64,000 nt of DNA from Drouetiella hepatica Uher 2000/2452. Lineage in GTDB: Bacteria > Cyanobacteriota > Cyanobacteriia > Elainellales > Elainellaceae. The notes beneath the pieces were generated by a model, which saw only the letters and a program-made list of their open reading frames with translations, was not told the DNA's origin and did no database searches. The number at the start of each line of letters is the position of its first letter. The first letter of the stretch is position 1. The DNA lies in the NCBI GenBank assembly GCA_019359505.1, contig JAHHHD010000022.1, positions 1-64,000 of the forward strand, in the 5' to 3' direction. Position numbers and translations under genes: made by a program. Shown here piece by piece: positions 1 to 64,000 of the stretch.

Positions 1-19
1 TCAACAAAACAAAACCAAT

Positions 20-82
20 TCTTTTTTTGCATGTGCCGCGCCCCGCGCCACACTTCCAAAAAACTATTACAGGTTAATTAAT
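20..82. repeat. Degenerate copy of the hairpin repeat found intact near 1508
   Basis: A T-run, an imperfect GC-rich palindrome (gtgccgcg/cgcgccacac) and the tail CCAAAAAACTATTRCAGG are shared with the perfect hairpin at 1508-1563. The two copies flank the first two genes in direct orientation. This copy has lost most of its stem pairing, so it is probably a decayed relative. No coding region is seen in 1-144. Confidence 0.55.
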
Positions 83-144
83 TTTTGATCCTTAGCATTG
101 CTAAGCTCCTACCCCAAGAATTACATCTTGTTAAATCCATGTTC

Positions 145-864
145 CTAACTGATTTGCTTCGGCAGCTTGTTTAAGCTGTGCAACCCATCCAGTAGGGCGC
201 TGCATACAAGCGGCTCAATCTCTCGATTTAGCATCAGCCGATAACAGTCTGTCAAATGAGCAGATTCTAGAGGTATTGCGCCCGCGTTCAGGGCTTGCTG
301 GGTCAGCTGCCGGACTGCAATAAGCCGCTTGAGGGGATCGGCCGCCGCTAGATCTGCCAGTAAGTAGAGATTATTTTCCTCTTGTTTTGGCTCAAGCGGA
401 TGGCTAATCTTTTGCCAAACCATCATGAGCAGCACTGTCAGCACCATTAGTCCTTCGACAATAATGCCCAGGGCAAGCCAAGAATGCTGTGACTCTCGCC
501 AGATGCCGATCGCCAGATAGCTGCCACAGGTTGCAATGCCGCCGCTAGCGACTGCAAGAGTGAGCGATCGGTTCGATCGACTCCAGAGTTTCTGCCAGTT
601 CCAGGCTTTGGGCAACCGCCACCAGCCGAGCTGCGCTAGGTATACCCAAATAACGATCGCTAGACCTAGCGCTACAGACAGCACCAATGAGCCATTCCAA
701 AGCACCAGCAGCGCCAGGACAAATAGGCTGATCAGCCACTGCCAAGAGGAATTGAGGCGATCGCGCCATAGCCTAAAACGCTCAGAGGTAAGGGCAGTCA
801 AGGAGAGGTCTTGCAGCCAGCCAACAAGTTGGTCAATTTGGGGAGTTGCCTGTGCCACGATCAA
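145..864 (-). CDS. Conserved cyanobacterial membrane protein, function unknown
   Basis: A 239-residue protein whose function I do not recognise. A short soluble N-terminus is followed by a long hydrophobic stretch at about residues 43-84 (two helices), then helices near 101-122 and 127-149, so it should sit in a membrane with about four spans. The last 85 residues are soluble and mostly helical, Leu/Ala-rich (LADLAAADPLKRLIAVRQL), and resemble a short armadillo/HEAT-like tail. It stands alone on the minus strand. Coding potential is supported by the coherent hydrophobic pattern and by poor-quality overlapping frames. Confidence 0.75.
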   Translation of the reverse strand: MIVAQATPQIDQLVGWLQDLSLTALTSERFRLWRDRLNSSWQWLISLFVLALLVLWNGSLVLSVALGLAIVIWVYLAQLGWWRLPKAWNWQKLWSRSNRSLTLAVASGGIATCGSYLAIGIWRESQHSWLALGIIVEGLMVLTVLLMMVWQKISHPLEPKQEENNLYLLADLAAADPLKRLIAVRQLTQQALNAGAIPLESAHLTDCYRLMLNREIEPLVCSALLDGLHSLNKLPKQIS

Positions 865-940
865 TTACTCACGGTCAATTACTTACGACGATACTTATCT
901 AGATGATACTGACTAAGGGTAGCGACTCTGAGCATACTAA

Positions 941-976
941 GAATCATATGCCTGCCAAGAATCATATGCCTGCCAA
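941..976. repeat. 18-bp tandem duplication
   Basis: The unit GAATCATATGCCTGCCAA occurs twice head to tail with no mismatch, in the gap between the divergent membrane-protein and alkyltransferase-like genes. A perfect copy suggests recent slippage. Confidence 0.85.
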
Positions 977-1047
977 GACCATCCGCGATCGAACTCCGCT
1001 GAATTGGCACAACATCCGTCAAGCTATTAACATTTGTCACGATTTGC

Positions 1048-1419
1048 ATGTCTACCTATGATGCCATTTATGCCATAGTGCGCCAAATTCCTCTGGGTAA
1101 GGTTGCGACCTATGGACAAATTGCCGAACTTGCCGATTTGCCAGGTCAAGCTCGTCAGGTGGGCTATGCGCTTTACAAGGTTCATGCGCAGTCGTCTGAT
1201 GTGCCATGGCATCGGGTGATTAATGCCAAAGGCGAGATCTCTTATTCGGCTTTGCGTCATGGAGCAGACTATTTGCAGCGATCGCTCCTTGAACAAGAAG
1301 GCATTCCCTTCAGCCCTGAAGGGAAGATTAGTCTCAAAGACTATCGATGGCATCCATTAGCACCCCTATCGATAGAGGGCATGGACGCTAAGGATCGCGT
1401 ACAAAACAAAACCCAATAG
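1048..1419 (+). CDS. Alkyltransferase-like protein (MGMT family, Trp in place of Cys)
   Basis: A 123-residue protein with the C-terminal DNA-binding domain of O6-alkylguanine-DNA alkyltransferases. The active-site motif, PCHRV in true alkyltransferases, reads PWHRV at residues 53-57, so the acceptor Cys is Trp54. This defines the ATL (Atl1/eATL) class, which binds O6-alkylguanine without repairing it and hands the lesion to nucleotide excision repair. The arginine finger region (QARQVG, residues 35-40) and the helix-turn-helix (KVATYGQIAELA) are present. The start ATG matches the usual length of the family (100-120 residues). It cannot have transferase activity by the known mechanism. Confidence 0.92.
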   Translation: MSTYDAIYAIVRQIPLGKVATYGQIAELADLPGQARQVGYALYKVHAQSSDVPWHRVINAKGEISYSALRHGADYLQRSLLEQEGIPFSPEGKISLKDYRWHPLAPLSIEGMDAKDRVQNKTQ

Positions 1420-1440
1420 TTTTTTGGGTAGTGGTATTCA

Positions 1441-1493
1441 GGTAAGGATTTTTTGTTGCGTGGGCTTTGCCCACGCAACAAAAAATCCTTACC
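1441..1493. repeat. Perfect 25-bp hairpin, TTT loop
   Basis: The arm at 1441-1465 and the arm at 1469-1493 are exact reverse complements separated by TTT. The outer part is T/A-rich (TTTTTTG) and the inner part is GTGGGC/GCCCAC. It lies 21 bases after the alkyltransferase-like gene and could end transcription from that gene. Confidence 0.9.
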
Positions 1494-1507
1494 CCTTAAG
1501 GACTGCC

Positions 1508-1550
1508 GTTTTTTGGAAGGGTCGCGCGGAGCGCGACCCTTCCAAAAAAC
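1508..1550. repeat. Perfect 20-bp hairpin, GGA loop
   Basis: Arms 1508-1527 and 1531-1550 are exact reverse complements: a T-run, then GGAAGGGTCGCGC, loop GGA. Its right flank (CTATTGCAGGTTAA) repeats the flank of the degenerate copy near position 62. The T6/A6 outer stem makes it a plausible bidirectional terminator. Confidence 0.85.
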
Positions 1551-1930
1551 TATTGCAGGTTAACTTGTGATCCTAAGTAGATGCCGAATTGCAGATGCCA
1601 ATTCCCCTCCTCATCAGCTCAAATTAGATTTGAGAGTTGAACCGCAATTTGCTACGCTTTGTTAAGGTTTGTGATTTGCTGCCTATATAGGACATTTGGC
1701 TGCAGCTATTTTCAGCGATTCCAGCCAGTTCAGGATGCAATCTCGCCAAGTCTGAACGACTTGTCAGGCACTAGAATCAACTTTGATGATCTCGACAGCT
1801 TAAGCACAGCAAGATTTCAAATAGATCTTATTCAGACTGCGTTTTTTAGTTGAGAATCGCCAGACTAGGCTTCTTAAAGGTTTTTCAGGCGGTTCCATAT
1901 TCAGTAATACGATTTAGGATAGGTAGCTTC

Positions 1931-4264
1931 ATGGGAACGACCGTCGCGCCGGATCAGATAGAGAGGATTGTTTGGAATCAGCACCAAAACCCATTCGAAG
2001 TCTTGGGACCTCACCTGCTAGAACAAGACGGCAAAAAAGTCTGGGTAGTGAGAGCCTATCTTCCCCGCGCCAGTGAAGCATGGGTCGTTTTTCCGGAAGA
2101 GCGGACTGAATTTGCGATGCTGTCTGAGCATCACCCCAACTTTTTTGAGTGCGTGCTAGACACACCAGACATCAAGAATTACCAGCTTCGGGTGAAAGAA
2201 GGCGATCGCACCTACGTCACCTACGATCCCTATGCCTTTCGCTCTCCCCACATTACCGATCTGGATATTCACCTCTTTGCCGAGGGAAACCACCATCGCA
2301 TTTACGAGAAGCTGGGGGCACACCTGAGCGAAGTAGACGGCGTGAAGGGAGTTTACTTTGCCGTTTGGGCACCCAACGCTCGCAACGTTTCGCTGCTCAG
2401 CGACTTTAATCACTGGGACGGTCGTGAACATCAGATGCGGCGATTAGGCGACGGCATTTGGGAGCTATTTATCCCTGGGATAGGGGTGGGCACCAGCTAC
2501 AAGTATGAGGTCAAAAACCAGGCGGGTCACATTTACGAAAAGTCTGATCCCTACGGCTACTACCAGGAAGTTCGCCCCAAGACCGCATCGATCGTTGCCG
2601 ATCTCGATCGCTACCAGTGGAACGACAGCGAATGGATGGAGCAGCGTCGCCACATTGAACCCTTGACCAAACCCATCTCTGTTTACGAGGTGCATCTAGG
2701 CTCCTGGCTGCATGGCTCCGCGTCTGAACCTGGGCTGGATGCAAAAGGCAACCCCGTGCCGCCCGTCATTGTTGCCGAATTAAAACCTGGTGCCCGCTTT
2801 CTGACCTATCGTGAGCTGGCCGATCGCCTGATTCCCTATGCTAAAGAATTAGGCTTTACCCATCTAGAACTGCTGCCGATCGCCGAGCATCCGTTTGACG
2901 GCTCTTGGGGCTATCAGGTGACAGGCTACTATGCTTGTACCTCGCGGCATGGTAGTCCTGAAGACTTCATGTATTTCGTTGATCAGTGCCATGCTAACGG
3001 CATAGGCGTGATCGTAGACTGGGTTCCGGGTCACTTTCCCAAAGACGGGCATGGGCTAGCTAACTTTGACGGTACGGCGCTCTACGAACATGCTGATCCG
3101 CGCAAGGGTGAACATAAAGAGTGGGGCACGCTAGTCTTCAACTATGGTCGCAATGAAGTCCGCAACTTCCTGGTTGCCAACGCCCTGTTTTGGTTTGACA
3201 AGTACCACATTGACGGTATTCGGGTTGATGCCGTTGCCTCGATGCTGTATCTCGACTACCTGCGTCCTACAGGTGAATGGGTGCCCAACCAGTACGGCGG
3301 ACGAGAAAACATTGAAGCCGCCGATTTCTTGCGCCAGATGAATCACGTTTTGTTTGGCTACTTTCCGGGAACCCTTAGCATTGCCGAAGAGTCTACTACT
3401 TGGCCGATGGTTTCTTGGCCGACCTATATGGGCGGGCTAGGCTTTAACTTGAAGTGGAGCATGGGCTGGATGCATGACATGCTGGACTACTTCCACATGG
3501 ACCCGTGGTTCCGGCAGTTTCACCAAAACAACGTTACCTTCAGCATCATGTATGCCTTCAGCGAAAACTTCATGCTGGCGCTCTCCCACGACGAAGTAGT
3601 GCATGGCAAGAGTCCGATGATTGGCAAAATGCCAGGAGATGAGTGGCAGAAATTCGCCAATCTACGGGCGCTGTATGCCTATATGTTTGCCCATCCCGGC
3701 AAGAAAACCCTGTTCATGAGCATGGAATTTGGGCAATGGACAGAGTGGAATGTTTGGGGCGATCTAGACTGGCATTTGCTTCAGTCTGAACCCCACCAAA
3801 AGCTGAAGTACTTTATTAGCCGCCTAAACGAGCTGTACAAGAGCCAGCCTGCGCTCTATACCCAAGACTTCTCTGCTGAAGGTTTTGAGTGGATTGACTG
3901 TAGCGACAATCGCCACAGCGTTGTGGCGTTTCTCCGCAGGGCGAAGGATGACCCCAGCGAGTGTGTCATCACTGTCTGCAACTTTACACCACAGCCCCAT
4001 GCCCATTACCGGGTAGGCGTACCAGAGCTAGGTTTCTACACAGAGCTATTTAACAGCGACTCTCGCGAGTATGGGGGCAGCAATATGGGCAACCTCGGCG
4101 GCAAGTGGGCAGAAGAGTGGTCATACCATAACTGCCCTTACTCGATCGATCTTTGCCTGCCGCCCCTCGGCGTGATTATGCTGAAGCTCGATCGCTCCAA
4201 AGTATCGCCAGCCGCAGCATTCAAAGAGGCGACATCAGCAGCAGGCATTGAGATTAGTAATTAG
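1931..4264 (+). CDS. glgB: 1,4-alpha-glucan branching enzyme (GH13)
   Basis: Makes alpha-1,6 branches in glycogen, the cyanobacterial carbon store, in the cytosol. The ATG at 1931 ([18 protein letters not shown]) fits the conserved cyanobacterial N-terminus and gives 777 residues; a longer frame back to 1850 lacks homology. Order: N-terminal beta-sandwich (CBM48-like), (beta/alpha)8 barrel, C-terminal all-beta domain. Catalytic residues by motif: nucleophile Asp433 (GIRVDAV), acid/base Glu486 (SIAEES), stabiliser Asp554 ([10 protein letters not shown]). The regions are intact and the length is normal for the long N-type GlgB. It is followed 22 bases downstream by a hydroxylase-like gene that may be co-transcribed. 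The coding sequence is undamaged. Confidence 0.97.
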
Positions 4265-4286
4265 GTGTGATGAGGATATTGAGCTT

Positions 4287-4775
4287 ATGTGGATGACTGC
4301 GATCGTTTGTTTTATTATCGCGTTTGTTTTAGCGAGTCTTGTAGAATACTGGCTGCATCGGCTCATGCATGTCTCACCCAAAGTAGGAGAGCGCCATCGC
4401 GATCATCACCGTCGTAACGAAGGGCAAGGCGTGGTTTGGGAGTTCCTAGACTATGTGAAGGGAAGTGCGATCGTCATGTTCCTCCTGTTTTTCGTGTCTT
4501 GGCAGGCTGGCTTAGGCTGGTTCCTGGGAGCGCTGGTCTACGCAGCCTTCTCAGCCTACGCCCACCAGCTTCAGCATGAAAATCCAACCAAGTGTTTCTG
4601 GATGAAAATGCCCGTTCACTACGTCCATCACAAATATGGCATGTGGCATCACAACTTCGGCTTAGCCGTAGACTGGTGGGATCACGTCTTCGGCACCTAT
4701 AAGCTAGTAGACTGGCTAACCGAAGAAGAGCAGAACCGCCCAGAAAAAGGATATTTAGAGCTGCGGTGGCGATAG
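4287..4775 (+). CDS. Fatty-acid hydroxylase / sterol desaturase superfamily membrane protein
   Basis: A 162-residue integral membrane protein with the di-iron histidine boxes of the FA_hydroxylase superfamily: HRLMH, HRDHH, HQLQHE and HYVHH, then HHNFG. Hydrophobic spans near residues 3-22 and 62-95 would hold the His cluster at the membrane face. Family members hydroxylate fatty acids, sterols or carotenoids; the substrate here is not clear (a CrtR-type beta-carotene hydroxylase is much longer). The ATG at 4287 has GAGG 12 bases upstream and leaves 22 bases after glgB. A frame starting at 4248 overlaps glgB and is less likely. A terminator-like hairpin follows at 4821. Confidence 0.85.
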   Translation: MWMTAIVCFIIAFVLASLVEYWLHRLMHVSPKVGERHRDHHRRNEGQGVVWEFLDYVKGSAIVMFLLFFVSWQAGLGWFLGALVYAAFSAYAHQLQHENPTKCFWMKMPVHYVHHKYGMWHHNFGLAVDWWDHVFGTYKLVDWLTEEEQNRPEKGYLELRWR

Positions 4776-4820
4776 CTTTGGCAATCAACACATTGCTAGA
4801 TTGAAGTTTCCTAGCCTCAC

Positions 4821-4850
4821 GTCCCCCAAGCCTGGGGGACTTTGAGTTTT
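4821..4850 (+). terminator. Rho-independent-like terminator
   Basis: The 8-bp stem GTCCCCCA/TGGGGGAC with loop AGCC is followed by TTTGAGTTTT. It lies 46 bases after the hydroxylase-like gene on the same strand. Confidence 0.6.
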
Positions 4851-4852
4851 AT

Positions 4853-4946
4853 GTGGCAATCGCCAAGGCGGTTAAGACGGGGACATTTATGGTGGGACGC
4901 TTCGCGTCCCACCATAAATGTTATAAGCAAACTGGCGACAGCCATA
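4853..4946 (+). repeat. 94-bp fold-back repeat, copy A
   Basis: One of four copies in this window (others at 23174, 24392 and 31656). Ends read (TAT)GGCAAYCGCCAAGGCGG and ACTGGCGACAGCCATA, which are imperfect inverted repeats. The centre GGTGGGACGC-TT-CGCGTCCCACC differs from the other copies by paired changes that keep the stem. It lies between the convergent hydroxylase and FAD oxidoreductase genes. Confidence 0.85.
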
Positions 4947-5019
4947 CCTTGAACTTTGAAAGAATAGTAAACCTCCATGCCGTCTATCCTTCATCTCGTG
5001 CGCAGGGGATGTAGGGACG

Positions 5020-5063
5020 CGCTCTGTCCCCCGCCGGGGGTTTGGGGGAAACCCCCAAGGCTG
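5020..5063. repeat. C/G-tract repeat fragment
   Basis: A run of CCCCC and GGGGG blocks (GCCGGGGGTTTGGGGGAAAC) next to the 3' end of the FAD oxidoreductase gene. It resembles parts of the inverted C/G-tract repeats at 17232-17547, including the GGGTTTGGGGG and CCCCCAAGG elements. Confidence 0.5.
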
Positions 5064-5071
5064 TTGGCTGT

Positions 5072-6829
5072 TCAAGAAGCCTCGATCCTCTCTACCCTCA
5101 GCCAATTCCCCGATCGATTCAGCCATCCTTCTACCCTCAGCTTCTCTCCCGTCTTAAACTGACTCAGACGCTCATCCACCTCATGCCTGAGCGTCACAAG
5201 AGAGATCACTTCCCCTACCAGAGCGATCGGCTGCTCAACAGTCAGCCCATAATCCTGCTCACCCCGTCGTTGAAAGTTTCCTGTAAATAACTCGCATCCT
5301 GTGGCTGACCCCGCTACATGAGCCAAACCAGGGCAATAGCCATCCGCCGGATAAGATTCTGGGTGATCGAGATAGTACCGCTGCCAGAACAGCCAGTCTG
5401 GGTGTTCTGGCGGCAGATTAAACAGAGGAATCAGCATTGGGGGAGCGATCGCATCTTCCAGCAAAGCCTCTTGCAGCCTCCGTACCGACAAATCTCTAGG
5501 CTGACAGCCTTGCTGAACACACAGCGCCGCCGCCATTCCTGCCGCCTGACCCAGACCCAATACCACAGGCTGTAATCGGGTTGCCCCATTGGCAATATGG
5601 GAAACCGAAATATTTTTCTCGCATACTAACAGTCCCTCCATCTCAGCCGGAACTAGACAGCGGTAGGGCAGTGCAAACGGCGTACCTGTCCAGCGTCCGC
5701 CCCAGCGAATCGACTTAGGCTGCAACGAAAACTCAAAGCCGGGATAATGGTGATCGTTGGCATAATTACCGAAGGCGATCGCTTCCACTTCTCCTATTTC
5801 GTTCAGCGGCAGTGCCGCCACCTGGGACTGAACCTGGGGCAGAATATCCTGCTCTCGCACCGTCACGAGTCCCTGCAATCGCCGACTTTCCCGATAGTAA
5901 GGGTGCAGGGCGTACGCTCCTCCCCCTAGCTGCTGTTGAGGAAACGTATTCTCCGCTAATCCATAGCGCCGTCCGAACTGCTGCTGCAAAAAATGGGCGA
6001 AATGTTGAGAATGCGCCTGTGCCTCCCGCAAAAAATCCTGGCGATCGCTCTCCGACTGTACCAACCGCTGTAGCCCTACCCCATAGTCATTCCCCTGCTG
6101 AGGCCAGTTGAGCATAAAGCGGTTTCCAGGCAGCCGACCGTAGTTCAAAAACTGCTCGGCACCGTAGCCCTGCCAAGTACCCTCAAAAGACAGCTCTGAT
6201 TCAGCCTCAATCGGCGGTGCTTGACCCTCACCGAAGTCTTGCAAGACCACGATCCAGGTGGGAGCCTGAACTGGATATTGTTGGGTGAGCGCATTGGGGC
6301 GATCGGGTGCGCTGGGTTCTTGCCAGTGCGATCGCCATTCCCATCCCCAGCGATAAGGCACCTCGCCCAACGCCAGCAAATCGCCTAGCTCAGTTCCATC
6401 TAGAGTAATTTTTGCTTGAATTTTATAGTCAGCAAATCGCACACCCGTCACGGTATTGCCTGCCTTCTGGACTTCTAAAGGCACCTGTCCCTGAATCCAG
6501 CGCAAATTGGGCAACTGCTGCACCCAGTCGGCAAAAATAGCGGCTCCCACCCTTGGTTCATAGGTGAAAAAACTGACCCAGGCGTGATCTAATCCTTCCT
6601 TCTGACGCTGCTGCAACTCCCGTAAAAATGCTCCCCAAAGCCCTGTCTGAAATGCCGCCAGCTCATTGCCATCTGGAGCCGCCACCCCTGCCGATGTCAG
6701 CATTCCCCCCAGCCAAGAGAACTTGCTAACTAGGACAGTCTGAGCGCCCCGCCGCGCTGCCTGAATCGCTGCAGCCGTACCGCCTGTCCCTCCTCCAACG
6801 ACCAAGACCTCTGTACTGATTTCCTCCAT
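5072..6829 (-). CDS. FAD-dependent oxidoreductase
   Basis: A 585-residue soluble protein with an N-terminal Rossmann dinucleotide-binding fold: VLVVGGGTGGTAAAIQAARRG at about residues 8-28, followed by the family motif LGGMLTSAGV. It matches the FAD-dependent oxidoreductase group (PF12831-like) often annotated as putative xanthan lyase or tricarballylate dehydrogenase relatives; the substrate cannot be told from sequence. A second FAD-contacting region near residues 410-435 reads NGATRLQPVVLGLGQAAGMAAA. It is an isolated minus-strand gene. The start ATG (MEEISTEV) sits directly before the beta-strand of the Rossmann fold, as expected. Confidence 0.88.
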   Translation of the reverse strand: MEEISTEVLVVGGGTGGTAAAIQAARRGAQTVLVSKFSWLGGMLTSAGVAAPDGNELAAFQTGLWGAFLRELQQRQKEGLDHAWVSFFTYEPRVGAAIFADWVQQLPNLRWIQGQVPLEVQKAGNTVTGVRFADYKIQAKITLDGTELGDLLALGEVPYRWGWEWRSHWQEPSAPDRPNALTQQYPVQAPTWIVVLQDFGEGQAPPIEAESELSFEGTWQGYGAEQFLNYGRLPGNRFMLNWPQQGNDYGVGLQRLVQSESDRQDFLREAQAHSQHFAHFLQQQFGRRYGLAENTFPQQQLGGGAYALHPYYRESRRLQGLVTVREQDILPQVQSQVAALPLNEIGEVEAIAFGNYANDHHYPGFEFSLQPKSIRWGGRWTGTPFALPYRCLVPAEMEGLLVCEKNISVSHIANGATRLQPVVLGLGQAAGMAAALCVQQGCQPRDLSVRRLQEALLEDAIAPPMLIPLFNLPPEHPDWLFWQRYYLDHPESYPADGYCPGLAHVAGSATGCELFTGNFQRRGEQDYGLTVEQPIALVGEVISLVTLRHEVDERLSQFKTGEKLRVEGWLNRSGNWLRVERIEAS

Positions 6830-6881
6830 TGTTCCTCATGCCCTAAGCCCGATGATTACGGCTATATAATTTTGGCTCAAA

Positions 6882-6924
6882 GTGAAGTGCCAGCACCTCT
6901 TAATTTGAGGTACTGGCACTTCAC
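6882..6924. repeat. 18-bp hairpin in the gap before the FAD gene
   Basis: Arms GTGAAGTGCCAGCACCTC and GAGGTACTGGCACTTCAC pair at 17 of 18 positions around a 7-base loop (TTAATTT). It lies between the end of the DUF3493 gene and the start of the FAD oxidoreductase, both on the minus strand. It may stop upstream transcripts, although no T-run follows. Confidence 0.65.
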
Positions 6925-7022
6925 GTAGTATTCAAAGGGATTTATGTTTAGGGTCTTTATATTGGCTGACCCCATTTCAATTGTGTCCATTGTGACAGAA
7001 CCTAGCCGATGAGAGGAGTTTC

Positions 7023-7331
7023 TTAAGGTTTGCTTAACTTCTCTTTCTCAACGCTCTTGCGGTTGGCTCGCTGCTCCAGCCGAAACAGCCAAACCATCAA
7101 AGCCACTACACCCGCCTGTAACGCAAAGTTGGGCAAAGCTGCCTCAACGTCTCTCCCAGCAATAATCTGCGCTAAAAAGATCACGCCGCCCACCAATCCC
7201 GATAGGGCGCAGCTGAAGTAAACAAACTGCCGTAAGCCACGATAGGGCGCTTTTGCTTCGGCTTTGAGCTGAGCATAGAGCTGAGGATCAATGTTGCGCT
7301 TGGGCTTGCCGGAAAGCTTAGAGTCAGTCAT
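7023..7331 (-). CDS. DUF3493 membrane protein (LPA1/LPA3-related)
   Basis: A 102-residue protein with a basic N-terminus, the conserved KAPYRGLRQFVY motif and two hydrophobic spans (about 36-57 and 69-82). It matches the DUF3493 domain shared by cyanobacteria and chloroplasts; plant members LPA1 and LPA3 (LOW PSII ACCUMULATION) help photosystem II assembly, so a thylakoid role is plausible here but inferred. It overlaps the end of the upstream glycosyltransferase gene by 8 bases (7324-7331), suggesting translational coupling. Confidence 0.88.
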   Translation of the reverse strand: MTDSKLSGKPKRNIDPQLYAQLKAEAKAPYRGLRQFVYFSCALSGLVGGVIFLAQIIAGRDVEAALPNFALQAGVVALMVWLFRLEQRANRKSVEKEKLSKP

Positions 7332-8523
7332 GGTGGAAAGTGGGCTTCAGCGAATCTTTGACGTGGCTCAGAATCTTGATAATCCGATTCTCCCACGAAA
7401 ACTGCTGGACAAACGCCATGCTGTCGGAATAGCCCTCCGATCGCCGAGGATGGCTTTCAAGCACGCGCTGAAGAGTTGCTGCTAGAGCGATCGCCCGATC
7501 GGCTTCGCACCAGCCCGCTACCACACCCGCCAATTTAAACTCCATCAGAGATGGAATTTCCGTGGAGACGATCGGTGTTCCAGAAGCCATGTAGTCAAAA
7601 AACTTCAGCGGTGAAGTAAAGGTTGCCGCTTTTCCGAGGCAGTGAGGATGCACCAGCACGTCAGCAGCTTGCAGCAAACTCGCCAGATCTTGATGCAGCA
7701 CATAGCCCAAAAACTTGGCGTTGAATACCTGCTGCTGTTGGCATAGCGTTCGGTAGGCGGCAACCTGAGCTTCGTCACCTCCCGCAAACACAAACTGCAC
7801 ATCTGGCAGGGCTTTTGCCACTTCAATCAGTAGGTCTACGCCTTTGAACGGATGAAGTGCTCCCGAATAGACAGCTAGCTTTGACCGATCGCTGGACAGC
7901 AATTTTTGTCGCCAAGCTTTTGCCTGTTCCGGTTGACGTTGCAGAAATAGCTGATTAAAGCCGTTGTGTATTTTCACCACTTTCTGGGGCGGCATCCCCG
8001 ACTCAATCATAGTCTCTCGAACGGTATCCGCAACGGTAACAGCGATCTGAAACAGCGAATGATTGACAATCTCTGGCTCAAATTGCTTGCTCTCGTGGTG
8101 GTGATGTTCATAGATGACGGGAATGCTGTTTTGAATTGCCGCTTTGACAAAATTCCAGTCTCGCGTATGGACAATCTGAGTGCGCGATCGCATATACAAA
8201 GGCAAGTAATATTTAGAGGCGATCGTGCTAGGGTCGAATCCTTTGAGGGGCGATCGAGCCAGCGTCCAGGGAATCGGAAGCGCCGCAACTTTAAGCTTGT
8301 CTTGAAGGTTATAGAAGCTGCTCAAATTCTCTTCAGGGAACTGCGGCTTAAATGGCTCTACCCAGTCTCCCAGATTCAACCAGTTTGGCTGCTGCTTCAA
8401 ATAAGTCAATACCGACGAATAGCCCAAATTTGCGGCGGCGTTAGCACAGTTTGCCACCTGTACCAAATCGGCTCTGGGCTGAGGTAAGGTATTGCGGGTA
8501 AAGAAAATATAGTGTTTTAGCAT
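7324..8523 (-). CDS. Glycosyltransferase family 4 protein
   Basis: A 399-residue GT-B glycosyltransferase. The C-terminal half carries the GT4 pattern: VYSGALHPFKGVDLLIEVAK, then VFAGG, then HPHCLGKAATFTSPLKFFDY followed by MASGTPIVSTEIPSL (equivalent of the E-x7-E donor site, with a Ser/Pro replacing the first Glu region). The N-terminal half starts FTRNTLPQPRADLVQVANCA, typical of bacterial glycan synthases that lack a signal peptide. It is the middle gene of a minus-strand run, 14 bases after the ABC exporter and overlapping DUF3493, so it probably builds a glycan exported by that ABC protein. Confidence 0.9.
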   Translation of the reverse strand: MLKHYIFFTRNTLPQPRADLVQVANCANAAANLGYSSVLTYLKQQPNWLNLGDWVEPFKPQFPEENLSSFYNLQDKLKVAALPIPWTLARSPLKGFDPSTIASKYYLPLYMRSRTQIVHTRDWNFVKAAIQNSIPVIYEHHHHESKQFEPEIVNHSLFQIAVTVADTVRETMIESGMPPQKVVKIHNGFNQLFLQRQPEQAKAWRQKLLSSDRSKLAVYSGALHPFKGVDLLIEVAKALPDVQFVFAGGDEAQVAAYRTLCQQQQVFNAKFLGYVLHQDLASLLQAADVLVHPHCLGKAATFTSPLKFFDYMASGTPIVSTEIPSLMEFKLAGVVAGWCEADRAIALAATLQRVLESHPRRSEGYSDSMAFVQQFSWENRIIKILSHVKDSLKPTFHHD

Positions 8524-8537
8524 GATTTACCCTATGC

Positions 8538-10595
8538 CTAAGTCTGTACCTGAATGGCCTGAGCAGGAAACTGCAATGATTCTTCTAACTGGGGCTTCTC
8601 TGGATCATGCTCCAAACGCTCTAAACTTTTAATCAAATTTAGCGCTGAATAGTAGGCTCCCTGCGTATATTCCTGCTGTTCTTCAGGGGTTTCGACGATG
8701 CCATCAATCATCAATCCCAGCAGACCAATGACGCCATTCAAAAGCGTCCGAAACTGGTGAGAAGTTTTGGCAAGCTGCGTTTGATTCAGCTCAAATTTGA
8801 TCTGGGTCTTATCCTCAAACTGCATGTCGCACAGACGCGCATAGTATCCGTTCTTTGCCATGAGCTGTTGATGAGAGCCAAGCTCTACCACTCTGCCCTG
8901 ATCCATGACGGCAATTTGGTCGGCTTTTTGCACCGTGGAGAGGCGATGGGCAATTACCAGCGTCGTGCGATCGCGGCTCAAATGATCGATCGCCTCTTGC
9001 ACCAGCCGTTCCGACACCGTATCTAGGGCGCTTGTTGCCTCGTCCAGAATCAGGATTTCCGGGTTTTGCAGCAAGGCTCTGGCAATGGCAATTCGCTGTC
9101 GCTGTCCGCCAGAGAGCAGGACACCCCGATCGCCAATTTGGGTGTCAAATCCTTGGGGCAATTGCAGGATGAACTCATGGGCATTGGCTTGTTTTGCCGC
9201 TTCCATAATTGCAGAGTCCGTTGCGTCGGCACAGCCATAGGCAATGTTGTCTCGGATAGACGCGTTAAACAAAAACGTGTCCTGGCTGACAATGCCCATC
9301 GATCGCCGCAGCGACTTGAAATCCAGCGATCGCAAATCCTGCCCGTCAATCAAGATACAGCCCTGAGTTGGGTCATAAAATCGCGGCAGCAAGTCTGCCA
9401 GAGTAGACTTTCCGGCACCTGAAGAGCCGACCAGCGCCAGGGTTGTATTTTTGGGCAAATGCAGATCGACCTCACTGAGAACAGGCTTTTTCTGTCCGGG
9501 ATAGGTGAGGGAAAGATTTTGAAAGTGAATGCCCTGCTTCAGCGCCGTGAAGGGGATGGAGCCATTTTTCATAAAGGGCTTGTTGTCTTGCCGCAAAAAA
9601 TCGCTAGCAATTTCAATGCTGGGGGAAATGTTGGCTAACTGGCTGCGGGCACCGTTCAGTTGGGCAATTAGCGGCAGCGTTCGGAAGAGCAGAAACAGGT
9701 AGGTCAACAATACGGCTGAAAATGCCTCGACCTGATTGCCTAAGACCGACCGACCGATTAGCACAATCAGCAGCAGTGCCACAATTCCCGTCATTTCGCT
9801 CACGGGATCGATCAGTGCCGACACTGCCTGCGCTTTGAACTCTGCCTCCTCGCGATCGCCAATCAGCTTTTTCAAACGCTGATACTCATGAGTCTCATTT
9901 GCCGTACAGCGCACTAGCCGCATCCCTGACAGCAGATCTAGGACGCTCGTCGAGTAGGCTCTAGAAGATTCTGAAAGCTCCTTGCCAAATTGCTTAGAGC
10001 GCCCAATACTGTATTGATTCACCGATGCAACCACCGCCAGCAGAGCTGTAGAAACGATCGTCAACTGCCAAGACAGCGCCAGCAGCAAGCTCACAAATAC
10101 CAGTACGGTGATACTGACTGTGACAGTGCGGGTAAGGGTAGCGATTGCACTAGCCGCCCTAGACACTTCGTTATTCAAACGGTTGATGATATCGCCAATC
10201 CCGGTTTTGACGTAAAAGTCGATGTCCACATCTAGCAGCAGCCGCAAGCCGCGTTCTCGTAGGTCATTAGACAGGGTTCGTTTCAGGGCACCGGACACCA
10301 ACGCATTGGCATAGGCAGCTATATTTTTGAATAGCAGCAGCAAAATAATGGCGCTCGTCATGAGCAGCAGGTTTTGCTGACCAGAGCCGCCTACAAAGGG
10401 CGAGAGTAATGCCTGGATGACTGGCGGCAAGCCTTTTGTGGCGATCGGCTCTCCCAAAAAACTCAGCAAAACCGGAATAATCAGTGCTGTGCTAATACCA
10501 TTGAATAAAGCTCCGGAAAAGCCCAAGGCAACGTTGAGACTAATGAGTCCAGGATAGCGTTGAGCCAGATTGCTCAGAAGGTGACGAGAGGACAT
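8538..10595 (-). CDS. ABC exporter (MsbA-like) fused to a HisKA-type domain
   Basis: A half-size ABC exporter. Counting from an upstream TTG at 10610: transmembrane domain with six spans to about residue 330, ATPase domain about 360-595 with Walker A GSSGAGKST (395-403), signature LSGGQ (499-503), Walker B ILILDEA and switch His555. After the ATPase comes a tail at 605-670 with LAKTSHQFRTLLNGVIGLLG and an acidic/helical second half. This reads as a histidine-kinase dimerisation domain, with the phospho-acceptor His near 618 but Pro of RTPLN changed to Leu. No kinase ATPase domain follows. I chose the ATG at 10595 (MSSRHLLSN). It lies directly upstream of the GT4 gene, suggesting a glycan or glycolipid substrate. 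Confidence 0.93.
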   Translation of the reverse strand: MSSRHLLSNLAQRYPGLISLNVALGFSGALFNGISTALIIPVLLSFLGEPIATKGLPPVIQALLSPFVGGSGQQNLLLMTSAIILLLLFKNIAAYANALVSGALKRTLSNDLRERGLRLLLDVDIDFYVKTGIGDIINRLNNEVSRAASAIATLTRTVTVSITVLVFVSLLLALSWQLTIVSTALLAVVASVNQYSIGRSKQFGKELSESSRAYSTSVLDLLSGMRLVRCTANETHEYQRLKKLIGDREEAEFKAQAVSALIDPVSEMTGIVALLLIVLIGRSVLGNQVEAFSAVLLTYLFLLFRTLPLIAQLNGARSQLANISPSIEIASDFLRQDNKPFMKNGSIPFTALKQGIHFQNLSLTYPGQKKPVLSEVDLHLPKNTTLALVGSSGAGKSTLADLLPRFYDPTQGCILIDGQDLRSLDFKSLRRSMGIVSQDTFLFNASIRDNIAYGCADATDSAIMEAAKQANAHEFILQLPQGFDTQIGDRGVLLSGGQRQRIAIARALLQNPEILILDEATSALDTVSERLVQEAIDHLSRDRTTLVIAHRLSTVQKADQIAVMDQGRVVELGSHQQLMAKNGYYARLCDMQFEDKTQIKFELNQTQLAKTSHQFRTLLNGVIGLLGLMIDGIVETPEEQQEYTQGAYYSALNLIKSLERLEHDPEKPQLEESLQFPAQAIQVQT

Positions 10596-10681
10596 GAGGC
10601 ATCTCTGCAAGGGGATTTCACTCGTAGAGTTCCCCAGAACCGCTAGACTATGATCAATTCTCTGCCGCCAGGAGCCGCTCT

Positions 10682-11329
10682 ATGAGCGATGTAAAAACTG
10701 CCTTGCCTACCGATACCTGGGTCAAAGCTACCTGGGAGGAGTATTTGTGGCAGGTAGAACAGCCTAATTACGAAAACGCAAAAGGCTACTATCTCGACGG
10801 ATGGATGAGGACTGAGATGCTCCCTGTTGGATTTGACCACAGCCGAGATCATGGAACGCTAGCTCTTGGAGTTGCTCTGTTTTGCATTCTTAGAGGAATT
10901 CCTCTGACCATCCTCGATAACTGCTCGTTTCGCAAGGTCGGCAAGAGAGAATTTCAGCCGGATTTGTCCTACTACATTGGCGATCGCGCCAGACTCATCC
11001 CCACTGGAACCAATATCGTCAACCTCGATCGCTATCCCCCGCCGGATTTAGCGATTGAAATTGGCAAGACGACGATTGTGGACGATCGCACCACTAAGCG
11101 GACGTTATACGAAGAGGCTGGCGTGAAAGAATATTGGGCGGTTGATGTCGAGAACCTGAGCATTTATGCCTTTGAGATGATCGATCGCGGCAGTCGGCGA
11201 ATCGATCGGTCGCAGTTGCTGCCGGGGTTGGCGATGTCGTCTTTAGAGGAGGCGCTACAGCAGAGTCGATCGGTTGATCAGTCACAAGTGGGAGCTTGGC
11301 TGATGCAGCAGTTTCAGCCATTGCCTTAA
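10682..11329 (+). CDS. Uma2 family protein (DUF820, PD-(D/E)XK nuclease fold)
   Basis: A 215-residue protein of the Uma2/DUF820 group, strongly expanded in cyanobacteria and predicted to have the restriction-endonuclease-like fold. Visible elements are FQPDLSYYIGD, then PPPDLAIEIGKTT (the Asp and the E-x-K-like site, here EIGK), then AGVKEYWAVDVENLSIYAF. The biological role of the family is unknown. It is divergent from the ABC exporter; the intergenic gap is 86 bases. A second member lies at 29728. The start ATG follows GGAGCC. Confidence 0.88.
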   Translation: MSDVKTALPTDTWVKATWEEYLWQVEQPNYENAKGYYLDGWMRTEMLPVGFDHSRDHGTLALGVALFCILRGIPLTILDNCSFRKVGKREFQPDLSYYIGDRARLIPTGTNIVNLDRYPPPDLAIEIGKTTIVDDRTTKRTLYEEAGVKEYWAVDVENLSIYAFEMIDRGSRRIDRSQLLPGLAMSSLEEALQQSRSVDQSQVGAWLMQQFQPLP

Positions 11330-11553
11330 TGGACTGTCAACGTTGGGCTGGGTGTGGCTATCCTTCCTATCACTCATCTCATCAGAGAGGGCTTTTGGAA
11401 AATCCCCCAGGTTTGGATTCGCACACCCTTAGCTCCCAACACGACCTCCTAAAGTGTACCCCTCTGTCTAGACAGTTTTAGTAGAAGTTTAAGGTGGAAT
11501 CTCCCATCGGCTTCAAATGCTCTTCCTTGCAATAATTTATACAAGCTCTAATC

Positions 11554-12378
11554 CTAGCTGCTGAAGTGTATCTTTGCAGGAGTTTGATAACTCAACGACT
11601 GCTGTAATCGCTGATGATTGTAAAAGTGAAAGTACGATGACAAACTCTTAACTGCGTTGGATACACTCTCGTAATTCTTAATATACACCTCCTCGTACTT
11701 TACTGTTCTCCATAAGCGCTCAATAAAAATATTATCAAACGCTCTGCCTTTACCATCCTGGCTAATGGCAATGTTTTCTCTCTCCAAGTAACCCGTGAAG
11801 ACGTTACTGGTGAACTGAGAGCCTTGGTCAGAGTTGAAGATTTGGGGTTTGCCCACACTCAAAGCCGTTTCCAATGCCTCTAAACAAAAGCCAACATCCA
11901 TCGTATTGGAAACTTGCCATGCCAACACATAGCGGCTGAACCAGTCCAGAATCGCCACTAGGTAGACGAAGCCATGCGGCATCCGAATATAGGTGATGTC
12001 CGTGCTCCAAACTACGTTGGGGGCGTTGATACTCATCCCTTTGAGCAAATAAGGGTAACGCCTGACCTGCTCACCCGGTAGACTCGTTTTAGGGCGAGGA
12101 TAGATCGCCTCAATTCCCATTTGCCGCATCAACCGTGCCACCCGCTTGTGGTTGACTGCTTCTCCCTGAGTCCGCAACCACGCACTCATCCGTCGGATGC
12201 CGTAAAAGGGAGTTGCTGTGTACTGAGTGTCTATCAGCTTCATCAGATGTAGCTCGTAGGGGTCAACTTCAACCGCTTTGTAATACCAACTAGAACGTGC
12301 TAAGCCGACTAATTCACATTGGCGGACAACACTAATGCCCTCATGCTCTGGCTCAATCAATCGCCGTTTATCGTCCAC
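11554..12378 (-). CDS. IS3-family transposase OrfB (DDE integrase domain)
   Basis: A 274-residue catalytic part of the transposase. The HTH_21-like region (ATPFYGIRRMSAWLR) comes first, then the rve integrase core: first Asp in VWSTDITYIR, second Asp in IFNSDQGSQFTS, and Glu in NIFIERLWR, with 35 residues between the second Asp and Glu, the DD(35)E spacing of IS3. The start is GTG at 12378, overlapping orfA by 11 bases. The frame is +1 relative to orfA, whereas IS3 elements usually use a -1 shift; an A9 run sits just upstream. All catalytic residues are intact. Confidence 0.92.
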   Translation of the reverse strand: MDDKRRLIEPEHEGISVVRQCELVGLARSSWYYKAVEVDPYELHLMKLIDTQYTATPFYGIRRMSAWLRTQGEAVNHKRVARLMRQMGIEAIYPRPKTSLPGEQVRRYPYLLKGMSINAPNVVWSTDITYIRMPHGFVYLVAILDWFSRYVLAWQVSNTMDVGFCLEALETALSVGKPQIFNSDQGSQFTSNVFTGYLERENIAISQDGKGRAFDNIFIERLWRTVKYEEVYIKNYESVSNAVKSLSSYFHFYNHQRLQQSLSYQTPAKIHFSS

Positions 12379-12658
12379 GGCTGAGTCCAGATTTTTTTTT
12401 CAACCAGTCCAACTCAACTTGGAGTTGTCCGATTTGTTGATACAAGCTGGCAGTCAATTCTTCCTGTCCCTTCTGGGCTTGGGCACGTCGGGTTGAGAAG
12501 ATCTGGGGCACTTCCTCTAGCACTTGCTTTTTCCATTGGGTGATCTGGTTGGGATGTACCTCAAACTGACTAGCCAATTCGTTGATAGTTTTGTTGCCCT
12601 TGATTGCCTCAAGAGCAACTTTGGCTTTGAACTCTGCACTGTATTGTTTCCACTGCAT
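12368..12658 (-). CDS. IS3-family transposase OrfA (HTH protein)
   Basis: About 96 residues with a helix-turn-helix (KAKVALEAIKGNKTINELA, then FEVHPNQITQWKKQVLEE) and a C-terminal leucine-zipper-like helix (LYQQIGQLQVELDWLKKK), as in OrfA of IS3 elements, which binds the element ends and allows oligomer formation. It ends in SRGR soon after an A9 run encoding KKK (12392-12400). The ATG at 12658 (MQWKQYSAEFK) is preferred over a GTG two codons earlier. Confidence 0.9.
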   Translation of the reverse strand: MQWKQYSAEFKAKVALEAIKGNKTINELASQFEVHPNQITQWKKQVLEEVPQIFSTRRAQAQKGQEELTASLYQQIGQLQVELDWLKKKSGLSRGR

Positions 12659-12836
12659 TGTCACTGTCCTCTCCGTAGGTTTACAAGCCTTGGGGCAGTG
12701 ATCCCACCTTAGCTAATTGTCCAGTTTTCGGGGTACATCATACTCCCAACTTTTCTTGCTAGATTGGAACCAAGCTCTGCCAACCCCAAAACTAGCGTCA
12801 GATTCAGCTATGAAGCAAATCGCACCGTGGAAATTA

Positions 12837-14099
12837 TTAGGGCTGTTTGGGTGGTTCAGGGAAGAGGCGAGGTAGTAGAACTCCCGTGAGAGCTGCAATA
12901 AACGCTAGGATCGCGTTGATAGCTTCTTGAGAAAAGTGTTTAGACAACCAGCTTGGCTCAATGCTTTGGATAGGAAATTGGGGATACAAACCTACCTTAA
13001 TGCCTTGGCTTTCGCCAGAGACGAGAGTTTGCAAACCTTGCGGAGATTGGGGATGGATCTGAATGTAACGCAGCTTGCGGATACCCGGTTTCGACGCGAT
13101 AATCAAAAACTGGTTTTCCTTGAGTTGTAGCGACTGGCGTTGCATCTGAACTTCACCCAACAAAATGGTGGAGGTTGGCAGTTCGTCTGTGACAACTTCT
13201 GTAGTTTCAGTGCTGGAAAAACGAACGTCCTGAACGTCAAAATCTCCCCAGAGCCATTGAGGTAGATTGACTTTTTCAGAGTTGGCGGCCTTGGCAAAAT
13301 CAGGTAAATCGATAAATAGGCGGGTGGGAGAGAGCAGCGAGAGCGTAGACTCGTCGAAACTTGGAGTGAATTGCAGGTCTAGACTTTGAAACGCACTGAT
13401 ATCGGTTTTAATTCCCAACTCAGGAATGTTGAACCTTTCTATGCTGAGAGCAAGCGGCTGTTGACCGAGCTGTAGCTTAAGCGTACCCAAAGGTTTGGCG
13501 GTAGCTGAAGTGGGAGTATCGGGTAAATTGCTCCGAAGTTGGCAGGTTTCTAAGGGAGTGTTGACAGACTGAAGACAAAAAGAAAGCTGGGCAGGCTGAC
13601 CTGGTTGGGCTTGGTACTTAAGTTGATTGATTTGCGTGGCGGGCTGGATACGGGCTTCTAAGATGGCAAGTTCGCTCTCTTTTACAGGCGTAAAAATTAG
13701 GCGACTGTCAGCATAGGGAAATTCGATCGCCAGTCGATCGCGCTGACTCAGCTTTTGGTTAAGCATTGGATCGCTGCTAGAAAACTTGCCCGTCAAAACT
13801 AGCGGTTGGGGTTGGCTTCCTTCAATATCGAGCTTTTTGAGTCGGCGAATGGTGCTGAGGAAACGGCGCTCTGTGTCGCCTGCGTAGGTGAAGCCCATTT
13901 CCTGGACGATCAGATTGCCCTCGAAGATGTAGCTGCCGCGCCACACAAAACTCCCCAGCAGCACTGCAACCCAAAGTAGCAGCAGGAACAGAACCAGCCA
14001 GATATCCCAGCGGCGAAGCTTGGAGAGCTGCTTAGTCCAACGAAATTTGCGCTGTTTCGATGCCGTGGAGCGATTGGGCGGACGAGGCGGAGAACTCAT
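12837..14099 (-). CDS. Uncharacterised protein anchored at both ends
   Basis: A 420-residue protein I do not recognise. It has a basic cytosolic N-terminus (about 30 residues), a strong membrane span at about 33-55 (WLVLFLLLLWVAVLLGSFVW), a large extracytoplasmic beta-rich region of about 340 residues, and a second span near 393-411 (INAILAFIAALTGVLLPRLF). No known catalytic motif was seen. It starts 6 bases after the stop of the secreted protein upstream, so the two are almost surely co-transcribed with the TPR-protease gene before them. Confidence 0.78.
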   Translation of the reverse strand: MSSPPRPPNRSTASKQRKFRWTKQLSKLRRWDIWLVLFLLLLWVAVLLGSFVWRGSYIFEGNLIVQEMGFTYAGDTERRFLSTIRRLKKLDIEGSQPQPLVLTGKFSSSDPMLNQKLSQRDRLAIEFPYADSRLIFTPVKESELAILEARIQPATQINQLKYQAQPGQPAQLSFCLQSVNTPLETCQLRSNLPDTPTSATAKPLGTLKLQLGQQPLALSIERFNIPELGIKTDISAFQSLDLQFTPSFDESTLSLLSPTRLFIDLPDFAKAANSEKVNLPQWLWGDFDVQDVRFSSTETTEVVTDELPTSTILLGEVQMQRQSLQLKENQFLIIASKPGIRKLRYIQIHPQSPQGLQTLVSGESQGIKVGLYPQFPIQSIEPSWLSKHFSQEAINAILAFIAALTGVLLPRLFPEPPKQP

Positions 14100-14105
14100 G
14101 GAAGA

Positions 14106-14789
14106 TTATAGCCAGTCAGGATTGTGCTGAAAGCGGAATGTACGGTGTTGTCCTTCTCCATCTTCGATGTAGAGTTCGTAGGTGCCCGCATCCGCGTTGC
14201 CGTATTTCCAATTAAAGCTGAATTCTCCCTCTTGAGGATTAGTTTGAGGTTTTTTGAAAACCGCTTGACCCTTATACCGAATTTCGAGCTTGGGTAGAGT
14301 GGTGCGTTGGGGAATACTGAGCACGAACTGATATTGGCTGTCTGGAGAGCCAAGAATTACTGGAAAATAGATAGGGTTGGAATCGCGGGTAGTGTAGGCA
14401 AGGGCACGCAGTCTTGTAATTGGGATTTCGGCGGCTTTGAGGACAGTGCGGGTATCCAGGTTGAATGTATAGCCGTAAGCGCTGGAACTAGGACTGATGT
14501 TATCTAGAAGGTACTTTCTATAAAACGATTGCAGAGCAACGGTGGGAGGAGTGCTGCCTGTACCCGGAACCCTAAGAGTGAGCCGATCAGGGTAGCTACT
14601 GAGGGTACTTGTGGAGAAGGAAATCAGACCGAAGGAAGCACTGGCATTTTGTTCGCGTAATCCTTCACATCGGTTGTTGTCTCGACGGATATAGGCAAGG
14701 GATTGAGAATTTCCGGTAGGGCAAGCTTGTGCTGCTAGCGGCACGAGGCTTAGAATCAGCAGGCTAGTGAACAAAATTCTGGGATTCAT
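14106..14789 (-). CDS. Secreted protein of unknown function
   Basis: A 227-residue protein with a clear signal peptide (MNPRILFTSLLILSLVPLAA, cleavage near AQA-C). The mature part is rich in Ser/Thr and short beta strands. It ends in a region shaped like an Ig-type fold (FNWKYGNADAGTYELYIEDG), seen in proteins that present or sense at the envelope. Residue C23 follows LAAQA and could be a lipidation site, although the box is not canonical. It is the middle gene of a minus-strand trio with 37 bases to the protease gene and 6 to the membrane protein. Confidence 0.75.
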   Translation of the reverse strand: MNPRILFTSLLILSLVPLAAQACPTGNSQSLAYIRRDNNRCEGLREQNASASFGLISFSTSTLSSYPDRLTLRVPGTGSTPPTVALQSFYRKYLLDNISPSSSAYGYTFNLDTRTVLKAAEIPITRLRALAYTTRDSNPIYFPVILGSPDSQYQFVLSIPQRTTLPKLEIRYKGQAVFKKPQTNPQEGEFSFNWKYGNADAGTYELYIEDGEGQHRTFRFQHNPDWL

Positions 14790-14826
14790 AAATTTAGCAA
14801 CCTATAGAGATAGAGATTAAGTGGGA

Positions 14827-16479
14827 TTAGTTGAGAATTCGCCAGCGGCGCAACTGTTCCAGGACAATATCAATCCGGTAAGCCAAACCTGCGTCTCCGG
14901 CTGCTTCCGAAATATCCCGTAAAGCAGGGGTAGGTTGGTCTGGAGTCGTGGCAACGTCTTGCTTGTTGCGAATCTGCACCATCATCCCCACCACCTGCCT
15001 CTGGTCATTAATAACGGGACCCCCTGAATTTCCTTCTGCTACATAGGCATCAATTGGCATCAAAGAGTCATTGGGACTGTAGTTCATAACATTTCCCTCG
15101 GCAGAGTTCCAGGGAGTTTCGACTGTGTAGGGGTGTCCAATCAAGCGTACAGCTGTGTTGCGGGCAAGCCGACCCGAACGCGTCTCTAGGGGACGAATAT
15201 CATCTGGGACGCAGGGAACACGCGGCTGACAGGAAATTCTCAGAACTGCCAGATCTAATGCATCTCCTGGATCGGTGATCTGTTCGAGCGTCGCCGAATA
15301 GCGTGGACGGCGGTTATCGTCTAGCTCGCTGAAGAATTCTACTTCAATATGTTCTCCGGGGCGACGGGTGCGCTGATCGCTAATTACATGCCGATTGGTC
15401 ACGACCCAGACCACACTACCTTGCCGCTTGATCACCCAACCTGAGCCAATGATCCTGCCCTCGGTGGTGAGCGTCACAATCCGCGCCGTAGAACGTAACA
15501 CCCCTACCAAAGGTTCTTCGGCTTCTTTGGGCAAGAACTGTCGATCGTCAATCCCTACAGGCTGTGGATTCTGCCTCAGGGCTAAAAGCCGTTGAGCCTC
15601 TTTCAGATTGTTTTGGGCTACAGCATATTTGGGATCTAGTGCAATGGCCTGCTGAAACTCTTCTATGGCTCCTGCCAAGTTTCCTTTCTGCTGAAGGGCG
15701 AAACCTAAGCCATTATGAGCCGCAGTGTGAGCGGTCGTTGGTCGACCTTTAATGTCAGGTAAACTTAGCGCTCGTTGGTAGGCGGTAATCGCTTCCTCTA
15801 GCTTTCCTTGGTCACTGAGCGCATTGCCCAGATTGTTGTAAGGAGAGGCATAGTTGGGGTCGAGTTGAATGGCTCGTTGGAAGGCGGTAATCGCTTCCTC
15901 TAGCTTTCCTTGGTCAAGGAGCGCATTGCCCAGATTGTTGTAAGGAGGGGCATCGTTGGGGTCGAGTTGAATGGCTCGTTGGTAGGCGGTAATTGCTTCC
16001 TCTAGTTTTCCTTGGTCACTGAGCGCAATCCCCAGACCGTTGTAAGGAGGGGCATCGTTGGGGTCGAGTTGAATGGCTCGTTGGAAGGCGGTAATTGCTT
16101 CCTCTAGCTTTCCTTGGTCAAGGAGGGCATTGCCCAGACCGTTGTAAGGATAGGCATCGTTGGGGTCGAGTTGAATGGCTCGTTGGAAGGCGGTAATCGC
16201 TTCCTCTAGTTTTCCTTGGTCAAGGAGCGCATTGCCCAGACCGTTGTAAGGAGGGGCATCGTTGGGGTCGAGTTGAATGGCTCGTTGGAAGGCGGTAATT
16301 GCTTCCTCTAGCTTTCCTTGACGCTTGAGCGCATTCCCTAGATTGTTGTACGCTGCGGCATTATTAGGCTCAGAACGGATCACCCGTTGCCAAATCTGTT
16401 TCAGCCTCAGCATATCTTCCAGCGTTTTGAGCTGCATTGCCTTGCTGAAAGAGCTGATCAACAGACTGTGCTTGAGCAA
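14827..16479 (-). CDS. TPR-repeat trypsin-like serine protease (N-terminus frameshifted)
   Basis: The open frame encodes about seven TPR units followed by a trypsin/DegP-like domain. The catalytic triad is visible: His in VVTNRHVIS, Asp in [10 protein letters not shown], Ser in [10 protein letters not shown]. Five to six TPR units are almost identical ([20 protein letters not shown], 34 residues, 102 bp). The frame as it stands starts with a poor N-terminus (MLKHSLL). In the next frame a GTG at 16540 encodes a proper signal peptide and the expected TPR start ([20 protein letters not shown]), so the intact gene would be 14827-16540 and exported. See the separate fragment and finding. It is probably first in the operon with the two genes downstream. 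Confidence 0.85.
15770..16317 (-). repeat. 102-bp tandem repeats encoding TPR units
   Basis: Five consecutive 102-bp units, plus a partial sixth, are nearly identical at the DNA level, including synonymous positions (for example gttggggtcgagttgaatgg in every unit). That points to recent unequal exchange or gene conversion inside the gene. Confidence 0.9.
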
Positions 16480-16540
16480 TTTGGGGCGTAGTGGCGAGAG
16501 CCAACGTAATCAGCAGAGCCGCTAATTTAGAGTGACGCAC
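16399..16540 (-). pseudogene. Out-of-frame signal peptide and first TPR half of the protease gene
   Basis: Reading from GTG 16540 gives a basic start, a hydrophobic core ([17 protein letters not shown]) and a cut site QAQS, then [22 protein letters not shown]. After GAAA the frame becomes nonsense. Removing one base in the T-run at 16399-16401 joins it to [13 protein letters not shown] in the main frame, the exact continuation expected of a TPR. Either a natural +1 insertion or a sequence error. Confidence 0.75.
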
Positions 16541-16747
16541 AGCTATAAGAACATATAGGAGGGGGCAAAAATCCTCCTTTAGCCTAGCCGAATTTTCTCC
16601 AAAAGCATATCTCTAAATTTCTACCGCTGATTTTGACCTTGACTACACCCCAGTGGGCTATCAGATCTCCCCCTAAAATCCTGCTTGGGTTAGGCTGTAC
16701 ACAGAAGGTTTCATATAGCCAGCCCAGCCCTACAGCCCCACGGACAG

Positions 16748-17002
16748 ATGAAACTCCCCGACTTAGACCCACAAACGATCGATCGCATCCTGGAAATGGC
16801 ATGGGAAGACCGCACCCCCTTCGAGGCGATCGAACTCCAGTTTGGGCTAGATGAAAAACAGACGATCGCCCTGATGCGCCGGGAGATGAAAGCCTCTAGT
16901 TTTCGTATGTGGCGCAAGCGGGTTTCTGGACGCAGCACCAAACACGCTGCCAAACGAGAATTTGTCGCCGGACGGTTCAGGTCAGACAATCAAAAGAGTT
17001 AA
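16748..17002 (+). CDS. TIGR03643 family small protein
   Basis: An 84-residue basic protein matching the TIGR03643 family: it starts KLPDLDPQTIDRILEMAWED and continues RTPFEAIELQFGLDEKQTI and then MRREMKASSFRMWRKRVSGR. The first half looks like a helix-turn-helix-type helical bundle; the tail is Arg/Lys-rich and could bind nucleic acid. Function is unknown. It stands alone, and the following 745 bases are gene-free. Confidence 0.88.
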   Translation: MKLPDLDPQTIDRILEMAWEDRTPFEAIELQFGLDEKQTIALMRREMKASSFRMWRKRVSGRSTKHAAKREFVAGRFRSDNQKS

Positions 17003-17231
17003 GAGCGCGCTCTGTTTTGATATCGCTCGGCAGGTTGTCTACTCATTCCTGTTGGCGCGGCTTTAAGTAGCGCTAGATTTTTGGGGTCAGCTATATGGCA
17101 AGGTGCAAATAGCTGTTAAGGGACAAGCACAGGGGAAAAGAGGGACGATCGTCGAGATCTGTTTTTGTCTTTAATTCTTTGGAATAGCGTTGGGGGGTAG
17201 GTTTTGTTGCTTGCCTTTAATCCTTTGAAAC

Positions 17232-17300
17232 AGCCTTGGGGGAGTTTCTCCCCCAAACCCCCTCATTGGGGGACGAGGCGCTTCCCCCAAACCCCCTCCG
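17232..17300 (+). repeat. C/G-tract inverted repeat, left copy
   Basis: This copy (AGCCTTGGGGGAGTTTCTCC then CCCAAACCCCCTCATTGGGG and onward) is nearly the reverse complement of 17486-17547. Each copy also folds on itself (GGGGGAGTTTCTCCCCC here). Confidence 0.8.
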
Positions 17301-17485
17301 ATGAGATAGCTGATAGGGAGGATAGATCGCTTCGCATTGTTGGGGCGATCGGGCTTTGCTTGATCTTAAGAATGCTTGATTTGGAGAAGACTGATCTGAG
17401 ATAGCTTTAGCTGAGAGGGCTGAGTCAGAATCTCCGAACTGGGTGACAATGCAAAGCGCTGCCTCCAGCCCTCAATCCAACCCTT

Positions 17486-17547
17486 CGGAGGGGGTTTGGG
17501 GGAAGCGCTCGTCCCCCAATGGGGGTTTGGGGGGAACCCCCAAGGTT
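17486..17547 (-). repeat. C/G-tract inverted repeat, right copy
   Basis: The inverted partner of 17232-17300: CGGAGGGGGTTTGGGGGAAG, then CGCTCGTCCCCCAATGGGGG, then a self-complementary tail GTTTGGGGGGAACCCCCAAG. Small indels separate the two copies. Confidence 0.8.
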
Positions 17548-17747
17548 CGGATTCACCCCCCCCTCCGCACCCAGATCTCCATCGATCGCTTCTCTCAGCC
17601 AGCCCAAGTTTGAACAGGCGATCGTCCTCTGGTTCAGCGCAAGTCGCATTCTCCTGAGTGAATTTGATAAGCTGAGCGAGTAGGCTCGGCTCAGTCTGCC
17701 CAGCATCCTGCATCTTCGCAGAAGAATCGTCCCTTATCCCCAGCCCC

Positions 17748-19658
17748 ATGAGCATTTTCACCCTGCAATCGGTCAAAAAAGACTTTGGCATCAAAGAAAT
17801 CCTCAAGGATGCCAGCTTCAGCCTCGACGCGACCGACAAAGTTGGGCTGATTGGCACCAACGGCTCCGGTAAGTCTACCTTCCTCAAAATGATTGCCCGA
17901 CTAGAGCCGATCGATGAAGGCGATATTTGGGTCAACTCTGGCGCACGGATTGTCTACCTGCCCCAGCAGCCAGATGTAGATGAGAAGCTGACGGTCTTGG
18001 AACAGGTCTTTGCCAACAGCGGCGAACAGATGTCGCTGGTGCGTGAGTATGAGGAAATCTCTGACAAATTGGCGCATGGCACCGGAGATCACGATCGCCT
18101 CATGAACCGTCTCTCCGCCGTCATGGAGCGGATGGATGCCACAGGCGCGTGGGAGATGGAAACGAACGCCAAAATCATTTTGTCGAAGCTGGGCATTGAA
18201 GACTTTGATGCCAAGGTAATTGATCTCTCTGGCGGCTACCGCAAGCGCGTGGCGTTGGCGACTGCGCTTTTATCTGACCCAGAAGTTCTGCTCATGGACG
18301 AGCCAACTAACCACCTGGATGCCCTCTCGGTGGAATGGCTGCAAGAATATCTCAATCGCTTCCGGGGGGCGCTATTGCTGATCACCCACGATCGCTACTT
18401 TCTCGATCGCGTCACTAACCGGATTGTGGAGATCGATCGCGGCGAACTCTACACCTACGACGGTAATTATTCCTACTATCTAGAGAAAAAGGCTCTTGCC
18501 GAAGAAGCCGATGCCAGCTCCCAGCGCAAGCACAAAGGCGTGTTGCGTCGAGAGCTAGAATGGCTGAAGCGAGGCCCCAAAGCCCGCAGCACCAAGCAAA
18601 AGGCGCGGATCGATCGCATTGGCGATATGCAGAACAAGGAGTTCCGGCAGACCCAGGGCAAGGTCGAGATCACCACAGCCGGGCGGCGCATCGGCAAAAA
18701 GGTGGTGGAGCTGGTCAATGTCTCCAAAGCCTACGACGATCGCACCTTAATTAAAGACTTTACCTACGAATTTAATCCCGACGATCGCATCGGCATTATT
18801 GGCGGCAACGGAGCCGGAAAATCGACGCTGATGAATATCATCACGGGCAAGGTGCAGCCCGACTCCGGCACAGTCGAGATCGGCAGTACCATCCACATCG
18901 GCTACTTCGATCAGCATTCCGATGATCTGGAGCTAAACCCCAATCAGCGCGTGATTGAGTACCTGAAAGAAGTTGCCGAACTGGTCAAAACTAGCGACGG
19001 CTCCATTATTACCGCCTCTCAAATGCTGGAGCGGTTTTTGTTTCCCGGCAATCAGCAATATGCCCCAATCAACAAGCTCTCTGGCGGCGAACGGCGGCGT
19101 TTATTTCTGCTGCGTGTTTTGATGAGTGCTCCTAATCTGCTGATTTTAGACGAGCCGACCAACGATCTGGATGTACAAACCCTCGCTGTCCTGGAAGAAT
19201 ATCTAGAGGAATTCAACGGCTGCGTCATTGTCGTCTCGCACGATCGCTACTTCCTCGATCGCACCGTAGAAACCATCTTTGCCCTAGAGCCAGGAGGCAA
19301 TCTGCGTCAGTATCCCGGCAATTATTCGGTGTATCTCGAACATAGGGCATCAGACGATCGGACATCTGCTCCCAATCAAACCTCTAAACCCTCCGCTCCC
19401 TCCCTCTCCCCCGCTCCTGCTTCCCCTCCCCAAGCCTCCCCAAAACGCAAGCTCTCCTTCAAAGAAAAGCGGGAATTTGAGCAGCTTGAAGCTGAGATTC
19501 CTAAGCTGGAAGCTGAAAAAGAAGAAATTCAAAAAACTCTGGCTAACCATCCTCCCGATGGGTTTTCCGCAGTGCAGAAGCTCTCAGAACAACTGTCAGA
19601 ACTGGAAAAGGCGATCGACATAGCCACCGAGCGCTGGATGGCGCTTTCGGAGATGTAG
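17748..19658 (+). CDS. uup: ABC-F family ATPase, Uup-like
   Basis: A 636-residue soluble protein with two ABC ATPase domains and no membrane span, the ABC-F architecture that works on ribosomes or nucleic acid. First domain: Walker A GTNGSGKST (about residue 37), signature LSGGYRKRVALATALL, Walker B LLMDEPTNHLD. The linker KRGPKARSTKQKARIDRI is the ribosome-contacting inter-domain region. Second domain: GGNGAGKST, LSGGERRRLFLL, LILDEPTNDLD. The C-terminus has a Pro-rich spacer and a coiled coil (KRKLSFKEKREFEQLEAEIP), the hallmark of the Uup subgroup, which binds DNA or ribosomes. The glutaminase gene follows after 12 bases. Confidence 0.93.
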   Translation: MSIFTLQSVKKDFGIKEILKDASFSLDATDKVGLIGTNGSGKSTFLKMIARLEPIDEGDIWVNSGARIVYLPQQPDVDEKLTVLEQVFANSGEQMSLVREYEEISDKLAHGTGDHDRLMNRLSAVMERMDATGAWEMETNAKIILSKLGIEDFDAKVIDLSGGYRKRVALATALLSDPEVLLMDEPTNHLDALSVEWLQEYLNRFRGALLLITHDRYFLDRVTNRIVEIDRGELYTYDGNYSYYLEKKALAEEADASSQRKHKGVLRRELEWLKRGPKARSTKQKARIDRIGDMQNKEFRQTQGKVEITTAGRRIGKKVVELVNVSKAYDDRTLIKDFTYEFNPDDRIGIIGGNGAGKSTLMNIITGKVQPDSGTVEIGSTIHIGYFDQHSDDLELNPNQRVIEYLKEVAELVKTSDGSIITASQMLERFLFPGNQQYAPINKLSGGERRRLFLLRVLMSAPNLLILDEPTNDLDVQTLAVLEEYLEEFNGCVIVVSHDRYFLDRTVETIFALEPGGNLRQYPGNYSVYLEHRASDDRTSAPNQTSKPSAPSLSPAPASPPQASPKRKLSFKEKREFEQLEAEIPKLEAEKEEIQKTLANHPPDGFSAVQKLSEQLSELEKAIDIATERWMALSEM

Positions 19659-19670
19659 GAGCAAAAATTG

Positions 19671-20579
19671 ATGGGGGGATTAGCAGCACTGACGACCGAG
19701 CAGCTTGAGCTTTGGACACAACAAGCAAGGCACAAAGCACGGTATGGGCGGGTCATGACTCGAATTTCGCGGCTGACGGCAGTACGGGCAGATTGGTTTG
19801 CCACCTGTATTGATTTTCAGGGGCAGATGGAGCTTTGGGGAGATACGGACTGCGTCTTTCCATTAATGAGCGTCATTAAGCCTTTCATATTGCTCTATTT
19901 ATTAGAGCAGTTCGGCATGGAGAACCTTTTTCGATGGGTTGGAATGCAGCCTTCCGATGCGCCCTTTAATTCGCTAGATCAGCTCATTGCCGACAGTGGC
20001 AGACCCCGCAATCCCATGATCAATAGTGGGGCAATCGCCCTAGCAAGCCGCCTCCCCGGAGCCACTAGCTACGATCGCTGTCAGAGGCTATGCACCTGGC
20101 TCAATCACAAGGCAGACTGCCACCTGAAGATCGATGAAGCAACATTGGCTTCAGTCCGCATTGAGGGACGAGGAGTGAATCAGACGATCGCCGATACCCT
20201 CGTGCAGCAGGGTTATTTAGCCGCCTCCGAAATTTCCCTCGACACCTATGAGCAGATCTGCTGCCTTGCCGGACAGGTGACTGACCTAGCGCGATTGGGC
20301 AACCTTCTCGCTCGCGAATCTGCGGCGATCGCCCCCCAGCACCGCCGCACCGTCAATGCTCTGATGCTGACCTGCGGTCTTTATGAAGCCTCTAGCACCT
20401 ATGCAGTTCGGATTGGACTCCCCATGAAATCGGGCATTAGCGGGGCGCTGCTAGCAGTCGTTCCGGGGCAAGGGGCGATCGCTTGCTACAGCCCAGCGCT
20501 TGATGCCATCGGCAATCCGATCGCAGGGCTAGCCTTTGTTGAGATTTTGGCGCAGCGTCTGGAGCTGAGCGTGTTTTAG
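19671..20579 (+). CDS. glsA: Glutaminase (serine-dependent beta-lactamase fold)
   Basis: Hydrolyses glutamine to glutamate and ammonia in the cytosol. It has 302 residues, typical of the GlsA family. Family motifs: FPLMSVIKPF (catalytic Ser-x-x-Lys), QPSDAPFNS, RPRNPMINSGAI, MLTCGLYEASSTYAV and GLPMKSGISGALLAVVPGQG. All key positions are present. The ATG at 19671 is preferred over TTG at 19668 because AGGAG ends 9 bases ahead. It lies 12 bases after the ABC-F gene and is probably co-transcribed with it; ammonia supply would fit nitrogen metabolism, but no NtcA site was identified. Confidence 0.92.
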   Translation: MGGLAALTTEQLELWTQQARHKARYGRVMTRISRLTAVRADWFATCIDFQGQMELWGDTDCVFPLMSVIKPFILLYLLEQFGMENLFRWVGMQPSDAPFNSLDQLIADSGRPRNPMINSGAIALASRLPGATSYDRCQRLCTWLNHKADCHLKIDEATLASVRIEGRGVNQTIADTLVQQGYLAASEISLDTYEQICCLAGQVTDLARLGNLLARESAAIAPQHRRTVNALMLTCGLYEASSTYAVRIGLPMKSGISGALLAVVPGQGAIACYSPALDAIGNPIAGLAFVEILAQRLELSVF

Positions 20580-20705
20580 ATTTCAGGTTGTAGTGTAGAT
20601 TGCCCTGCGTTTGAGCCTTGCGTACCGGAGATTACAGCAAGTGCTGACTGAATCTCGCTATAAGTTCAGAAGCTCTCTCCTAATTCCCCACTCCCTACTC
20701 CCTCA

Positions 20706-22151
20706 TTGCCAGATCCCACCTCCCCATTTCTAGATGCCGGACGGCTGCTCGTTGATCTCCAGCGGGTCAGCGAAATTGTCCAGAGTTTTAGCGACTGTCT
20801 GGAGCCAGACGCGATCGCCAAGTGCGCCACCGATGGTCTGGTTAACACGTTTGGCTATGCTTTTGCGCGGGTGTGGCTGGTGGAGAGCGATCGCCTCCAT
20901 CTGCGGCTCGTGGCTTCGTCGGGCATGTATACCCGCATAGACGGCTCATTCGCCCGTGTGCCGATGGGAGCTTTCAAAGTAGGCAAGATTGCTCAGAACC
21001 GCATTCCGTTTTTGAGCAACCATTTGGCAGAAGAAGTCTGGGTCAAAGATCGGCAATGGGCGATCGCTCACCAGATTACGGGCTTTGCGGGCTATCCACT
21101 CCTGGTGGGCGATCGGGTGATTGGCGTGCTGGCAGTATTTAGCCATCAGCCGCTGTCATCAGAATTCCTAGAGGTTTTGCAAGGGCTATGCACCACGCTG
21201 TCGATCGTGTTGGATCATGCGACCCAGCACCAGCAAGATCGGCAGACTCAGCCAGAAACGACCCCGTTCTTATCAGAACAGTTGGCGACTTTGTTGGGTC
21301 GGGCACGCTTCAGCCTAGTAGGGACGGAGCGATCGCTGACGGATTCTCTCATCTATTTGCTGATTCGCACGGCGGAAGTGCTGCGAAACCTTAACTGCAC
21401 CTACTGCCGCCTGAGCTATGGGGAAACTCAGATTGTGCTAGAGGCAATGGTATTTCCGGAAGCTGAAAGCGCTGCCTTCAGGGGGACGGTGGCTCTAGAG
21501 GCAGCAGATGCTCTCGGAGATTTACGCTTTGCGGTTTCCTGCCTCGGAGGAACGCTCCAAATCCTCAGCGATCATAACTCGACCGTACTTCAGGTTGTTC
21601 TAGAGGTTCCGTACCCCAGCTGTTTATTGGGTTTACCGATCCGGATTCAATGCCGATCGCCCGTTCTTCAAATGGCGTTTACGCATCTCGCCTATCTAGC
21701 AGGGCTAAAAGTCTGTGGTATCGCCGATCCTACAGTGCCGATCATTACAGATGATGTGGCTCTGCCGTTAGATTCCCCCACCCAGCGGCTGCTCTGGATT
21801 GCTGATCCTACTCAGGCTTTACCCAAGGGGGCGATCGCCCAGATTGATCTATTCATTACTTCTACTCAACTTCGGGAGGCTGTCGAAGCCGTTCATCAAG
21901 GCAAAACTTGGGGCATCGCCGATCTGCCTTCAGAATCCCAAACTTTATCCGATCGGGAGCAGGAAATCTTAACGCTGCTGGCTCAGGGGTTGCGCGATCG
22001 CAATATAGCGGCTCAGCTCTACATCAGCGAACGTACCGTCAAATTTCATATCAATAACCTGCTCACAAAACTTCAGGTGCGGACACGCTGTCAGGCAATG
22101 TATGAAGTGAGTTCGAGAGGGTGGATACAGGGAGTCGGGAGTAAGCAATAG
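20706..22151 (+). CDS. GAF domain LuxR-type transcriptional regulator
   Basis: A 481-residue regulator. An N-terminal GAF domain at about residues 25-170 (KCATDGLVNTFGYAFARVWL through DRVIGVLAVFSHQPLSSEF) would bind a small molecule or chromophore; no obvious bilin-binding Cys was seen. A middle part of about 200 residues is of unknown fold. A C-terminal LuxR helix-turn-helix lies at about 411-472 (LSDREQEILTLLAQGLRDRN, then ISERTVKFHINNLLTKL). It has no receiver domain. The start is taken as TTG at 20706, the first in-frame start before the GAF helix, without a good ribosome site, so the start is uncertain. Confidence 0.88.
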   Translation: MPDPTSPFLDAGRLLVDLQRVSEIVQSFSDCLEPDAIAKCATDGLVNTFGYAFARVWLVESDRLHLRLVASSGMYTRIDGSFARVPMGAFKVGKIAQNRIPFLSNHLAEEVWVKDRQWAIAHQITGFAGYPLLVGDRVIGVLAVFSHQPLSSEFLEVLQGLCTTLSIVLDHATQHQQDRQTQPETTPFLSEQLATLLGRARFSLVGTERSLTDSLIYLLIRTAEVLRNLNCTYCRLSYGETQIVLEAMVFPEAESAAFRGTVALEAADALGDLRFAVSCLGGTLQILSDHNSTVLQVVLEVPYPSCLLGLPIRIQCRSPVLQMAFTHLAYLAGLKVCGIADPTVPIITDDVALPLDSPTQRLLWIADPTQALPKGAIAQIDLFITSTQLREAVEAVHQGKTWGIADLPSESQTLSDREQEILTLLAQGLRDRNIAAQLYISERTVKFHINNLLTKLQVRTRCQAMYEVSSRGWIQGVGSKQ

Positions 22152-22166
22152 TTTGTCCTAAAGTCT

Positions 22167-22309
22167 CAGCAGTTCTCATTGTGGATTTCATTGTGGATCG
22201 CATATCGGGAAGTTTGCGCCTGCAGGGCGCGAACTCCCCCAACAAAGCCCGAAAAAAGCCCGCCGCAGGCGGGCTTTTTTCGGGCTTTGTTTCAAAATGA
22301 GAATTACTG
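22167..22309 (+). mobile_element. MITE, type II copy 1, with 9-bp target-site duplication
   Basis: A 143-bp element with terminal inverted repeats CAGCAGTTCTCATT (left) and AATGAGAATTACTG (right; 12 of 14 pair). It is flanked on both sides by the perfect 9-bp repeat CTAAAGTCT (22158-22166 and 22310-22318). Inside lies a perfect 24-bp hairpin (22241-22264 / 22268-22291, loop GCA) and a shorter fold-back GTTTGCGCC/GGCGCGAAC. No coding capacity. A second copy, inverted, is at 59732. Confidence 0.92.
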
Positions 22310-22361
22310 CTAAAGTCTGTCACAAAGCGTTGATGGACAGGCTTTGCGGTAAAGTGGCTTT

Positions 22362-23114
22362 ATGTATGACAACGACGACTTAACGGTACTGGAAGCCGAA
22401 ATCGACCTTGATCCCCTCGACCATGTGGGGTCAGTCGATGCTGAGGAAGAAGTTGCTAGGCCCGATCCAGATGAAATGCTGGCGCTCTTGGAGTCCCCCA
22501 ACCATCAGCAGCGCATTCTGGCAACCAGAGCTTTCTGCGAACTGGAGGATCGGCGAGCCATTCCTCTGTTGATTCGGCTGCTCACCGATGCTTGCCCTCT
22601 AGTGCGGGTGAGTGCCGCCTATGGATTGGGACGTAACCCCAGCCCCACCGCCGTTGAGCCGTTGATTCAGCAGCTTAGGCAAGATTGGAATGGCTATGTG
22701 CGTAAGGGCGTAGTCTGGGCGCTGGGAAACTGCCGCGATCGCCGCTCTTTAGAACCCCTCACCGATGCCCTAAAAACCGATATCTCTGCCGTACGCCTCT
22801 GGGCGGCTAGCGCGTTGGCGCAGATGGCTGACGTGGGCTATGACTCGATGATTGCTGGCTTACCTAGGTTGATCGAAGCCCTACGCCGGGACCCGATTCC
22901 GGCAGTGCGGAGCAATTGTGCCTGGGCGATCGGTCAGATATGCCGAGAGCTGCCCTCTAACGTGATCTATGCCACGGCGATCGATGCCTTGATTGAAGCC
23001 TTTGCGGAAGACGAAGAGCTAGGCGTACGCGAAGATGCCAAGGCTGCCATGCTGAGGGTAGGCGACCCGCGCGGTTTACAAGTAATTGAGGAATTGGAGC
23101 TGGAGGGCTTTTAG
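22362..23114 (+). CDS. HEAT-repeat protein
   Basis: A 250-residue soluble protein with an acidic N-terminal extension (about 35 residues) then about five HEAT-type helical hairpins: LLESPNHQQRILATRAFCEL, AIPLLIRLLTDACPLVRVSA, AVEPLIQQLRQDWNGYVRKG, SLEPLTDALKTDISAVRLWA and LPRLIEALRRDPIPAVRSNC. Related cyanobacterial proteins include phycobilin lyase subunits (CpcE/F type) and scaffold proteins, but no lyase signature was seen, so the function is open. The ATG is the first in-frame start after MITE copy 1. Confidence 0.85.
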   Translation: MYDNDDLTVLEAEIDLDPLDHVGSVDAEEEVARPDPDEMLALLESPNHQQRILATRAFCELEDRRAIPLLIRLLTDACPLVRVSAAYGLGRNPSPTAVEPLIQQLRQDWNGYVRKGVVWALGNCRDRRSLEPLTDALKTDISAVRLWAASALAQMADVGYDSMIAGLPRLIEALRRDPIPAVRSNCAWAIGQICRELPSNVIYATAIDALIEAFAEDEELGVREDAKAAMLRVGDPRGLQVIEELELEGF

Positions 23115-23118
23115 CTTT

Positions 23119-23178
23119 ATGTCTCAGCTACCCCATGTCTCAGCTACTCCATGTCTCGGCTCCATGTCTCGGCTATGG
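23119..23178 (+). repeat. Short tandem repeats (13-16 bp)
   Basis: Four consecutive units of ATGTCTCRGCT(AYYCC) type, two of 16 bases and two shorter, run directly from the HEAT gene into fold-back repeat copy B. Diverged echoes (TATGTCTTCGCTAAC) follow copy B. Confidence 0.8.
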
Positions 23179-23264
23179 CAACTGCCAAGGCAGCTAGGAC
23201 GAAAAAAACTAGGGTGGGGCGCAGCGCCCCACCCTAATTTCCCCAAGCAAACTGGCGACAGCTA
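23174..23264 (+). repeat. 91-bp fold-back repeat, copy B
   Basis: The same family as copies at 4853, 24392 and 31656. Ends TATGGCAACTGCCAAGGCAG and ACTGGCGACAGCTA; centre AGGGTGGGGCGC-AG-CGCCCCACCCT. Here CCAAGG is flanked by CTG/CAG instead of CCG/CGG, again keeping pairing. It lies between the HEAT gene and ftsQ. Confidence 0.85.
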
Positions 23265-23401
23265 CCCTATGTCTTCGCTAACGATTGTCTCCGCTAACTA
23301 TTTTGTCGAGCTGCGGTTAAAACTCTGTGGTTAAGATACCATAGCCTGAACATTCCTGCGGCTGACTGAACTTAGCGGCACTTACCCTTCACGGCACTAG
23401 C

Positions 23402-24316
23402 ATGATGGCGGACATTCCCACCATTTCTCGAACTGAATTGGCAGAACGGCGGCGTAAGCTCAGATGGCAGCGGCGCTGGCGAATTTTGCAGACGAGCTGG
23501 CAGGTCGTGGCGATGGGGGGGCTAACTGTCGGGCTGATTTGGGTAGTGACGCTGCCTGACTGGATGCTGCGGGATGCTAGCCAAATTGAGGTAGAGGGCA
23601 ACAAGTTTCTATCGGCAGATACGGTGCGCACTTTGCTGCCCATTAAATATCCTCAGTTTTTGCTGACGCTGCAACCCAAAACCCTGACTCAGCGCCTTGA
23701 ATCCCAGGCTCCGATCGCCGAAGCAACCGTCTCGCGTCATCTGTTTCCTCCGGGCTTGACGGTGCGCATTCAGGAGCGCTATCCGGTGGCGATCGTCTAC
23801 TCCAGTCCAACGGCTCAAAGCGGTCAGCCTGGAAATGTGTCCACTGAATCTAATCCGGTAGCGCTGCTTGACGAACGCGGCACCTTTATTCCCTATGAAA
23901 GCTATGTGTCGTTGAATCGATCGCGCCAGCTGCCCAGCCTCAAAATCGTTGGGATGCAGGATCAATATCGCTCTCAATGGCCAAGTCTCTACCAGCAGGT
24001 GAGCCGTAGCCCCGTCAAAATTCTGGAAATTGACTGGCGAGAACCGGGCAATCTCATTCTCCATAGTGAGTTGGGTACTGTTTACTGTGGTTCCTATGGC
24101 AGTCGCTTTGCAGAGCAGATCCGAACGCTCGACCAGCTTCGACAGCTCCCCGAAAAGCTGAATTCGCAAAAGATTGACTTTATCGATTTGCGCAACCCTC
24201 AGTCGCCATTGGTGAAGATCATTGGCTCAGAAGCGATCGAACTTCCCGACAGCTCCCGCGACGAAATACCTGATCAGGAAGACTCTGCTTTGCCTGATTC
24301 CCAGGCTGTGCCCTGA
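23402..24316 (+). CDS. ftsQ: Cell division protein FtsQ/DivIB
   Basis: A 304-residue bitopic inner-membrane protein of the divisome. Short Arg-rich cytosolic part (AERRRKLRWQRRWRILQ), one span at about residues 37-55, then a POTRA_1 domain (QIEVEGNKFLSADTVRTLLP through FPPGLTVRIQERYPVAI) and a beta domain that in FtsQ binds FtsB/FtsL. The acidic C-terminal tail is poorly conserved. In cyanobacteria ftsQ normally precedes ftsZ, as here. Near its end the DNA carries a 27-bp direct repeat that crosses the stop codon. Confidence 0.93.
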   Translation: MMADIPTISRTELAERRRKLRWQRRWRILQTSWQVVAMGGLTVGLIWVVTLPDWMLRDASQIEVEGNKFLSADTVRTLLPIKYPQFLLTLQPKTLTQRLESQAPIAEATVSRHLFPPGLTVRIQERYPVAIVYSSPTAQSGQPGNVSTESNPVALLDERGTFIPYESYVSLNRSRQLPSLKIVGMQDQYRSQWPSLYQQVSRSPVKILEIDWREPGNLILHSELGTVYCGSYGSRFAEQIRTLDQLRQLPEKLNSQKIDFIDLRNPQSPLVKIIGSEAIELPDSSRDEIPDQEDSALPDSQAVP

Positions 24317-24350
24317 TAGTCAAGATTCCCAGGCTGTGCCCTGGTAGTCA
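24296..24350 (+). repeat. 27-bp direct repeat across the ftsQ stop codon
   Basis: GATTCCCAGGCTGTGCCCTG plus RTAGTCA occurs at 24296-24322 and 24324-24350 (one mismatch), with a partial third echo (GTGGTAGTCATG). The first copy contains the last codons and stop of ftsQ. Confidence 0.85.
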
Positions 24351-24391
24351 TGCCGTGGTAGTCATGTTGTGACATCTGAATGAACCAGAGC

Positions 24392-24486
24392 CATAGCAAC
24401 CGCCAAGGCGGTTAAGACTGGGACATTTTTGGTGGGGCGCTTAGCGCCCCACCAAAAATGTCCTCAGAAAACTGGCGACAGCCATA
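24392..24486 (+). repeat. 95-bp fold-back repeat, copy C
   Basis: The same family as copies at 4853, 23174 and 31656. Ends CATAGCAACCGCCAAGGCGG and ACTGGCGACAGCCATA; centre TTTTTGGTGGGGCGC-TTA-GCGCCCCACCAAAAA. It lies in the ftsQ-ftsZ gap. Confidence 0.88.
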
Positions 24487-24842
24487 ATTTGCATCCAGAT
24501 TGTCCGGGTAGAGATACACTGTTCTGAATTAAGAAAGTTTAGAGCAGCAAAAATGGAGCATGATCACAAAAAATATGAGAAGACTTCCTGCAAGCAGTTG
24601 CCGCATCTGTAAGTCTTAATGGGATAAAAATTAGCCATTCTTGAGCTTAATTAGATAAAGTTAGGCGATAAGCAATTTCAAAAGATTTAATAGAAATGCG
24701 ATCGTAAAGATTGCGATCGAACCCACCTAAATTTTTTCATGAAAATTAACTCCTGAAAGTTAAGCAGAGTCAGTGCATTACCAGATCTTTAGGCTACTCA
24801 ATACGCTGATTAGGCAGTAATTAAGCAGTCTCTAACTGTGGT

Positions 24843-24871
24843 TTGGTTTTTCTAGCAACTTACCCTATAGT
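24843..24871 (+). promoter_or_regulatory. Candidate ftsZ promoter
   Basis: TTGGTT, 17 bases, then TATAGT (five of six matches to the -10 consensus), 45 bases before the ftsZ start codon. Position and spacing are typical of sigma-70-type promoters; not otherwise tested. Confidence 0.4.
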
Positions 24872-24916
24872 TGTCTAGAGTTAAAAAGTCTTTGTATCAG
24901 TCGTTTCTAAAGTCCA

Positions 24917-26236
24917 ATGACATTTGATAGTAAATTAATTACCACCCATTCAGAATCTCCTGACTCCAATCAGGTAGATTTTCCGTTGCCAATGAACGCT
25001 GCTAACCCTTTTTCTAACTCTGGAGTACACTTGGGTCAAGTTCGCGACATCAAAGGCGCAAGGGTAGGCGAGGAAACCAGGAGTGATGAGATTGTGCCCA
25101 GCAGCGTAGCTAAGATCAAAGTCATTGGGGTTGGGGGCGGCGGCTGCAATGCCGTGACCCGCATGATTGCTAGCGGCGTAGCTGGCATAGAGTTTTGGTC
25201 TGTCAATACAGACGCTCAGGCTCTCAATAATATAGAAATTATTAACTGCTTGCAAATCGGTCAAAAGTTGACGCGGGGTTTGGGCGCGGGCGGAAATCCG
25301 GCGATCGGTCAGAAAGCCGCTGAGGAATCCCGTGACGAGCTGGCAGCTGCTCTGGAAGGCTCTGATTTGGTCTTTATTACCGCTGGCATGGGGGGCGGCA
25401 CGGGTACTGGGGCAGCGCCCATTGTGGCTGAAGTTGCCAAAGAGGTCGGTGCCCTAACGGTAGGCGTTGTGACGCGTCCCTTTACGTTTGAAGGCAGACG
25501 ACGCACCAATCAAGCAGATGAAGGCATTGCGGCGCTGCAAAGCCGAGTAGACACGCTGATTATCATCCCCAACGACAAGCTGCTGAGCGTCATTTCAGAA
25601 CAGACTCCCGTTCAGGAAGCCTTTCGGGTCGCAGATGACATCTTGCGCCAGGGGGTGCAGGGTATTTCAGACATCATTACGATACCCGGTCTAGTCAACG
25701 TCGATTTTGCGGATGTTCGGGCAGTGATGGCTGATGCTGGATCGGCGCTGATGGGTATTGGCATTGGTTCTGGCAAGTCGAGGGCTAGAGAAGCGGCGAC
25801 TGCGGCAATCTCTTCGCCGCTGCTGGAGTCTTCGATCGACGGAGCAAAGGGCGTTGTCTTCAACATTACGGGGGGGCATGACCTGACGCTACATGAGGTC
25901 AATGCGGCGGCTGAAATTATCTATGAGGCAGTCGATCCCAACGCCAACATTATCTTTGGCGCAGTTTTAGACGAGAGTTTGCAAGGAGAGATTCGGATTA
26001 CGGTGATTGCAACGGGTTTTACTGGAGAGATGGCGCCGCCACCTGTGCAGCAGAGTCGCGTATCGCCCTTGAAGCAGCGATCGCCCCTTGCCTCACCCCC
26101 CTCAACCTTGTCCCAGCCTCCGATCAATCAGCCTCTGACAAATCAACCTCCGACCAATCAGCCGCCCGATCCACGCACGACAAAGCCAGGGCTAGATATC
26201 CCAGAATTTTTGCAGCGCCGGAGACCTCCTCGGTAG
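24917..26236 (+). CDS. ftsZ: Cell division GTPase FtsZ
   Basis: A 439-residue tubulin-like GTPase that forms the Z-ring. A non-conserved N-terminal extension of about 64 residues (longer than in most bacteria, usual for cyanobacteria) precedes the core [19 protein letters not shown]. The tubulin signature GGGTGTGA lies at residues 159-166 and the T7 loop is [11 protein letters not shown] with the catalytic Asp. The linker after residue 360 is low-complexity (repeated TNQPP units) and ends in the conserved tail [11 protein letters not shown] that binds partners. The EamA gene starts 6 bases after the stop. Confidence 0.97.
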
Positions 26237-26242
26237 AAAGGC

Positions 26243-27154
26243 TTGAATTCATCGAAGCCTCCTGGCTGGCAAATCGCCGCAGTTCTGACCATAGGCGTAC
26301 TTTCTGTCTCAACGGCTGCTATTTTTATTCGATTGGCGCTGGCTGACTCTGGCAGTCAGGGTGTGGGCTTTAGCCTAGTGTTGGCTGCCTCTCGTTTGAC
26401 GATCGCTTCCCTTTGCCTCATCCCGGCGTGGCGCAGTTTCCGTTCTGCACAGTTTCAGCCGAGCGCTCTCTACTACTCGGCGGCGGCAGGTCTGTTTCTA
26501 GCAATTCATTTCGCTTGCTGGATCACCTCTCTGTCCTACACTTCGATCGCCGCTTCTACTGCACTCGTCACCACCAATCCGGTTTGGGTGGCGCTGTGGT
26601 CGTGGCTTTGGTTTCGAGAAAAGCCCAGTTCTCTGACATTGGGGGGAATTGCGATCGCGCTATTGGGCAGTGTCGTGGTAGCCATTGGCGATGCGGGAGA
26701 TGGGTTTGTCGGGAGTCATCCGCTGTTGGGAAATTCCCTGGCGCTGATTGGCTCTTGGGCGGTCAGCCTGTATTTTTTGTTGGGGCGATCGGCACAGCGG
26801 CGTGGCTTGGGCATTAGTAGCCATGTGGTGCTGACCTACACAACGGCCGCCCTAGTGCTGCTGCCGCTGCCATTTTTATTTGGCTCAAGCTACAGCGGCT
26901 ATCCTATCTCTGTCTATGGCTGGATCGTGCTAATGGCAGTCTTTCCTCAGCTGATCGGCCACACAAGCTTCAATTGGGCAGTGCGCTGGGTTTCGCCCAC
27001 TCTTGTCACCCTCACTATTCTGGCAGAACCCGTTGGCTCCAGTATTCTGGGAGCGATCGTTTTTCGTGAAAATCCGGGTGTAGTGGTAATTGCGGGTGCG
27101 GTGGTGATTGTTGCCGGGGTGGCGATCGCTGCCCTAGGAACAAGAGAAGCCTGA
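26243..27154 (+). CDS. DMT-superfamily (EamA) transporter
   Basis: A 303-residue membrane protein with about ten hydrophobic helices in two EamA halves (PF00892); the first half contains STAAIFIRLALADSGSQGVG and TSIAASTALVTTNPVWVALW, the second HTSFNWAVRWVSPTLVTLTI. Family members export amino acids or other metabolites; the substrate is unknown. The TTG at 26243, with AAAGG just upstream, gives the full first helix. It lies 6 bases after ftsZ and probably shares its transcript, though a functional link is not evident. It is convergent with the kinase gene. Confidence 0.88.
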   Translation: MNSSKPPGWQIAAVLTIGVLSVSTAAIFIRLALADSGSQGVGFSLVLAASRLTIASLCLIPAWRSFRSAQFQPSALYYSAAAGLFLAIHFACWITSLSYTSIAASTALVTTNPVWVALWSWLWFREKPSSLTLGGIAIALLGSVVVAIGDAGDGFVGSHPLLGNSLALIGSWAVSLYFLLGRSAQRRGLGISSHVVLTYTTAALVLLPLPFLFGSSYSGYPISVYGWIVLMAVFPQLIGHTSFNWAVRWVSPTLVTLTILAEPVGSSILGAIVFRENPGVVVIAGAVVIVAGVAIAALGTREA

Positions 27155-27186
27155 CTAATCTCTTGCCAAAATCCAAAGCCGCCGCC

Positions 27187-28719
27187 TCACCGTCTACGCT
27201 GCTCTGCCTCATATTCTCGACGGAGTTGATTGGGCAACAGCGACGGATTGGGTCTGTTGGAATTAGAGTTTCTGGGTCTTGACTCTTCACCAGAGTCGTC
27301 GTCAGAGCTGTCGTCAGAGTCCTCACCAGCGTCGTCACCGTTTTGCGGCAAGCTATCTTGCGGCAAGCCATCTTGCGGCAAGATGGGCGAACCGGAAGGA
27401 AACTCCCAGCTAGGTGTAGGGGAGAGCGTTGCGGATGGTTCGGGAGAAGGCGTTGCCGAGGGCGTCAGTGAGGGCGTAACGGTCGAGGAGGGGGGAATTG
27501 GCTCCAGATTTATAGTCTCTGAAGGGGAAGACTGTCCCGATGTTTCAGTAGGCAGCGGGGTATCTAGGGGAATAACTTGCTGAGAGTTCAGTAAAAGATT
27601 GCCAACGGCAGCAACGGCAATCCCGGCGATCGCGGCTAGTCCCAGCACAATCCCTATCCATCCTGATCTCCGCTTTTCAGGTAAAACAGGAGCAGTTTCT
27701 ACGGCAGACATGGGGCTATATCGGGATACAGGCTGGGGTGTGATTTGAGGGAGAGGCTGGGGTACAGGCTGAGGTGTGGATTGAGGTACAGATTGAGGTG
27801 CAGCTCGCGGAACATAGCGAGGACTAACCGCCACAGTTGCCATTGTGGAAGGATTAGGATCGATCGCCCCATAGGGCGCTGATGCTGCTAATCCATTGAT
27901 CGAATTACCGGGCAGTAGCGCCAGCCATTCGGCAACCGTGCCCGGACGATGACGCACCTCGATCGCCATACCGCGCAGCACCGCCTGATTGGTGGCTGCG
28001 CTCAGGTAAGGCTGAAGGTCGCGGGGAGAGATCAGGGGCTGACGATCGCGCAAGATCGACGCAGCGGGCACCTGAGCCGTCAAGAGCGCATAGAGAGTTG
28101 CTGCCAGTCCATAAACATCGGTGGCAGGAGTACGTTTCTCTTGAGCAATGTACTGTTCGATCGGCGCATAGCCCACGGAAATCAGGCTGGTATGCGTTTG
28201 GGTCACTCCTGGCGTAAACTCGCGCGCAATGCCAAAGTCGATAAGCACGACTTCTTGGGTGCCCTGCCGCAGAATAATGTTTTGGGGCTTCACGTCGCGG
28301 TGCAGCAATCCGCTGTGGTGAACCACCTCCAGCGCGGCTCCAACCTGACGAATGTAGTGAATGGCGACGGCTTCGGAAAGAGGGCGCTCGGGAAACACAA
28401 GCTGCTCCAGCGTTTCTCCCGGAATGTAGTCCATCACCAGATAGGGCACATTGTCTTCAATGAAGAAGTCATTGACCCGCACAATGTTTTGATGCACACA
28501 CATTGCTAAGCGGCGAGCCTCGTCTCGAAACTGCTGCTCAAACTCTGCATACTGAGGGTTGTCTTGACTTGAGGGATTCAAAGTCTTGACAACCACCGTT
28601 TGCCCCAGATAGTGATGTACGGCTCTAAAGGTTATGCCAAAGCCACCCTGCCCCAAGGGTTGCTCTAGGGTATACTTGCCGCCCTGCAATGTTTTACCCA
28701 CCAGCGAATTCATAGCCAT
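27187..28719 (-). CDS. Serine/threonine protein kinase with one membrane span
   Basis: A 510-residue Hanks-type kinase. Domain at about residues 14-270: Gly loop LGQGGFG, Lys in VVVKTL, catalytic loop [14 protein letters not shown], and the activation segment ending VGYAPIEQY, the cyanobacterial SPK pattern. Residues 270-350 are a Pro/Gln-rich spacer ([20 protein letters not shown]), then a span at about 352-378. The extracytoplasmic tail is low-complexity ([18 protein letters not shown], then acidic Asp/Ser). The tail contains a 15-bp tandem repeat coding [15 protein letters not shown]. No extracellular sensor domain is recognisable. Confidence 0.9.
27345..27389. repeat. 15-bp in-frame triplication in the kinase gene
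   Basis: Three consecutive near-identical 15-bp units (TTGCGGCAAGCYATC type) encode repeated LPQ(D/N)(G/S) pentapeptides in the kinase tail. Confidence 0.85.
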
Positions 28720-29172
28720 TGATGCCTGTGTGAGACCCTACACTCTAAAATAATCCCTCTTGAGCCCCCATGTCTGTGGCTTAGGGACAGCCTGACCTGT
28801 GGCACGATCGCCCCAAGATAAAATTAGTCTGCCGATTAACGTTCTGTAGGGGGCGATCGCGGTAGAAGCGCGGCTTACACTCATAGGGTGAAAGGCTGCG
28901 ATCGCATTGTGAAAGCTTACAGTCGCATTGTCACTCCCTACAATCCTATTGCGATACCGTACAGAAGCAATGTGAGTCAATACAGTGCTTCTGCAAGCCA
29001 ATACAGTGCTTCTGCAAGCGGCTACAGAAGCACTGCAAGTCGATACAGTCGCATTGTGGCTCGTTACATTCAAAATGCTGACAGAGCGAAAGGGCTGGTT
29101 CACCCCACCCTGACCGACTTTATTCAGGACATTGCCAAGTTTTCTAGAGTTTACTCATCCAGGAGGCAGACT
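28720..29172. other. Intergenic interval with a nine-unit 21-bp array
   Basis: The interval lies between two minus-strand genes. Apart from the tandem array at 28894-29082, nothing is recognised. Open frames on both strands exist only because the repeat period is a multiple of three, so they are not accepted as genes. Confidence 0.6.
28894..29082 (+). repeat. Nine tandem 21-bp repeats (heptapeptide period)
   Basis: Nine units of exactly 21 bp fill 189 bp. Units 5 and 6 (CAATACAGTGCTTCTGCAAGC, written in full here as cAATACAGTGCTTCTGCAAG + C) are identical; the others are degenerate around NNNTACAGTCGCATTGT. Read on the plus strand the units give heptapeptides such as AYSRIVT, PYRSNVS, QYSASAS and RYSRIVA, with Tyr constant at position 2 in most. 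The frame on the other strand is also open. No spacers are present, so it is not a CRISPR array. Confidence 0.85.
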
Positions 29173-29646
29173 TTAGAGCTTTTTTGTCATGAATACGCTG
29201 TTGGGGTCGTCACTGTATTCGGCAAAGGGACTGCAATACTCAAACCCGTATCGCAGGTATAAAGCGCGTGCCGGAGCAAACTCAGGCAAAGCCCCCGTTT
29301 CTAAATACAGGCGATCGTAGCTTCGGCGTTTTGCTTCTTGGATAATGTGTTCAAGCACCTTTGAGGCAATACCCTTGCGCCGATGAGCTTTGGCGGTACG
29401 CATTGATTTGATTTCGCCCGATTTGATTTCGCCCGATTTAATTTCGCCTAGCTCCTTTAGCGCCCCACATCCGAGTAATTCATCGCCCTCCCAAACCGAC
29501 CAGAAAGTAATATGGGGCGATCGCAAAGCCTCTAAATCGAGAGCATGGACGCTTTCAGGCGGCGTAATCTCCTGCATATCTTCGAGATGCTCTTGGAGAA
29601 AATCAGCGATCGTTTTACCCGTCAAGTCATCTTCGCGAATCTGCAT
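29173..29646 (-). CDS. GNAT family N-acetyltransferase
   Basis: A 157-residue acetyltransferase: FWSVWEGDELLGCGALKEL (beta strands 2-4), acetyl-CoA loop HRRKGIASKVLEHIIQEAKR with the R/Q-x-x-G-x-A/G pattern (RRKGIA), then LYLETGALPEFAPARALYLR, and YGFEYC. The substrate is unknown. Between beta4 and the CoA loop it has GEIKS three times, where family members show it once, from a 15-bp duplication. ATG at 29646 with AGGAG ahead is preferred over GTG 29649. Confidence 0.9.
   Translation of the reverse strand: MQIREDDLTGKTIADFLQEHLEDMQEITPPESVHALDLEALRSPHITFWSVWEGDELLGCGALKELGEIKSGEIKSGEIKSMRTAKAHRRKGIASKVLEHIIQEAKRRSYDRLYLETGALPEFAPARALYLRYGFEYCSPFAEYSDDPNSVFMTKKL
29398..29448. repeat. 15-bp in-frame triplication in the GNAT gene
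   Basis: Three successive GATTTRATTTCGCCC units encode repeated GEIKS pentapeptides next to the acetyl-CoA site. Confidence 0.9.
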
Positions 29647-29727
29647 CACCGCATCTCCTTACCCTGGACAGAGAATGGTTCTCCATATCGATAGATTCTC
29701 CCTCTTCTTGCTGGCAATTTGGGCAAG

Positions 29728-30444
29728 ATGGGAGTAGATTCACTCTATTCCCTCTTTGGTTTGCCCATGTTGTTCCCCTCGTTCTTCCGCAGCTCCAAGA
29801 AGCTGCCGCCGACCGAAAAACGCACGGTGCTCAATGACGTAAGCTGGCAAAAATTTGAGACTTTGCTGGCAGAACTAGGCGAAGAGCGTCAAACCCGCCT
29901 CACCTACTTCCGAGGCAAGCTGGAATTGATGACCCCGATCGCCGCTCATGAGCGCTGCAATAAGCTGATCGAGTCGCTAGTGCTGATTTTGGCAGAAGAA
30001 TTACATCTCTCTGTGACTCATCTGCTTCCGGTGCTGTTAAAGTCTCCTCAGCTAGGCTGCGCCACCGAGCCAGACGCCTGCTATTACTTTCACAATGTTC
30101 CCTCAGTGCAGGGCAGAACCGAGCTGACTCTGCCCCGCGACCCATCCCCCGATTTGCTGATAGAAGTGGCGCTGACCAAAAGCAGTCTCGATAAGCTGCC
30201 GATCTACGCGACGCTAGGCATCCCGGAAATCTGGCGCTACATAACCGTGCCCAACGAAGACATTCTCAAGGGGACGCTGCTGATTTACGATCTGCAAGGC
30301 GATCGCTACATAGAGCAACGCGCCAGCCAGATCTTCCCGTTTCTCTCGGCAAGTCGGGCGCTGCAATTTTTGCAGGAGAGCGATTCTATGAGTCTGGCGA
30401 CTTCTATTCGCCTACTGCGATCGTGGATGAAAGATCAGGTTTAG
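29728..30444 (+). CDS. Uma2 family protein (DUF820, PD-(D/E)XK fold)
   Basis: The second Uma2/DUF820 protein of the window, about 238 residues. Core elements: LTYFRGKLELMTPIAAHER, TEPDACYYFHN, SPDLLIEVALTKSSLDKLPI and LGIPEIWRYI. The DLLIEV strand, with Asp and Glu, is the predicted nuclease site; its usual Lys position is not clear. The role of the family is unknown. Start uncertain among TTG 29719, ATG 29728 and ATG 29767. Its stop overlaps that of the convergent alcohol dehydrogenase gene (30441-30444). Confidence 0.85.
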   Translation: MGVDSLYSLFGLPMLFPSFFRSSKKLPPTEKRTVLNDVSWQKFETLLAELGEERQTRLTYFRGKLELMTPIAAHERCNKLIESLVLILAEELHLSVTHLLPVLLKSPQLGCATEPDACYYFHNVPSVQGRTELTLPRDPSPDLLIEVALTKSSLDKLPIYATLGIPEIWRYITVPNEDILKGTLLIYDLQGDRYIEQRASQIFPFLSASRALQFLQESDSMSLATSIRLLRSWMKDQV

Positions 30445-31487
30445 GGATAAATCAGGATCTTTAGCGTTTCTGGCGTAGGCGAAACCGCTTGCTCAACTGC
30501 TGCCGCCAAATCTTTGAGGGCATAGCGATCGCTCACCAAAGCATCCACGTCAATTTTTTTGTTGAAGACAATATCCGCCGCTAGAGACTGCACTTTGTAG
30601 GACGAACTGTAGCTGCCCATCAAATCGATCTCCCGTCGGTACAGGACATTAGGATTGATGGGAATTTCTAGCTCATCCGGAAATTCTGCAAAGAAGAGAA
30701 TTTTGCCGCCTTTGCGGGTGCAGCTCAGCGCCTGAAAAAACGCCTTGTCGCTAGGAACGGCGAGAATACTGGTATCGACTCCCATGCCTTTAGTCATCGC
30801 CTCAATTTTGGGCGTCAGCTCTGGGTCGCGGGCATCGAAAGCAGCATCGGCTCCAATGCTGAGGGCTTTCTCAATGCGGCTGGGGATCAAGTCAGTGGCG
30901 ATCGCTCTTGCCCCAAAATACTTCACCAGCATGATGAACATCAGTCCGATCGGTCCGGCACCCGTAATCAGAACCGTCTGTCCCGGCGCAATCTGGGCTT
31001 TTTTTACCGCCTTAAGGCAGCAGTTGGTTGGCTCCACAAAGCTGGCCTGCTCAAAGGTAATGCCGTCGGGAATGGGGATCAGTCCGCCGTTACGGACGAT
31101 GTGCCCTGGCACCTTGACATAGTCGGCAAAGCCGCCGCCGCTAGGGGTGAATCCGGCAGTCGTTGTCACGTTCTTGTAGACATCGCACATGGAGTAGTTT
31201 TCGTGCAGGCAATAGTCGCAGTGCATACAGGGAATGTGGTGCATGACGACAACGCGCTGCCCCACCTGCCACTTCTGCACCTCTGAACCAATGGCGGCGA
31301 TCGTTCCTGCGGTTTCATGTCCAAAAATACGGGGCGGCTCATAGAGCGGATAGCGAATCTTTTTGATGTCTGACTGACACAGCCCTACAACCTGCACCTG
31401 CACCAACACCTCATCGGCGGCTAGCTCCGGCACCGGAATTTCTTCATAGCTCAGCTGATTCACGCCCCTAAACACCTGTGCTTTCAT
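30441..31487 (-). CDS. Zinc-dependent alcohol dehydrogenase (MDR, sorbitol-dehydrogenase-like)
   Basis: A 348-residue soluble NAD(P)-dependent dehydrogenase. The catalytic zinc site starts with VVGLCQSDIKKI (Cys) and GHETAGTIAAIG (His-Glu). The structural zinc loop is CMHCDYCLHENYSMC, four Cys in the classic spacing. The Rossmann motif is VLITGAGPIGLM, followed by the acidic Asp of IATDLIPSR, which favours NAD. It is closest to polyol and threonine dehydrogenases; the substrate is not predicted. Upstream of its start lies fold-back repeat copy D and a long hairpin. Confidence 0.92.
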   Translation of the reverse strand: MKAQVFRGVNQLSYEEIPVPELAADEVLVQVQVVGLCQSDIKKIRYPLYEPPRIFGHETAGTIAAIGSEVQKWQVGQRVVVMHHIPCMHCDYCLHENYSMCDVYKNVTTTAGFTPSGGGFADYVKVPGHIVRNGGLIPIPDGITFEQASFVEPTNCCLKAVKKAQIAPGQTVLITGAGPIGLMFIMLVKYFGARAIATDLIPSRIEKALSIGADAAFDARDPELTPKIEAMTKGMGVDTSILAVPSDKAFFQALSCTRKGGKILFFAEFPDELEIPINPNVLYRREIDLMGSYSSSYKVQSLAADIVFNKKIDVDALVSDRYALKDLAAAVEQAVSPTPETLKILIYP

Positions 31488-31655
31488 GCTTCTTTCCTGC
31501 TAATTCTCTGCTTCTGGCATCCACCGTATCATCTCTCAGAATCAGTCCTCAGAATCATCCTCTGTTCCTGCAATGCAGGCAGTAATTCTTATTTTGAAAC
31601 GAAGCATGAGAAAGCCCCCCCACAATAGATCCTAAGAACTGCTGGCAGTGTAGGT

Positions 31656-31750
31656 TATGGCAACCGCCAAGGCGGTTAGGACGAGGACATTTTGGGTGGG
31701 GCGCTTTGCGCCCCACCCAAAATGTCCTAAGCAAACTGGCAATAGCTATA
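31656..31750 (+). repeat. 95-bp fold-back repeat, copy D
   Basis: The copy closest to the consensus: TATGGCAACCGCCAAGGCGG, GTTAGGACGAGGACATTTTG, centre GGTGGGGCGC-TTT-GCGCCCCACC, CAAAATGTCCTAAGCAAACT, end GGCAATAGCTATA. Other copies are at 4853, 23174 and 24392. Confidence 0.9.
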
Positions 31751-31804
31751 GTTCTTTGAAAGCAAGACCAGAACGTGCGATCGTTGGCGTTGCTGATCTC
31801 TGGA

Positions 31805-31857
31805 ATGTTTTTGGGTTGGAGAGGGACATGGAGTACCCCTCTCCAACCCAAAAACAT
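31805..31857. repeat. Perfect 21-bp hairpin upstream of purC
   Basis: Arms 31805-31825 (ATGTTTTTGGGTTGGAGAGG plus G) and 31837-31857 are exact reverse complements around an 11-base loop (ACATGGAGTAC). It ends 75 bases before the purC start codon, so if transcribed it would form a leader hairpin. Confidence 0.85.
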
Positions 31858-31932
31858 CCCTCTACTAAGCAATGTGCGATCGTTTAAGATGATTAGGCTT
31901 AATCTACAAGCTCCATCTACAGCCCCTCTGCC

Positions 31933-32679
31933 ATGTCTGCTGCCACGCCTGCTGGTCAAAAAATCTACGAAGGAAAAGCCAAGATCCTTTACACAACGGA
32001 AGATCCTGACGTTCTGTTAACGCACTTCAAAGACGATGCTACTGCCTTTAATGCCCAAAAGCGAGGCAGCATTGTCGGCAAAGGGCAAATGAACTGCGCC
32101 ATTTCCACCCATTTGTTTCAGCTCTTAGAAGCCGAGGGCGTTGCCACCCACTGGCTCGACTCTCCTAGCGCTAATGAAATGCGGGTGCGTACCGTAAAAA
32201 TCTTGCCGCTAGAAGTGGTTGTCAGGAACATTGTTGCGGGTAGCCTCTGTCAACAGACAGGTCTGGCGCTCGGAACGGTCTTGAAACAGCCGCTCGTAGA
32301 GTTCTATTACAAGAACGATGCTCTGGGAGATCCTCTGCTGACTCGCGATCGCCTCTTTCTTCTGGAACTGGCAACCCCAGCGCAAGTCGAGCAGCTGCAA
32401 ATCGCAGCCTTGAAAATTAACCAGATTCTTTCGGGTTTCTTTGAAAGATGTGGCATCACGCTTGTAGACTTCAAGCTGGAGTTTGGAATAGATACTCAAA
32501 ACCGTCTGCTGCTGGCAGACGAGATTAGCCCAGATACCTGTAGACTATGGAACCAAGGGGATTCAGACCCGACTCAGCGGGTGATGGATAAAGATCGCTT
32601 TCGGCATGACTTGGGCAACGTGGAAGCAGCCTATCAACAGGTGCTAGAAAGAGTTCTGGCACAGTCGATCGAAAAATAG
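31933..32679 (+). CDS. purC: Phosphoribosylaminoimidazole-succinocarboxamide synthase
   Basis: SAICAR synthase: joins CAIR and aspartate with ATP in purine synthesis, in the cytosol. The 248 residues include the N-terminal ATP-binding strand region (YEGKAKILYTTEDPDVLLTH), KDDATAFN, the CAIR-site region EVVVRNIVAGSLC and the signature LLLADEISPDTCRLW. The length is usual for the single-domain enzyme. The next gene, omp85, begins about 165 bases downstream. ATG start MSAATPAGQKIYEGK. Confidence 0.96.
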   Translation: MSAATPAGQKIYEGKAKILYTTEDPDVLLTHFKDDATAFNAQKRGSIVGKGQMNCAISTHLFQLLEAEGVATHWLDSPSANEMRVRTVKILPLEVVVRNIVAGSLCQQTGLALGTVLKQPLVEFYYKNDALGDPLLTRDRLFLLELATPAQVEQLQIAALKINQILSGFFERCGITLVDFKLEFGIDTQNRLLLADEISPDTCRLWNQGDSDPTQRVMDKDRFRHDLGNVEAAYQQVLERVLAQSIEK

Positions 32680-32843
32680 GTGCAGCCAATGCTGTAAAAT
32701 TGCTCCGTTCACCTGGGATGATTCTGGGAGCATTGACCCATAGCCATCTGGAATGCCCTCAATGTTGTTTCCTGGTCTGCTCGGTTCTCTCTGGCATTGA
32801 CAGATTACAGACAGATTACAGACAGATCACATGGTGTGTGGAC

Positions 32844-35237
32844 GTGCAAAACAATCTAAACAGTATGCGTTTTTCCCCCGTTTTATTCGCAGTTCTCACT
32901 GCATCCACAGCGATCGGTCTGGTTTACCCAACCGAGGCAAAAGCCTCTGATGCCCTAGAGCAAAGTGGCAGTGCTGTCAGTAATTTAGAGGTTGCAAAAA
33001 ATTCCGGTCTTTCGCTTCAGGAAAATCTTGAGGAAGTAGACCTCACGGCTTCTCCCACAACCGATCTGCTGAGTGCGGGACATTCAGCACCGACGGTCAG
33101 TGCGCCAGACCGTGCTGCTGTAGAGTTCTTTGCACGTCCGCAAGCTACGGCAATCCGCCCATCTGATAGCGCCGCTTCACCACAAGTTGCGGCTTCAGCG
33201 GCTCAGCAGTTGGCTCAGTCCACAGTGCCTTTGCCAGAGCTACCTGCGGAACCTACTACGCCTTCCGCAGAACCTACCGTGCCACCTGTGGAACCCACCA
33301 CGCCTTCCGCAGAGCCTGCCACGCCTTCTACGGTGCCAGCGCCTGCGACTCCAGGCGCTACGCCTCCCGCAAGCTCTAGCCAGCCAGAAGCCCGTGTTTT
33401 GGTTGCCGAGGTGGCAGTGTCGGGTACAGAGGGAGATCTGCTCGATCGCGTCTACAACGCCATTCGCACTCAGCCCGGACGAACCACGACGCGATCGCAG
33501 CTCCAAGAAGACATTAATGCCGTCTTTGCAACTGGATATTTTGCCAACGTTCGAGCAGTGCCAGAAGACACGCCGCTTGGGGTCAGAATTACCTTTGAGG
33601 TGCAGCCAAACCCGGTGCTACAGTCGGTGCGTTTGCAAGACAGCGTTGTGCAAACCATTACCTATGAGAATCAAGAGGTGCCGCTCCAGCAAGCCGTAGA
33701 CGGAATTTTTGGCGCACAATATGGCAATATTCTCAATCTGAATGATTTTCAGGACGGCGTAGAGCAGCTCAACAAGCTCTATCAGGACAATGGCTATGTG
33801 CTGGCGCAGATTGTTGGCGCACCCCAGGTTTCGCCAGATGGCACCGCCACGCTAGAAGTTGCTGAGGGCATCATTGAGGATATTCAAATTCGGTTCCTCG
33901 ATCGAGACGGCAACGCCACAGACGATGATGGCAACCCGATTGAGGGCAAAACCAGGGACTTCATTATCACCCGCGAGTTTGATTCTGAGCCTGGGGATGT
34001 TTTCAACCAGAGTCGTATTCAAGCTGACCTGCAACGGGCTTTTGGGCTAGGTATCTTTGAAGACTTGCAGGTGGCGCTGAACCCCGGTGAAGACCCCCGC
34101 AAGGTGAATGTGGTGGTGAATGTCACTGAGCGACGCTCAGGCAGCATCGGAGCTAGTTTGGGAGTCAGCTCGGCAGATGGAGTCTTTGGAGCCGTAAGCT
34201 TGCAGGAGCAGAACCTAGGGGGGAACAATCAAACCCTCAGCGCCGAAGTGCAGGCAGGTCTACGCAGCAGTCTACAGTTTGACGCAAGCTTCACCGATCC
34301 CTGGATTGCAGGCGATCCCAATCGCACGTCTTACACCGTGAATGCCTTCGGTCGTCAGTCGATTTCGCTGGTGTTTGACGGGGGCGAAAACGAGGTTAGG
34401 CTGCCGGACAATGACGATGACGACGATGATGACGATGATGAAGGCGATCGGCCACGGGTTTACCGTTTCGGGGGTGGCGTTAGCTTTTCTCGCCCACTCG
34501 ATGGCGGCTGGCGTGCCTCGCTAGGTCTGCAATACCAAAATGTCTCGATTCGAGATGCTGATGGTGATATTAGTCCTAGAGATGAGTTGGGTAATTTGCT
34601 CAGCTTTAACAGTTCTGGAACCGATAATATTCTCTCGATTCAAGCTTCAGCCGTGCGCGATCGCCGTAATAGCGCTACCCAAACGACGAGCGGTTCTCTC
34701 CTGCGGTTCAGTGACGAGCAAACGATTCCGATTGACGGCATTACCTTTAATCGAATTCGCGGCAGCTACAGCTACTTTATTCCGGTCAGGCTAACGCAGA
34801 TTTCGCCCGACTGCCGCAAAGAAGATCGGTTACCCACCGACTGTCCTGAAACGCTGGCTTTCAACGTTCAGGGAGGCACGATTCTTGGAGACCTGCCACC
34901 CTACGAAGCCTTCTCGCTGGGGGGAACAGACTCTGTTCGGGGCTACCAATCGGGAGAGTTGGGCAGCGGACGCAGCTTTGTGATCGCCACGGCAGAATAT
35001 CGCTTCCCCATCTTTTCGATCGTTGGCGGAGCTTTGTTTGTGGATGCCGGAACAGATCTGGGCACTGCAAGTGATGTTCCTGGCAACCCAGCCGGAGTTC
35101 GCGATAAACCTGGCAGCGGCTTTGGCTATGGCATTGGGATACGCATTCGATCGCCGATCGGTCAAATTCGGGTAGACTATGCCATCAACGACCAGGGCGA
35201 CAATGAGATTCACTTTGGCATCGGGGAGCGGTTTTAG
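32844..35237 (+). CDS. Omp85 family outer-membrane assembly protein (BamA/Toc75-like)
   Basis: A roughly 797-residue outer-membrane protein. After a signal peptide (MRFSPVLFAVLTASTAIGLV, cut near PTEAKA) comes a long Pro/Thr/Glu-rich linker (TPSAEPTVPPVEPTTPSAEP), then three POTRA domains, the cyanobacterial/plastid number (from VLVAEVAVSGTEGD), and a C-terminal 16-strand barrel. The L6 loop motif VRGYQ (SLGGTDSVRGYQSGELGSGR) is present, and the protein ends in Phe (HFGIGERF). A barrel loop holds a run of nine Asp residues. It inserts and folds outer-membrane proteins. Start uncertain: GTG 32844 or ATG 32865; the open frame back to 32700 is unlikely. The lpxC gene follows after 19 bases. Confidence 0.94.
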   Translation: MQNNLNSMRFSPVLFAVLTASTAIGLVYPTEAKASDALEQSGSAVSNLEVAKNSGLSLQENLEEVDLTASPTTDLLSAGHSAPTVSAPDRAAVEFFARPQATAIRPSDSAASPQVAASAAQQLAQSTVPLPELPAEPTTPSAEPTVPPVEPTTPSAEPATPSTVPAPATPGATPPASSSQPEARVLVAEVAVSGTEGDLLDRVYNAIRTQPGRTTTRSQLQEDINAVFATGYFANVRAVPEDTPLGVRITFEVQPNPVLQSVRLQDSVVQTITYENQEVPLQQAVDGIFGAQYGNILNLNDFQDGVEQLNKLYQDNGYVLAQIVGAPQVSPDGTATLEVAEGIIEDIQIRFLDRDGNATDDDGNPIEGKTRDFIITREFDSEPGDVFNQSRIQADLQRAFGLGIFEDLQVALNPGEDPRKVNVVVNVTERRSGSIGASLGVSSADGVFGAVSLQEQNLGGNNQTLSAEVQAGLRSSLQFDASFTDPWIAGDPNRTSYTVNAFGRQSISLVFDGGENEVRLPDNDDDDDDDDDEGDRPRVYRFGGGVSFSRPLDGGWRASLGLQYQNVSIRDADGDISPRDELGNLLSFNSSGTDNILSIQASAVRDRRNSATQTTSGSLLRFSDEQTIPIDGITFNRIRGSYSYFIPVRLTQISPDCRKEDRLPTDCPETLAFNVQGGTILGDLPPYEAFSLGGTDSVRGYQSGELGSGRSFVIATAEYRFPIFSIVGGALFVDAGTDLGTASDVPGNPAGVRDKPGSGFGYGIGIRIRSPIGQIRVDYAINDQGDNEIHFGIGERF

Positions 35238-35256
35238 GATGCGCGAGGAGCAATAG

Positions 35257-36174
35257 ATGAGTCATGTGGCACCGCTGCTAGAGAGCTTGGCGCAGCGATC
35301 GGTATGGGGGCAAGGCAAGCAGCAAACCCTAGCGATCGCTGTCGAGCGGTCGGGGATTGGCTTGCATTCGGGTCTTCCCACTCAAGTGCGGCTTGCACCC
35401 GCTGAAACAGGTCGAGGGCGCTATTTTGTTCGTACAGATCTTCCTGGAGCGCCTAAGATTCCGGCTCAAGTTGATGCCGTGCGTCAAACGATGCTGTCTA
35501 CCGAATTAGCCTATGGCGAGGCATCGGTTCGCACGGTAGAGCATCTGCTGGCGGCATTGGCGGGTCTAGGCATAGATAATGCCCAAATTGAAATCAATGG
35601 GGCAGAAGTACCGCTGCTGGATGGATCGGCGCTGGGCTGGGTGGAGGCAATCGCCCAGGCAGGGATTCAGCTCCAAGCCAGCGATCGCCCCCAGTTTGTT
35701 TTGAGTGAACCCATCTGGATACGGCAGGAAGATGCCTTCGTGGCAGCGCTGCCTTCGCCAGAACTGCGGTTTACCTATGGCATTGACTTTGACCTGCCTG
35801 CGATCGGCAATCAGTGGCATAGCTGGTCACCTCTTTCAGAATCTAGCCAGGAAAGCTTTGCAGAGACGATCGCCCCTGCCCGCACCTTTGGCTTGGCACA
35901 CCAGATTGAGCAGTTGCAGCAGAACGGATTAATCAAGGGCGGCAGCCTGGAGAATGCTCTAGTCTGCGGCAAAGAAGGATGGATTAATCCCCCGTTAAGG
36001 TTTTCAAATGAGCCAGTGCGGCATAAACTTTTAGACTTAGTAGGAGACTTGAGTTTGTTGGGTGTGTTTCCGCAAGCCCATGTTTTGGCTTACAAAGCCA
36101 GCCATGCGCTTCATGTTCAGCTTGCCCAGCATCTGGCTCAGGTTTTCCAAACTCTTCAGCCCTATTCCTATTGA
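35257..36174 (+). CDS. lpxC: UDP-3-O-acyl-N-acetylglucosamine deacetylase
   Basis: The committed zinc-dependent step of lipid A synthesis. The 305 residues form two related sandwich domains. Zinc ligands are in [17 protein letters not shown] (His) and [15 protein letters not shown] (His and Asp); the [10 protein letters not shown] region follows the catalytic Glu strand [12 protein letters not shown]-terminal His (SHALHVQ) matches the general acid. It is followed by fabZ after 3 bases, in the classic omp85-lpxC-fabZ-lpxA-lpxB order. Confidence 0.96.
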
Positions 36175-36177
36175 CCC

Positions 36178-36708
36178 ATGGCTATATTGACTGACGACCT
36201 CGCCTCAACCCAAATTCATACAGACCCGATTCATACCGAAGATGCCGAGACGATCGCCCACAAGCCTGATCCAGGTATTTTGGCGATCGAAGATATTCAT
36301 CGGCTTTTACCTCACCGCTATCCCTTTTCGCTGGTGGATCGGATCATTCAGTATGTGCCGGGGAAATTGGCAGTTGGGCTAAAAAACGTCACGTTTAATG
36401 AACCTCACTTTCAGGGACATTTTCCCGGTCGTCCCATCATGCCAGGAGTGCTAATTGTCGAAGCCATGGCGCAGGTGGGTGGCATTATCGTGACGCAGAT
36501 GCCCGATTTGCCTGAGGGCCTGTTCATGTTTGCCGGAATTGACAAAGTGCGGTTTCGCCGCCCCGTCGTTCCGGGTGATCAGCTGGTGATGACTGTGGAA
36601 CTCCTCTCGGTCAAAGCCCGTCGATTTGGCAAAATGCAGGGACGCGCCGAAGTGGATGGTCAACTCGCTGCCGAAGGTTTGCTGACGTTCTCGCTTGTAG
36701 ACCTCTAA
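36178..36708 (+). CDS. fabZ: (3R)-hydroxyacyl-ACP dehydratase
   Basis: Dehydrates 3-hydroxyacyl-ACP in fatty-acid elongation, balancing fatty acid and lipid A flux. The 176 residues include a 35-residue N-terminal extension before the hot-dog core [17 protein letters not shown]. The active site [20 protein letters not shown] carries the catalytic His and Glu. It is 3 bases after lpxC and 74 bases before lpxA. A 20-bp tandem repeat overlaps its stop codon. Confidence 0.96.
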
Positions 36709-36745
36709 GTTAACTAGAGATTTAATAAGTTAACTAGAGATTTAA
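36706..36745. repeat. 20-bp tandem duplication at the fabZ stop
   Basis: TAAGTTAACTAGAGATTTAA occurs twice head to tail without mismatch; the first base triplet is the fabZ stop codon. Confidence 0.9.
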
Positions 36746-36782
36746 GTAGACAGTTCAACGCTCTCTAACCCTCATCTACCCC

Positions 36783-37610
36783 TTGACTACCTTAATTCAC
36801 CCTACTGCTGTCATTCATTCGCGGGCTGAGCTACACCCTACCGTGCAGGTAGGGGCGTACGCTGTCATTGGTGAGCGGGTGCGAGTGGGAGCCGGAACGG
36901 TGATTGGGGCACATGTGGTGCTAGATGGCGATACGGTGATTGGCGATCGCAACCAGCTCTTTTCGGGCGTGGTGATTGGCTCTGAGCCGCAGGATCTGAA
37001 GTACGACGGTTCTACCAATCAGGTGCGGATTGGGGATGACAACGTCTTCCGGGAATATGTGACGATCAATCAGGCGACCCATGCTGGGGAAGCTACGGTG
37101 ATTGGCAACGGCAATTTGCTGATGGCTTACGTGCATGTCGGACACAATTGCGTGATTGAAGACCGCGTGATTATCTCTAACGGCGTGGCGTTTGCGGGTC
37201 ATGTGTGGGTCGAGTCTCGCGCGACGATCAGCGGCGTGTTGGGAGTGCATCAGTTTGTCCATATCGGGCGCTTGGCAATGGTGGGAGGCATGAGCCGGAT
37301 TCATCGAGATGTGCCGCCTTTTATGCTGGTGGAGGGTAATCCAGCCTGGGTGCGATCGCTCAATCGCATCGGCATTCAGCGGGCGGGGCTTGCTGACGAA
37401 GCGGAAGGAAATACGCTCCGTGCCCTCAAAAAGGCTTTTCGACTGCTCTATCGATCGGGTCTGCCCTTAAATCAGGCTTTAGACCAAATGGAGTTGCTTT
37501 CTGACAGCGAAGCTCTCCAGCATCTTCGGCAGTTTATCCGCATCAGCCATTATGAAGCGGGGCGGCGGGGCTGCATTCCAGGCAAACGAGGCACACGGAA
37601 TGAGGAGTGA
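36783..37610 (+). CDS. lpxA: UDP-N-acetylglucosamine acyltransferase
   Basis: First enzyme of lipid A synthesis: moves a 3-hydroxyacyl chain from ACP to UDP-GlcNAc. The 275 residues form a left-handed beta-helix of hexapeptide repeats (IHPTAVIHSRAELHPTVQVG, then VGAGTVIGAHVVLDGDTVIG) with a helical C-terminal cap. The FAGHVWVESRATISG strand region and HQFVHIGRLAMVGGMSRIHR are the family signatures. Start is TTG (MTTLIHPTAV). It overlaps lpxB by 11 bases. Codon use and length are normal. Confidence 0.94.
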   Translation: MTTLIHPTAVIHSRAELHPTVQVGAYAVIGERVRVGAGTVIGAHVVLDGDTVIGDRNQLFSGVVIGSEPQDLKYDGSTNQVRIGDDNVFREYVTINQATHAGEATVIGNGNLLMAYVHVGHNCVIEDRVIISNGVAFAGHVWVESRATISGVLGVHQFVHIGRLAMVGGMSRIHRDVPPFMLVEGNPAWVRSLNRIGIQRAGLADEAEGNTLRALKKAFRLLYRSGLPLNQALDQMELLSDSEALQHLRQFIRISHYEAGRRGCIPGKRGTRNEE

Positions 37611-38796
37611 GGCTATCCCTGCTTGTCCGATCCGGATCTTTGTTAGCACAGGCGAAGTTTCCGGTGATTTGCAGGGTGGGCTACTAATTGAGGCGCTTTA
37701 CCGACAGGCAGATCTTCTAGAGATTAATCTAGAGATTTTGGCGTTAGGGGGCGATCGCATGGCAGCAGCCGGAGCGCAGCTTTTGGCAAACACGAGTGCG
37801 ATCGGCTCTATTGGTCTGCTGGAGTCGCTGCCTTACGTCTGGTCAACCTTTCAGATTCAGAAGCAGGTAAAGCGCTATCTCCAGCAAAATCCGCCCGATT
37901 TGGTGGTCATGATCGACTACTTTGGGCCTAATTTGAGCATTGGTCGTTTTGTCCGGCAGCGGTTGCCCAAGGTACCCACGGTTTATTACATTGCGCCCCA
38001 GGAGTGGGTCTGGTCGCTGAGTCCGCGCAACACTCGCCGAATCCTACATATTACCGATCGCCTCTTAGCCATTTTTCCTGCTGAAGCCGCCTATTACCAA
38101 AAGCAGGGGGGCAACGTCGCCTGGGTAGGGCATCCTCTGGTTGACCGGATGCAGACTGCTCCTAGCCGCGCTGAGGCTAGAGCCGCGCTAGGCATTGCGC
38201 CTGAACAAACGGCGATCGCCCTCATTCCAGCCTCCCGTCGCCAGGAAATCAGGTATGTGATGCCCGTTATGTTTGAGGCGGCTCAGCAAATTCAGGCAAA
38301 GCTGCCCCAAGTACACTTTTGGATTCCACTGTCGCTGGAGGTGTATCGAGCGGCGATCGAGCAGGCGGTGCAGCGGTACGAACTTAGGGCAACGATCGTT
38401 AGTGGACAGTCTCAAGCCGTGATGGCGGCGGCAGACTTGGCGATCACCAAGTCGGGCACGGCAAATCTGGAAATTGCCCTGCTAGACGTGCCGCAGGTGG
38501 CAATGTACCGCGTTCATCCGCTCACCGCCTGGGTTGCTGAGCATATTCTTAAGTTTGAGCCACCGTTTGTCTCGCCGCCCAATCTGGTGCTAATGGAGGC
38601 AGCGATTCCTGAACTTTTGCAGCGGAATGCCACCGCCGATCGCATTACCCAGGAATCTTTAGATATTCTTCTCAATTCTGCGCGGCGGCAAAAGATGCTG
38701 GAGCAGTATCAGCAGATGCGGCAAAAATTGGGGGAGGTGGGGGTGTGCGATCGCGCCGCCCAAGAAATCTTACAGTGCTTGCGGTCTAAGGCTTGA
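37600..38796 (+). CDS. lpxB: Lipid-A-disaccharide synthase
   Basis: A GT19 glycosyltransferase that joins UDP-2,3-diacylglucosamine and lipid X at the cytosolic membrane face. The 398 residues from ATG 37600 (MRSEAIPACPIRIFVSTGEV) include the N-terminal signature GEVSGDLQGG, the core YIAPQEWVWSLSPRNTRRI and FPAEAAYYQKQGGNVAWVGHP, and a C-terminal half with TKSGTANLEIALLDVP, the substrate-site motif. The start overlaps the lpxA end; an earlier ATG at 37552 lies wholly inside lpxA and is not favoured. It ends the lipid A operon. Confidence 0.95.
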   Translation: MRSEAIPACPIRIFVSTGEVSGDLQGGLLIEALYRQADLLEINLEILALGGDRMAAAGAQLLANTSAIGSIGLLESLPYVWSTFQIQKQVKRYLQQNPPDLVVMIDYFGPNLSIGRFVRQRLPKVPTVYYIAPQEWVWSLSPRNTRRILHITDRLLAIFPAEAAYYQKQGGNVAWVGHPLVDRMQTAPSRAEARAALGIAPEQTAIALIPASRRQEIRYVMPVMFEAAQQIQAKLPQVHFWIPLSLEVYRAAIEQAVQRYELRATIVSGQSQAVMAAADLAITKSGTANLEIALLDVPQVAMYRVHPLTAWVAEHILKFEPPFVSPPNLVLMEAAIPELLQRNATADRITQESLDILLNSARRQKMLEQYQQMRQKLGEVGVCDRAAQEILQCLRSKA

Positions 38797-39140
38797 GAGC
38801 TAAAGTTCAGCAGCACAAATTATGGTTAGCGTACAGTGCTCTTTTTCCCAGCAACGCTGAAGATTCTTGCGTTTGCAGCCTAGCGATACCGCAGCAAGTC
38901 TCTGTCTTCCGATCGATCCCTTTAAATTCTCTTTAGAAGAGACTAAGAATTATAGAATCGCTTGCAATTCTTGGCACTCTGAATTAGTGTCTAGTATGTT
39001 CGCAGATCCTGGACTCAGCTCTAACTTCTGGAGCTGTTTTTGGTAGATACGTAGGTGCCGGTTTTAGCGCTTACCTAAGCCGGGGCATCCTCTCACATAG
39101 CTCTGTACATAAGTTGTTTAGATTGTTTGAAGGTATCATT
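38797..39140. other. Gene-free interval before the CAAD gene
   Basis: A 344-base interval with no gene and no clear repeat. A T/A-rich stretch at about 38930-39000 probably carries the CAAD promoter. No NtcA-type GTAN8TAC site was found. Confidence 0.5.
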
Positions 39141-39584
39141 ATGGAACCTGAAATGCAGCAGTATACTGATGCCCCAGAGTATAAGGCGGAAAAGATAACT
39201 GTGGATATGGAAAAAACACCTGGAGAGACCTTTACCGAGGTCAAAGACGAAGCCAACGATCAAATTAAGCAGGTTGGAGAAAAGATTTCGGTCTTTCTAG
39301 CCGATCTACCTGACTATTTGACAGAATTTTTTGGGAAGTACAAGCGCCCGATCGTCACGATCGGATTAATTTTTACAGCCATTATTGCTGTGAAGCTTTT
39401 GCTAGCGATCCTAGATGCAATTAACGATATTCCTTTGCTTTCGCCCTTGTTTGAGCTGGTGGGCATGAGCTACACCGCTTGGTTTGTTTACCGCTATCTG
39501 TGGAAGGCAGAAAACCGCCGTGAGCTTTCTACTGACCTCAACTCTATGAAAGAGCAGGTCTTGGGCAAGATCAACGAAGTCTAG
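39141..39584 (+). CDS. CAAD domain / CURT1-like thylakoid protein
   Basis: A 147-residue membrane protein. An acidic, soluble N-terminus (about 60 residues) precedes an amphipathic region LADLPDYLTEFFGKYKRPIV and two spans at about 75-92 and 102-122, then KAENRRELSTDLNSMKEQVL. This is the CAAD module (PF14159) shared by cyanobacterial aminoacyl-tRNA synthetases and plant CURT1; the free-standing cyanobacterial form (CurT) shapes thylakoid margins. ATG 39141 with AAGG upstream. It is convergent with the cyclase gene. Confidence 0.9.
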   Translation: MEPEMQQYTDAPEYKAEKITVDMEKTPGETFTEVKDEANDQIKQVGEKISVFLADLPDYLTEFFGKYKRPIVTIGLIFTAIIAVKLLLAILDAINDIPLLSPLFELVGMSYTAWFVYRYLWKAENRRELSTDLNSMKEQVLGKINEV

Positions 39585-39628
39585 TCCGTTATTTCAAGCT
39601 TTCTCAGTTATTTCAAGCCTTCATAGAT

Positions 39629-39654
39629 GTCCTTCCTTTAGCTAAAGGGAGGAC
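39629..39654. terminator. Palindrome between convergent genes
   Basis: GTCCTTCCTTTAG meets CTAAAGGGAGGAC as a 13-bp palindrome with one G-T pair, in the 93-base gap between the CAAD and cyclase genes. Position suggests a bidirectional stop; there is no T-run. Confidence 0.4.
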
Positions 39655-39677
39655 CTCTGTGTTTTCAAAGCCCGTCG

Positions 39678-42518
39678 CTACTTCTCGGTCAGCGTCCAGA
39701 CTCCCTCCTCCCACTTTTCATCGGTAGCAAGATCGCTCAGCCAGTAGCCACATCGCTCGACATGCAGCAGAGCCGCTTTGTCAAATGGGTTGATTTCCTC
39801 CAGGATTTGGCTGAAGGCTGTCCTGGCGCTAGAGAATTTCCGACTGAGATACAGTTCGCGCCCCTGACGGTAAAGATCGATCGATCGCATTTTTGAGTCA
39901 GGCAGCACCTCAGAGCGTAAGCCCACCAGTTCATAAATGCTGACAGGCTTGCTCTTGCCCTTGACCCGAATGTAATCTAGTTCGCGCACCCAGACCTGAT
40001 GACGGCAGGGTTCATAGGTGGTTTCGCTAATCACAATGTCGCAGCCGTACTGCTTGCTGGCTCCCTCTAGCCGCGATCCCAAATTAACCCCATCGCCGAT
40101 CGCCGTAAACTCCATGCGGCGGCTAGAGCCAATGTTGCCGCTAATGACGCTATCTGAGTTAATGCCGATGCCGATCTTAATTTTGCGGGAGTTGGGGCGG
40201 CTGTCGTTGAAATGCGTTAACCGCTGGCGCATCTCAATCGCGGTCTGAATCGCCATCCACGCATGATCCTCCAGTGGAAACGGCGACCCATACACCGCCA
40301 TAATTGCATCGCCGATGTACTTATCCAGAATGCCTTTGTGGGTGAAGACGGCATCGACCATCGTTTCAAAGTAGGCATTGAGCATTGCCACCACCTCTTC
40401 GGCTTCCATCGATTCCGTGAGGCTGGTATAGCCTCGAATATCTGAAAATAGCACCGAGACTTCTTTGCGTTCGCCTCCGAGCTTGGCATCGCCGCTGCTG
40501 AGCAATTGTTCGGCTAAGTCTTGTGTCATGTAGCGGTACATCATGGTCTTCAGCCGTCGCTCGTCGCTGATGTCGTCCATGACCACCAGCACGCCAGAGG
40601 TTTTTTGGCAGTCGTTGGCATCGGCGATCGTATTAACCGACAGATGAATACTTCGCTGCTCGGTGCCCCTGACGGGCAGTAACGTCTGGTCAGGGTAATA
40701 CTGTTGGCGATTTTTCTCGCCGCTGCCCGTCAAAGCCGCCTGAAGCCATTTGGGAAAATCGCCCTTCTCCAAACGGATCAGCTCGGCTACAGACTTACCT
40801 TCCAGAGACTCGTGCTCCTCTAGCCCTAGCAGCGATCGCGCACTCTCATTCACGGCAATGATCTTGCCCTCTTTGTTGGTCGAAATCACGCCATTGGAGA
40901 GCGATCGCAAAATATCTCGCTGCATCTGCTCTTGCTGCTTGACGGTGGCAAATAGCTGAGCATTTTGCAGGGCAACACCCGCCTGAATGTTGAAGGCTTT
41001 CATAAACTCTTCGTCATTACGGTTGAAACTTGCCCGCCAGCATTCTGGAGCCTCAGGATAGTTTGCTGGATTGTAGGGCGCGAACTCGCCCTGCCGCTTT
41101 TTGTTGATGAGCTGAGTCACGCCGATCAGCGCACCATCTGCATTGAATACAGGCATACACAACATGCTGCAAGTGCGGTAGCCCGTCTTTTGATCGGTTT
41201 CTTTGGAAATAGCAGAGTTGGGGTGGCTGTAGAGATCGAAGGGAATCAGCAGCGGTTCGCCCGTCATCACGACCTGTCCGGCGAAGCCCGCATCGATTGG
41301 GATGCGAAACTGCTGAAGCTGACCGTTCACCGAAAATTTTGTCCACAGTTCGTTATGCTCTCGATCGATCAGCCACAGGGTACTGCGATCGGCTTGCATC
41401 AGCTCCTGTGCCTCTTCCATCACCTTGCTGAGGGTTTCCTCTAAGTCAAGGCTGCTTTGGCTCAGCGCCTTTGTTGCCTTCATCAAAGCCGATGCGGCTC
41501 TCTGCTGCTGGGTTGCTTTGTAAAACGATCGCGAGGATTCGAGAATCAGCCGAATAGAAGGGGCAAAATCCCGAAACACCTGCTCGTCGCTCTCCGTAAA
41601 GCCACTCAGGTCAATCCGCTCTTCTAGGGCACCCTGGGGATCATGGGTATGCTTCAGCTTATTGAGCAACTGCACTACAGCAACTAGATCGCCCTGATCA
41701 TTGAGCAGCGGCAGTGCCAGCATCGTAAAGGTGCGGTAGCTGTTGGCTTTATCGAGTTCTTGGGCAGCCGTCGATCGGGGATCGCTGTAAAAATCGTAGG
41801 GGATGTTGATCACCTGTTTTGTCGTGGCGACTTCTCCGGCGATCCCCACCGTTTTGGGAAACCTTAGCTCCAAGTTTTTGCCGTTCTCATCTTCAGCGAC
41901 GATCGACCACAACTCATCCTTGTCTTCGTCGAGTAGAAAAATGGTGGTGCGATCGGCGTTGAGCAGCTCCCCTGTCTTCAGGGTGATCGATCGCAGCATT
42001 TCATTCAAAATGGCATCAAATCCCTGAGAATCCAGCACGTTGTCTAGCAGGGACAGTGTTTGATTAACAATCCGCAGCTTTTGCTCTACATCGGTCACCA
42101 CCTGCTTGAAGGTGTCCTGTGTCAGCGGAGCTAGGAACCTTGAAAAAGATCCCTTCACAGGAGTTAGAGCATTACGGCGGTTGGGGTTGGCTAGCCGCGA
42201 GTTTGGATTATGGGGCTGAATCTGGCTGCTTTGAATCTGGCTGCTTTGAATCTGGCTGCTTTGAATCTGGCTATTTTGATGCTGAGTTCCCTGATCAGGC
42301 AATGTGTCTTGAGCAGTTTCGCGTGGATTCATGCTGGAGGCGGTGTTCATGCTATCCCTCTGAGAAACTGTTGATGCCCCTTGCTTGAGAGCGCCTGTCT
42401 CTACCCTGGAGTGAGTTTTGTCGCAGACCTCTACCTCGACAGTGAGCACCCCTTCGCTGATTAGCATAGAGTTGTTCGTAGAATCCTGACAAGGCGAGTG
42501 GGAAGATGCAGTCGTCAT
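39678..42518 (-). CDS. GAF-GAF-PAS class III adenylate cyclase
   Basis: A 946-residue soluble sensor cyclase. Order: a low-complexity N-terminus (about 1-150, with a SQIQS repeat), GAF 1 (about 155-320; KTGELLNADRTTIFLLDEDK), GAF 2 (about 345-525; QELMQADRSTLWLIDREHN), PAS (about 540-650; GVISTNKEGKIIAVNESARS), cyclase catalytic domain (about 680-860) and a TPR-like tail. Metal Asp in VSVLFSDIRGYTSL; the base-selecting Lys in LDKYIGDAIMAVYG favours ATP. FTAIGDGVNLGSRLEG has Thr where mammalian enzymes have Asp, marking class IIIb, the bicarbonate-responsive group (as in CyaC). GAF domains of this type can bind cAMP or cGMP. Likely start is the first ATG. Confidence 0.94.
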   Translation of the reverse strand: MTTASSHSPCQDSTNNSMLISEGVLTVEVEVCDKTHSRVETGALKQGASTVSQRDSMNTASSMNPRETAQDTLPDQGTQHQNSQIQSSQIQSSQIQSSQIQPHNPNSRLANPNRRNALTPVKGSFSRFLAPLTQDTFKQVVTDVEQKLRIVNQTLSLLDNVLDSQGFDAILNEMLRSITLKTGELLNADRTTIFLLDEDKDELWSIVAEDENGKNLELRFPKTVGIAGEVATTKQVINIPYDFYSDPRSTAAQELDKANSYRTFTMLALPLLNDQGDLVAVVQLLNKLKHTHDPQGALEERIDLSGFTESDEQVFRDFAPSIRLILESSRSFYKATQQQRAASALMKATKALSQSSLDLEETLSKVMEEAQELMQADRSTLWLIDREHNELWTKFSVNGQLQQFRIPIDAGFAGQVVMTGEPLLIPFDLYSHPNSAISKETDQKTGYRTCSMLCMPVFNADGALIGVTQLINKKRQGEFAPYNPANYPEAPECWRASFNRNDEEFMKAFNIQAGVALQNAQLFATVKQQEQMQRDILRSLSNGVISTNKEGKIIAVNESARSLLGLEEHESLEGKSVAELIRLEKGDFPKWLQAALTGSGEKNRQQYYPDQTLLPVRGTEQRSIHLSVNTIADANDCQKTSGVLVVMDDISDERRLKTMMYRYMTQDLAEQLLSSGDAKLGGERKEVSVLFSDIRGYTSLTESMEAEEVVAMLNAYFETMVDAVFTHKGILDKYIGDAIMAVYGSPFPLEDHAWMAIQTAIEMRQRLTHFNDSRPNSRKIKIGIGINSDSVISGNIGSSRRMEFTAIGDGVNLGSRLEGASKQYGCDIVISETTYEPCRHQVWVRELDYIRVKGKSKPVSIYELVGLRSEVLPDSKMRSIDLYRQGRELYLSRKFSSARTAFSQILEEINPFDKAALLHVERCGYWLSDLATDEKWEEGVWTLTEK
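42222..42285. repeat. 15-bp in-frame tandem repeat in the cyclase gene
   Basis: Four consecutive CTGCTTTGAATCTGG-type units encode repeated SSQIQ pentapeptides in the unconserved N-terminus of the cyclase. Confidence 0.9.
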
Positions 42519-42731
42519 AAGTTTTGATGCGACGAAGCTTTCAAATCAACCATAGCCCGATCGCAGCTAAGGCTCTTAATCAAAATCAGGGGGTCTGCTG
42601 AAAATCACCTGAACTAATGGCAATTTTGTGGAAGCTCAATTTTGTAGTTAGACCCCGTTATTACAAACCTAATTACCACTAGAATAGCGGCTGCACAGAG
42701 CCGCGTCTGCCACATCTGCAACAAGCGCCCT

Positions 42732-42794
42732 TATGACAAACTCAGACTATGACAAACTCAGACAATTTAGGAAAGTAAGTTTAGGAAAGTAAGC
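42732..42794. repeat. Two adjacent tandem duplications (16 bp and 14 bp)
   Basis: TATGACAAACTCAGAC repeated twice (42732-42763) is followed at once by a 14-bp duplication of TTTAGGAAAGTAAG. They lie between the cyclase start and the PATAN gene end. Confidence 0.85.
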
Positions 42795-42811
42795 TCAGAA
42801 TTCCCAAGGTC

Positions 42812-44083
42812 TTAAACAACGCGACAACTCGCTAGACTATTGCCTTGCAAAGAGGTGTGGATTGTCTTAGCTTCTGCCTTTAGGTGTTTCTGTACCACCT
42901 GTACCACTTGAGCTGGCTCTAGTGGCTTAGAAAGAAATTCTGATGCACCCGCTAGCCTAGCCCGCATTCGATCGATCATGCCATCTTGCCGGGTCAGAAT
43001 CACAATGGGCGTGCTTTGAAAAACTGGAGATTTGCGCAGCAGCATACAGAAGTCGTAGCCATTGCCATTCGCTAGATTGGGATCTAGCAAAATCACGTCA
43101 GGCTTGCGTTCCAACAGAGTACCGATGTCTTTCAAGGGATTAAGAACGCTCAAAACTTCATAGCCATAGGGCTTAAGGATTTGAGCAATTGCCCGAATGG
43201 TGATGGGATTGTCGTCGATGCAGGCAATCAGGGGCTGATTGGCAGCCGACGTCGCCGCAGATAGCTCTGGCTGCGGACAGGGTGAGGGCAAGTCCGCAAT
43301 TTCCCTCAGCTCCACAACACCTTGACGAATCAGGGGCGAGAGGGCGCGCAAAACCTCAGGCAGCGATCGCTTCAGCTCTAGAGACAAATCCCAGAAGGTA
43401 AGCTGTCCCTTCATCATTTGCATAATGCCTTTTGAGGGCGGCGAGGTATTTTCCGACAGCGGACGACTTCGCAACACGGGAGCTAAGTCGGGCGAAAACT
43501 GAGAGACTAGCTCTTGCAAAAAGCCTAGCCCAGAATCTTGCCACTGCTGACGCAATTTTTGCGCTTCATAAATCACCTGCGCCACTGACAGAAACACTGC
43601 CTTTTGAGGGATCTGATTGCCGGGATTCCATTGGGTGGTGATGAATTTTTCTCCTAGGATCGTGAACATCACTTCCTGGACGATCGCCTGAATAATGGCT
43701 TTGCCCTGCGTTAGACTAATTTCGTGACGATTCAACGCCTGGTTTAGCAGATCCACTTCCCAAAGCGCCTCATCAGACTGGGCATTAATTAGCCAATCGA
43801 GCGAAAACACCTCTGGGCAATAATGTTTGAAAGCTCTGTACCACCGTCGAACGGGATGGGCACCGCCTGTTGCATAGAGCAGCCTTCCCGAATAGAAGTA
43901 CAGCCGCCACTGAAGATTTGCCTGTCTGCCGTGGGTAATGACCAACTCCCCGGTGGCTTGCTGCTCATACAGCAGCAAAAGATTTCTACCAATCTTGGTC
44001 GTAGTTGCCGCTCTCAGAGCTGTTTCAGTGAGTGTTTCCGTTATGGGTTCAGTTCCGGAGTCGATTCGGGGATCAATAGTCAT
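42812..44083 (-). CDS. PATAN-type response regulator (PatA/PixG family)
   Basis: A 423-residue regulator with an N-terminal PATAN (DUF4388-like) domain (ATTTKIGRNLLLLYEQQATG and WRLYFYSGRLLYATGG), a middle helical part and a C-terminal receiver domain (IACIDDNPITIRAIAQILKP). The phospho-acceptor Asp is in VILLDPNLANGNGYDF, with Thr in VILTRQDG and Lys in FLSKPLEP. PatA/PixG proteins of this type act in phototaxis or cell patterning by steering pilus motors. ATG 44083 has GAAAGG upstream; longer frames to 44134 are not needed. Confidence 0.92.
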   Translation of the reverse strand: MTIDPRIDSGTEPITETLTETALRAATTTKIGRNLLLLYEQQATGELVITHGRQANLQWRLYFYSGRLLYATGGAHPVRRWYRAFKHYCPEVFSLDWLINAQSDEALWEVDLLNQALNRHEISLTQGKAIIQAIVQEVMFTILGEKFITTQWNPGNQIPQKAVFLSVAQVIYEAQKLRQQWQDSGLGFLQELVSQFSPDLAPVLRSRPLSENTSPPSKGIMQMMKGQLTFWDLSLELKRSLPEVLRALSPLIRQGVVELREIADLPSPCPQPELSAATSAANQPLIACIDDNPITIRAIAQILKPYGYEVLSVLNPLKDIGTLLERKPDVILLDPNLANGNGYDFCMLLRKSPVFQSTPIVILTRQDGMIDRMRARLAGASEFLSKPLEPAQVVQVVQKHLKAEAKTIHTSLQGNSLASCRVV

Positions 44084-44245
44084 GGCAGACCTTTCTGAGG
44101 CGATCGTGACAAGCATTGCGGCATGTACTCGCAACTACGGAGCTGACACCCTGTATATTGCATAACATGAATTCTAAGTCCGTATATTTTAGGATGCCTG
44201 GTTTTATCTGGTTTCGGCGACCGTATAAATTAGGAAAACGAAGGG

Positions 44246-46387
44246 CTAATCTTTTGCTTGAGGTGCTTCAGGAATAGGAGATTTCACGGGGGCTGAGGTC
44301 ACGTTATCCACAGCCAAGTTGAGCTGATAGTTGACCGGATCAGCCGAATTGGCAACCACAACGAATTCATAGTACCCCGATTGGGTAAGCTGCCCTGCCC
44401 AAGTTGCCTCAGCCGCATCTTCAGGAAAGGTCGATGTTCCCTGACCTGGGCGAGGTGGATAGATTGAGAATAGCGTGCCCTGGGGCGGTGCCTGAAGGCT
44501 GACCCGTAAAATCTGCCCTTCAGTTAGCTGCGCCGTGTAGATTCTTCCCTCGCCCGGTGAGAGGGTTCCATCATCTTGCTTGCTGAACGAGTCTGGGTCA
44601 AATTGTAGCTGAGTCAAAGTTTTGCCAGACTGCATGGCGCGCACTTGGTCAAACGCGATCGCCTGCCACACTTGCCCGATCGGCTGCTCAATAAATTCCT
44701 GTCCCCGCATTTGCGGAAACAGATGAAAAAACTTCGCATCTGTCAGGTCAAACAGCGATCGACTGCCGACATAGAGCTGGTTGACCTCCTGCTTCCACTG
44801 CTCACGATCGGCGTTGGTATAGGCACCCAGCTTGCCTCGCGCCTCCGCGCTAACGTTCTGTTCCAGAAGGTTCAGCCATTCGTTCGCCATACCATCCCAA
44901 ATGCCGCGCCATTCAGCATCAATTTCGTCATCGCTGAGGGTACGTCCCTGCTGTTCGGGATGTTGCGCATAAAAGGTGGCATTGGTCAGGTCAACCAGGA
45001 ACTGCTGATTAACTCCTAAAGCCTGACGGCGAGTTTGGAGGGTTTGCTTGCGCTGCTGTTCTTCAGGCGAAAACTTGCTCTGCTCTGGCTGGTTTTCTTC
45101 AGGTTGATCTGGCTCACTCTGGTTCTGCCCCGGTAAAGCCTGAAGTGCCGGGAGCCAGCGATCGCGCGTCCACCAAGCTCCAGCCGATCCCAGAAGGGCA
45201 ACCAGCAACAGGCTAATGAGCAGCCCTCGGCGTGGGGGTGGATCAGGGGCAGCAGACGCAAAAGATTCTGTAGATTGAGTGGAGGGAGGCTGAGCTAATG
45301 GGGGCTGAAGGGTAACGGGATGCGTATAGGACGGAACTTGGGTTAAGGCTGCGCTTGGGTGAGGCGCTGACTGTGTCTGAGCCTGTATCTGAAGCTGTAT
45401 CTGGGACTGTAAAGCCTGTAAAACTTCTAGAGCAGACTGAAAGCGATCGCCCGACTGAGGCGACAGCATTTTCATCAACACAGCTGCCAAAGCCGAACTG
45501 AGGCTAAACTGCTGCTGCCAGGTGTAAAACGGCTGGCTCAAAAGCTCTAGCGGCTCTCTGCCCGTCAGCAAAACCATTGCCGTCATTGCCAAGGCATACA
45601 AGTCACTGTGAGGAGAGGCATACCCGCTCTGCATCTGTTCTTCGGGAGCATAGCCCACTTTACCCAAGCGAGTAGCGATCGCCTCCCCTGAAGCCACTCC
45701 AGATTCCTTATACTGGGAAGCTGCGACAGCCGCAACCTGTTTTACGCCCCCAAAATCGATCAAGACAGGCAGTTGGTCAAGCGATCGCAAAATCAAGTTA
45801 TCTGGCGAGATGTCCCGATGAATGACGCTATTGGTGTGAATGTAGTGGAGGACGGGCAAAAGCTGCTCGAATAGCTGAATAATTTCTGCTTCTGAGAAGA
45901 GACTCGTCTGTCTGCGGGCTTCTAAAAGCTGACGGTAGGTGTAGCCCTCTACAAAATCCTGCACTAGGAATAGGTAGCCGCGATCGCCCAAGTTGGCTCG
46001 AAACAGCTCTCGAAATCTGGGAATTTGCGGATGACGCAATTTGTACAGCACGCCCGCCTCGCGTTCAAATAGCTCCTCAGATTTTTGGAGGGCGTAGGTA
46101 CCCTGCACCTGTGGCGCAAACTCCTTTAGGACGCAAGCTTCATTGAAGCGATCGATATCCTCGGCGAGATAGGTGCGCCCAAATCCGCCATGCCCCAGTT
46201 CTCTGATGACGCGGTAGCGATCGCCCAAGATTAAGCCCGCGAAGATATTCGCAGGCATGCCCTCCGTCCCATTCACAGCCATCTTGAGAGGCTGAGGTGG
46301 GAGGTTGGACAATCTCTCTCCACACAAATGACAAAACCGACTTCCTGACAAGTTGGTATGTCCTTGACTACACAACACCGATGTCAT
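44246..46387 (-). CDS. Serine/threonine protein kinase with zinc ribbon and extracytoplasmic tail
   Basis: A 713-residue Hanks-type kinase. The N-terminus has a zinc-ribbon-like cluster (C6, H10, C19, C22 in the first 25 residues). Kinase domain about 55-330: LGHGGFGRTYLAED, ALVLKEF (Lys), HRDISPDNLILR, VLIDFGGVKQV, GYAPEEQM. The Gln-rich linker precedes a span at about 390-410 (LLISLLLVALLGSAG). The extracytoplasmic 290 residues contain two related blocks (LTNATFYAQHPEQQGRTLSD and LTDAKFFHLFPQMRGQEFIE) and a C-terminal beta-sandwich like a pre-peptidase domain (YTAQLTEGQILRVSLQAPPQ). ATG 46387 is chosen over 46402. Confidence 0.9.
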   Translation of the reverse strand: MTSVLCSQGHTNLSGSRFCHLCGERLSNLPPQPLKMAVNGTEGMPANIFAGLILGDRYRVIRELGHGGFGRTYLAEDIDRFNEACVLKEFAPQVQGTYALQKSEELFEREAGVLYKLRHPQIPRFRELFRANLGDRGYLFLVQDFVEGYTYRQLLEARRQTSLFSEAEIIQLFEQLLPVLHYIHTNSVIHRDISPDNLILRSLDQLPVLIDFGGVKQVAAVAASQYKESGVASGEAIATRLGKVGYAPEEQMQSGYASPHSDLYALAMTAMVLLTGREPLELLSQPFYTWQQQFSLSSALAAVLMKMLSPQSGDRFQSALEVLQALQSQIQLQIQAQTQSAPHPSAALTQVPSYTHPVTLQPPLAQPPSTQSTESFASAAPDPPPRRGLLISLLLVALLGSAGAWWTRDRWLPALQALPGQNQSEPDQPEENQPEQSKFSPEEQQRKQTLQTRRQALGVNQQFLVDLTNATFYAQHPEQQGRTLSDDEIDAEWRGIWDGMANEWLNLLEQNVSAEARGKLGAYTNADREQWKQEVNQLYVGSRSLFDLTDAKFFHLFPQMRGQEFIEQPIGQVWQAIAFDQVRAMQSGKTLTQLQFDPDSFSKQDDGTLSPGEGRIYTAQLTEGQILRVSLQAPPQGTLFSIYPPRPGQGTSTFPEDAAEATWAGQLTQSGYYEFVVVANSADPVNYQLNLAVDNVTSAPVKSPIPEAPQAKD

Positions 46388-46548
46388 GACGGCTACTCCC
46401 AACAGACTCGCTCTTCAACTTAGCTTACCTGTGAGCGGAGACAGGGTGTTTTAGAAGAAAACTCAGCAGCTAAATTTTTGTTGACGGGACATATGAGCAT
46501 TGATATAGTACGTTTGACCTAAAATTCACACTCAATTCAGAGAAAGAG

Positions 46549-46947
46549 ATGGACAACCCCAGCATTCTTTCGCATGTCTCGATCGGCACCAATGATTTTG
46601 CAAGGGCAGTTGCTTTTTATGATGCCGTGTTGTCAACCTTGGGTTGCAAGTGACTAATGGAACATCCTGATGCGATCGCCTATGGTAAGCAGTACCCAGA
46701 ATTTTGGGTGCAAACGCCCCACAATGGTCAGCCTGCTTCCGTTGGCAATGGCATACATATTGCTTTCATCGCCTCCACTCAAGCAGCGGTTCATGCCTTT
46801 CATGAAGCAGCGTTAGCAGCAGGTGGCGTAAACGAGGGCGCTCCGGGCGGCAGACCTGACTATGGTGAGCCGTACTATGGGTGCTTTGTCCGCGATCCGG
46901 ATGGTCACAAGGTAGAAGCGTCTTTTTGGCATACTGGCTTGGAATGA
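46549..46947 (+). pseudogene. VOC-family glyoxalase-like gene broken by an internal TGA
   Basis: An ATG at 46549 with AGAAAGAG ahead opens NPSILSHVSIGTNDFARAVA, then FYDAVLSTLGCK, an in-frame TGA at 46651-46653, and then continues in the same frame LMEHPDAIAYGKQYPEFWVQ through EPYYGCFVRDPDGHKVEASF. This is the normal VOC (glyoxalase/bleomycin-resistance) fold, and relatives read GCKRLMEH at the break; a CGA to TGA change would explain it. No frameshift is needed. Reinitiation at the ATG 46657 could give a truncated protein lacking the first beta unit. Confidence 0.85.
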
Positions 46948-47054
46948 ATGGCTTAGGCTGAACTGAAGTAGCAGCAAACCTTCCGGAGGCGATCCCTCAA
47001 TAACCGTAGATCACAAAAATAATTAGAAAATTAAGCGGGAACAAAAAATAGGTT

Positions 47055-47089
47055 TCCGGACTCTATGGGTTTATCTGATGGAGTCCGGA
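47055..47089. repeat. 9-bp-stem hairpin
   Basis: TCCGGACTC and GAGTCCGGA are exact reverse complements 17 bases apart, in the leader of the secreted protein gene that starts at 47218. Also in the 270-base gap after the broken VOC gene; nothing else was seen there. Confidence 0.6.
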
Positions 47090-47217
47090 TTATGTTGGCG
47101 CGTATTAAGTTCCTACAGAATCAGTTCATTCACAGCATGAAGCGGGTGGCGGGGAGCCACGATCGTTTCAGCTCACCTTGCCCTCAAAAAATTTACCTGA
47201 ATAGCATTCAAATAATT

Positions 47218-47850
47218 ATGAAACCTTCCCTACTGTCTGCTTTCGCCCCTTTGTTGCTGACGGCTGGCATAACTGCATTTGCAACGCCTGGATGGAGCCT
47301 GGGAGCCTCGAATCAAGAGGTTCGAGTGGCTCAACTTCAAGTTGCCCAGAATAGTCGGGCAGAGCAAACCTGTGTAGATGCTGCTGACGATCGCGGTTTG
47401 CAGGTGGTAGATGTTGTTTCCATCAATCCCAACTCAGGTGGTGCAGAGGTGATTATGGAGATCAGGCGCAGTCGTAATGACTCTTATCAGGTAGGGTGTG
47501 ACTACTCCAGCGCCACGCGACGGGTCGAGCTGTACGAAATTGAGGATAGCAGAGACTATGACGACGACAGCGATGACAGCGATGACGACGATGACAGAAA
47601 TAATTCCTGGCAAAATCAGTACAGCGGTGATGGCGTTCGCAACCGGAGTGATGCTGAGGCGATCGCCCGTCAGGTAGTTGGCGATCAGCTAGGCATTGAT
47701 CAGCCTAACTCTAGCGTGGTCAAAATTGACGATATTCAGCGGGAGAATGGCAATCGTTCTTGGACAGTTGAAGGTCGGGCGAATGGTGCACCTTTCGTGG
47801 TTGAGATTCGTGCTAACGATGGCTATGTAGAGGACTTCCAGTTGCGCTAA
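47218..47850 (+). CDS. Secreted protein with an Asp-rich segment
   Basis: A 210-residue protein from ATG 47218: signal peptide MKPSLLSAFAPLLLTAGITA, cut after the Ala-rich region, a Cys-containing N-domain (EQTCVDAADDRGLQVVDVVS; one further Cys in YQVGCDYSS could pair with it), then a run of Asp/Ser (YDDDSDDSDDDDDR) and a C-terminal PepSY-like module (DAEAIARQVVGDQLGIDQPN, SWTVEGRANGAPFVVEI). The role is unknown. The frame extends to 47065, but the earlier part lacks a signal sequence and runs through a hairpin. Confidence 0.8.
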   Translation: MKPSLLSAFAPLLLTAGITAFATPGWSLGASNQEVRVAQLQVAQNSRAEQTCVDAADDRGLQVVDVVSINPNSGGAEVIMEIRRSRNDSYQVGCDYSSATRRVELYEIEDSRDYDDDSDDSDDDDDRNNSWQNQYSGDGVRNRSDAEAIARQVVGDQLGIDQPNSSVVKIDDIQRENGNRSWTVEGRANGAPFVVEIRANDGYVEDFQLR

Positions 47851-47905
47851 AACCTTGCGTTAAACTAGAGGAAGTAGCGCGATTTTGTGGTTGAGAAAAC
47901 TAAAT

Positions 47906-48181
47906 ATGAGTCAAACCTTCAGGCAAATGTTTAACCTCGCTGGTCGAAAAGAGCCGCTCGCTAATTTTCTCCTCCTGGTGGGATCTGTGGATGCCGTGAT
48001 TGGGAGCGTCGGCAATTATGGCACTCTACTAGGGCTGGGACTGGGGCTAGTCGGTGTGGCGATCGCTTTGCGGTGGCAATCTATCCAGCGTCGTCAAGCT
48101 GTAGTTTTAGAAGAGCCATCTGCGCCCATCCGCTATTTGCCGCCAGCCCCGCCGATCGTCTCGCCACGGCAGGATAGATGA
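47906..48181 (+). CDS. Small membrane protein of unknown function
   Basis: A 91-residue protein: short N-terminus, one long or two short hydrophobic segments (about 24-60, GSVDAVIGSVGNYGTLLGLG), and a Pro-rich tail. Not recognised. Its TGA overlaps the ATG of the MerR gene in ATGA, so the two are translationally coupled. ATG at 47906 is chosen over the earlier TTG at 47885. Confidence 0.65.
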   Translation: MSQTFRQMFNLAGRKEPLANFLLLVGSVDAVIGSVGNYGTLLGLGLGLVGVAIALRWQSIQRRQAVVLEEPSAPIRYLPPAPPIVSPRQDR

Positions 48182-48618
48182 CGAGTGCAGGCAGTTTGGG
48201 GCATCCTTCTGAAGCGCTGCTCAAGATTGGCGAAGTGGCGCTTCAGTCTGGATTGCCCGTCAAAACAATTCGCTATTACGAAGAAATTGGGCTATTGACT
48301 CCCACCGTGGAGCGATCGGCGGCTGGCTATCGGCTGTTTGATGCGAAAGTGCTGAATCGGTTGGCGTTCGTGAGGCGATCGCAGACCTTGGGGCTGAGCC
48401 TCACAGAAGTTCAGCAAATCCTACAGGTGCATGATCAGGGCGAACTTCCCTGCGGCGAAGTTAAGCAGCATTTGCAGATTAAGCTGGAAGACTTGAACCA
48501 TCAGATTGAATCTCTGGAGATTTTGCGGGCAGAACTGCAAGGTATTTTGTCTGGCTGGCAAGAAAAACCGGAGCGCGATCGGATTCGCAAAACCATCTGC
48601 CCCAATATTCAACGATGA
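48178..48618 (+). CDS. MerR family transcriptional regulator (metal-responsive type)
   Basis: A 146-residue dimeric activator. The N-terminal helix-turn-helix (LLKIGEVALQSGLPVKTIRY, then YEEIGLLTPTVERSAAGYRL) is typical of MerR. The long dimerisation helix begins near residue 90 (EVKQHLQIKLEDLNHQIESL). Cys residues in GELPCGEVK and near the C-terminus (KTICPNIQR) match the metal-binding pattern of the CueR/ZntR/CoaR groups. It overlaps the small membrane protein gene; a metal-efflux target is not visible nearby. A hairpin follows the stop. Confidence 0.88.
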   Translation: MTSAGSLGHPSEALLKIGEVALQSGLPVKTIRYYEEIGLLTPTVERSAAGYRLFDAKVLNRLAFVRRSQTLGLSLTEVQQILQVHDQGELPCGEVKQHLQIKLEDLNHQIESLEILRAELQGILSGWQEKPERDRIRKTICPNIQR

Positions 48619-48658
48619 TTTGCGAAGCTATAGCGCCACGCGCTTAGCTTCAAATGAG

Positions 48659-48701
48659 TTATTTCTTGAGAGCCGCACTCCGCGCGGCTCTCAAGAAATA
48701 A
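48659..48701. terminator. Perfect 18-bp hairpin after the MerR gene
   Basis: TTATTTCTTGAGAGCCGC (48659-48676) and GCGGCTCTCAAGAAATAA (48684-48701) are exact complements around ACTCCGC. It starts 41 bases after the MerR stop; its A/T outer stem fits a bidirectional terminator. Confidence 0.55.
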
Positions 48702-48716
48702 TTCGCCCTAACTCAA

Positions 48717-48797
48717 TAGACCTCTTGCAGATTAAAGTTTTAGGATTAGGTTTAGTGGGAGCGCAGCCCCCACTAAACCTAATTTGCAAGAGGTCTA
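48717..48797. mobile_element. MITE-like fold-back element, TAGACCTCTTGCA ends
   Basis: An 81-bp element with exact 13-bp terminal inverted repeats TAGACCTCTTGCA. Next to the centre a second exact inverted repeat TTAGGTTTAGTGGG/CCCACTAAACCTAA surrounds AGCGCAGCC. The end dinucleotide TA would match a TA-duplicating (IS630/Tc1-mariner-like) MITE. No coding capacity. It lies between merR and pilD. Confidence 0.8.
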
Positions 48798-48922
48798 ATT
48801 ACGTAATGCTACAACTTCTAGCTTGGCGAGAGATTCGGGCATGATGAGACTGAGCGGAGCTTTAGGGATGCGATCGCCCTCCCCAGTCTTGAGTCTGAGT
48901 CCAATCTTGCCGAGCCGAATCT

Positions 48923-49765
48923 ATGGAATTGCTATCTTCAGGGCTAACCACGCTGATTACGTTTGCCCTTGGTGCAGCGGTTGGCAGCTTCCTTAATGTT
49001 GTGATTTATCGCATCCCGGCAGGTTTGTCTCTGCTGTTTCCACCCTCGCGCTGTCCCCACTGTCTGCGACGGCTCAAGAGCTACGATAATGTGCCTGTGT
49101 TTGGCTGGTTGGCGCTCAAAGGGCGATGCCGCTATTGCCGTAGCCCGATCGCCCTTCGCTATCCGCTAGTAGAAGCGGTGACGGGAGCGCTGTTTGTTCT
49201 CGTCTACTGGGCGTTTAATTTGTCCCTGCCGACCCTAGGCTACTGGGCTTTTTTTAGCTGGCTGCTGGCGCTCTCGCTAATTGACCTGGATACCATGACG
49301 CTGCCCAATTCTCTGACACAGTCGGGCTTGATGGCAGGATTGCTGTATCAGGCGATCGTCGGAGTGTTTAGCTTTAGTGTAGTAGGCGGAACATCAGGTG
49401 GGCTATCAGGAGCCGCCGGACATCTGCTAGAGGGAATCTTGGGCGCGGTTGTTGGTATTTGGGTCTTTGATGCCATCACCATTTTGGGTTCGATCGCCTT
49501 TGGGCAAACGGCAATGGGCGGCGGCGATGCCAAGCTGATGGCCATGATCGGGGCATGGCTAGGCTGGAAGCTGGTGCTGTTGTCAGGCTTTTTGGCTTGT
49601 GCGATCGGTGCGTTTGCGGGCGGGGGAGCGATCGCGATCGGTCTAATGAACCGCCGTCAGCCAATGCCATTTGGCCCTTTTCTTGCCTTTGCCGCAGTGC
49701 TAACTGCATTCTTTGGGGAGACAATCTTGTCAGCCTATATGCGGGTATTTTTCCCGACGCTCTAG
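48923..49765 (+). CDS. pilD: Prepilin peptidase
   Basis: An A24A leader peptidase/N-methyltransferase that processes type IV prepilins (and related pseudopilins) at the inner membrane. 280 residues, about eight spans. The N-terminal zinc finger has Cys44, Cys47, Cys69 and Cys72. The two catalytic Asp are Asp121 or Asp123 (SLIDLDTMTLPN) and Asp202 (MGGGDAKLMAMIG, the GGGD-type motif). FLNVVIYRIP is the conserved start region. A type IV pilus would fit with the PATAN response regulator in this window. ATG start. Confidence 0.95.
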   Translation: MELLSSGLTTLITFALGAAVGSFLNVVIYRIPAGLSLLFPPSRCPHCLRRLKSYDNVPVFGWLALKGRCRYCRSPIALRYPLVEAVTGALFVLVYWAFNLSLPTLGYWAFFSWLLALSLIDLDTMTLPNSLTQSGLMAGLLYQAIVGVFSFSVVGGTSGGLSGAAGHLLEGILGAVVGIWVFDAITILGSIAFGQTAMGGGDAKLMAMIGAWLGWKLVLLSGFLACAIGAFAGGGAIAIGLMNRRQPMPFGPFLAFAAVLTAFFGETILSAYMRVFFPTL

Positions 49766-49783
49766 CATTCTTCCTAACTGTAA

Positions 49784-50488
49784 TTAGCAGTATCTTGACA
49801 CATCCTCTTTGCAGTCATCTGCCAGGTAGCTCAACGCCCGAAAGCGCAGACCGACAAGCTGTTCGTACAGCGGATTGATTTTGCACATCGCTGGAATGTG
49901 AACTAGCTTTCGACCAAATAGAGTCACGTCTCGCTCAAACGGGCACTGAGCCGGAATCAGATTGCAGAGGAATCGTGCCAAACGTGGATCGTCCACATCT
50001 AGACGATCGAGCCACTCTTGCATTGGTTTCAGAACATCCAATGCTACTTCTGACGAGGAATGAATTGGGATCAAACCGGGTGGAGTCAAACCTAGCGCTT
50101 TAGAGGGCTGATAGTTAAGCGTCAGGCGCAGCGATTCCAGGATCTTTGAATCTATGCCCAAAGCAACGCAAAATTCATGGAGAATCTCGTCTTCAGCAGT
50201 GGAATACAGCCCGTCTGCGATCGCCACCATCACCGCCATTCTCATGAAGTTTTGGGCGATCTCGCCCTCACCCAAAACATCCGCGAGTTGGAGTGGAGAA
50301 ATGGTTTCGATCGCCTCAAGTTCGGGAGCTGCGGCGAGTTCCTGAGTTAGCTCTGCAATTAGCGTCTGCTCTTGGGTATCAAAGTTTCCGTCTGCCCAGG
50401 CAATGCTGAGTAACCCTCGCAACCAGGCAGAAATCTGTGCGTCGCTGTAGGGCGTTTGAGCGTTAAGGTTCTGAGCTGCGTTCACCAT
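49784..50488 (-). CDS. TerB-like / Mo-dependent nitrogenase C-terminal domain protein
   Basis: A 234-residue soluble protein. The first 135 residues are a helical TerB-like (tellurite resistance) domain with QISAWLRGLLSIAWADGNFD and AVMVAIADGLYSTAEDEILH, each with the acidic DG motif. The C-terminus (KPMQEWLDRLDVDDPRLARF, CNLIPAQCPFERDVTLFGRK, KINPLYEQLVGLRFRALSYL) is the Mo-nitro_C domain (PF06967), found as a fused part of cyanobacterial proteins whose link to nitrogenase is historical. Function unknown. ATG 50488 with AGAGGTGG upstream is preferred to GTG 50536. Confidence 0.88.
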   Translation of the reverse strand: MVNAAQNLNAQTPYSDAQISAWLRGLLSIAWADGNFDTQEQTLIAELTQELAAAPELEAIETISPLQLADVLGEGEIAQNFMRMAVMVAIADGLYSTAEDEILHEFCVALGIDSKILESLRLTLNYQPSKALGLTPPGLIPIHSSSEVALDVLKPMQEWLDRLDVDDPRLARFLCNLIPAQCPFERDVTLFGRKLVHIPAMCKINPLYEQLVGLRFRALSYLADDCKEDVSRYC

Positions 50489-50578
50489 ATTAGCCACCTC
50501 TAATTTTTCACTGCTAGTTTTTGAGCTGACCTTCACGTTCAGTTTATCCCTACTCGGCTGTCCGTAAAAGGTCTAAAA

Positions 50579-50626
50579 AGCCCTGATTCCTGTCACAATT
50601 GTCACAAGAATCAGGGCTTAAGTTTT
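50579..50626. terminator. Bidirectional terminator-like hairpin between divergent genes
   Basis: AGCCCTGATTC and GAATCAGGGCT form an 11-bp stem; TTAAGTTTTT follows on the plus strand and the minus strand continues into TTTTT. It lies between genes transcribed away from each other. It could end a small transcript or insulate the two promoters. Confidence 0.5.
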
Positions 50627-50645
50627 TGAGAGAGGATAAGGCATG

Positions 50646-50651
50646 TATAAT
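50646..50651 (+). promoter_or_regulatory. Candidate -10 box (TATAAT)
   Basis: A perfect TATAAT 84 bases before the secreted protein start at 50735. No convincing -35 is seen (TTTTTG at 17-base spacing). Confidence 0.35.
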
Positions 50652-50734
50652 CCTTTCCAGCTCTACCTGTTCATCTCTACAAACAGTTTCGAGATTCTCA
50701 TAAATCAAAGTAAAGCAAAATTTTGAGGTTCAAC

Positions 50735-51385
50735 ATGAATATCCGACCTATCGTTTGGGCAGCGATCGCTGCCGTTGTGTCTTCCACAGTTCCGTTTGCC
50801 GTCCAGGCACAGACCGTTGATGCGCGTTGTGACATTTACCCTCGTGGCGAAGACCGGGCATCTGCCGTCACGGCTTGCACCTTTTCGCAGCGACAGGGCA
50901 ACGTTGGAATTCAACTAGAAAATGGCCGCCGCTACGACCTAGCCCCCACGGGCGATCAACCTGGCAATTATCTTGATCAAAATGGTCAAGCAGCCTATCG
51001 GCAATCTGGGTTGGGCGATCGCGGTCAAATTTATCGGCTTGCCGACCAATCGATCTACGTTTACTGGGATACCGCAGGCATTCCCTCTGCCAGTAGCAGC
51101 AACAGCGGCAACCCAGTCACCTACACCACGGTGATCGACTACAACCACATCAATATTCAAATTACCGAAGCAGAATTCAACTTTCGAGGCACGCTGACCA
51201 AACTGCCAGGGCCAGATTATTCGGGCACGGATGGACGGGTGCGCGTTGTGCTGACTCCCAGTACGGGTCAGGTTTATGTTTTTAATGAAGTCACCGGAGA
51301 CACCTTCTATGACTACACGATTGACCCGGTCTTTGTTGGGGAAGACCCTAGCACCATGTGCGACCCATCGGTAGAGCCTTGCTAA
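50735..51385 (+). CDS. Secreted protein of unknown function
   Basis: A 216-residue protein with a signal peptide (MNIRPIVWAAIAAVVSSTVP, cut near VQA). The mature part has two Cys near its N-terminus (DARCDIYPRGED... CTFSQ) that may pair, and a beta-rich fold ending in a short Cys-containing tail (PSTMCDPSVEPC). Glu/Tyr-rich strands (DRGQIYRLADQSIYVYWDTA) resemble cyanobacterial periplasmic proteins of unknown role. ATG 50735 has GAGGT 6 bases ahead. Confidence 0.82.
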   Translation: MNIRPIVWAAIAAVVSSTVPFAVQAQTVDARCDIYPRGEDRASAVTACTFSQRQGNVGIQLENGRRYDLAPTGDQPGNYLDQNGQAAYRQSGLGDRGQIYRLADQSIYVYWDTAGIPSASSSNSGNPVTYTTVIDYNHINIQITEAEFNFRGTLTKLPGPDYSGTDGRVRVVLTPSTGQVYVFNEVTGDTFYDYTIDPVFVGEDPSTMCDPSVEPC

Positions 51386-51573
51386 GGCTTCTACCCATAA
51401 AAGTGCTTGGCGAAATGTCAGGTGCTTTTGATTTGCGGCGTTGCCGCTGCCTACATGCAATCGTTGGAAGGGTTAGGACAATTTCTAATCCTTAAAACCT
51501 TTTTGCATGGGTTATCAGCCCTCAGCTTTCTACCCTCTACCACATATCCTAATCGACGGCTGCGAGATTAAAT

Positions 51574-52833
51574 ATGACACTAGATGCCAATGCTAGACTG
51601 CTCTACGGCTCACCACTAAGCCGTCCCAAGTTCGCCAAATTTGCCGCGATCGCGCTAGCGGTGCTGGTGGCCATCAGCACCCACGTGATTGTCACAAACA
51701 TCTTGACGCCGCTGACCCCTGAGGCACTGAGAGTTTTTGGGTTGGCGATGGTCTGGGGTGGGCTGCTCTCAATCATCCCCCTGGCGATTTTGTGGTTTCT
51801 CGATCGCCGTGAGCCTGAGTCAGTCTGGCTCTACGTTTTGGTGTTTTTGTGGGGAGCGCTGATTGCCACCGGGGTCGCTCAACCCATTAATGCCACCATC
51901 ATCCAATGGGTTGGACAGGTTCTGACGCTGCACCCTGAAATTCAGGAGCTGCTTGGGGAAAACGCCAAGATGGCGATCGCCGCTCCGCTGGCGGGGCCGA
52001 TTGTGGAAGAAACCACCAAGGGCGTGGGTTTGCTGCTGGTATTTTGGCTGCTGCGCTCAGAGTTTGACAGCGTTCGGGATGGCTTTATCTATGGGGCGCT
52101 GGTCGGGCTGGGGTTCAATTTTTTAGAAGCGCCTTTCTACGTAGCCAAGGTCTTTTCTGAGACGGGCGTTGCGCCCTGGGGTGGGCAATTGGCGATGCGC
52201 CACTCTCTGCTGGGATTAGGCGGGCACGCGCTCTACACCAGCCTGTTTGGGTTAGGGCTAGGGCTGGCGCGGCAAACGGCACGAGCCTGGCTGCGCTATG
52301 CCGCCCCGATCGGTGGCTGGCTGCTTGCCTTTTTGGCTCACTTTGTAAACAATGGCATCGGTCTACTGATCACTCTGCTGATTGTGCTGGGAGGTGGTCA
52401 AGTGACCCAAACAGAGGCAACCTCAAAGGGGATTGTGCTAATCGACCCGCCGCTGTGGGTTGGCCTAGTCAAAGGCAGTGTGCAAAACCTGATCCTGCTC
52501 TTTCCCTTTGTAGCGATCGCCGTTGTCATGATTTGGCAGAGCGGCATTTGGGAGCGGCAGGTGATTCGCGATGAACTGGCGGATGAGCGAGAACCCATCA
52601 TTAAGCCCGATGAGTATGAGCAGGTCAAGGGCGATCGCCTATTCAAAACGCGCCACATCCCCGGATACAGTCGCCGCACCGCTCTGGCTATTGTCAAAGC
52701 CCAGGATGAATTGGCCTTCCGTAAATGGCGAGTTAAACAGACCAATGGTTCGCCCGACACAGATCCACTGGTCGAATCTTGGCGAGAAGAACTGGCGCAC
52801 CTGCGCGAATCAGCCAGCCCTGTAGCAGTTTGA
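51574..52833 (+). CDS. PrsW family intramembrane metalloprotease
   Basis: A 419-residue membrane protein with about eight spans. Active-site candidates: PIVEETTKG (Glu145-Glu146 with Lys149), GFNFLEAPFY with a second Glu, RHSLLGLGGHALYT with His, and FLAHFVNNG with a second His. This is the PrsW/CPBP-like pattern; PrsW cleaves an anti-sigma factor in Bacillus, but a target is not known in cyanobacteria. The C-terminal 90 residues are soluble (DEYEQVKGDRLFKTRHIPGY). The ATG at 51574 begins MTLDANARLL. Confidence 0.9.
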   Translation: MTLDANARLLYGSPLSRPKFAKFAAIALAVLVAISTHVIVTNILTPLTPEALRVFGLAMVWGGLLSIIPLAILWFLDRREPESVWLYVLVFLWGALIATGVAQPINATIIQWVGQVLTLHPEIQELLGENAKMAIAAPLAGPIVEETTKGVGLLLVFWLLRSEFDSVRDGFIYGALVGLGFNFLEAPFYVAKVFSETGVAPWGGQLAMRHSLLGLGGHALYTSLFGLGLGLARQTARAWLRYAAPIGGWLLAFLAHFVNNGIGLLITLLIVLGGGQVTQTEATSKGIVLIDPPLWVGLVKGSVQNLILLFPFVAIAVVMIWQSGIWERQVIRDELADEREPIIKPDEYEQVKGDRLFKTRHIPGYSRRTALAIVKAQDELAFRKWRVKQTNGSPDTDPLVESWREELAHLRESASPVAV

Positions 52834-52893
52834 AGCCCCATTCATGCCGTACTACCTGTCTGTTGCTTAGTGAGCAGGCTCTTCGAGTAGGAG

Positions 52894-53250
52894 TCATCTT
52901 TCTGCGACAAGTACCAGGATTGCACCGATCGCATAGGCCAGAATATCTTTTCCATCAAAGGTGGTGCCAAGCATCGTGGCAATCAGCTGATTGTCTCGTA
53001 GCCCTAACCTATCGACAAAATTGAGGAATTGAAGCCCTTCAATGATGCAGGCGAAAGCAAACACGAAGGCGATCGCAGTGCTTGGGCGAATTTGCCAGAA
53101 TGCTTTGATGAAGCAGTAGATGAGGATAACCACCAAAACATCGCCAACGAAGGGACGAATGAAGCGATCGGTTAGAAAAACGGCGATTAAAGTTTCAATC
53201 AGAAACAGTAAGATCGTCAGCCAGAAATACTTGACATTAAATTTGATCAT
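52894..53250 (-). CDS. DUF2809 family membrane protein
   Basis: A 118-residue protein with four hydrophobic spans: YFWLTILLFLIETLIAVFLT, FVGDVLVVILIYCFIKAFWQ, TAIAFVFAFACIIEGLQFLN and DILAYAIGAILVLVAE. It fits the DUF2809 family (small bacterial four-helix membrane proteins of unknown function). The pattern GDVLVV and EGLQFLNFVD is conserved there. It is convergent with the PrsW gene. Confidence 0.85.
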   Translation of the reverse strand: MIKFNVKYFWLTILLFLIETLIAVFLTDRFIRPFVGDVLVVILIYCFIKAFWQIRPSTAIAFVFAFACIIEGLQFLNFVDRLGLRDNQLIATMLGTTFDGKDILAYAIGAILVLVAER

Positions 53251-53409
53251 GCGTTTTTAAGGCACTCTGCAATAGAAGGCGGTGACGGTTTAAAGCATTC
53301 TGCAACAACAGCCGTGACGCACCCCAAAAGCGGCATTGTCAGAGGTTGCTTTCCTTTCGTTTCATTCTAGACCGATGAATTACAGCGCTTTGCGCTTGGT
53401 TAAGTGTGG

Positions 53410-53456
53410 GTTATTTTTGTAGAAGCCGTGCGGAGGGAGGCTTCTACAAAAATAAC
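53410..53456. repeat. Perfect 18-bp hairpin after rlmN
   Basis: GTTATTTTTGTAGAAGCC and GGCTTCTACAAAAATAAC are exact complements around GTGCGGAGGGA. It lies 50 bases past the rlmN stop on the minus strand and could end rlmN transcription. Confidence 0.7.
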
Positions 53457-53505
53457 TGTGATTTATGCAATTGAAAATTGCCGTAAGCGGGCTTCTGAGA
53501 GCAAA

Positions 53506-54684
53506 TTACCTGCTATTGGAAGCTCTGAGCTGACCGCAGGCCGCATCGGCCTCCAGCCCTCTCGACCACCGCACCGTTGTCGAAATATGGTGCGATCGTA
53601 GTGCCTGAATGAAAGCCTGCACCCGTCGAGAATCGGGACGCTGATAATCTACCTCGTTAATGGGGTTGTAGGGAATCAGGTTGACATGGCTCTGAAAACC
53701 GCGCAAATGGGTCGCCAGTTCCGCCGCGTGGCTGGGGCGATCGTTCACATCTGCCAGCAATACGTACTCAAACGTTACGCGTCGTCCGGTCGCCTTTACA
53801 TAGTCTCGGCATTCGCTCAGCAGCGCCTCTATCGAATAAGCATGGGCGCTGGGAATAAGCTGCTCTCGCAAGGCTTGGTTAGAAGCGTGTAGACTCACAG
53901 CAAGTGTTACCTGGAGCTGCTGCTCGGCAAGACGGCGAATTCGCCCCGGAATGCCGACGGTGGAGAGCGTGATCGATCGCTGCCCAATGCCTACGTCCTG
54001 ATTGAGCGATCGCACTGCCTCCAACACGTTATCGGTATTTAGCAGGGGTTCTCCCATGCCCATAAACACAATATTGCTGACCCGGTGCCCAAAATCTTCC
54101 TGCACCGTTAGCACCTGATCGACAATCTCATGGGTTTCGAGATTACGCTGAAAGCCGCCCTTGCCCGTCGCGCAAAAGTCGCACGCCATCGGACAACCCA
54201 CCTGAGATGAAACGCAAACCGTCAGGCGATCGATTTCAGCCGGAATATGCTTGATTTCGCCCTCACCCCATTCTCCTGCCTCTCTTGCTCCGCCCCTTTT
54301 AGAGGTGGGAATGCCGACCGCCTCAACAATTTGACCATCCGAGAGCTTCAGCAAAAACTTGACCGTGCCGTCAGGAGCTTCAGATCGGTAGTGTAGGGTC
54401 GACCGCCCGATTTCTACGTCAGCCAGACCAGAATTTGCTAGCTCCGATCGCCACTGCTTAGGAAACACCGAAATATCGGCGATCGATCGCGCTCCCTGCT
54501 GATAAATCCACTGATGGAGCTGCTTGCCGCGATAGGCAGGCTGCCCCTGCTGCTGCATCCAGTCGGTCAGCTCTGCCAGCGATCGTCCTAGCAGGGGCTT
54601 AGGCTGAGATGGGGTCACGAGCGCCAGAGGCAGTACAGCTTGACTGGATTCAAGCGGACTGGATTCAAGAGAACTGGAAGACAT
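53506..54684 (-). CDS. rlmN: 23S rRNA (adenine2503-C2) methyltransferase (dual-specificity RlmN)
   Basis: A radical-SAM enzyme methylating A2503 of 23S rRNA and A37 of some tRNAs. 392 residues from ATG 54684. N-terminal helical domain ([20 protein letters not shown]), then radical-SAM core with the 4Fe-4S motif Cys164-x3-Cys168-x2-Cys171 ([17 protein letters not shown]). The C-terminal catalytic Cys383 (ADAACGQL) makes the methyl transfer adduct. Residues 128-148 ([20 protein letters not shown]) are longer than usual between the two domains. Its start lies 57 bases downstream of the pipY stop. Confidence 0.95.
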
Positions 54685-54753
54685 AGCTGAAAACAAGAAA
54701 TTTCGGATGCTTAACCCTATCTATGGTAAGGGAGAATTAAGGGTAAAGAAGAA

Positions 54754-55461
54754 TTAGGCGCGATCGCCAAACAGAGTTCGCCCCAGCCGAATCATCGTTG
54801 CTCCAGCCTGTATCGCCAGAAGATAGTCGTCTGACATCCCCATAGACAGCTCCCGCATCTGGATATGGCGGAAGTTGTGCTGACGAGTTTGCTGGCGAAT
54901 TTCTTCTGCCAAATCCCGCGTCTGGGTAAAAACAGACTGCGTTTTCGAGGAGTCTAGTCCGTAGGGAGGGATAGACATTAGCCCTGCAATATCCAGGTGA
55001 ATACATTGATCTAGCAAGGGCAGATCAGTCAAAAGCTCAGCCGCGCTCCAGCCAAATTTATTGGGATCAGGCAGGAGCTTGACTTGAAGAAAAATTTTAG
55101 GCTTGCAGATTTTGGGCTGCTCCGATGAGGACTCCGCAATTTGATTCAAGCGTTGGGCGAGTTTGAGGCTATCAACTGAATGAATCCAAGAAAAAAGCTC
55201 TAGTGCCTTAGCCGCTTTATTGCTCTGCAAATGCCCAATCAGATGCCAGGTTACGTCCGTCAAATCCCGTAACTGTTCCTGCTTATCCTCTGCTTCCTGA
55301 ATGCGGTTCTCGCCAAAATCCCGAATTCCAGCCTCGTAGGCAATCCGCATCATCTCAGGCGAAATCTGCTTCGTTACGGCAATCAGCCTCACGGTCTGCG
55401 GCAAGGTTTGACGAATTTGACTCAGGCGATCGCCAAATTGACTGAGCGGAGAGGAAATCAT
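54754..55461 (-). CDS. pipY: YggS/PipY family PLP-binding protein
   Basis: A 235-residue PLP-binding protein (COG0325) without known catalytic reaction; it keeps PLP and amino-acid pools balanced. PLP Lys is in RLIAVTKQI (Lys31). Core motifs: GIRDFGENRIQEAEDKQEQL, HLIGHLQSNKAAKAL, SMGMSDDYLLAIQAGATMIR and the end LGRTLFG. In cyanobacteria it is called PipY and is co-transcribed with pipX. Its ATG overlaps the pipX TGA (ATGA, 55458-55461). Confidence 0.94.
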   Translation of the reverse strand: MISSPLSQFGDRLSQIRQTLPQTVRLIAVTKQISPEMMRIAYEAGIRDFGENRIQEAEDKQEQLRDLTDVTWHLIGHLQSNKAAKALELFSWIHSVDSLKLAQRLNQIAESSSEQPKICKPKIFLQVKLLPDPNKFGWSAAELLTDLPLLDQCIHLDIAGLMSIPPYGLDSSKTQSVFTQTRDLAEEIRQQTRQHNFRHIQMRELSMGMSDDYLLAIQAGATMIRLGRTLFGDRA

Positions 55462-55727
55462 TGGAACGTCTGCTTATGAGCTGCCTGAAGCTTGGTATAT
55501 TCTTGGGTCTGCCCTGTCCGTCGCAACTCTCGCATCCGACCTTCGACCAAGATACGGGAATCTGTGCGACCAATGGCATCAAATTGAATGCCATCTTTAC
55601 CCGTCGTCACCACGAAGAATAGGCGTTGAGCATAGAGCGTTGCAAATAGCTCTCGCTGTTCATCGACGACACAAACTCTGAATAACAAACCAAATGTCGG
55701 ATGATTGAGATATGTTTCGGTACTCAT
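55458..55727 (-). CDS. pipX: PII-interacting protein PipX
   Basis: A cyanobacterial co-activator that carries PII/NtcA signalling: bound to PII at low 2-oxoglutarate, to NtcA at high 2-oxoglutarate. From ATG 55727, 89 residues with a Tudor-like beta-barrel (STETYLNHPTFGLLFRVCVV, LFATLYAQRLFFVVTTG, QFDAIGRTDSRILVEGRMRE) and two C-terminal helices (QTQEYTKLQAAHKQTFQ), closely matching known PipX. The open frame extends to 55862, but the extra N-terminus is not part of the family. Co-transcription with pipY is likely. Confidence 0.93.
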   Translation of the reverse strand: MSTETYLNHPTFGLLFRVCVVDEQRELFATLYAQRLFFVVTTGKDGIQFDAIGRTDSRILVEGRMRELRRTGQTQEYTKLQAAHKQTFQ

Positions 55728-56391
55728 TCGAGCTTTAACGACATCGGGTGTAATAGGTTCTCGCATCGAATTTAATTTATGAATACCTATGATTGAAGCA
55801 AATTTTGAGAACAACGCAGAAGTTATTTTGTGATTTGCATAAAATAACTCAGATGCGGACAAATATTTCTTCAGCGAGTGCAGGCTGTTTCTTCGGGCTA
55901 AAGCCAGGATCTAAGATCTAGAGTTAGGACTCAGGATTAGAGTACCCACGGCAGCTGGGATTTTAGCGATCGCCGGAATTTTCGAGAATGCTTTCTGCCA
56001 ACTCATATTTACTGAGACGTTTGAGCAGATTGAATAGCTATTGAATCTTCTGCCTAAATTTGATGCGCCAATAACAGTTAAACGGCAGGGAAGTTAGACA
56101 ATTAGCTTTTTCTCTGTCATTTCTCTGCTAACTTCTCTATCAATCTCAGCCAACCGTAATTCACCCACCGTCAAAAATAGTTGGATCTGTAATGACTGAA
56201 CTTGATATTGTGCGAAATTTGTGGAACGAAAGGATCATTTGCTAACAAGACTGTACTGCCTTGTCACATAAATTGTAGCGCTTTCGCTCAAACTGTTGAT
56301 GGATTAAACTTCGCAACCCACCCACCTAACCTCGCCACAGCCAGAGATATCTTTAATTCCTAATTTTGGATTCAATCGCGAAATGCCCGTG
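55728..56391. other. Gene-free interval upstream of pipX
   Basis: A 664-base interval with no gene over 60 residues. It should contain the pipX promoter and the end of the ecfT gene region. The A/T-rich middle shows no NtcA site, hairpin or tandem repeat that I can support. It is the longest unexplained gap in the window after 17003-17747. Confidence 0.5.
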
Positions 56392-57327
56392 CTACCGACC
56401 CACCATGACACGAGCCACCAGAAAAATACCAATTCCCACAATTGCCAACCAGTCGGTGAGTTTAAGCTTAAACTGGTGCCATTTTACTTGATGTTGACTA
56501 GGGCTAGTAAAGCCGCGAACCTGCATAGCGCTAGCAATTTGCTCCGCCCGTACTAACAGGTTGTCGATCAGCCGCTCGGCAATCATCACCCAAACTTGAG
56601 TAGAGCTACGAAATCCCAGTTTTTTCCAGTTAATAGCTCTCGTCCGTACCGATCGCACCAAATTTTGCACCTCCTCCAACACAAGCGGAATAAACCGCAG
56701 CGATAGAGTCAGCGTCAAAATAATCTCAGTTACAGGCAGATTAAAGCGTCGCAGCGGTCGCATCAAGCTTTCCAGCGCTGCCGCAATTTCTTCCGGCGCA
56801 GTCGTCAGCAGATAGAGGTTAGCGCTATAGATCAGCGTAAACATCAGTGTCGCCGCCCGGATCGCCAGTTCTAGAGAGCGACGTGTGACGCGCACAATGC
56901 CCCGATCGAGTAAGAAATATTCGCCGTAATTAGTGGGCTGAGGCAATGCCGGAACTGAGGTTTTTAGAGCTGTGCTGGGGGCGATCTGAATTTGATTCAG
57001 CGCTAGAGCCAGATCATCCATCGGTAGGCGGGGCTGGCTGAGGGTCGCAATTCCATCTGGCGCAAACATGGTGATGCCAAACAGCAGCAGGCTAAAGACT
57101 GTCACCAATCCCATCTGCTGTCGCCAGACCCGAAAGGGGAGCCAAGTGCTAAGGGTTAGCAACAGCAAGCTGACGACGATCGCCACTCGCCAGTAAGGAT
57201 TTGCCGCAATGGGCGTGATTAAAAAAGCCACTAACCAAAGTAGCTTGACTCTGGCATCAATTCGATGCAGCCAGGTAATGGGCTGCTCAAGGTACAGCCC
57301 AATGGGCAGCGATCGCAGCAAATCCAT
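56392..57327 (-). CDS. ecfT: ECF transporter transmembrane protein EcfT (CbiQ family)
   Basis: A 311-residue T-component of an energy-coupling factor importer, which joins ATPases to vitamin- or metal-binding S-components. About five to six spans: WLVAFLITPIAANPYWRVAI, VVSLLLLTLSTW, LGLVTVFSLLLFGITMFAPD, LAIRAATLMFTLIYSANLYL and LTDWLAIVGIGIFLVARVMV. The two coupling motifs (Ala-Arg-Gly type) read SVRTRAI and SAMQVRGF. ATPase and S-component genes are not in the window, so the substrate is unknown. Confidence 0.9.
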   Translation of the reverse strand: MDLLRSLPIGLYLEQPITWLHRIDARVKLLWLVAFLITPIAANPYWRVAIVVSLLLLTLSTWLPFRVWRQQMGLVTVFSLLLFGITMFAPDGIATLSQPRLPMDDLALALNQIQIAPSTALKTSVPALPQPTNYGEYFLLDRGIVRVTRRSLELAIRAATLMFTLIYSANLYLLTTAPEEIAAALESLMRPLRRFNLPVTEIILTLTLSLRFIPLVLEEVQNLVRSVRTRAINWKKLGFRSSTQVWVMIAERLIDNLLVRAEQIASAMQVRGFTSPSQHQVKWHQFKLKLTDWLAIVGIGIFLVARVMVGR

Positions 57328-57412
57328 CGCACTAAATCCGTTGCACTAAATACAGCACTTTAAAACCCTGAGTTAAGAGAACATTTGCCAGAGGTCTATT
57401 CTCTTCCCTTAA

Positions 57413-58789
57413 TCAGAGAGTGGCGTTTGTCTTCACCTTGACGGCACGGTTAGGGCTACGCTCCACTTCTCGGATTTTTTTGCCGCGCCACAGGATCTTC
57501 AGCGGCGTGCCCGTAAAGCCAAGATGCTTACGGAACTGCCCCTCCATATAGCGGCGGAAGGTATCTCCAAACAGCTTAGGATCATTGATGAAGAGGGCGA
57601 TCGTTGGAGGCTGGCTGGTGACCTGCGTGCCATAGTAAATTCTGCCCTGGCGCCCTTGGCGAGTTGTGGGGGGTGTATGCCAGCTCAGAGCCTCCCCAAT
57701 TACCTCATTAATCACGGCTGTGGTGACACGTCGCTTATGTTGCTCAGCCGCCGTATCCACCAAATCCAGAATTTTTTCGACCCGCTGCCCCGTCATGGCG
57801 CTGACGTAGACCGTCTCAGCCCAGTCGGTAAAGTGCAAGCGATCCTTCATCTGCTTGTCGTATTCGTAAATGGTGTAGGCATCTTTTTCCACCGCATCCC
57901 ACTTGTTGACCACTATCACACAGGCTCGCCCATCTTCGGCAATTCGTCCTGCCAACTTCTGATCCTGCTCAGTGACTCCATCTAAGGCATCAATCACCAG
58001 CAGCACCACGTCAGCGCGGCGAATTGCCTTGAAAGCACGGTTAATGCCAAAGAATTCAGGGCCGTACTCTACCTGCTTCTTCTTGCGAATACCTGCCGTG
58101 TCAATCAGTCGATAGCGCTGTTCTCCCCGCTCAACCATCATGTCGATCGTGTCGCGAGTCGTGCCAGAAATAGGGCTGACGATCGCTCGACTCTCACCCA
58201 CAAAAGCATTCAGCAAGCTGGATTTGCCCACGTTCGGACGGCCGACGATCGCCACCCGAATTTCGTCCCTTTCTTCCAGAATATCTGTGGTCGGCAGATG
58301 GTTGACTAGCTCATCCAATAGCTCTCCGGTGCCGTTGCCGTGAATACCCGAAACGGCATAGGGTTCGCCCAAGCCCAGCGTCCAAAATTCTGAAGCCTGC
58401 ATCAAGCCCTGATCGACCGACTCGCACTTGTTGACTGCCAGTAGAACCGGGACAGACTGCTGTCGTAGCCACATGGCGATCGTTTCGTCCGAGGCGTTAG
58501 GCCCTTCTTTGCCGTCCACCACCATAATGGCGGCACAGGATTCGGCTAGCGCCAGCATCGCCTGTTCGCGGATCAGGGGCAAAAATTCAGTATCGTCGTC
58601 AAACACCAGCCCCCCTGTATCGACCACCATGAAGTCTCGATCGCGCCAGAAGGCTTCTCGGTAAGTGCGATCGCGGGTGACGCCGGGTTCATCATGGACG
58701 ATCGCATCCATCATGCCAGTCAAACGATTGACCAGAGTCGATTTGCCCACATTCGGGCGACCAATAATAGCAACAACAGGAAGAGCCAT
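57413..58789 (-). CDS. der: Ribosome assembly GTPase Der (EngA)
   Basis: A 458-residue protein with two G domains and a KH-like C-terminal domain, acting in 50S subunit assembly. G domain 1: [14 protein letters not shown] (about 9-22), DTGG, NKCE. G domain 2: [14 protein letters not shown] (about 184-197), [13 protein letters not shown]. The C-terminus begins [20 protein letters not shown] and KILWRGKK, binding rRNA. Length and order are normal; the basic tail is short. It lies 85 bases before the ecfT gene on the same strand. Confidence 0.96.
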
Positions 58790-58967
58790 AGGACAAGAAC
58801 TAAAAATAGAAAGAAAGCAGGAGTCCGTTGAAAGCTTACGCAGTTGAATGCTGTGTTCAGTGGATCGCCCCTAACTATTGTGGCTTAGAAAATCCCATTC
58901 TGTAGTTTTCAAACCACAATTTGCCGATTTTTATCTAGACAAGCCGTTTTTTATGCCTGAGTTTGTG

Positions 58968-59678
58968 CTAAGCAAGCTCTCGAATTGCAGCCTGAGCTTC
59001 TCGTCGCAAGCCAGATGCAATCCGAAATAGCTCTTGCCCCGTGTGCAGATAGTGATCGTCGTAACTGCTAACAAAGCGCTCTAGCTCATCAATCCCATCG
59101 CTCACCTGATTCAAGCAATAGTAGAGATGAGCGGCAACCCCAGCTAGGGCTGGAGGATTGGGAACCGATCGAAATACCTGCTGACCGCGCTGTAGCGAGG
59201 TACGACAATCTTCCAAATAAGCCTGGAAGTCTTCTAACAGGTCGTCGTCAAACGGGTCAGCCGCCAGTTGGTTAATTTGCGCTTTCAAGGGACTAATGAT
59301 CTGCCCGATGAGTCGATTGACAGGTTGGTAGACTCGACTCAGCCAGAGCTGAAGCTGCTCGTCGCTGTTCCGCCCTGCTTGCGCCTGACGATGACGTTTG
59401 TGAGCGGCGGCAGCTCTCTCATGGCGCTCTTCAGCAGTTGCAGCAGGTCGCGATCGCCCCTGGCTTTCATAGGTCAACTGGCGATCGTAGGACTGGCGTT
59501 GACGAGAATCGCTAAGAATTTCGTAGGCAGCATTGATCTCAGTTATTCGTTCGTGGCTAGTAGCATCCTGACTCACATCAGGATGAAAGCGCTTCGCCAG
59601 CAAGCGGTAGGCTTGCTTAATTTCAGACTGTGTTGCCGTCTGGCTAACCTTTAGAGTGTCGTAATACGTTTCTGCCAT
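58968..59678 (-). CDS. DnaJ domain protein
   Basis: A 236-residue J-domain protein. J domain at about residues 3-66: YDTLKVSQTATQSEIKQAYR, then LLAKRFHPDVSQDA with the HPD motif that activates DnaK ATPase. No zinc-finger or CTD of full DnaJ follows; instead a helical domain (LQLWLSRVYQPVNRLIGQII and FDDDLLEDFQAYLEDCRTSL) of the type seen in several cyanobacterial J-proteins of unknown client. It lies between der and a MITE. Confidence 0.9.
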   Translation of the reverse strand: MAETYYDTLKVSQTATQSEIKQAYRLLAKRFHPDVSQDATSHERITEINAAYEILSDSRQRQSYDRQLTYESQGRSRPAATAEERHERAAAAHKRHRQAQAGRNSDEQLQLWLSRVYQPVNRLIGQIISPLKAQINQLAADPFDDDLLEDFQAYLEDCRTSLQRGQQVFRSVPNPPALAGVAAHLYYCLNQVSDGIDELERFVSSYDDHYLHTGQELFRIASGLRREAQAAIRELA

Positions 59679-59731
59679 TCAAATATTCTATCGCTCATCC
59701 TCGCATCCCATAAAGCTGAAGCCTCTGCTAT

Positions 59732-59851
59732 CAGCAATTCTCACTTTGAAGCAAAACCCGCAGCAGGCGGACTTTGTTCGGGCTGTATTGGGGGAGTTCG
59801 CGACCGCAAGGCGCGAACTCTCCGATATGAAATCCACAATGAGAACTGCTG
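59732..59851 (-). mobile_element. MITE, type II copy 2 (inverted), with 9-bp target-site duplication
   Basis: A 120-bp element related to 22167-22309 but inverted. Ends CAGCAATTCTCACTTTGAAG and ATGAGAACTGCTG; flanks are the perfect 9-bp repeat CTCTGCTAT (59723-59731 and 59852-59860). The inner fold-backs (GGAGTTCGCGACCG, GCGCGAACTC) are shared with copy 1; the 24-bp perfect hairpin is diverged here. No coding capacity. Confidence 0.9.
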
Positions 59852-59882
59852 CTCTGCTATCGCAACCTTTAGCCGACTCAGC

Positions 59883-60320
59883 TTAAATATAGTACATGAG
59901 ATCTAATTGCCGTCGAGAGCTGCGTTTTTCAGCTAAATCTTGCAGGGTGTATTTCTGCAACACTGCATCAGCTGCACGACCAGACTCCTGCCAAATTTCT
60001 CTGATAATCATGCCTTCTACAGACTTTGTTTCTCGACTAGCTTCAGTCGGTCGAGATTCTGCGCCTTCAATACAGCTCAGCACTTCTAAAAGCGTAATTT
60101 TCCAAGGCTCTCGTGCCAGAAAGTATCCGCCTCTTGCCCCGCGCTGACTCCGCACAATCCCGGCCCGCCTCAGCGCTGCCAATAGCTGCTCAAGATAGCG
60201 ATCGGGGATATTCTGCTCGGCAGCGATCTGGCGAATTTGTAGAGGTTCGCCATTGCTATGTTGCGTTGCTAGTTCTAGTAGGGCTAGCAATGCGTATTCA
60301 CTCTTACAGGACAATTCCAC
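59883..60320 (-). CDS. Rrf2 family transcriptional regulator
   Basis: A 145-residue winged-helix regulator: VELSCKSEYALLALLELATQ, a wing with IRQIAAEQNIPDRYLEQLLA, and RSQRGARGGYFLAREPWKIT. The C-terminus has only one Cys near the iron-sulfur loop position (SCIEGAESRPTEASRETKSV), whereas IscR-like regulators have three, so an Fe-S sensor role is doubtful. Start is GTG 60320; the reading frame goes to 60383, but family alignment begins at VELSCKSEY. Confidence 0.88.
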   Translation of the reverse strand: MELSCKSEYALLALLELATQHSNGEPLQIRQIAAEQNIPDRYLEQLLAALRRAGIVRSQRGARGGYFLAREPWKITLLEVLSCIEGAESRPTEASRETKSVEGMIIREIWQESGRAADAVLQKYTLQDLAEKRSSRRQLDLMYYI

Positions 60321-60472
60321 GTTATTAGAGTTTGAGTAGGGTCTTCTTGAGTATACTCCGGTTCTCCACTGGGGTATGACCATTCTTGTGATTTTTAGGT
60401 AAACCTAGCCTTTAAATTGATAAGGCGGCACTCAGAAATCATCTGCCTTGTTTGGGTCTTAAAATTTGGCAT

Positions 60473-60507
60473 AAAAAATCCCCCAAGATTTAGCTAACCC
60501 TGGGGGA
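60473..60507 (-). terminator. Rho-independent terminator of the sugar transferase gene
   Basis: Read on the minus strand: stem CCCCCAGGG pairing with TCTTGGGGG, then ATTTTTT. It lies 116 bases after the sugar transferase stop. The run of six T's after a G/C-rich stem is the standard pattern. Confidence 0.7.
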
Positions 60508-60622
60508 CGGAGGTTACAAAGACTTAAACTAGCCAAGTCTATGCACTCTGCAAAACTTATTCCAATCCTGCAATATTCCAATCTTCTCTTTAGCGGCTCA
60601 GAACCAAGGCTTGAAAAAAGCC

Positions 60623-61318
60623 TTAGAACGCACCGTCTTTGACTAGAACAGCCTTGATGGTTTTCAGAATCAGGATGAAGTCATAGGCAACAGACCACTT
60701 TTCTTGGTAAGCGATATCCATCTGCACAATTTGTTCAAAATCTTCTACGGTAGAGCGACCGTTGGCTTGCCATTCGCCTGTAATTCCAGGTTTGACAACC
60801 AAGCGCTGAAAGTGGTGGCGCTCGTACTTCATCACTTCATCAACCGTGGGCGGACGAGTGCCAACTAGACTCATTTCACCCTTTAACACGTTCCAAAATT
60901 GGGGAAGTTCATCCAGGCTGGTCTTGCGTAGAAATCGACCGACACGAGTAATTCTAGGGTCATTACGGTTCTTGAAAATGTTACCTTTTGCCTCGTTGTG
61001 AACGAGATGCTTGAGGCGATCGGCATCTTTGACCATCGAGCGAAACTTCCAGATGCGGAAGGTTTTGCCATTGAGTCCGCAGCGAATTTGGCTGTAGAGG
61101 AGAGGGCCTTGATCATCGAATCGGTTGGCGATCGCTACAGGAATAGCAACCAGGGTCGTAATCGCCAAGCCAACCAGCGCGCCAACAATGTCCATAAGAC
61201 GCTTAGCTTTACTAGTAACCGAAGGATGCACCTGCTTGGTATTGGAAATCTCTTGTGGGCGAGCCAGCATAGATGAGTCAAGTGACGAGGATTTCAGGAA
61301 GTCAGAGGTGGTAATCAC
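60623..61318 (-). CDS. Initiating sugar transferase (bacterial sugar transferase, WbaP/ExoY-like)
   Basis: A 231-residue membrane-attached transferase (PF02397) that loads the first sugar phosphate on a lipid carrier for an exopolysaccharide. Soluble N-terminus (about 35 residues), one hydrophobic hairpin ([20 protein letters not shown]), then [41 protein letters not shown] and [17 protein letters not shown], all signature motifs. There is only this short membrane piece, so it is the compact type lacking the big N-terminal domain. It ends [13 protein letters not shown]. Confidence 0.92.
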
Positions 61319-61749
61319 AGATTGCAGTGCTCCTTACAGGTAAACTGGTTGGGGGCTAGTCACCATTACTGAAACTATAAGAGCCGCTCTCCGACAGCAG
61401 GTAGTGAAAGTCAGTGGATTCGCCTAATCTTTGAATTAAGTCAGACTTTTATAAAGTTCCAATGTGAACGGCGGAAAAAGAGCCATCTAGGGCGAGCCTC
61501 TTAGCCAGACGCAGAACACTGTGCGATCGTTAATTCAGGTGGCAGCAACAAATGCACGTTCTTGCTCACCGCAAAGATCGGCTTTTGCGACCCTGGATCT
61601 CTCTGGGGATAGAGCATTCTGGCAACGCTGACTGCAACGATATGGGAACGATACAAAAATAGATCATTAATTCTTTATGCGTACCCATTCGAGACCTGTC
61701 GAATGCAAGAGAAAATGAGATCGCTTCGTCCTGTGTTAGGAGCTAGGTT
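61319..61749. other. Gene-free interval between sugar transferase and lipoprotein genes
   Basis: A 431-base divergent gap. It should contain both promoters; a ribosome site (TTAGGAGCTAGG) sits just before 61750. No repeats, hairpins or small genes were found. Confidence 0.5.
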
Positions 61750-62388
61750 ATGATTTCCGCTCGTTTGTCCACCCGCTTTTTTACGCACTGGCGTAAAGTA
61801 TTTGTTCCTATTTTACTCAGCTTGGTTGTGCTGGTTTCTGCTTGCAGCCAATCTGAACCCTCCCAATTTGCTAAGACTCAAGAAGAGACTTCTAAGCGAA
61901 ATGCACCTGCTGCCGTGGCTAAGGGAGCCGAGCAGGGAAGCACCTTTAATAAGTTTTTCCCAGACTCCGTGAGCGGCTATGAAGTCGTTCCGGCACAAGA
62001 AAAGAACGGTTTTGCAGAATATAAAGTTAACAAGGGCGGCAAGAATGTTGCCGTGCTGTCCATTAATGACACCGTGGGCAACCCTACAGCAGCCACTAAA
62101 TTTCAGAGCAGCACCGCGACGATCGCTGGCTATCCCACAGTAGAGCAAGGCACGACTGGCACGGCCGTTTTAGTCAACAACCGCTATCAGGTTAAAGTCC
62201 TGTCTCGTGATCCTGCTTTTTCTAAGGCAGATCGCGCTGCCTGGATTCAGAAAATCAATTTGCGTGGTTTGGCTAAGCTGCCCGCCGCTACCTCAAGTTT
62301 GCCTAAAGTCCAAGCACCCAAGGCTCAAGTACCTAAGACCGCCCCAGCACTCCCTGGCAAGCTTCAGCCCGCTCTCAACCCAACATAA
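61750..62388 (+). CDS. Lipoprotein of unknown function
   Basis: A 212-residue protein. A basic N-terminus, hydrophobic core ILLSLVVLVSACSQS with a lipobox (VSAC; Cys32 would be the lipidated residue), then a soluble domain: NKFFPDSVSGYEVVPAQEKN, GFAEYKVNKGGKNVAVLSIN, and a Pro/Lys/Ala-rich tail (KVQAPKAQVPKTAPALPG). Not recognised. ATG follows TTAGGAGCTAGG. A terminator-like hairpin follows at 62399. Confidence 0.82.
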   Translation: MISARLSTRFFTHWRKVFVPILLSLVVLVSACSQSEPSQFAKTQEETSKRNAPAAVAKGAEQGSTFNKFFPDSVSGYEVVPAQEKNGFAEYKVNKGGKNVAVLSINDTVGNPTAATKFQSSTATIAGYPTVEQGTTGTAVLVNNRYQVKVLSRDPAFSKADRAAWIQKINLRGLAKLPAATSSLPKVQAPKAQVPKTAPALPGKLQPALNPT

Positions 62389-62398
62389 GGTTAACTTT

Positions 62399-62426
62399 AA
62401 GGAGCGCTCAACTTAGAGCGCTCCTG
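62399..62426 (+). terminator. Hairpin after the lipoprotein gene
   Basis: GGAGCGCTC (62401-62409) and GAGCGCTCC (62416-62424) pair exactly around AACTTA, 12 bases past the stop. No T-run follows, so the terminator role is moderate. Confidence 0.5.
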
Positions 62427-62482
62427 ACTTAGTAGGGCAAAGTGTAGAGTTCCTGGATACCTTACAACATCAGGAGAATATT

Positions 62483-63373
62483 ATGAGCGACAAAGCAATT
62501 TACGACCACGTTGACCATCTGCCCACTGGCGGCATGACGGTGATGGCGTTAAAGTCCCTAGACTGGGTGATTCCAGGACAGTGGCAAAACCTGGTAGGTT
62601 TTGAGAAGACCATTACTGCCGTGACGGGCGAAACCGATCCGGCTTTGATCAAGCAGATTGGCGATCGCGCCGTGACGCTCTACAACGATAAGCACGAAGG
62701 ATATCAGCGCGCCCTGTGGCTGTACCAAACCGTAGATGCGGCTTCGGGCGCTCTGGGTGCGGCAGCTCTGGCAAACAAAGTGGGGCAAGATATCTCGTTT
62801 TTGGGAATTTTGAAAAATCTCACGCCCAAGCCTGAGAAGGCTCAGAGCATCGACCTCTGCGTCAAGCTGGTCGTAGAACTGGTTGCCTTTTGCCAGATTA
62901 ACGGCATTCCAGGTGACAGCATTGGCGATTTCCTATCGGCTCTCAAAGACTACGGCGGCGAATCTCTGATGCGGATGGCGGCTCTGGTCTGCTTTGACGG
63001 TCTGATTCCGCTAGGGCCTGACTTTGCCTCAAAAGGCTTGTCGGTAATTAAAGGCATGTCGCCTTCTGACTTGGAGCACAACCAAACCTTCAAGGGAGTT
63101 CGGGAACTCATCCCAGGCGGCAACTCCGCTGGACAGTTGGGCTTCATTACCGAGAGCTTTGAGTCTACCAAAGGCTGGATGGATAACTTCGTCTCCTCTA
63201 AGGCATTGACTCCCGATCGCGTGGTTGACAACCTCTCCAAATTTGTGGATATCTCCAAAGACAAGCTGGATTACCTGGGGGCTTTCCTAGATATGTACGT
63301 CAAGTACTATCAGCACACTGGCATTCAAACCCTGGCGCATCGCTTGATTGAGCGATCGGTTGCTGAAATCTAG
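62483..63373 (+). CDS. Conserved cyanobacterial protein, function unknown
   Basis: A 296-residue helix-rich soluble protein not assigned to a known family here. It starts MSDKAIYDHVDHLPTGG and contains SLDWVIPGQWQNLVGFEKTI, YNDKHEGYQRALWLYQTVDA and KGLSVIKGMSPSDLEHNQTF. No signal peptide, membrane span or catalytic motif was seen. AGGAG sits 9 bases before the ATG, so translation is well supported. A strong terminator follows at 63415. Confidence 0.85.
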   Translation: MSDKAIYDHVDHLPTGGMTVMALKSLDWVIPGQWQNLVGFEKTITAVTGETDPALIKQIGDRAVTLYNDKHEGYQRALWLYQTVDAASGALGAAALANKVGQDISFLGILKNLTPKPEKAQSIDLCVKLVVELVAFCQINGIPGDSIGDFLSALKDYGGESLMRMAALVCFDGLIPLGPDFASKGLSVIKGMSPSDLEHNQTFKGVRELIPGGNSAGQLGFITESFESTKGWMDNFVSSKALTPDRVVDNLSKFVDISKDKLDYLGAFLDMYVKYYQHTGIQTLAHRLIERSVAEI

Positions 63374-63414
63374 CGCTCTTAACCTCATGTTCGGAAGACT
63401 GTTCGCTGAACGGT

Positions 63415-63459
63415 TTTCAATAAAAAGGGATGCTGACTCAGCATCTCTTTTTATTGAAA
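63415..63459 (+). terminator. Strong bidirectional terminator hairpin
   Basis: TTTCAATAAAAAGGGATGCT/AGCATCTCTTTTTATTGAAA forms a 22-bp stem (one G-T pair) with a tiny loop. The A/T outer part supplies U-runs in both directions. It lies 42 bases after the 62483 gene. Confidence 0.8.
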
Positions 63460-63573
63460 CTGCAAGCCAATACCCGGATATCTTTTGCAAGATCGCTCTC
63501 TACGGGTTGCAATCGCCAGAGTTCCGGCTAAACTTTCCAATTACAGGCAAGAAATAATCTGAAGCAGGTGATT

Positions 63574-64000
63574 GTGGCGCAGGTTGTCATTGAGAACATT
63601 TATAAAAGCTTTTCACGTCAACTGGGTAGCAAGATTCGCGCTGAAATACCTGAGACTGGAATACCCGAAACTGGAGCGCCTAAAAAAGATTTTGAAAAGA
63701 GAAGCCATGAAGGCTCAGCTGTCAGCGTTTTGCGGCGAATCAACCTCTCTATTCAGGATGGCGAATTCATGGTGCTGGTGGGGCCTTCGGGCTGCGGCAA
63801 AAGTACGCTGCTGCGCCTGATCGCTGGACTGGAGAGCATCACAGGCGGCAACATTTGGGTAGGCGATCGCCTCGTCAATAACCTGCCGCCTAAACAGCGC
63901 GATATTGCCATGGTGTTTCAGAGCTACGCCCTTTACCCTCATATGACGGTGCATGACAACCTGGCATTTGGACTGCGGCGATCGGTGGGCGCAGAAGACA
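63574..64000 (+). CDS. ABC transporter ATP-binding protein, MalK/UgpC-like (3' end beyond window)
   Basis: Partial: an open frame from GTG 63574 ([20 protein letters not shown]) to the window end without stop. Walker [11 protein letters not shown]-loop [20 protein letters not shown], the pattern of the CUT1/MalK sugar-import ATPase subfamily. Between the first strand and [10 protein letters not shown] it has about 30 unusual residues including [14 protein letters not shown], which relatives do not have. AGGTG precedes the GTG. Expected partner: a glycerol-phosphate or trehalose/maltose importer. Confidence 0.88.

Follow-up and report, generated by a model that had tools for sequence, protein, structure and literature searches.

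The region analysed (hereafter the window) is a stretch of 64,000 nucleotides from Drouetiella hepatica Uher 2000/2452 (contig JAHHHD010000022.1, positions 1 to 64,000). Direct reading reveals a 143-bp element without genes at 22167-22309 (copy 1), bounded by terminal inverted repeats (CAGCAGTTCTCATT on the plus strand at 22167-22180 and AATGAGAATTACTG on the minus strand at 22296-22309). The 9-mer CTAAAGTCT is perfectly repeated on both sides (22158-22166 and 22310-22318; 9/9 match), in agreement to the base with the original prediction of a MITE with an intact 9-bp target-site duplication. Copy 1 lies between the plus-strand genes of a GAF-LuxR type regulator (20706-22151; named as in that prediction) and of a HEAT-repeat protein (22362-23114; Pfam HEAT_2, E = 1.2e-31). 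A gap of 15 bp separates the stop codon of the regulator gene from the element, and one of 6 bp separates it from the left duplication. No transposase ORF is present in copy 1: the sole ORF of at least 80 amino acids in this stretch is on the minus strand, measures 86 aa and extends past the element on both sides. Exact paired ends at the spacing of copy 1 occur in none of 100 dinucleotide shuffles of the window. The interior contains two hairpins, A (22207-22239, from the RNA fold) and B (22241-22291), the latter being the predicted perfect 24-bp stem, here seen to have a 3-nt loop. The core of hairpin B, GCCCGCC-GCA-GGCGGGC, is flanked by A6 and T6, a shape resembling a bidirectional terminator. 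Folded as RNA with one flanking base, copy 1 reaches -82.8 kcal/mol, whereas its shuffles average -42.1 (z = -10.4), and none of 200 is as good.

A second copy of 120 bp (59732-59851) has the same ends and is flanked by perfect repeats of CTCTGCTAT (59723-59731 and 59852-59860), so that the claim of a second insertion with the same duplication length also holds. It sits between the genes of an Rrf2-like regulator and a DnaJ-domain protein, both on the minus strand. A third copy, missed by the original prediction, is decayed and shortened (65 bp, 31580-31644) and devoid of the long hairpins; its flanks, gcaatgcag (31570-31578) and gcagtgtag (31645-31653), agree at 7/9 positions and are offset by one base. 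It occupies a divergent intergenic region with a zinc-type dehydrogenase gene on one side and a purC-like gene on the other (the ORFs around copies 2 and 3 were read by eye). All three copies are intergenic relative to the larger ORFs. At 143 and 120 bp and without a transposase gene, copies 1 and 2 have the small size (<500 bp) that characterizes MITEs, and they share with them the combination of terminal inverted repeats (here 12-14 bp) and a target duplication of fixed length (here 9 bp).

The element is also multi-copy in its host, as MITEs are: a whole-element DNA search (BLAST) returned 43 matches in about 19 places of the genome. The 12-bp end, allowing one mismatch, occurs 226 times in the 6.4 Mb of the host, versus 66 times for the reversed control. 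Two recognisable ends are found at 12 of the 17 similar host loci examined, the other five having no recognisable pair. The 9-mers flanking these 12 pairs agree at 9/9 (five loci), 8/9 (four) or 7/9 (three) positions; all 12 still reach at least 7/9 when only the ends decide the choice of pair, while none of 120 control comparisons with the flanks shifted by 10-55 bp does. The original prediction had named as refutations genome copies lacking flanking 9-bp repeats and ends foreign to any multi-copy family; the repeats were instead found at every two-ended host locus, and the ends belong to a family that is multi-copy in the host and also present in other genomes. The imperfect duplications fit an ageing family. 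One host contig (C27) also has two long members of the family, measuring 247 and 241 bp (L034 and L039), and their 9-bp flanks agree at 7/9 and 8/9 positions respectively.

When 60 genomes were searched with the whole element, three carriers emerged: the host, a congener (G003) and a genome from a different genus within the family (G006). In G006, exact 12-bp ends number 274, versus one for the reversed control, and the duplications of the 25 exact-end elements among the fetched loci agree at 9/9 (18 elements), 8/9 (four), 7/9 (two) and 3/9 positions (one). Across the class, 388 genomes were searched and 58 have paired ends at MITE spacing: 46 genomes in the range of 117-144 bp, 26 in that of 145-205 bp and 11 in that of 56-116 bp, the reversed control giving 0 throughout. 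In the 117-144 bp search alone, one end set is common to 20 of 160 genera. At least 153 exact-end elements were recovered among the matches listed, after discarding five composites. Those 153 fall into 23 interior groups that are unlinked at the BLAST threshold used but may still have remote common ancestry; 12 of the groups are singletons, two of which are too short for BLAST linkage. The duplications of the same 153 elements among the matches listed agree at 9/9 in 75 cases, 8/9 in 19, 7/9 in eight and fewer positions in 51, which leaves 102 at 7/9 or better and about a third below. Taking one element per genome from the 117-144 bp search, 28 flanks were readable: 16 at 9/9, three at 8/9, two at 7/9 and seven at 6/9 or less. 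What the family conserves is its ends and its duplication length, and the interiors vary.

IMG/VR viral contigs contained no paired ends, and no plasmid matched the host type, the G006 type or three other types; a 122-bp type from another genome (G362) has full-length matches on two Microcystis plasmids and a partial one on a Nostoc plasmid. The 13 Rfam matches were weak and none reached the gathering score. Literature searches with 12-mers derived from the ends retrieved only papers unrelated by title, and in a literature collection holding few subscription journals no title or abstract on cyanobacterial MITEs described this family.

An autonomous insertion sequence (IS) with the same ends, which the original prediction had proposed to look for, was found in G026, another genome of the host's family. 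There, end pairs occur exactly 1420 bp apart in nine copies, which provides the autonomous element with matching ends expected for a MITE. Perfect 9-bp duplications flank eight of the nine copies, and eight of the nine match the first at 1419 or all 1420 positions; the ninth has seven differences and no duplication. Translation of a copy gives a single frame of 446 codons (435 aa when started at TTG), which is open across its 446 codons in the four copies listed. The first 12 bp of the left terminal inverted repeat of copy 1 show one purine difference from the ends of this helper IS. After base 12 the IS ends diverge, into GTATGG and TTTTGG; the commonest end combination among the G006 MITEs (9 of 25) is GTATGG with TTTTGA, and the left ends in the host read CAGCAG and TTGTGG, versus CAGCAA and GTATGG.

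Relatives of the helper transposase were found at 79 loci. Among the 48 examined, 16 have 9/9 duplications, all 16 with ends beginning CAGCAATTCTCA, although the duplication itself was counted when choosing the end pair, and seven of the 16 come from one Arthrospira genome and four from one Desulfoferrobacter genome. Of the other 32 loci, some have the end but are not flanked by a duplication, and several yielded no such end. The relatives that combine the same end with perfect 9-bp duplications belong to Arthrospira sp. PCC 9108, Leptolyngbya sp. PCC 7375, Laspinema olomoucense, Pseudanabaena biceps and Desulfoferrobacter suflitae. The last of these carries a 1602-bp IS relative outside the cyanobacteria (L385-L387, L389; end CAGCAATTCTCATTTTG, perfect 9-bp duplications); its transposase has 55% protein identity and its end is strikingly conserved. 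Arthrospira sp. PCC 9108 has at least 14 IS copies (L363-L373, L396, L397, L399), with perfect 9-bp duplications at 7 of the 11 examined; at L363 the transposase frame is split into several ORFs, and none of the 14 match lengths is divisible by three.

In an alignment of 16 sequences, D127, D216/D217 and E336 are invariant and can be read as the catalytic triad. An AlphaFold2 model of the relative from Phormidium tenue (mean pLDDT 68.5, pTM 0.71; residues 335-365, which surround the catalytic E, are modelled with low confidence) has its best fold matches in Tn5 transposases (Foldseek E about 1e-9; VIA-align Z 17.4-18.2 over 344-350 residues, rmsd 5.0-5.4), those to piggyBac/piggyBat being lower (Z 11-12); searched by sequence, the PDB contained no relative of the transposase. 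The conserved D, D and E together with the Tn5-like predicted fold are features of DDE / RNase H-like transposases and, on the basis of this model, the helper is DDE-type and structurally closest to Tn5. The IS4 signature is spaced Y-(2)-R-(3)-E-(6)-K. In the helper R332-x3-E336 is present, but the Y position corresponds to the invariant G329 and a K is found at E-x7 (K344). The likeness to IS50/Tn5, of the IS4 family, lies in the predicted fold with the Z scores given above, whereas the aligned residues are just 11-13% identical, the ends differ and YREK is not conserved. Over 402 residues of the helper protein the Pfam model DDE_Tnp_1 (PF01609) scores 21.9 bits against a cut-off of 23, and it reaches E 0.01 in 7 of 16 relatives; the NCBIfam model IS4_2 scores 20.8 against a cut-off of 152, and the NCBIfam IS701 models are likewise below their cut-offs. 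A relative from Gloeothece verrucosa PCC 7822, 48% identical to the helper, is annotated as 'ISNCY family transposase'; the helper may belong to the ISMae2 subgroup of ISNCY-type insertion sequences. For the comparison with IS4, passages of PMC2266710 name the YREK motif for that family and give duplications of 8-9 bp for the IS50 subgroup, a further likeness to the helper IS.

The helper transposase was detected in 84 of the 388 genomes, and its presence is associated with that of the MITE; 25 genomes have both (odds ratio 3.5, Fisher p = 5e-5, in a test that ignores phylogeny and genome size). In 33 of the 58 MITE-bearing genomes there is no transposase match at E 1e-20, and a helper search in the host, G003 and G006, which are among these 33, detected none at that threshold. 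A missing match may correspond to the loss of the helper, to the collapse of a multi-copy IS in draft assemblies or to a search miss; the draft assembly of the host is made up of 87 contigs, and the search of G003 scored four of five candidates. At eight host loci with unpaired perfect ends, no transposase was recognisable by eye among ORFs of at least 120 codons. The description as non-autonomous holds for the element itself, and the search of the host genome gave no relative of the transposase. With no helper detected in the host, the element may have outlived it there, and the host copies are probably fossils or reliant on re-entry of the IS.

Other candidate partners were discarded. Transposases of PF01609 were considered at 12 host loci and 17 loci of G003 and G006, and at loci of 12 further genomes (30 plus 20 from a longer list); none has both ends, but this route was partly blind, as the true helper scores below the PF01609 cut-off. 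A 1239-bp candidate with ends CAGTAGATCGCA (L065) was rejected because its ends differ, and so was L187 (ends CAGAAGTGTTGAAT, 9-bp duplication), which matches an IS10-like repeat printed for Anabaena WA102 (PMC4907049). The latter locus, together with L198 and L210 of the same genome (G179), represents a separate 1176-bp IS with ends CAGAAGTGTTGAA and 9-bp duplications that matches the same Anabaena repeat.

Copy 1 is very probably a MITE whose ends can be mobilised in trans by an IS-encoded Tn5-like transposase. Transposition by a transposase with a 9-bp stagger, as originally claimed, is supported by the 9-bp duplications at many independent sites and by the IS with the same duplication length. 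The transposase, Tn5-like in its predicted structure, would bind ends of about 12-18 bp beginning CAGYARTTCTCA, synapse the two ends, excise the element and join it to target DNA at positions 9 bp apart, and it would act in trans on any DNA with two such ends. Different interiors, with two long hairpins in several groups, would have come between such ends in different lineages. The strong palindromic structure and the intergenic position of all three window copies could also suggest a non-transposing extragenic palindrome of the REP or CRISPR type, its ends and 9-bp repeats being a coincidence. Nevertheless, the 9-mers differ between the sites read and are perfect in 75 of the 153 exact-end elements among the matches listed, and the existence of a transposase-bearing IS with the same ends and the same duplication length contradicts such a coincidence, which we consider extremely improbable.

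Prokaryotic MITEs are known to be moved in trans by IS with matching ends (passages of PMC10969869). The elements described here resemble the MITEs of those passages in being short and without a transposase gene, and in their terminal inverted repeats, fixed-length duplication, hairpins and end-matched IS; they differ in that one end set extends over 20 of 160 genera, with 23 BLAST-unlinked interior groups, and in that the helper was not detected in the host. Nezha, according to a passage of PMC3049150, is also a cyanobacterial MITE with a proposed IS helper, which is ISNpu3-like. In Microcystis, a 187-nt MITE moved by ISL3 had its helper proposed via end matching (in the part of PMC11448079 that concerns it) and is thus similar in being cyanobacterial and linked to a helper by its ends; yet it is a different system, with 8-nt duplications and ends GGCTCTTCG in the same part of that paper. 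The family reported here is unusual in the breadth of one end sequence combined with varied interiors. It brings together small repeats that are spread across a class and connects them, by one strongly conserved end sequence, with a single transposase lineage; this connection yields an annotation rule for anonymous repeats, namely CAGYARTTCTCA...TGAGAAYTRCTG with a 9-bp duplication.

In 26 full-length elements of G006, hairpin A (27 pairs) is Watson-Crick in 671 of 702 cells, 62 of which are changed on both sides, and hairpin B (18 pairs) in 438 of 468 cells, 52 of them changed on both sides; these elements are not independent and come from a set that admitted imperfect ends only with a duplication. 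Single mismatches comprise 12 G-T and 17 A-C in hairpin A, and 21 G-T and 5 A-C in hairpin B. One possibility is that hairpin B was kept as a bidirectional intrinsic terminator between co-directional genes, mobility being merely its origin. The sequence of an intrinsic terminator, GCCCGCC/GGCGGGC followed by T6, is present on both strands, a terminator-like consensus match is listed on the minus strand at 22270-22258, and hairpin B is consistent in sequence with a putative terminator between the GAF-LuxR and HEAT genes. Moreover, copies 1 and 2 both lie just 3' of the stop codon of the upstream co-directional gene, and the G-T excess in hairpin B is what RNA folding of that strand would favour. 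Yet the region contains five terminator-like matches against a shuffle mean of 6.1, and is thus not enriched in them; a single outer pair accounts for 8 of the 21 G-T cells, the cells of related elements not being independent; hairpin A has no G-T excess; and copy 3, situated in a divergent intergenic region, no longer has the long hairpins. Since interiors differ between genera, a terminator would in any case not be a family-wide trait, and we regard selection of this kind as rather unlikely.

Alternatively, the hairpins could persist by DNA-level correction of one arm by the other, together with loop inversion, during replication or recombination of the palindromes, without any selection on RNA. 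In 114 Watson-Crick cells both partners depart from the commonest pair, whereas mismatched cells number 61 in total; this points in that direction, as does the lack of a G-T excess in hairpin A. Identical G006 arms also carry loops in both orientations (GAA/TTC, GTA/TAC and AAA/TTT; L074-L092, L110-L155). Conversely, the G-T excess of hairpin B on one strand does not fit, the 26 elements belong to a set in which imperfect ends required a duplication, and recombination between MITE subtypes could flip loops as well, at least one chimera being on record: the second element at L078, whose arms do not match, is made up of halves from two subtypes. On balance we give arm-to-arm correction about even chances. 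We tentatively read hairpin A as maintained by such DNA-level correction and hairpin B as possibly constrained as RNA, for instance as a terminator.

The lengths of the elements suggest a further, tentative rule, to which we give somewhat less than an even chance: among bacterial MITEs, lengths differing by whole helical turns (here 122, 131-133, 141-144, 153-154, 165 and 176 bp) would multiply best whatever the interior, because a Tn5-like transposase would have to join the ends of a stiff DNA of about 100-200 bp on the same face. Of the 102 elements with duplications of at least 7/9 among the matches listed, 73 measure 122, 130-133, 141-144 or 153-154 bp, many of them being copies within few groups. 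The modes of the interior groups with a duplication between 100 and 200 bp (n = 14) give R = 0.85 at 10.95 bp, with p = 0.0003 against uniform lengths, which is the floor of 3000 simulations, the period being near 10.5-11 bp. Distinct lengths of 100-200 bp taken without a duplication filter (n = 42) give R = 0.35 and p = 0.029, and lengths of 100-205 bp found in at least two copies give p = 0.006 with the filter (n = 12) and 0.22 without it (n = 17). With the phase fixed from the 117-144 bp elements, those of 145-205 bp with duplications (n = 7) give p = 0.76, 0.18, 0.009 and 0.003 at periods of 10.2, 10.5, 10.8 and 11.0 bp, and p = 0.13-0.49 when unfiltered (n = 15); at the same fixed phase, the 56-116 bp elements with duplications (n = 10) give no support for phasing (p = 0.21-0.87). 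Off-phase lengths in multiple copies also exist (137, 146, 148 and 182 bp), and short singletons could be post-insertion deletions, which would retain the duplication. The statistics are suggestive and, as the pattern was noticed at 117-144 bp before testing, the p-values are optimistic.

A comparable pattern is documented in Paramecium, whose IESs have a 10.2-bp size periodicity ascribed to end looping in a transpososome-like complex in passages of PMC3464196, where length-variation experiments with IS50 are also cited. The likeness lies in lengths that follow helical steps; the IESs are, however, eukaryotic excised sequences, studied in 45,000 elements, whereas the present case concerns bacterial MITEs, 102 of them with duplications. 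No title or abstract on length phasing of bacterial MITEs was found in a literature set with few subscription journals. If the length steps are real, MITE lengths would be a fossil record of transpososome geometry and a natural test of the limits that DNA stiffness and twist impose on the transposition of short elements, limits hitherto approached through the IS50 length-variation experiments and by inference from the Paramecium IESs.

Some G006 loci show how these elements lie relative to other repeats. At L078, two different MITEs are arranged in tandem with one common 9-mer (ACACTACAA-element-ACACTACAA-element-ACACTACAA), as if, to judge by this arrangement, the second MITE had inserted into the duplication of the first. 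At L140, L142 and L143 (all at contig starts) and at L086, the sequences adjoining the MITEs resemble, by eye, other long palindromes, which suggests insertion next to terminators or other repeats.
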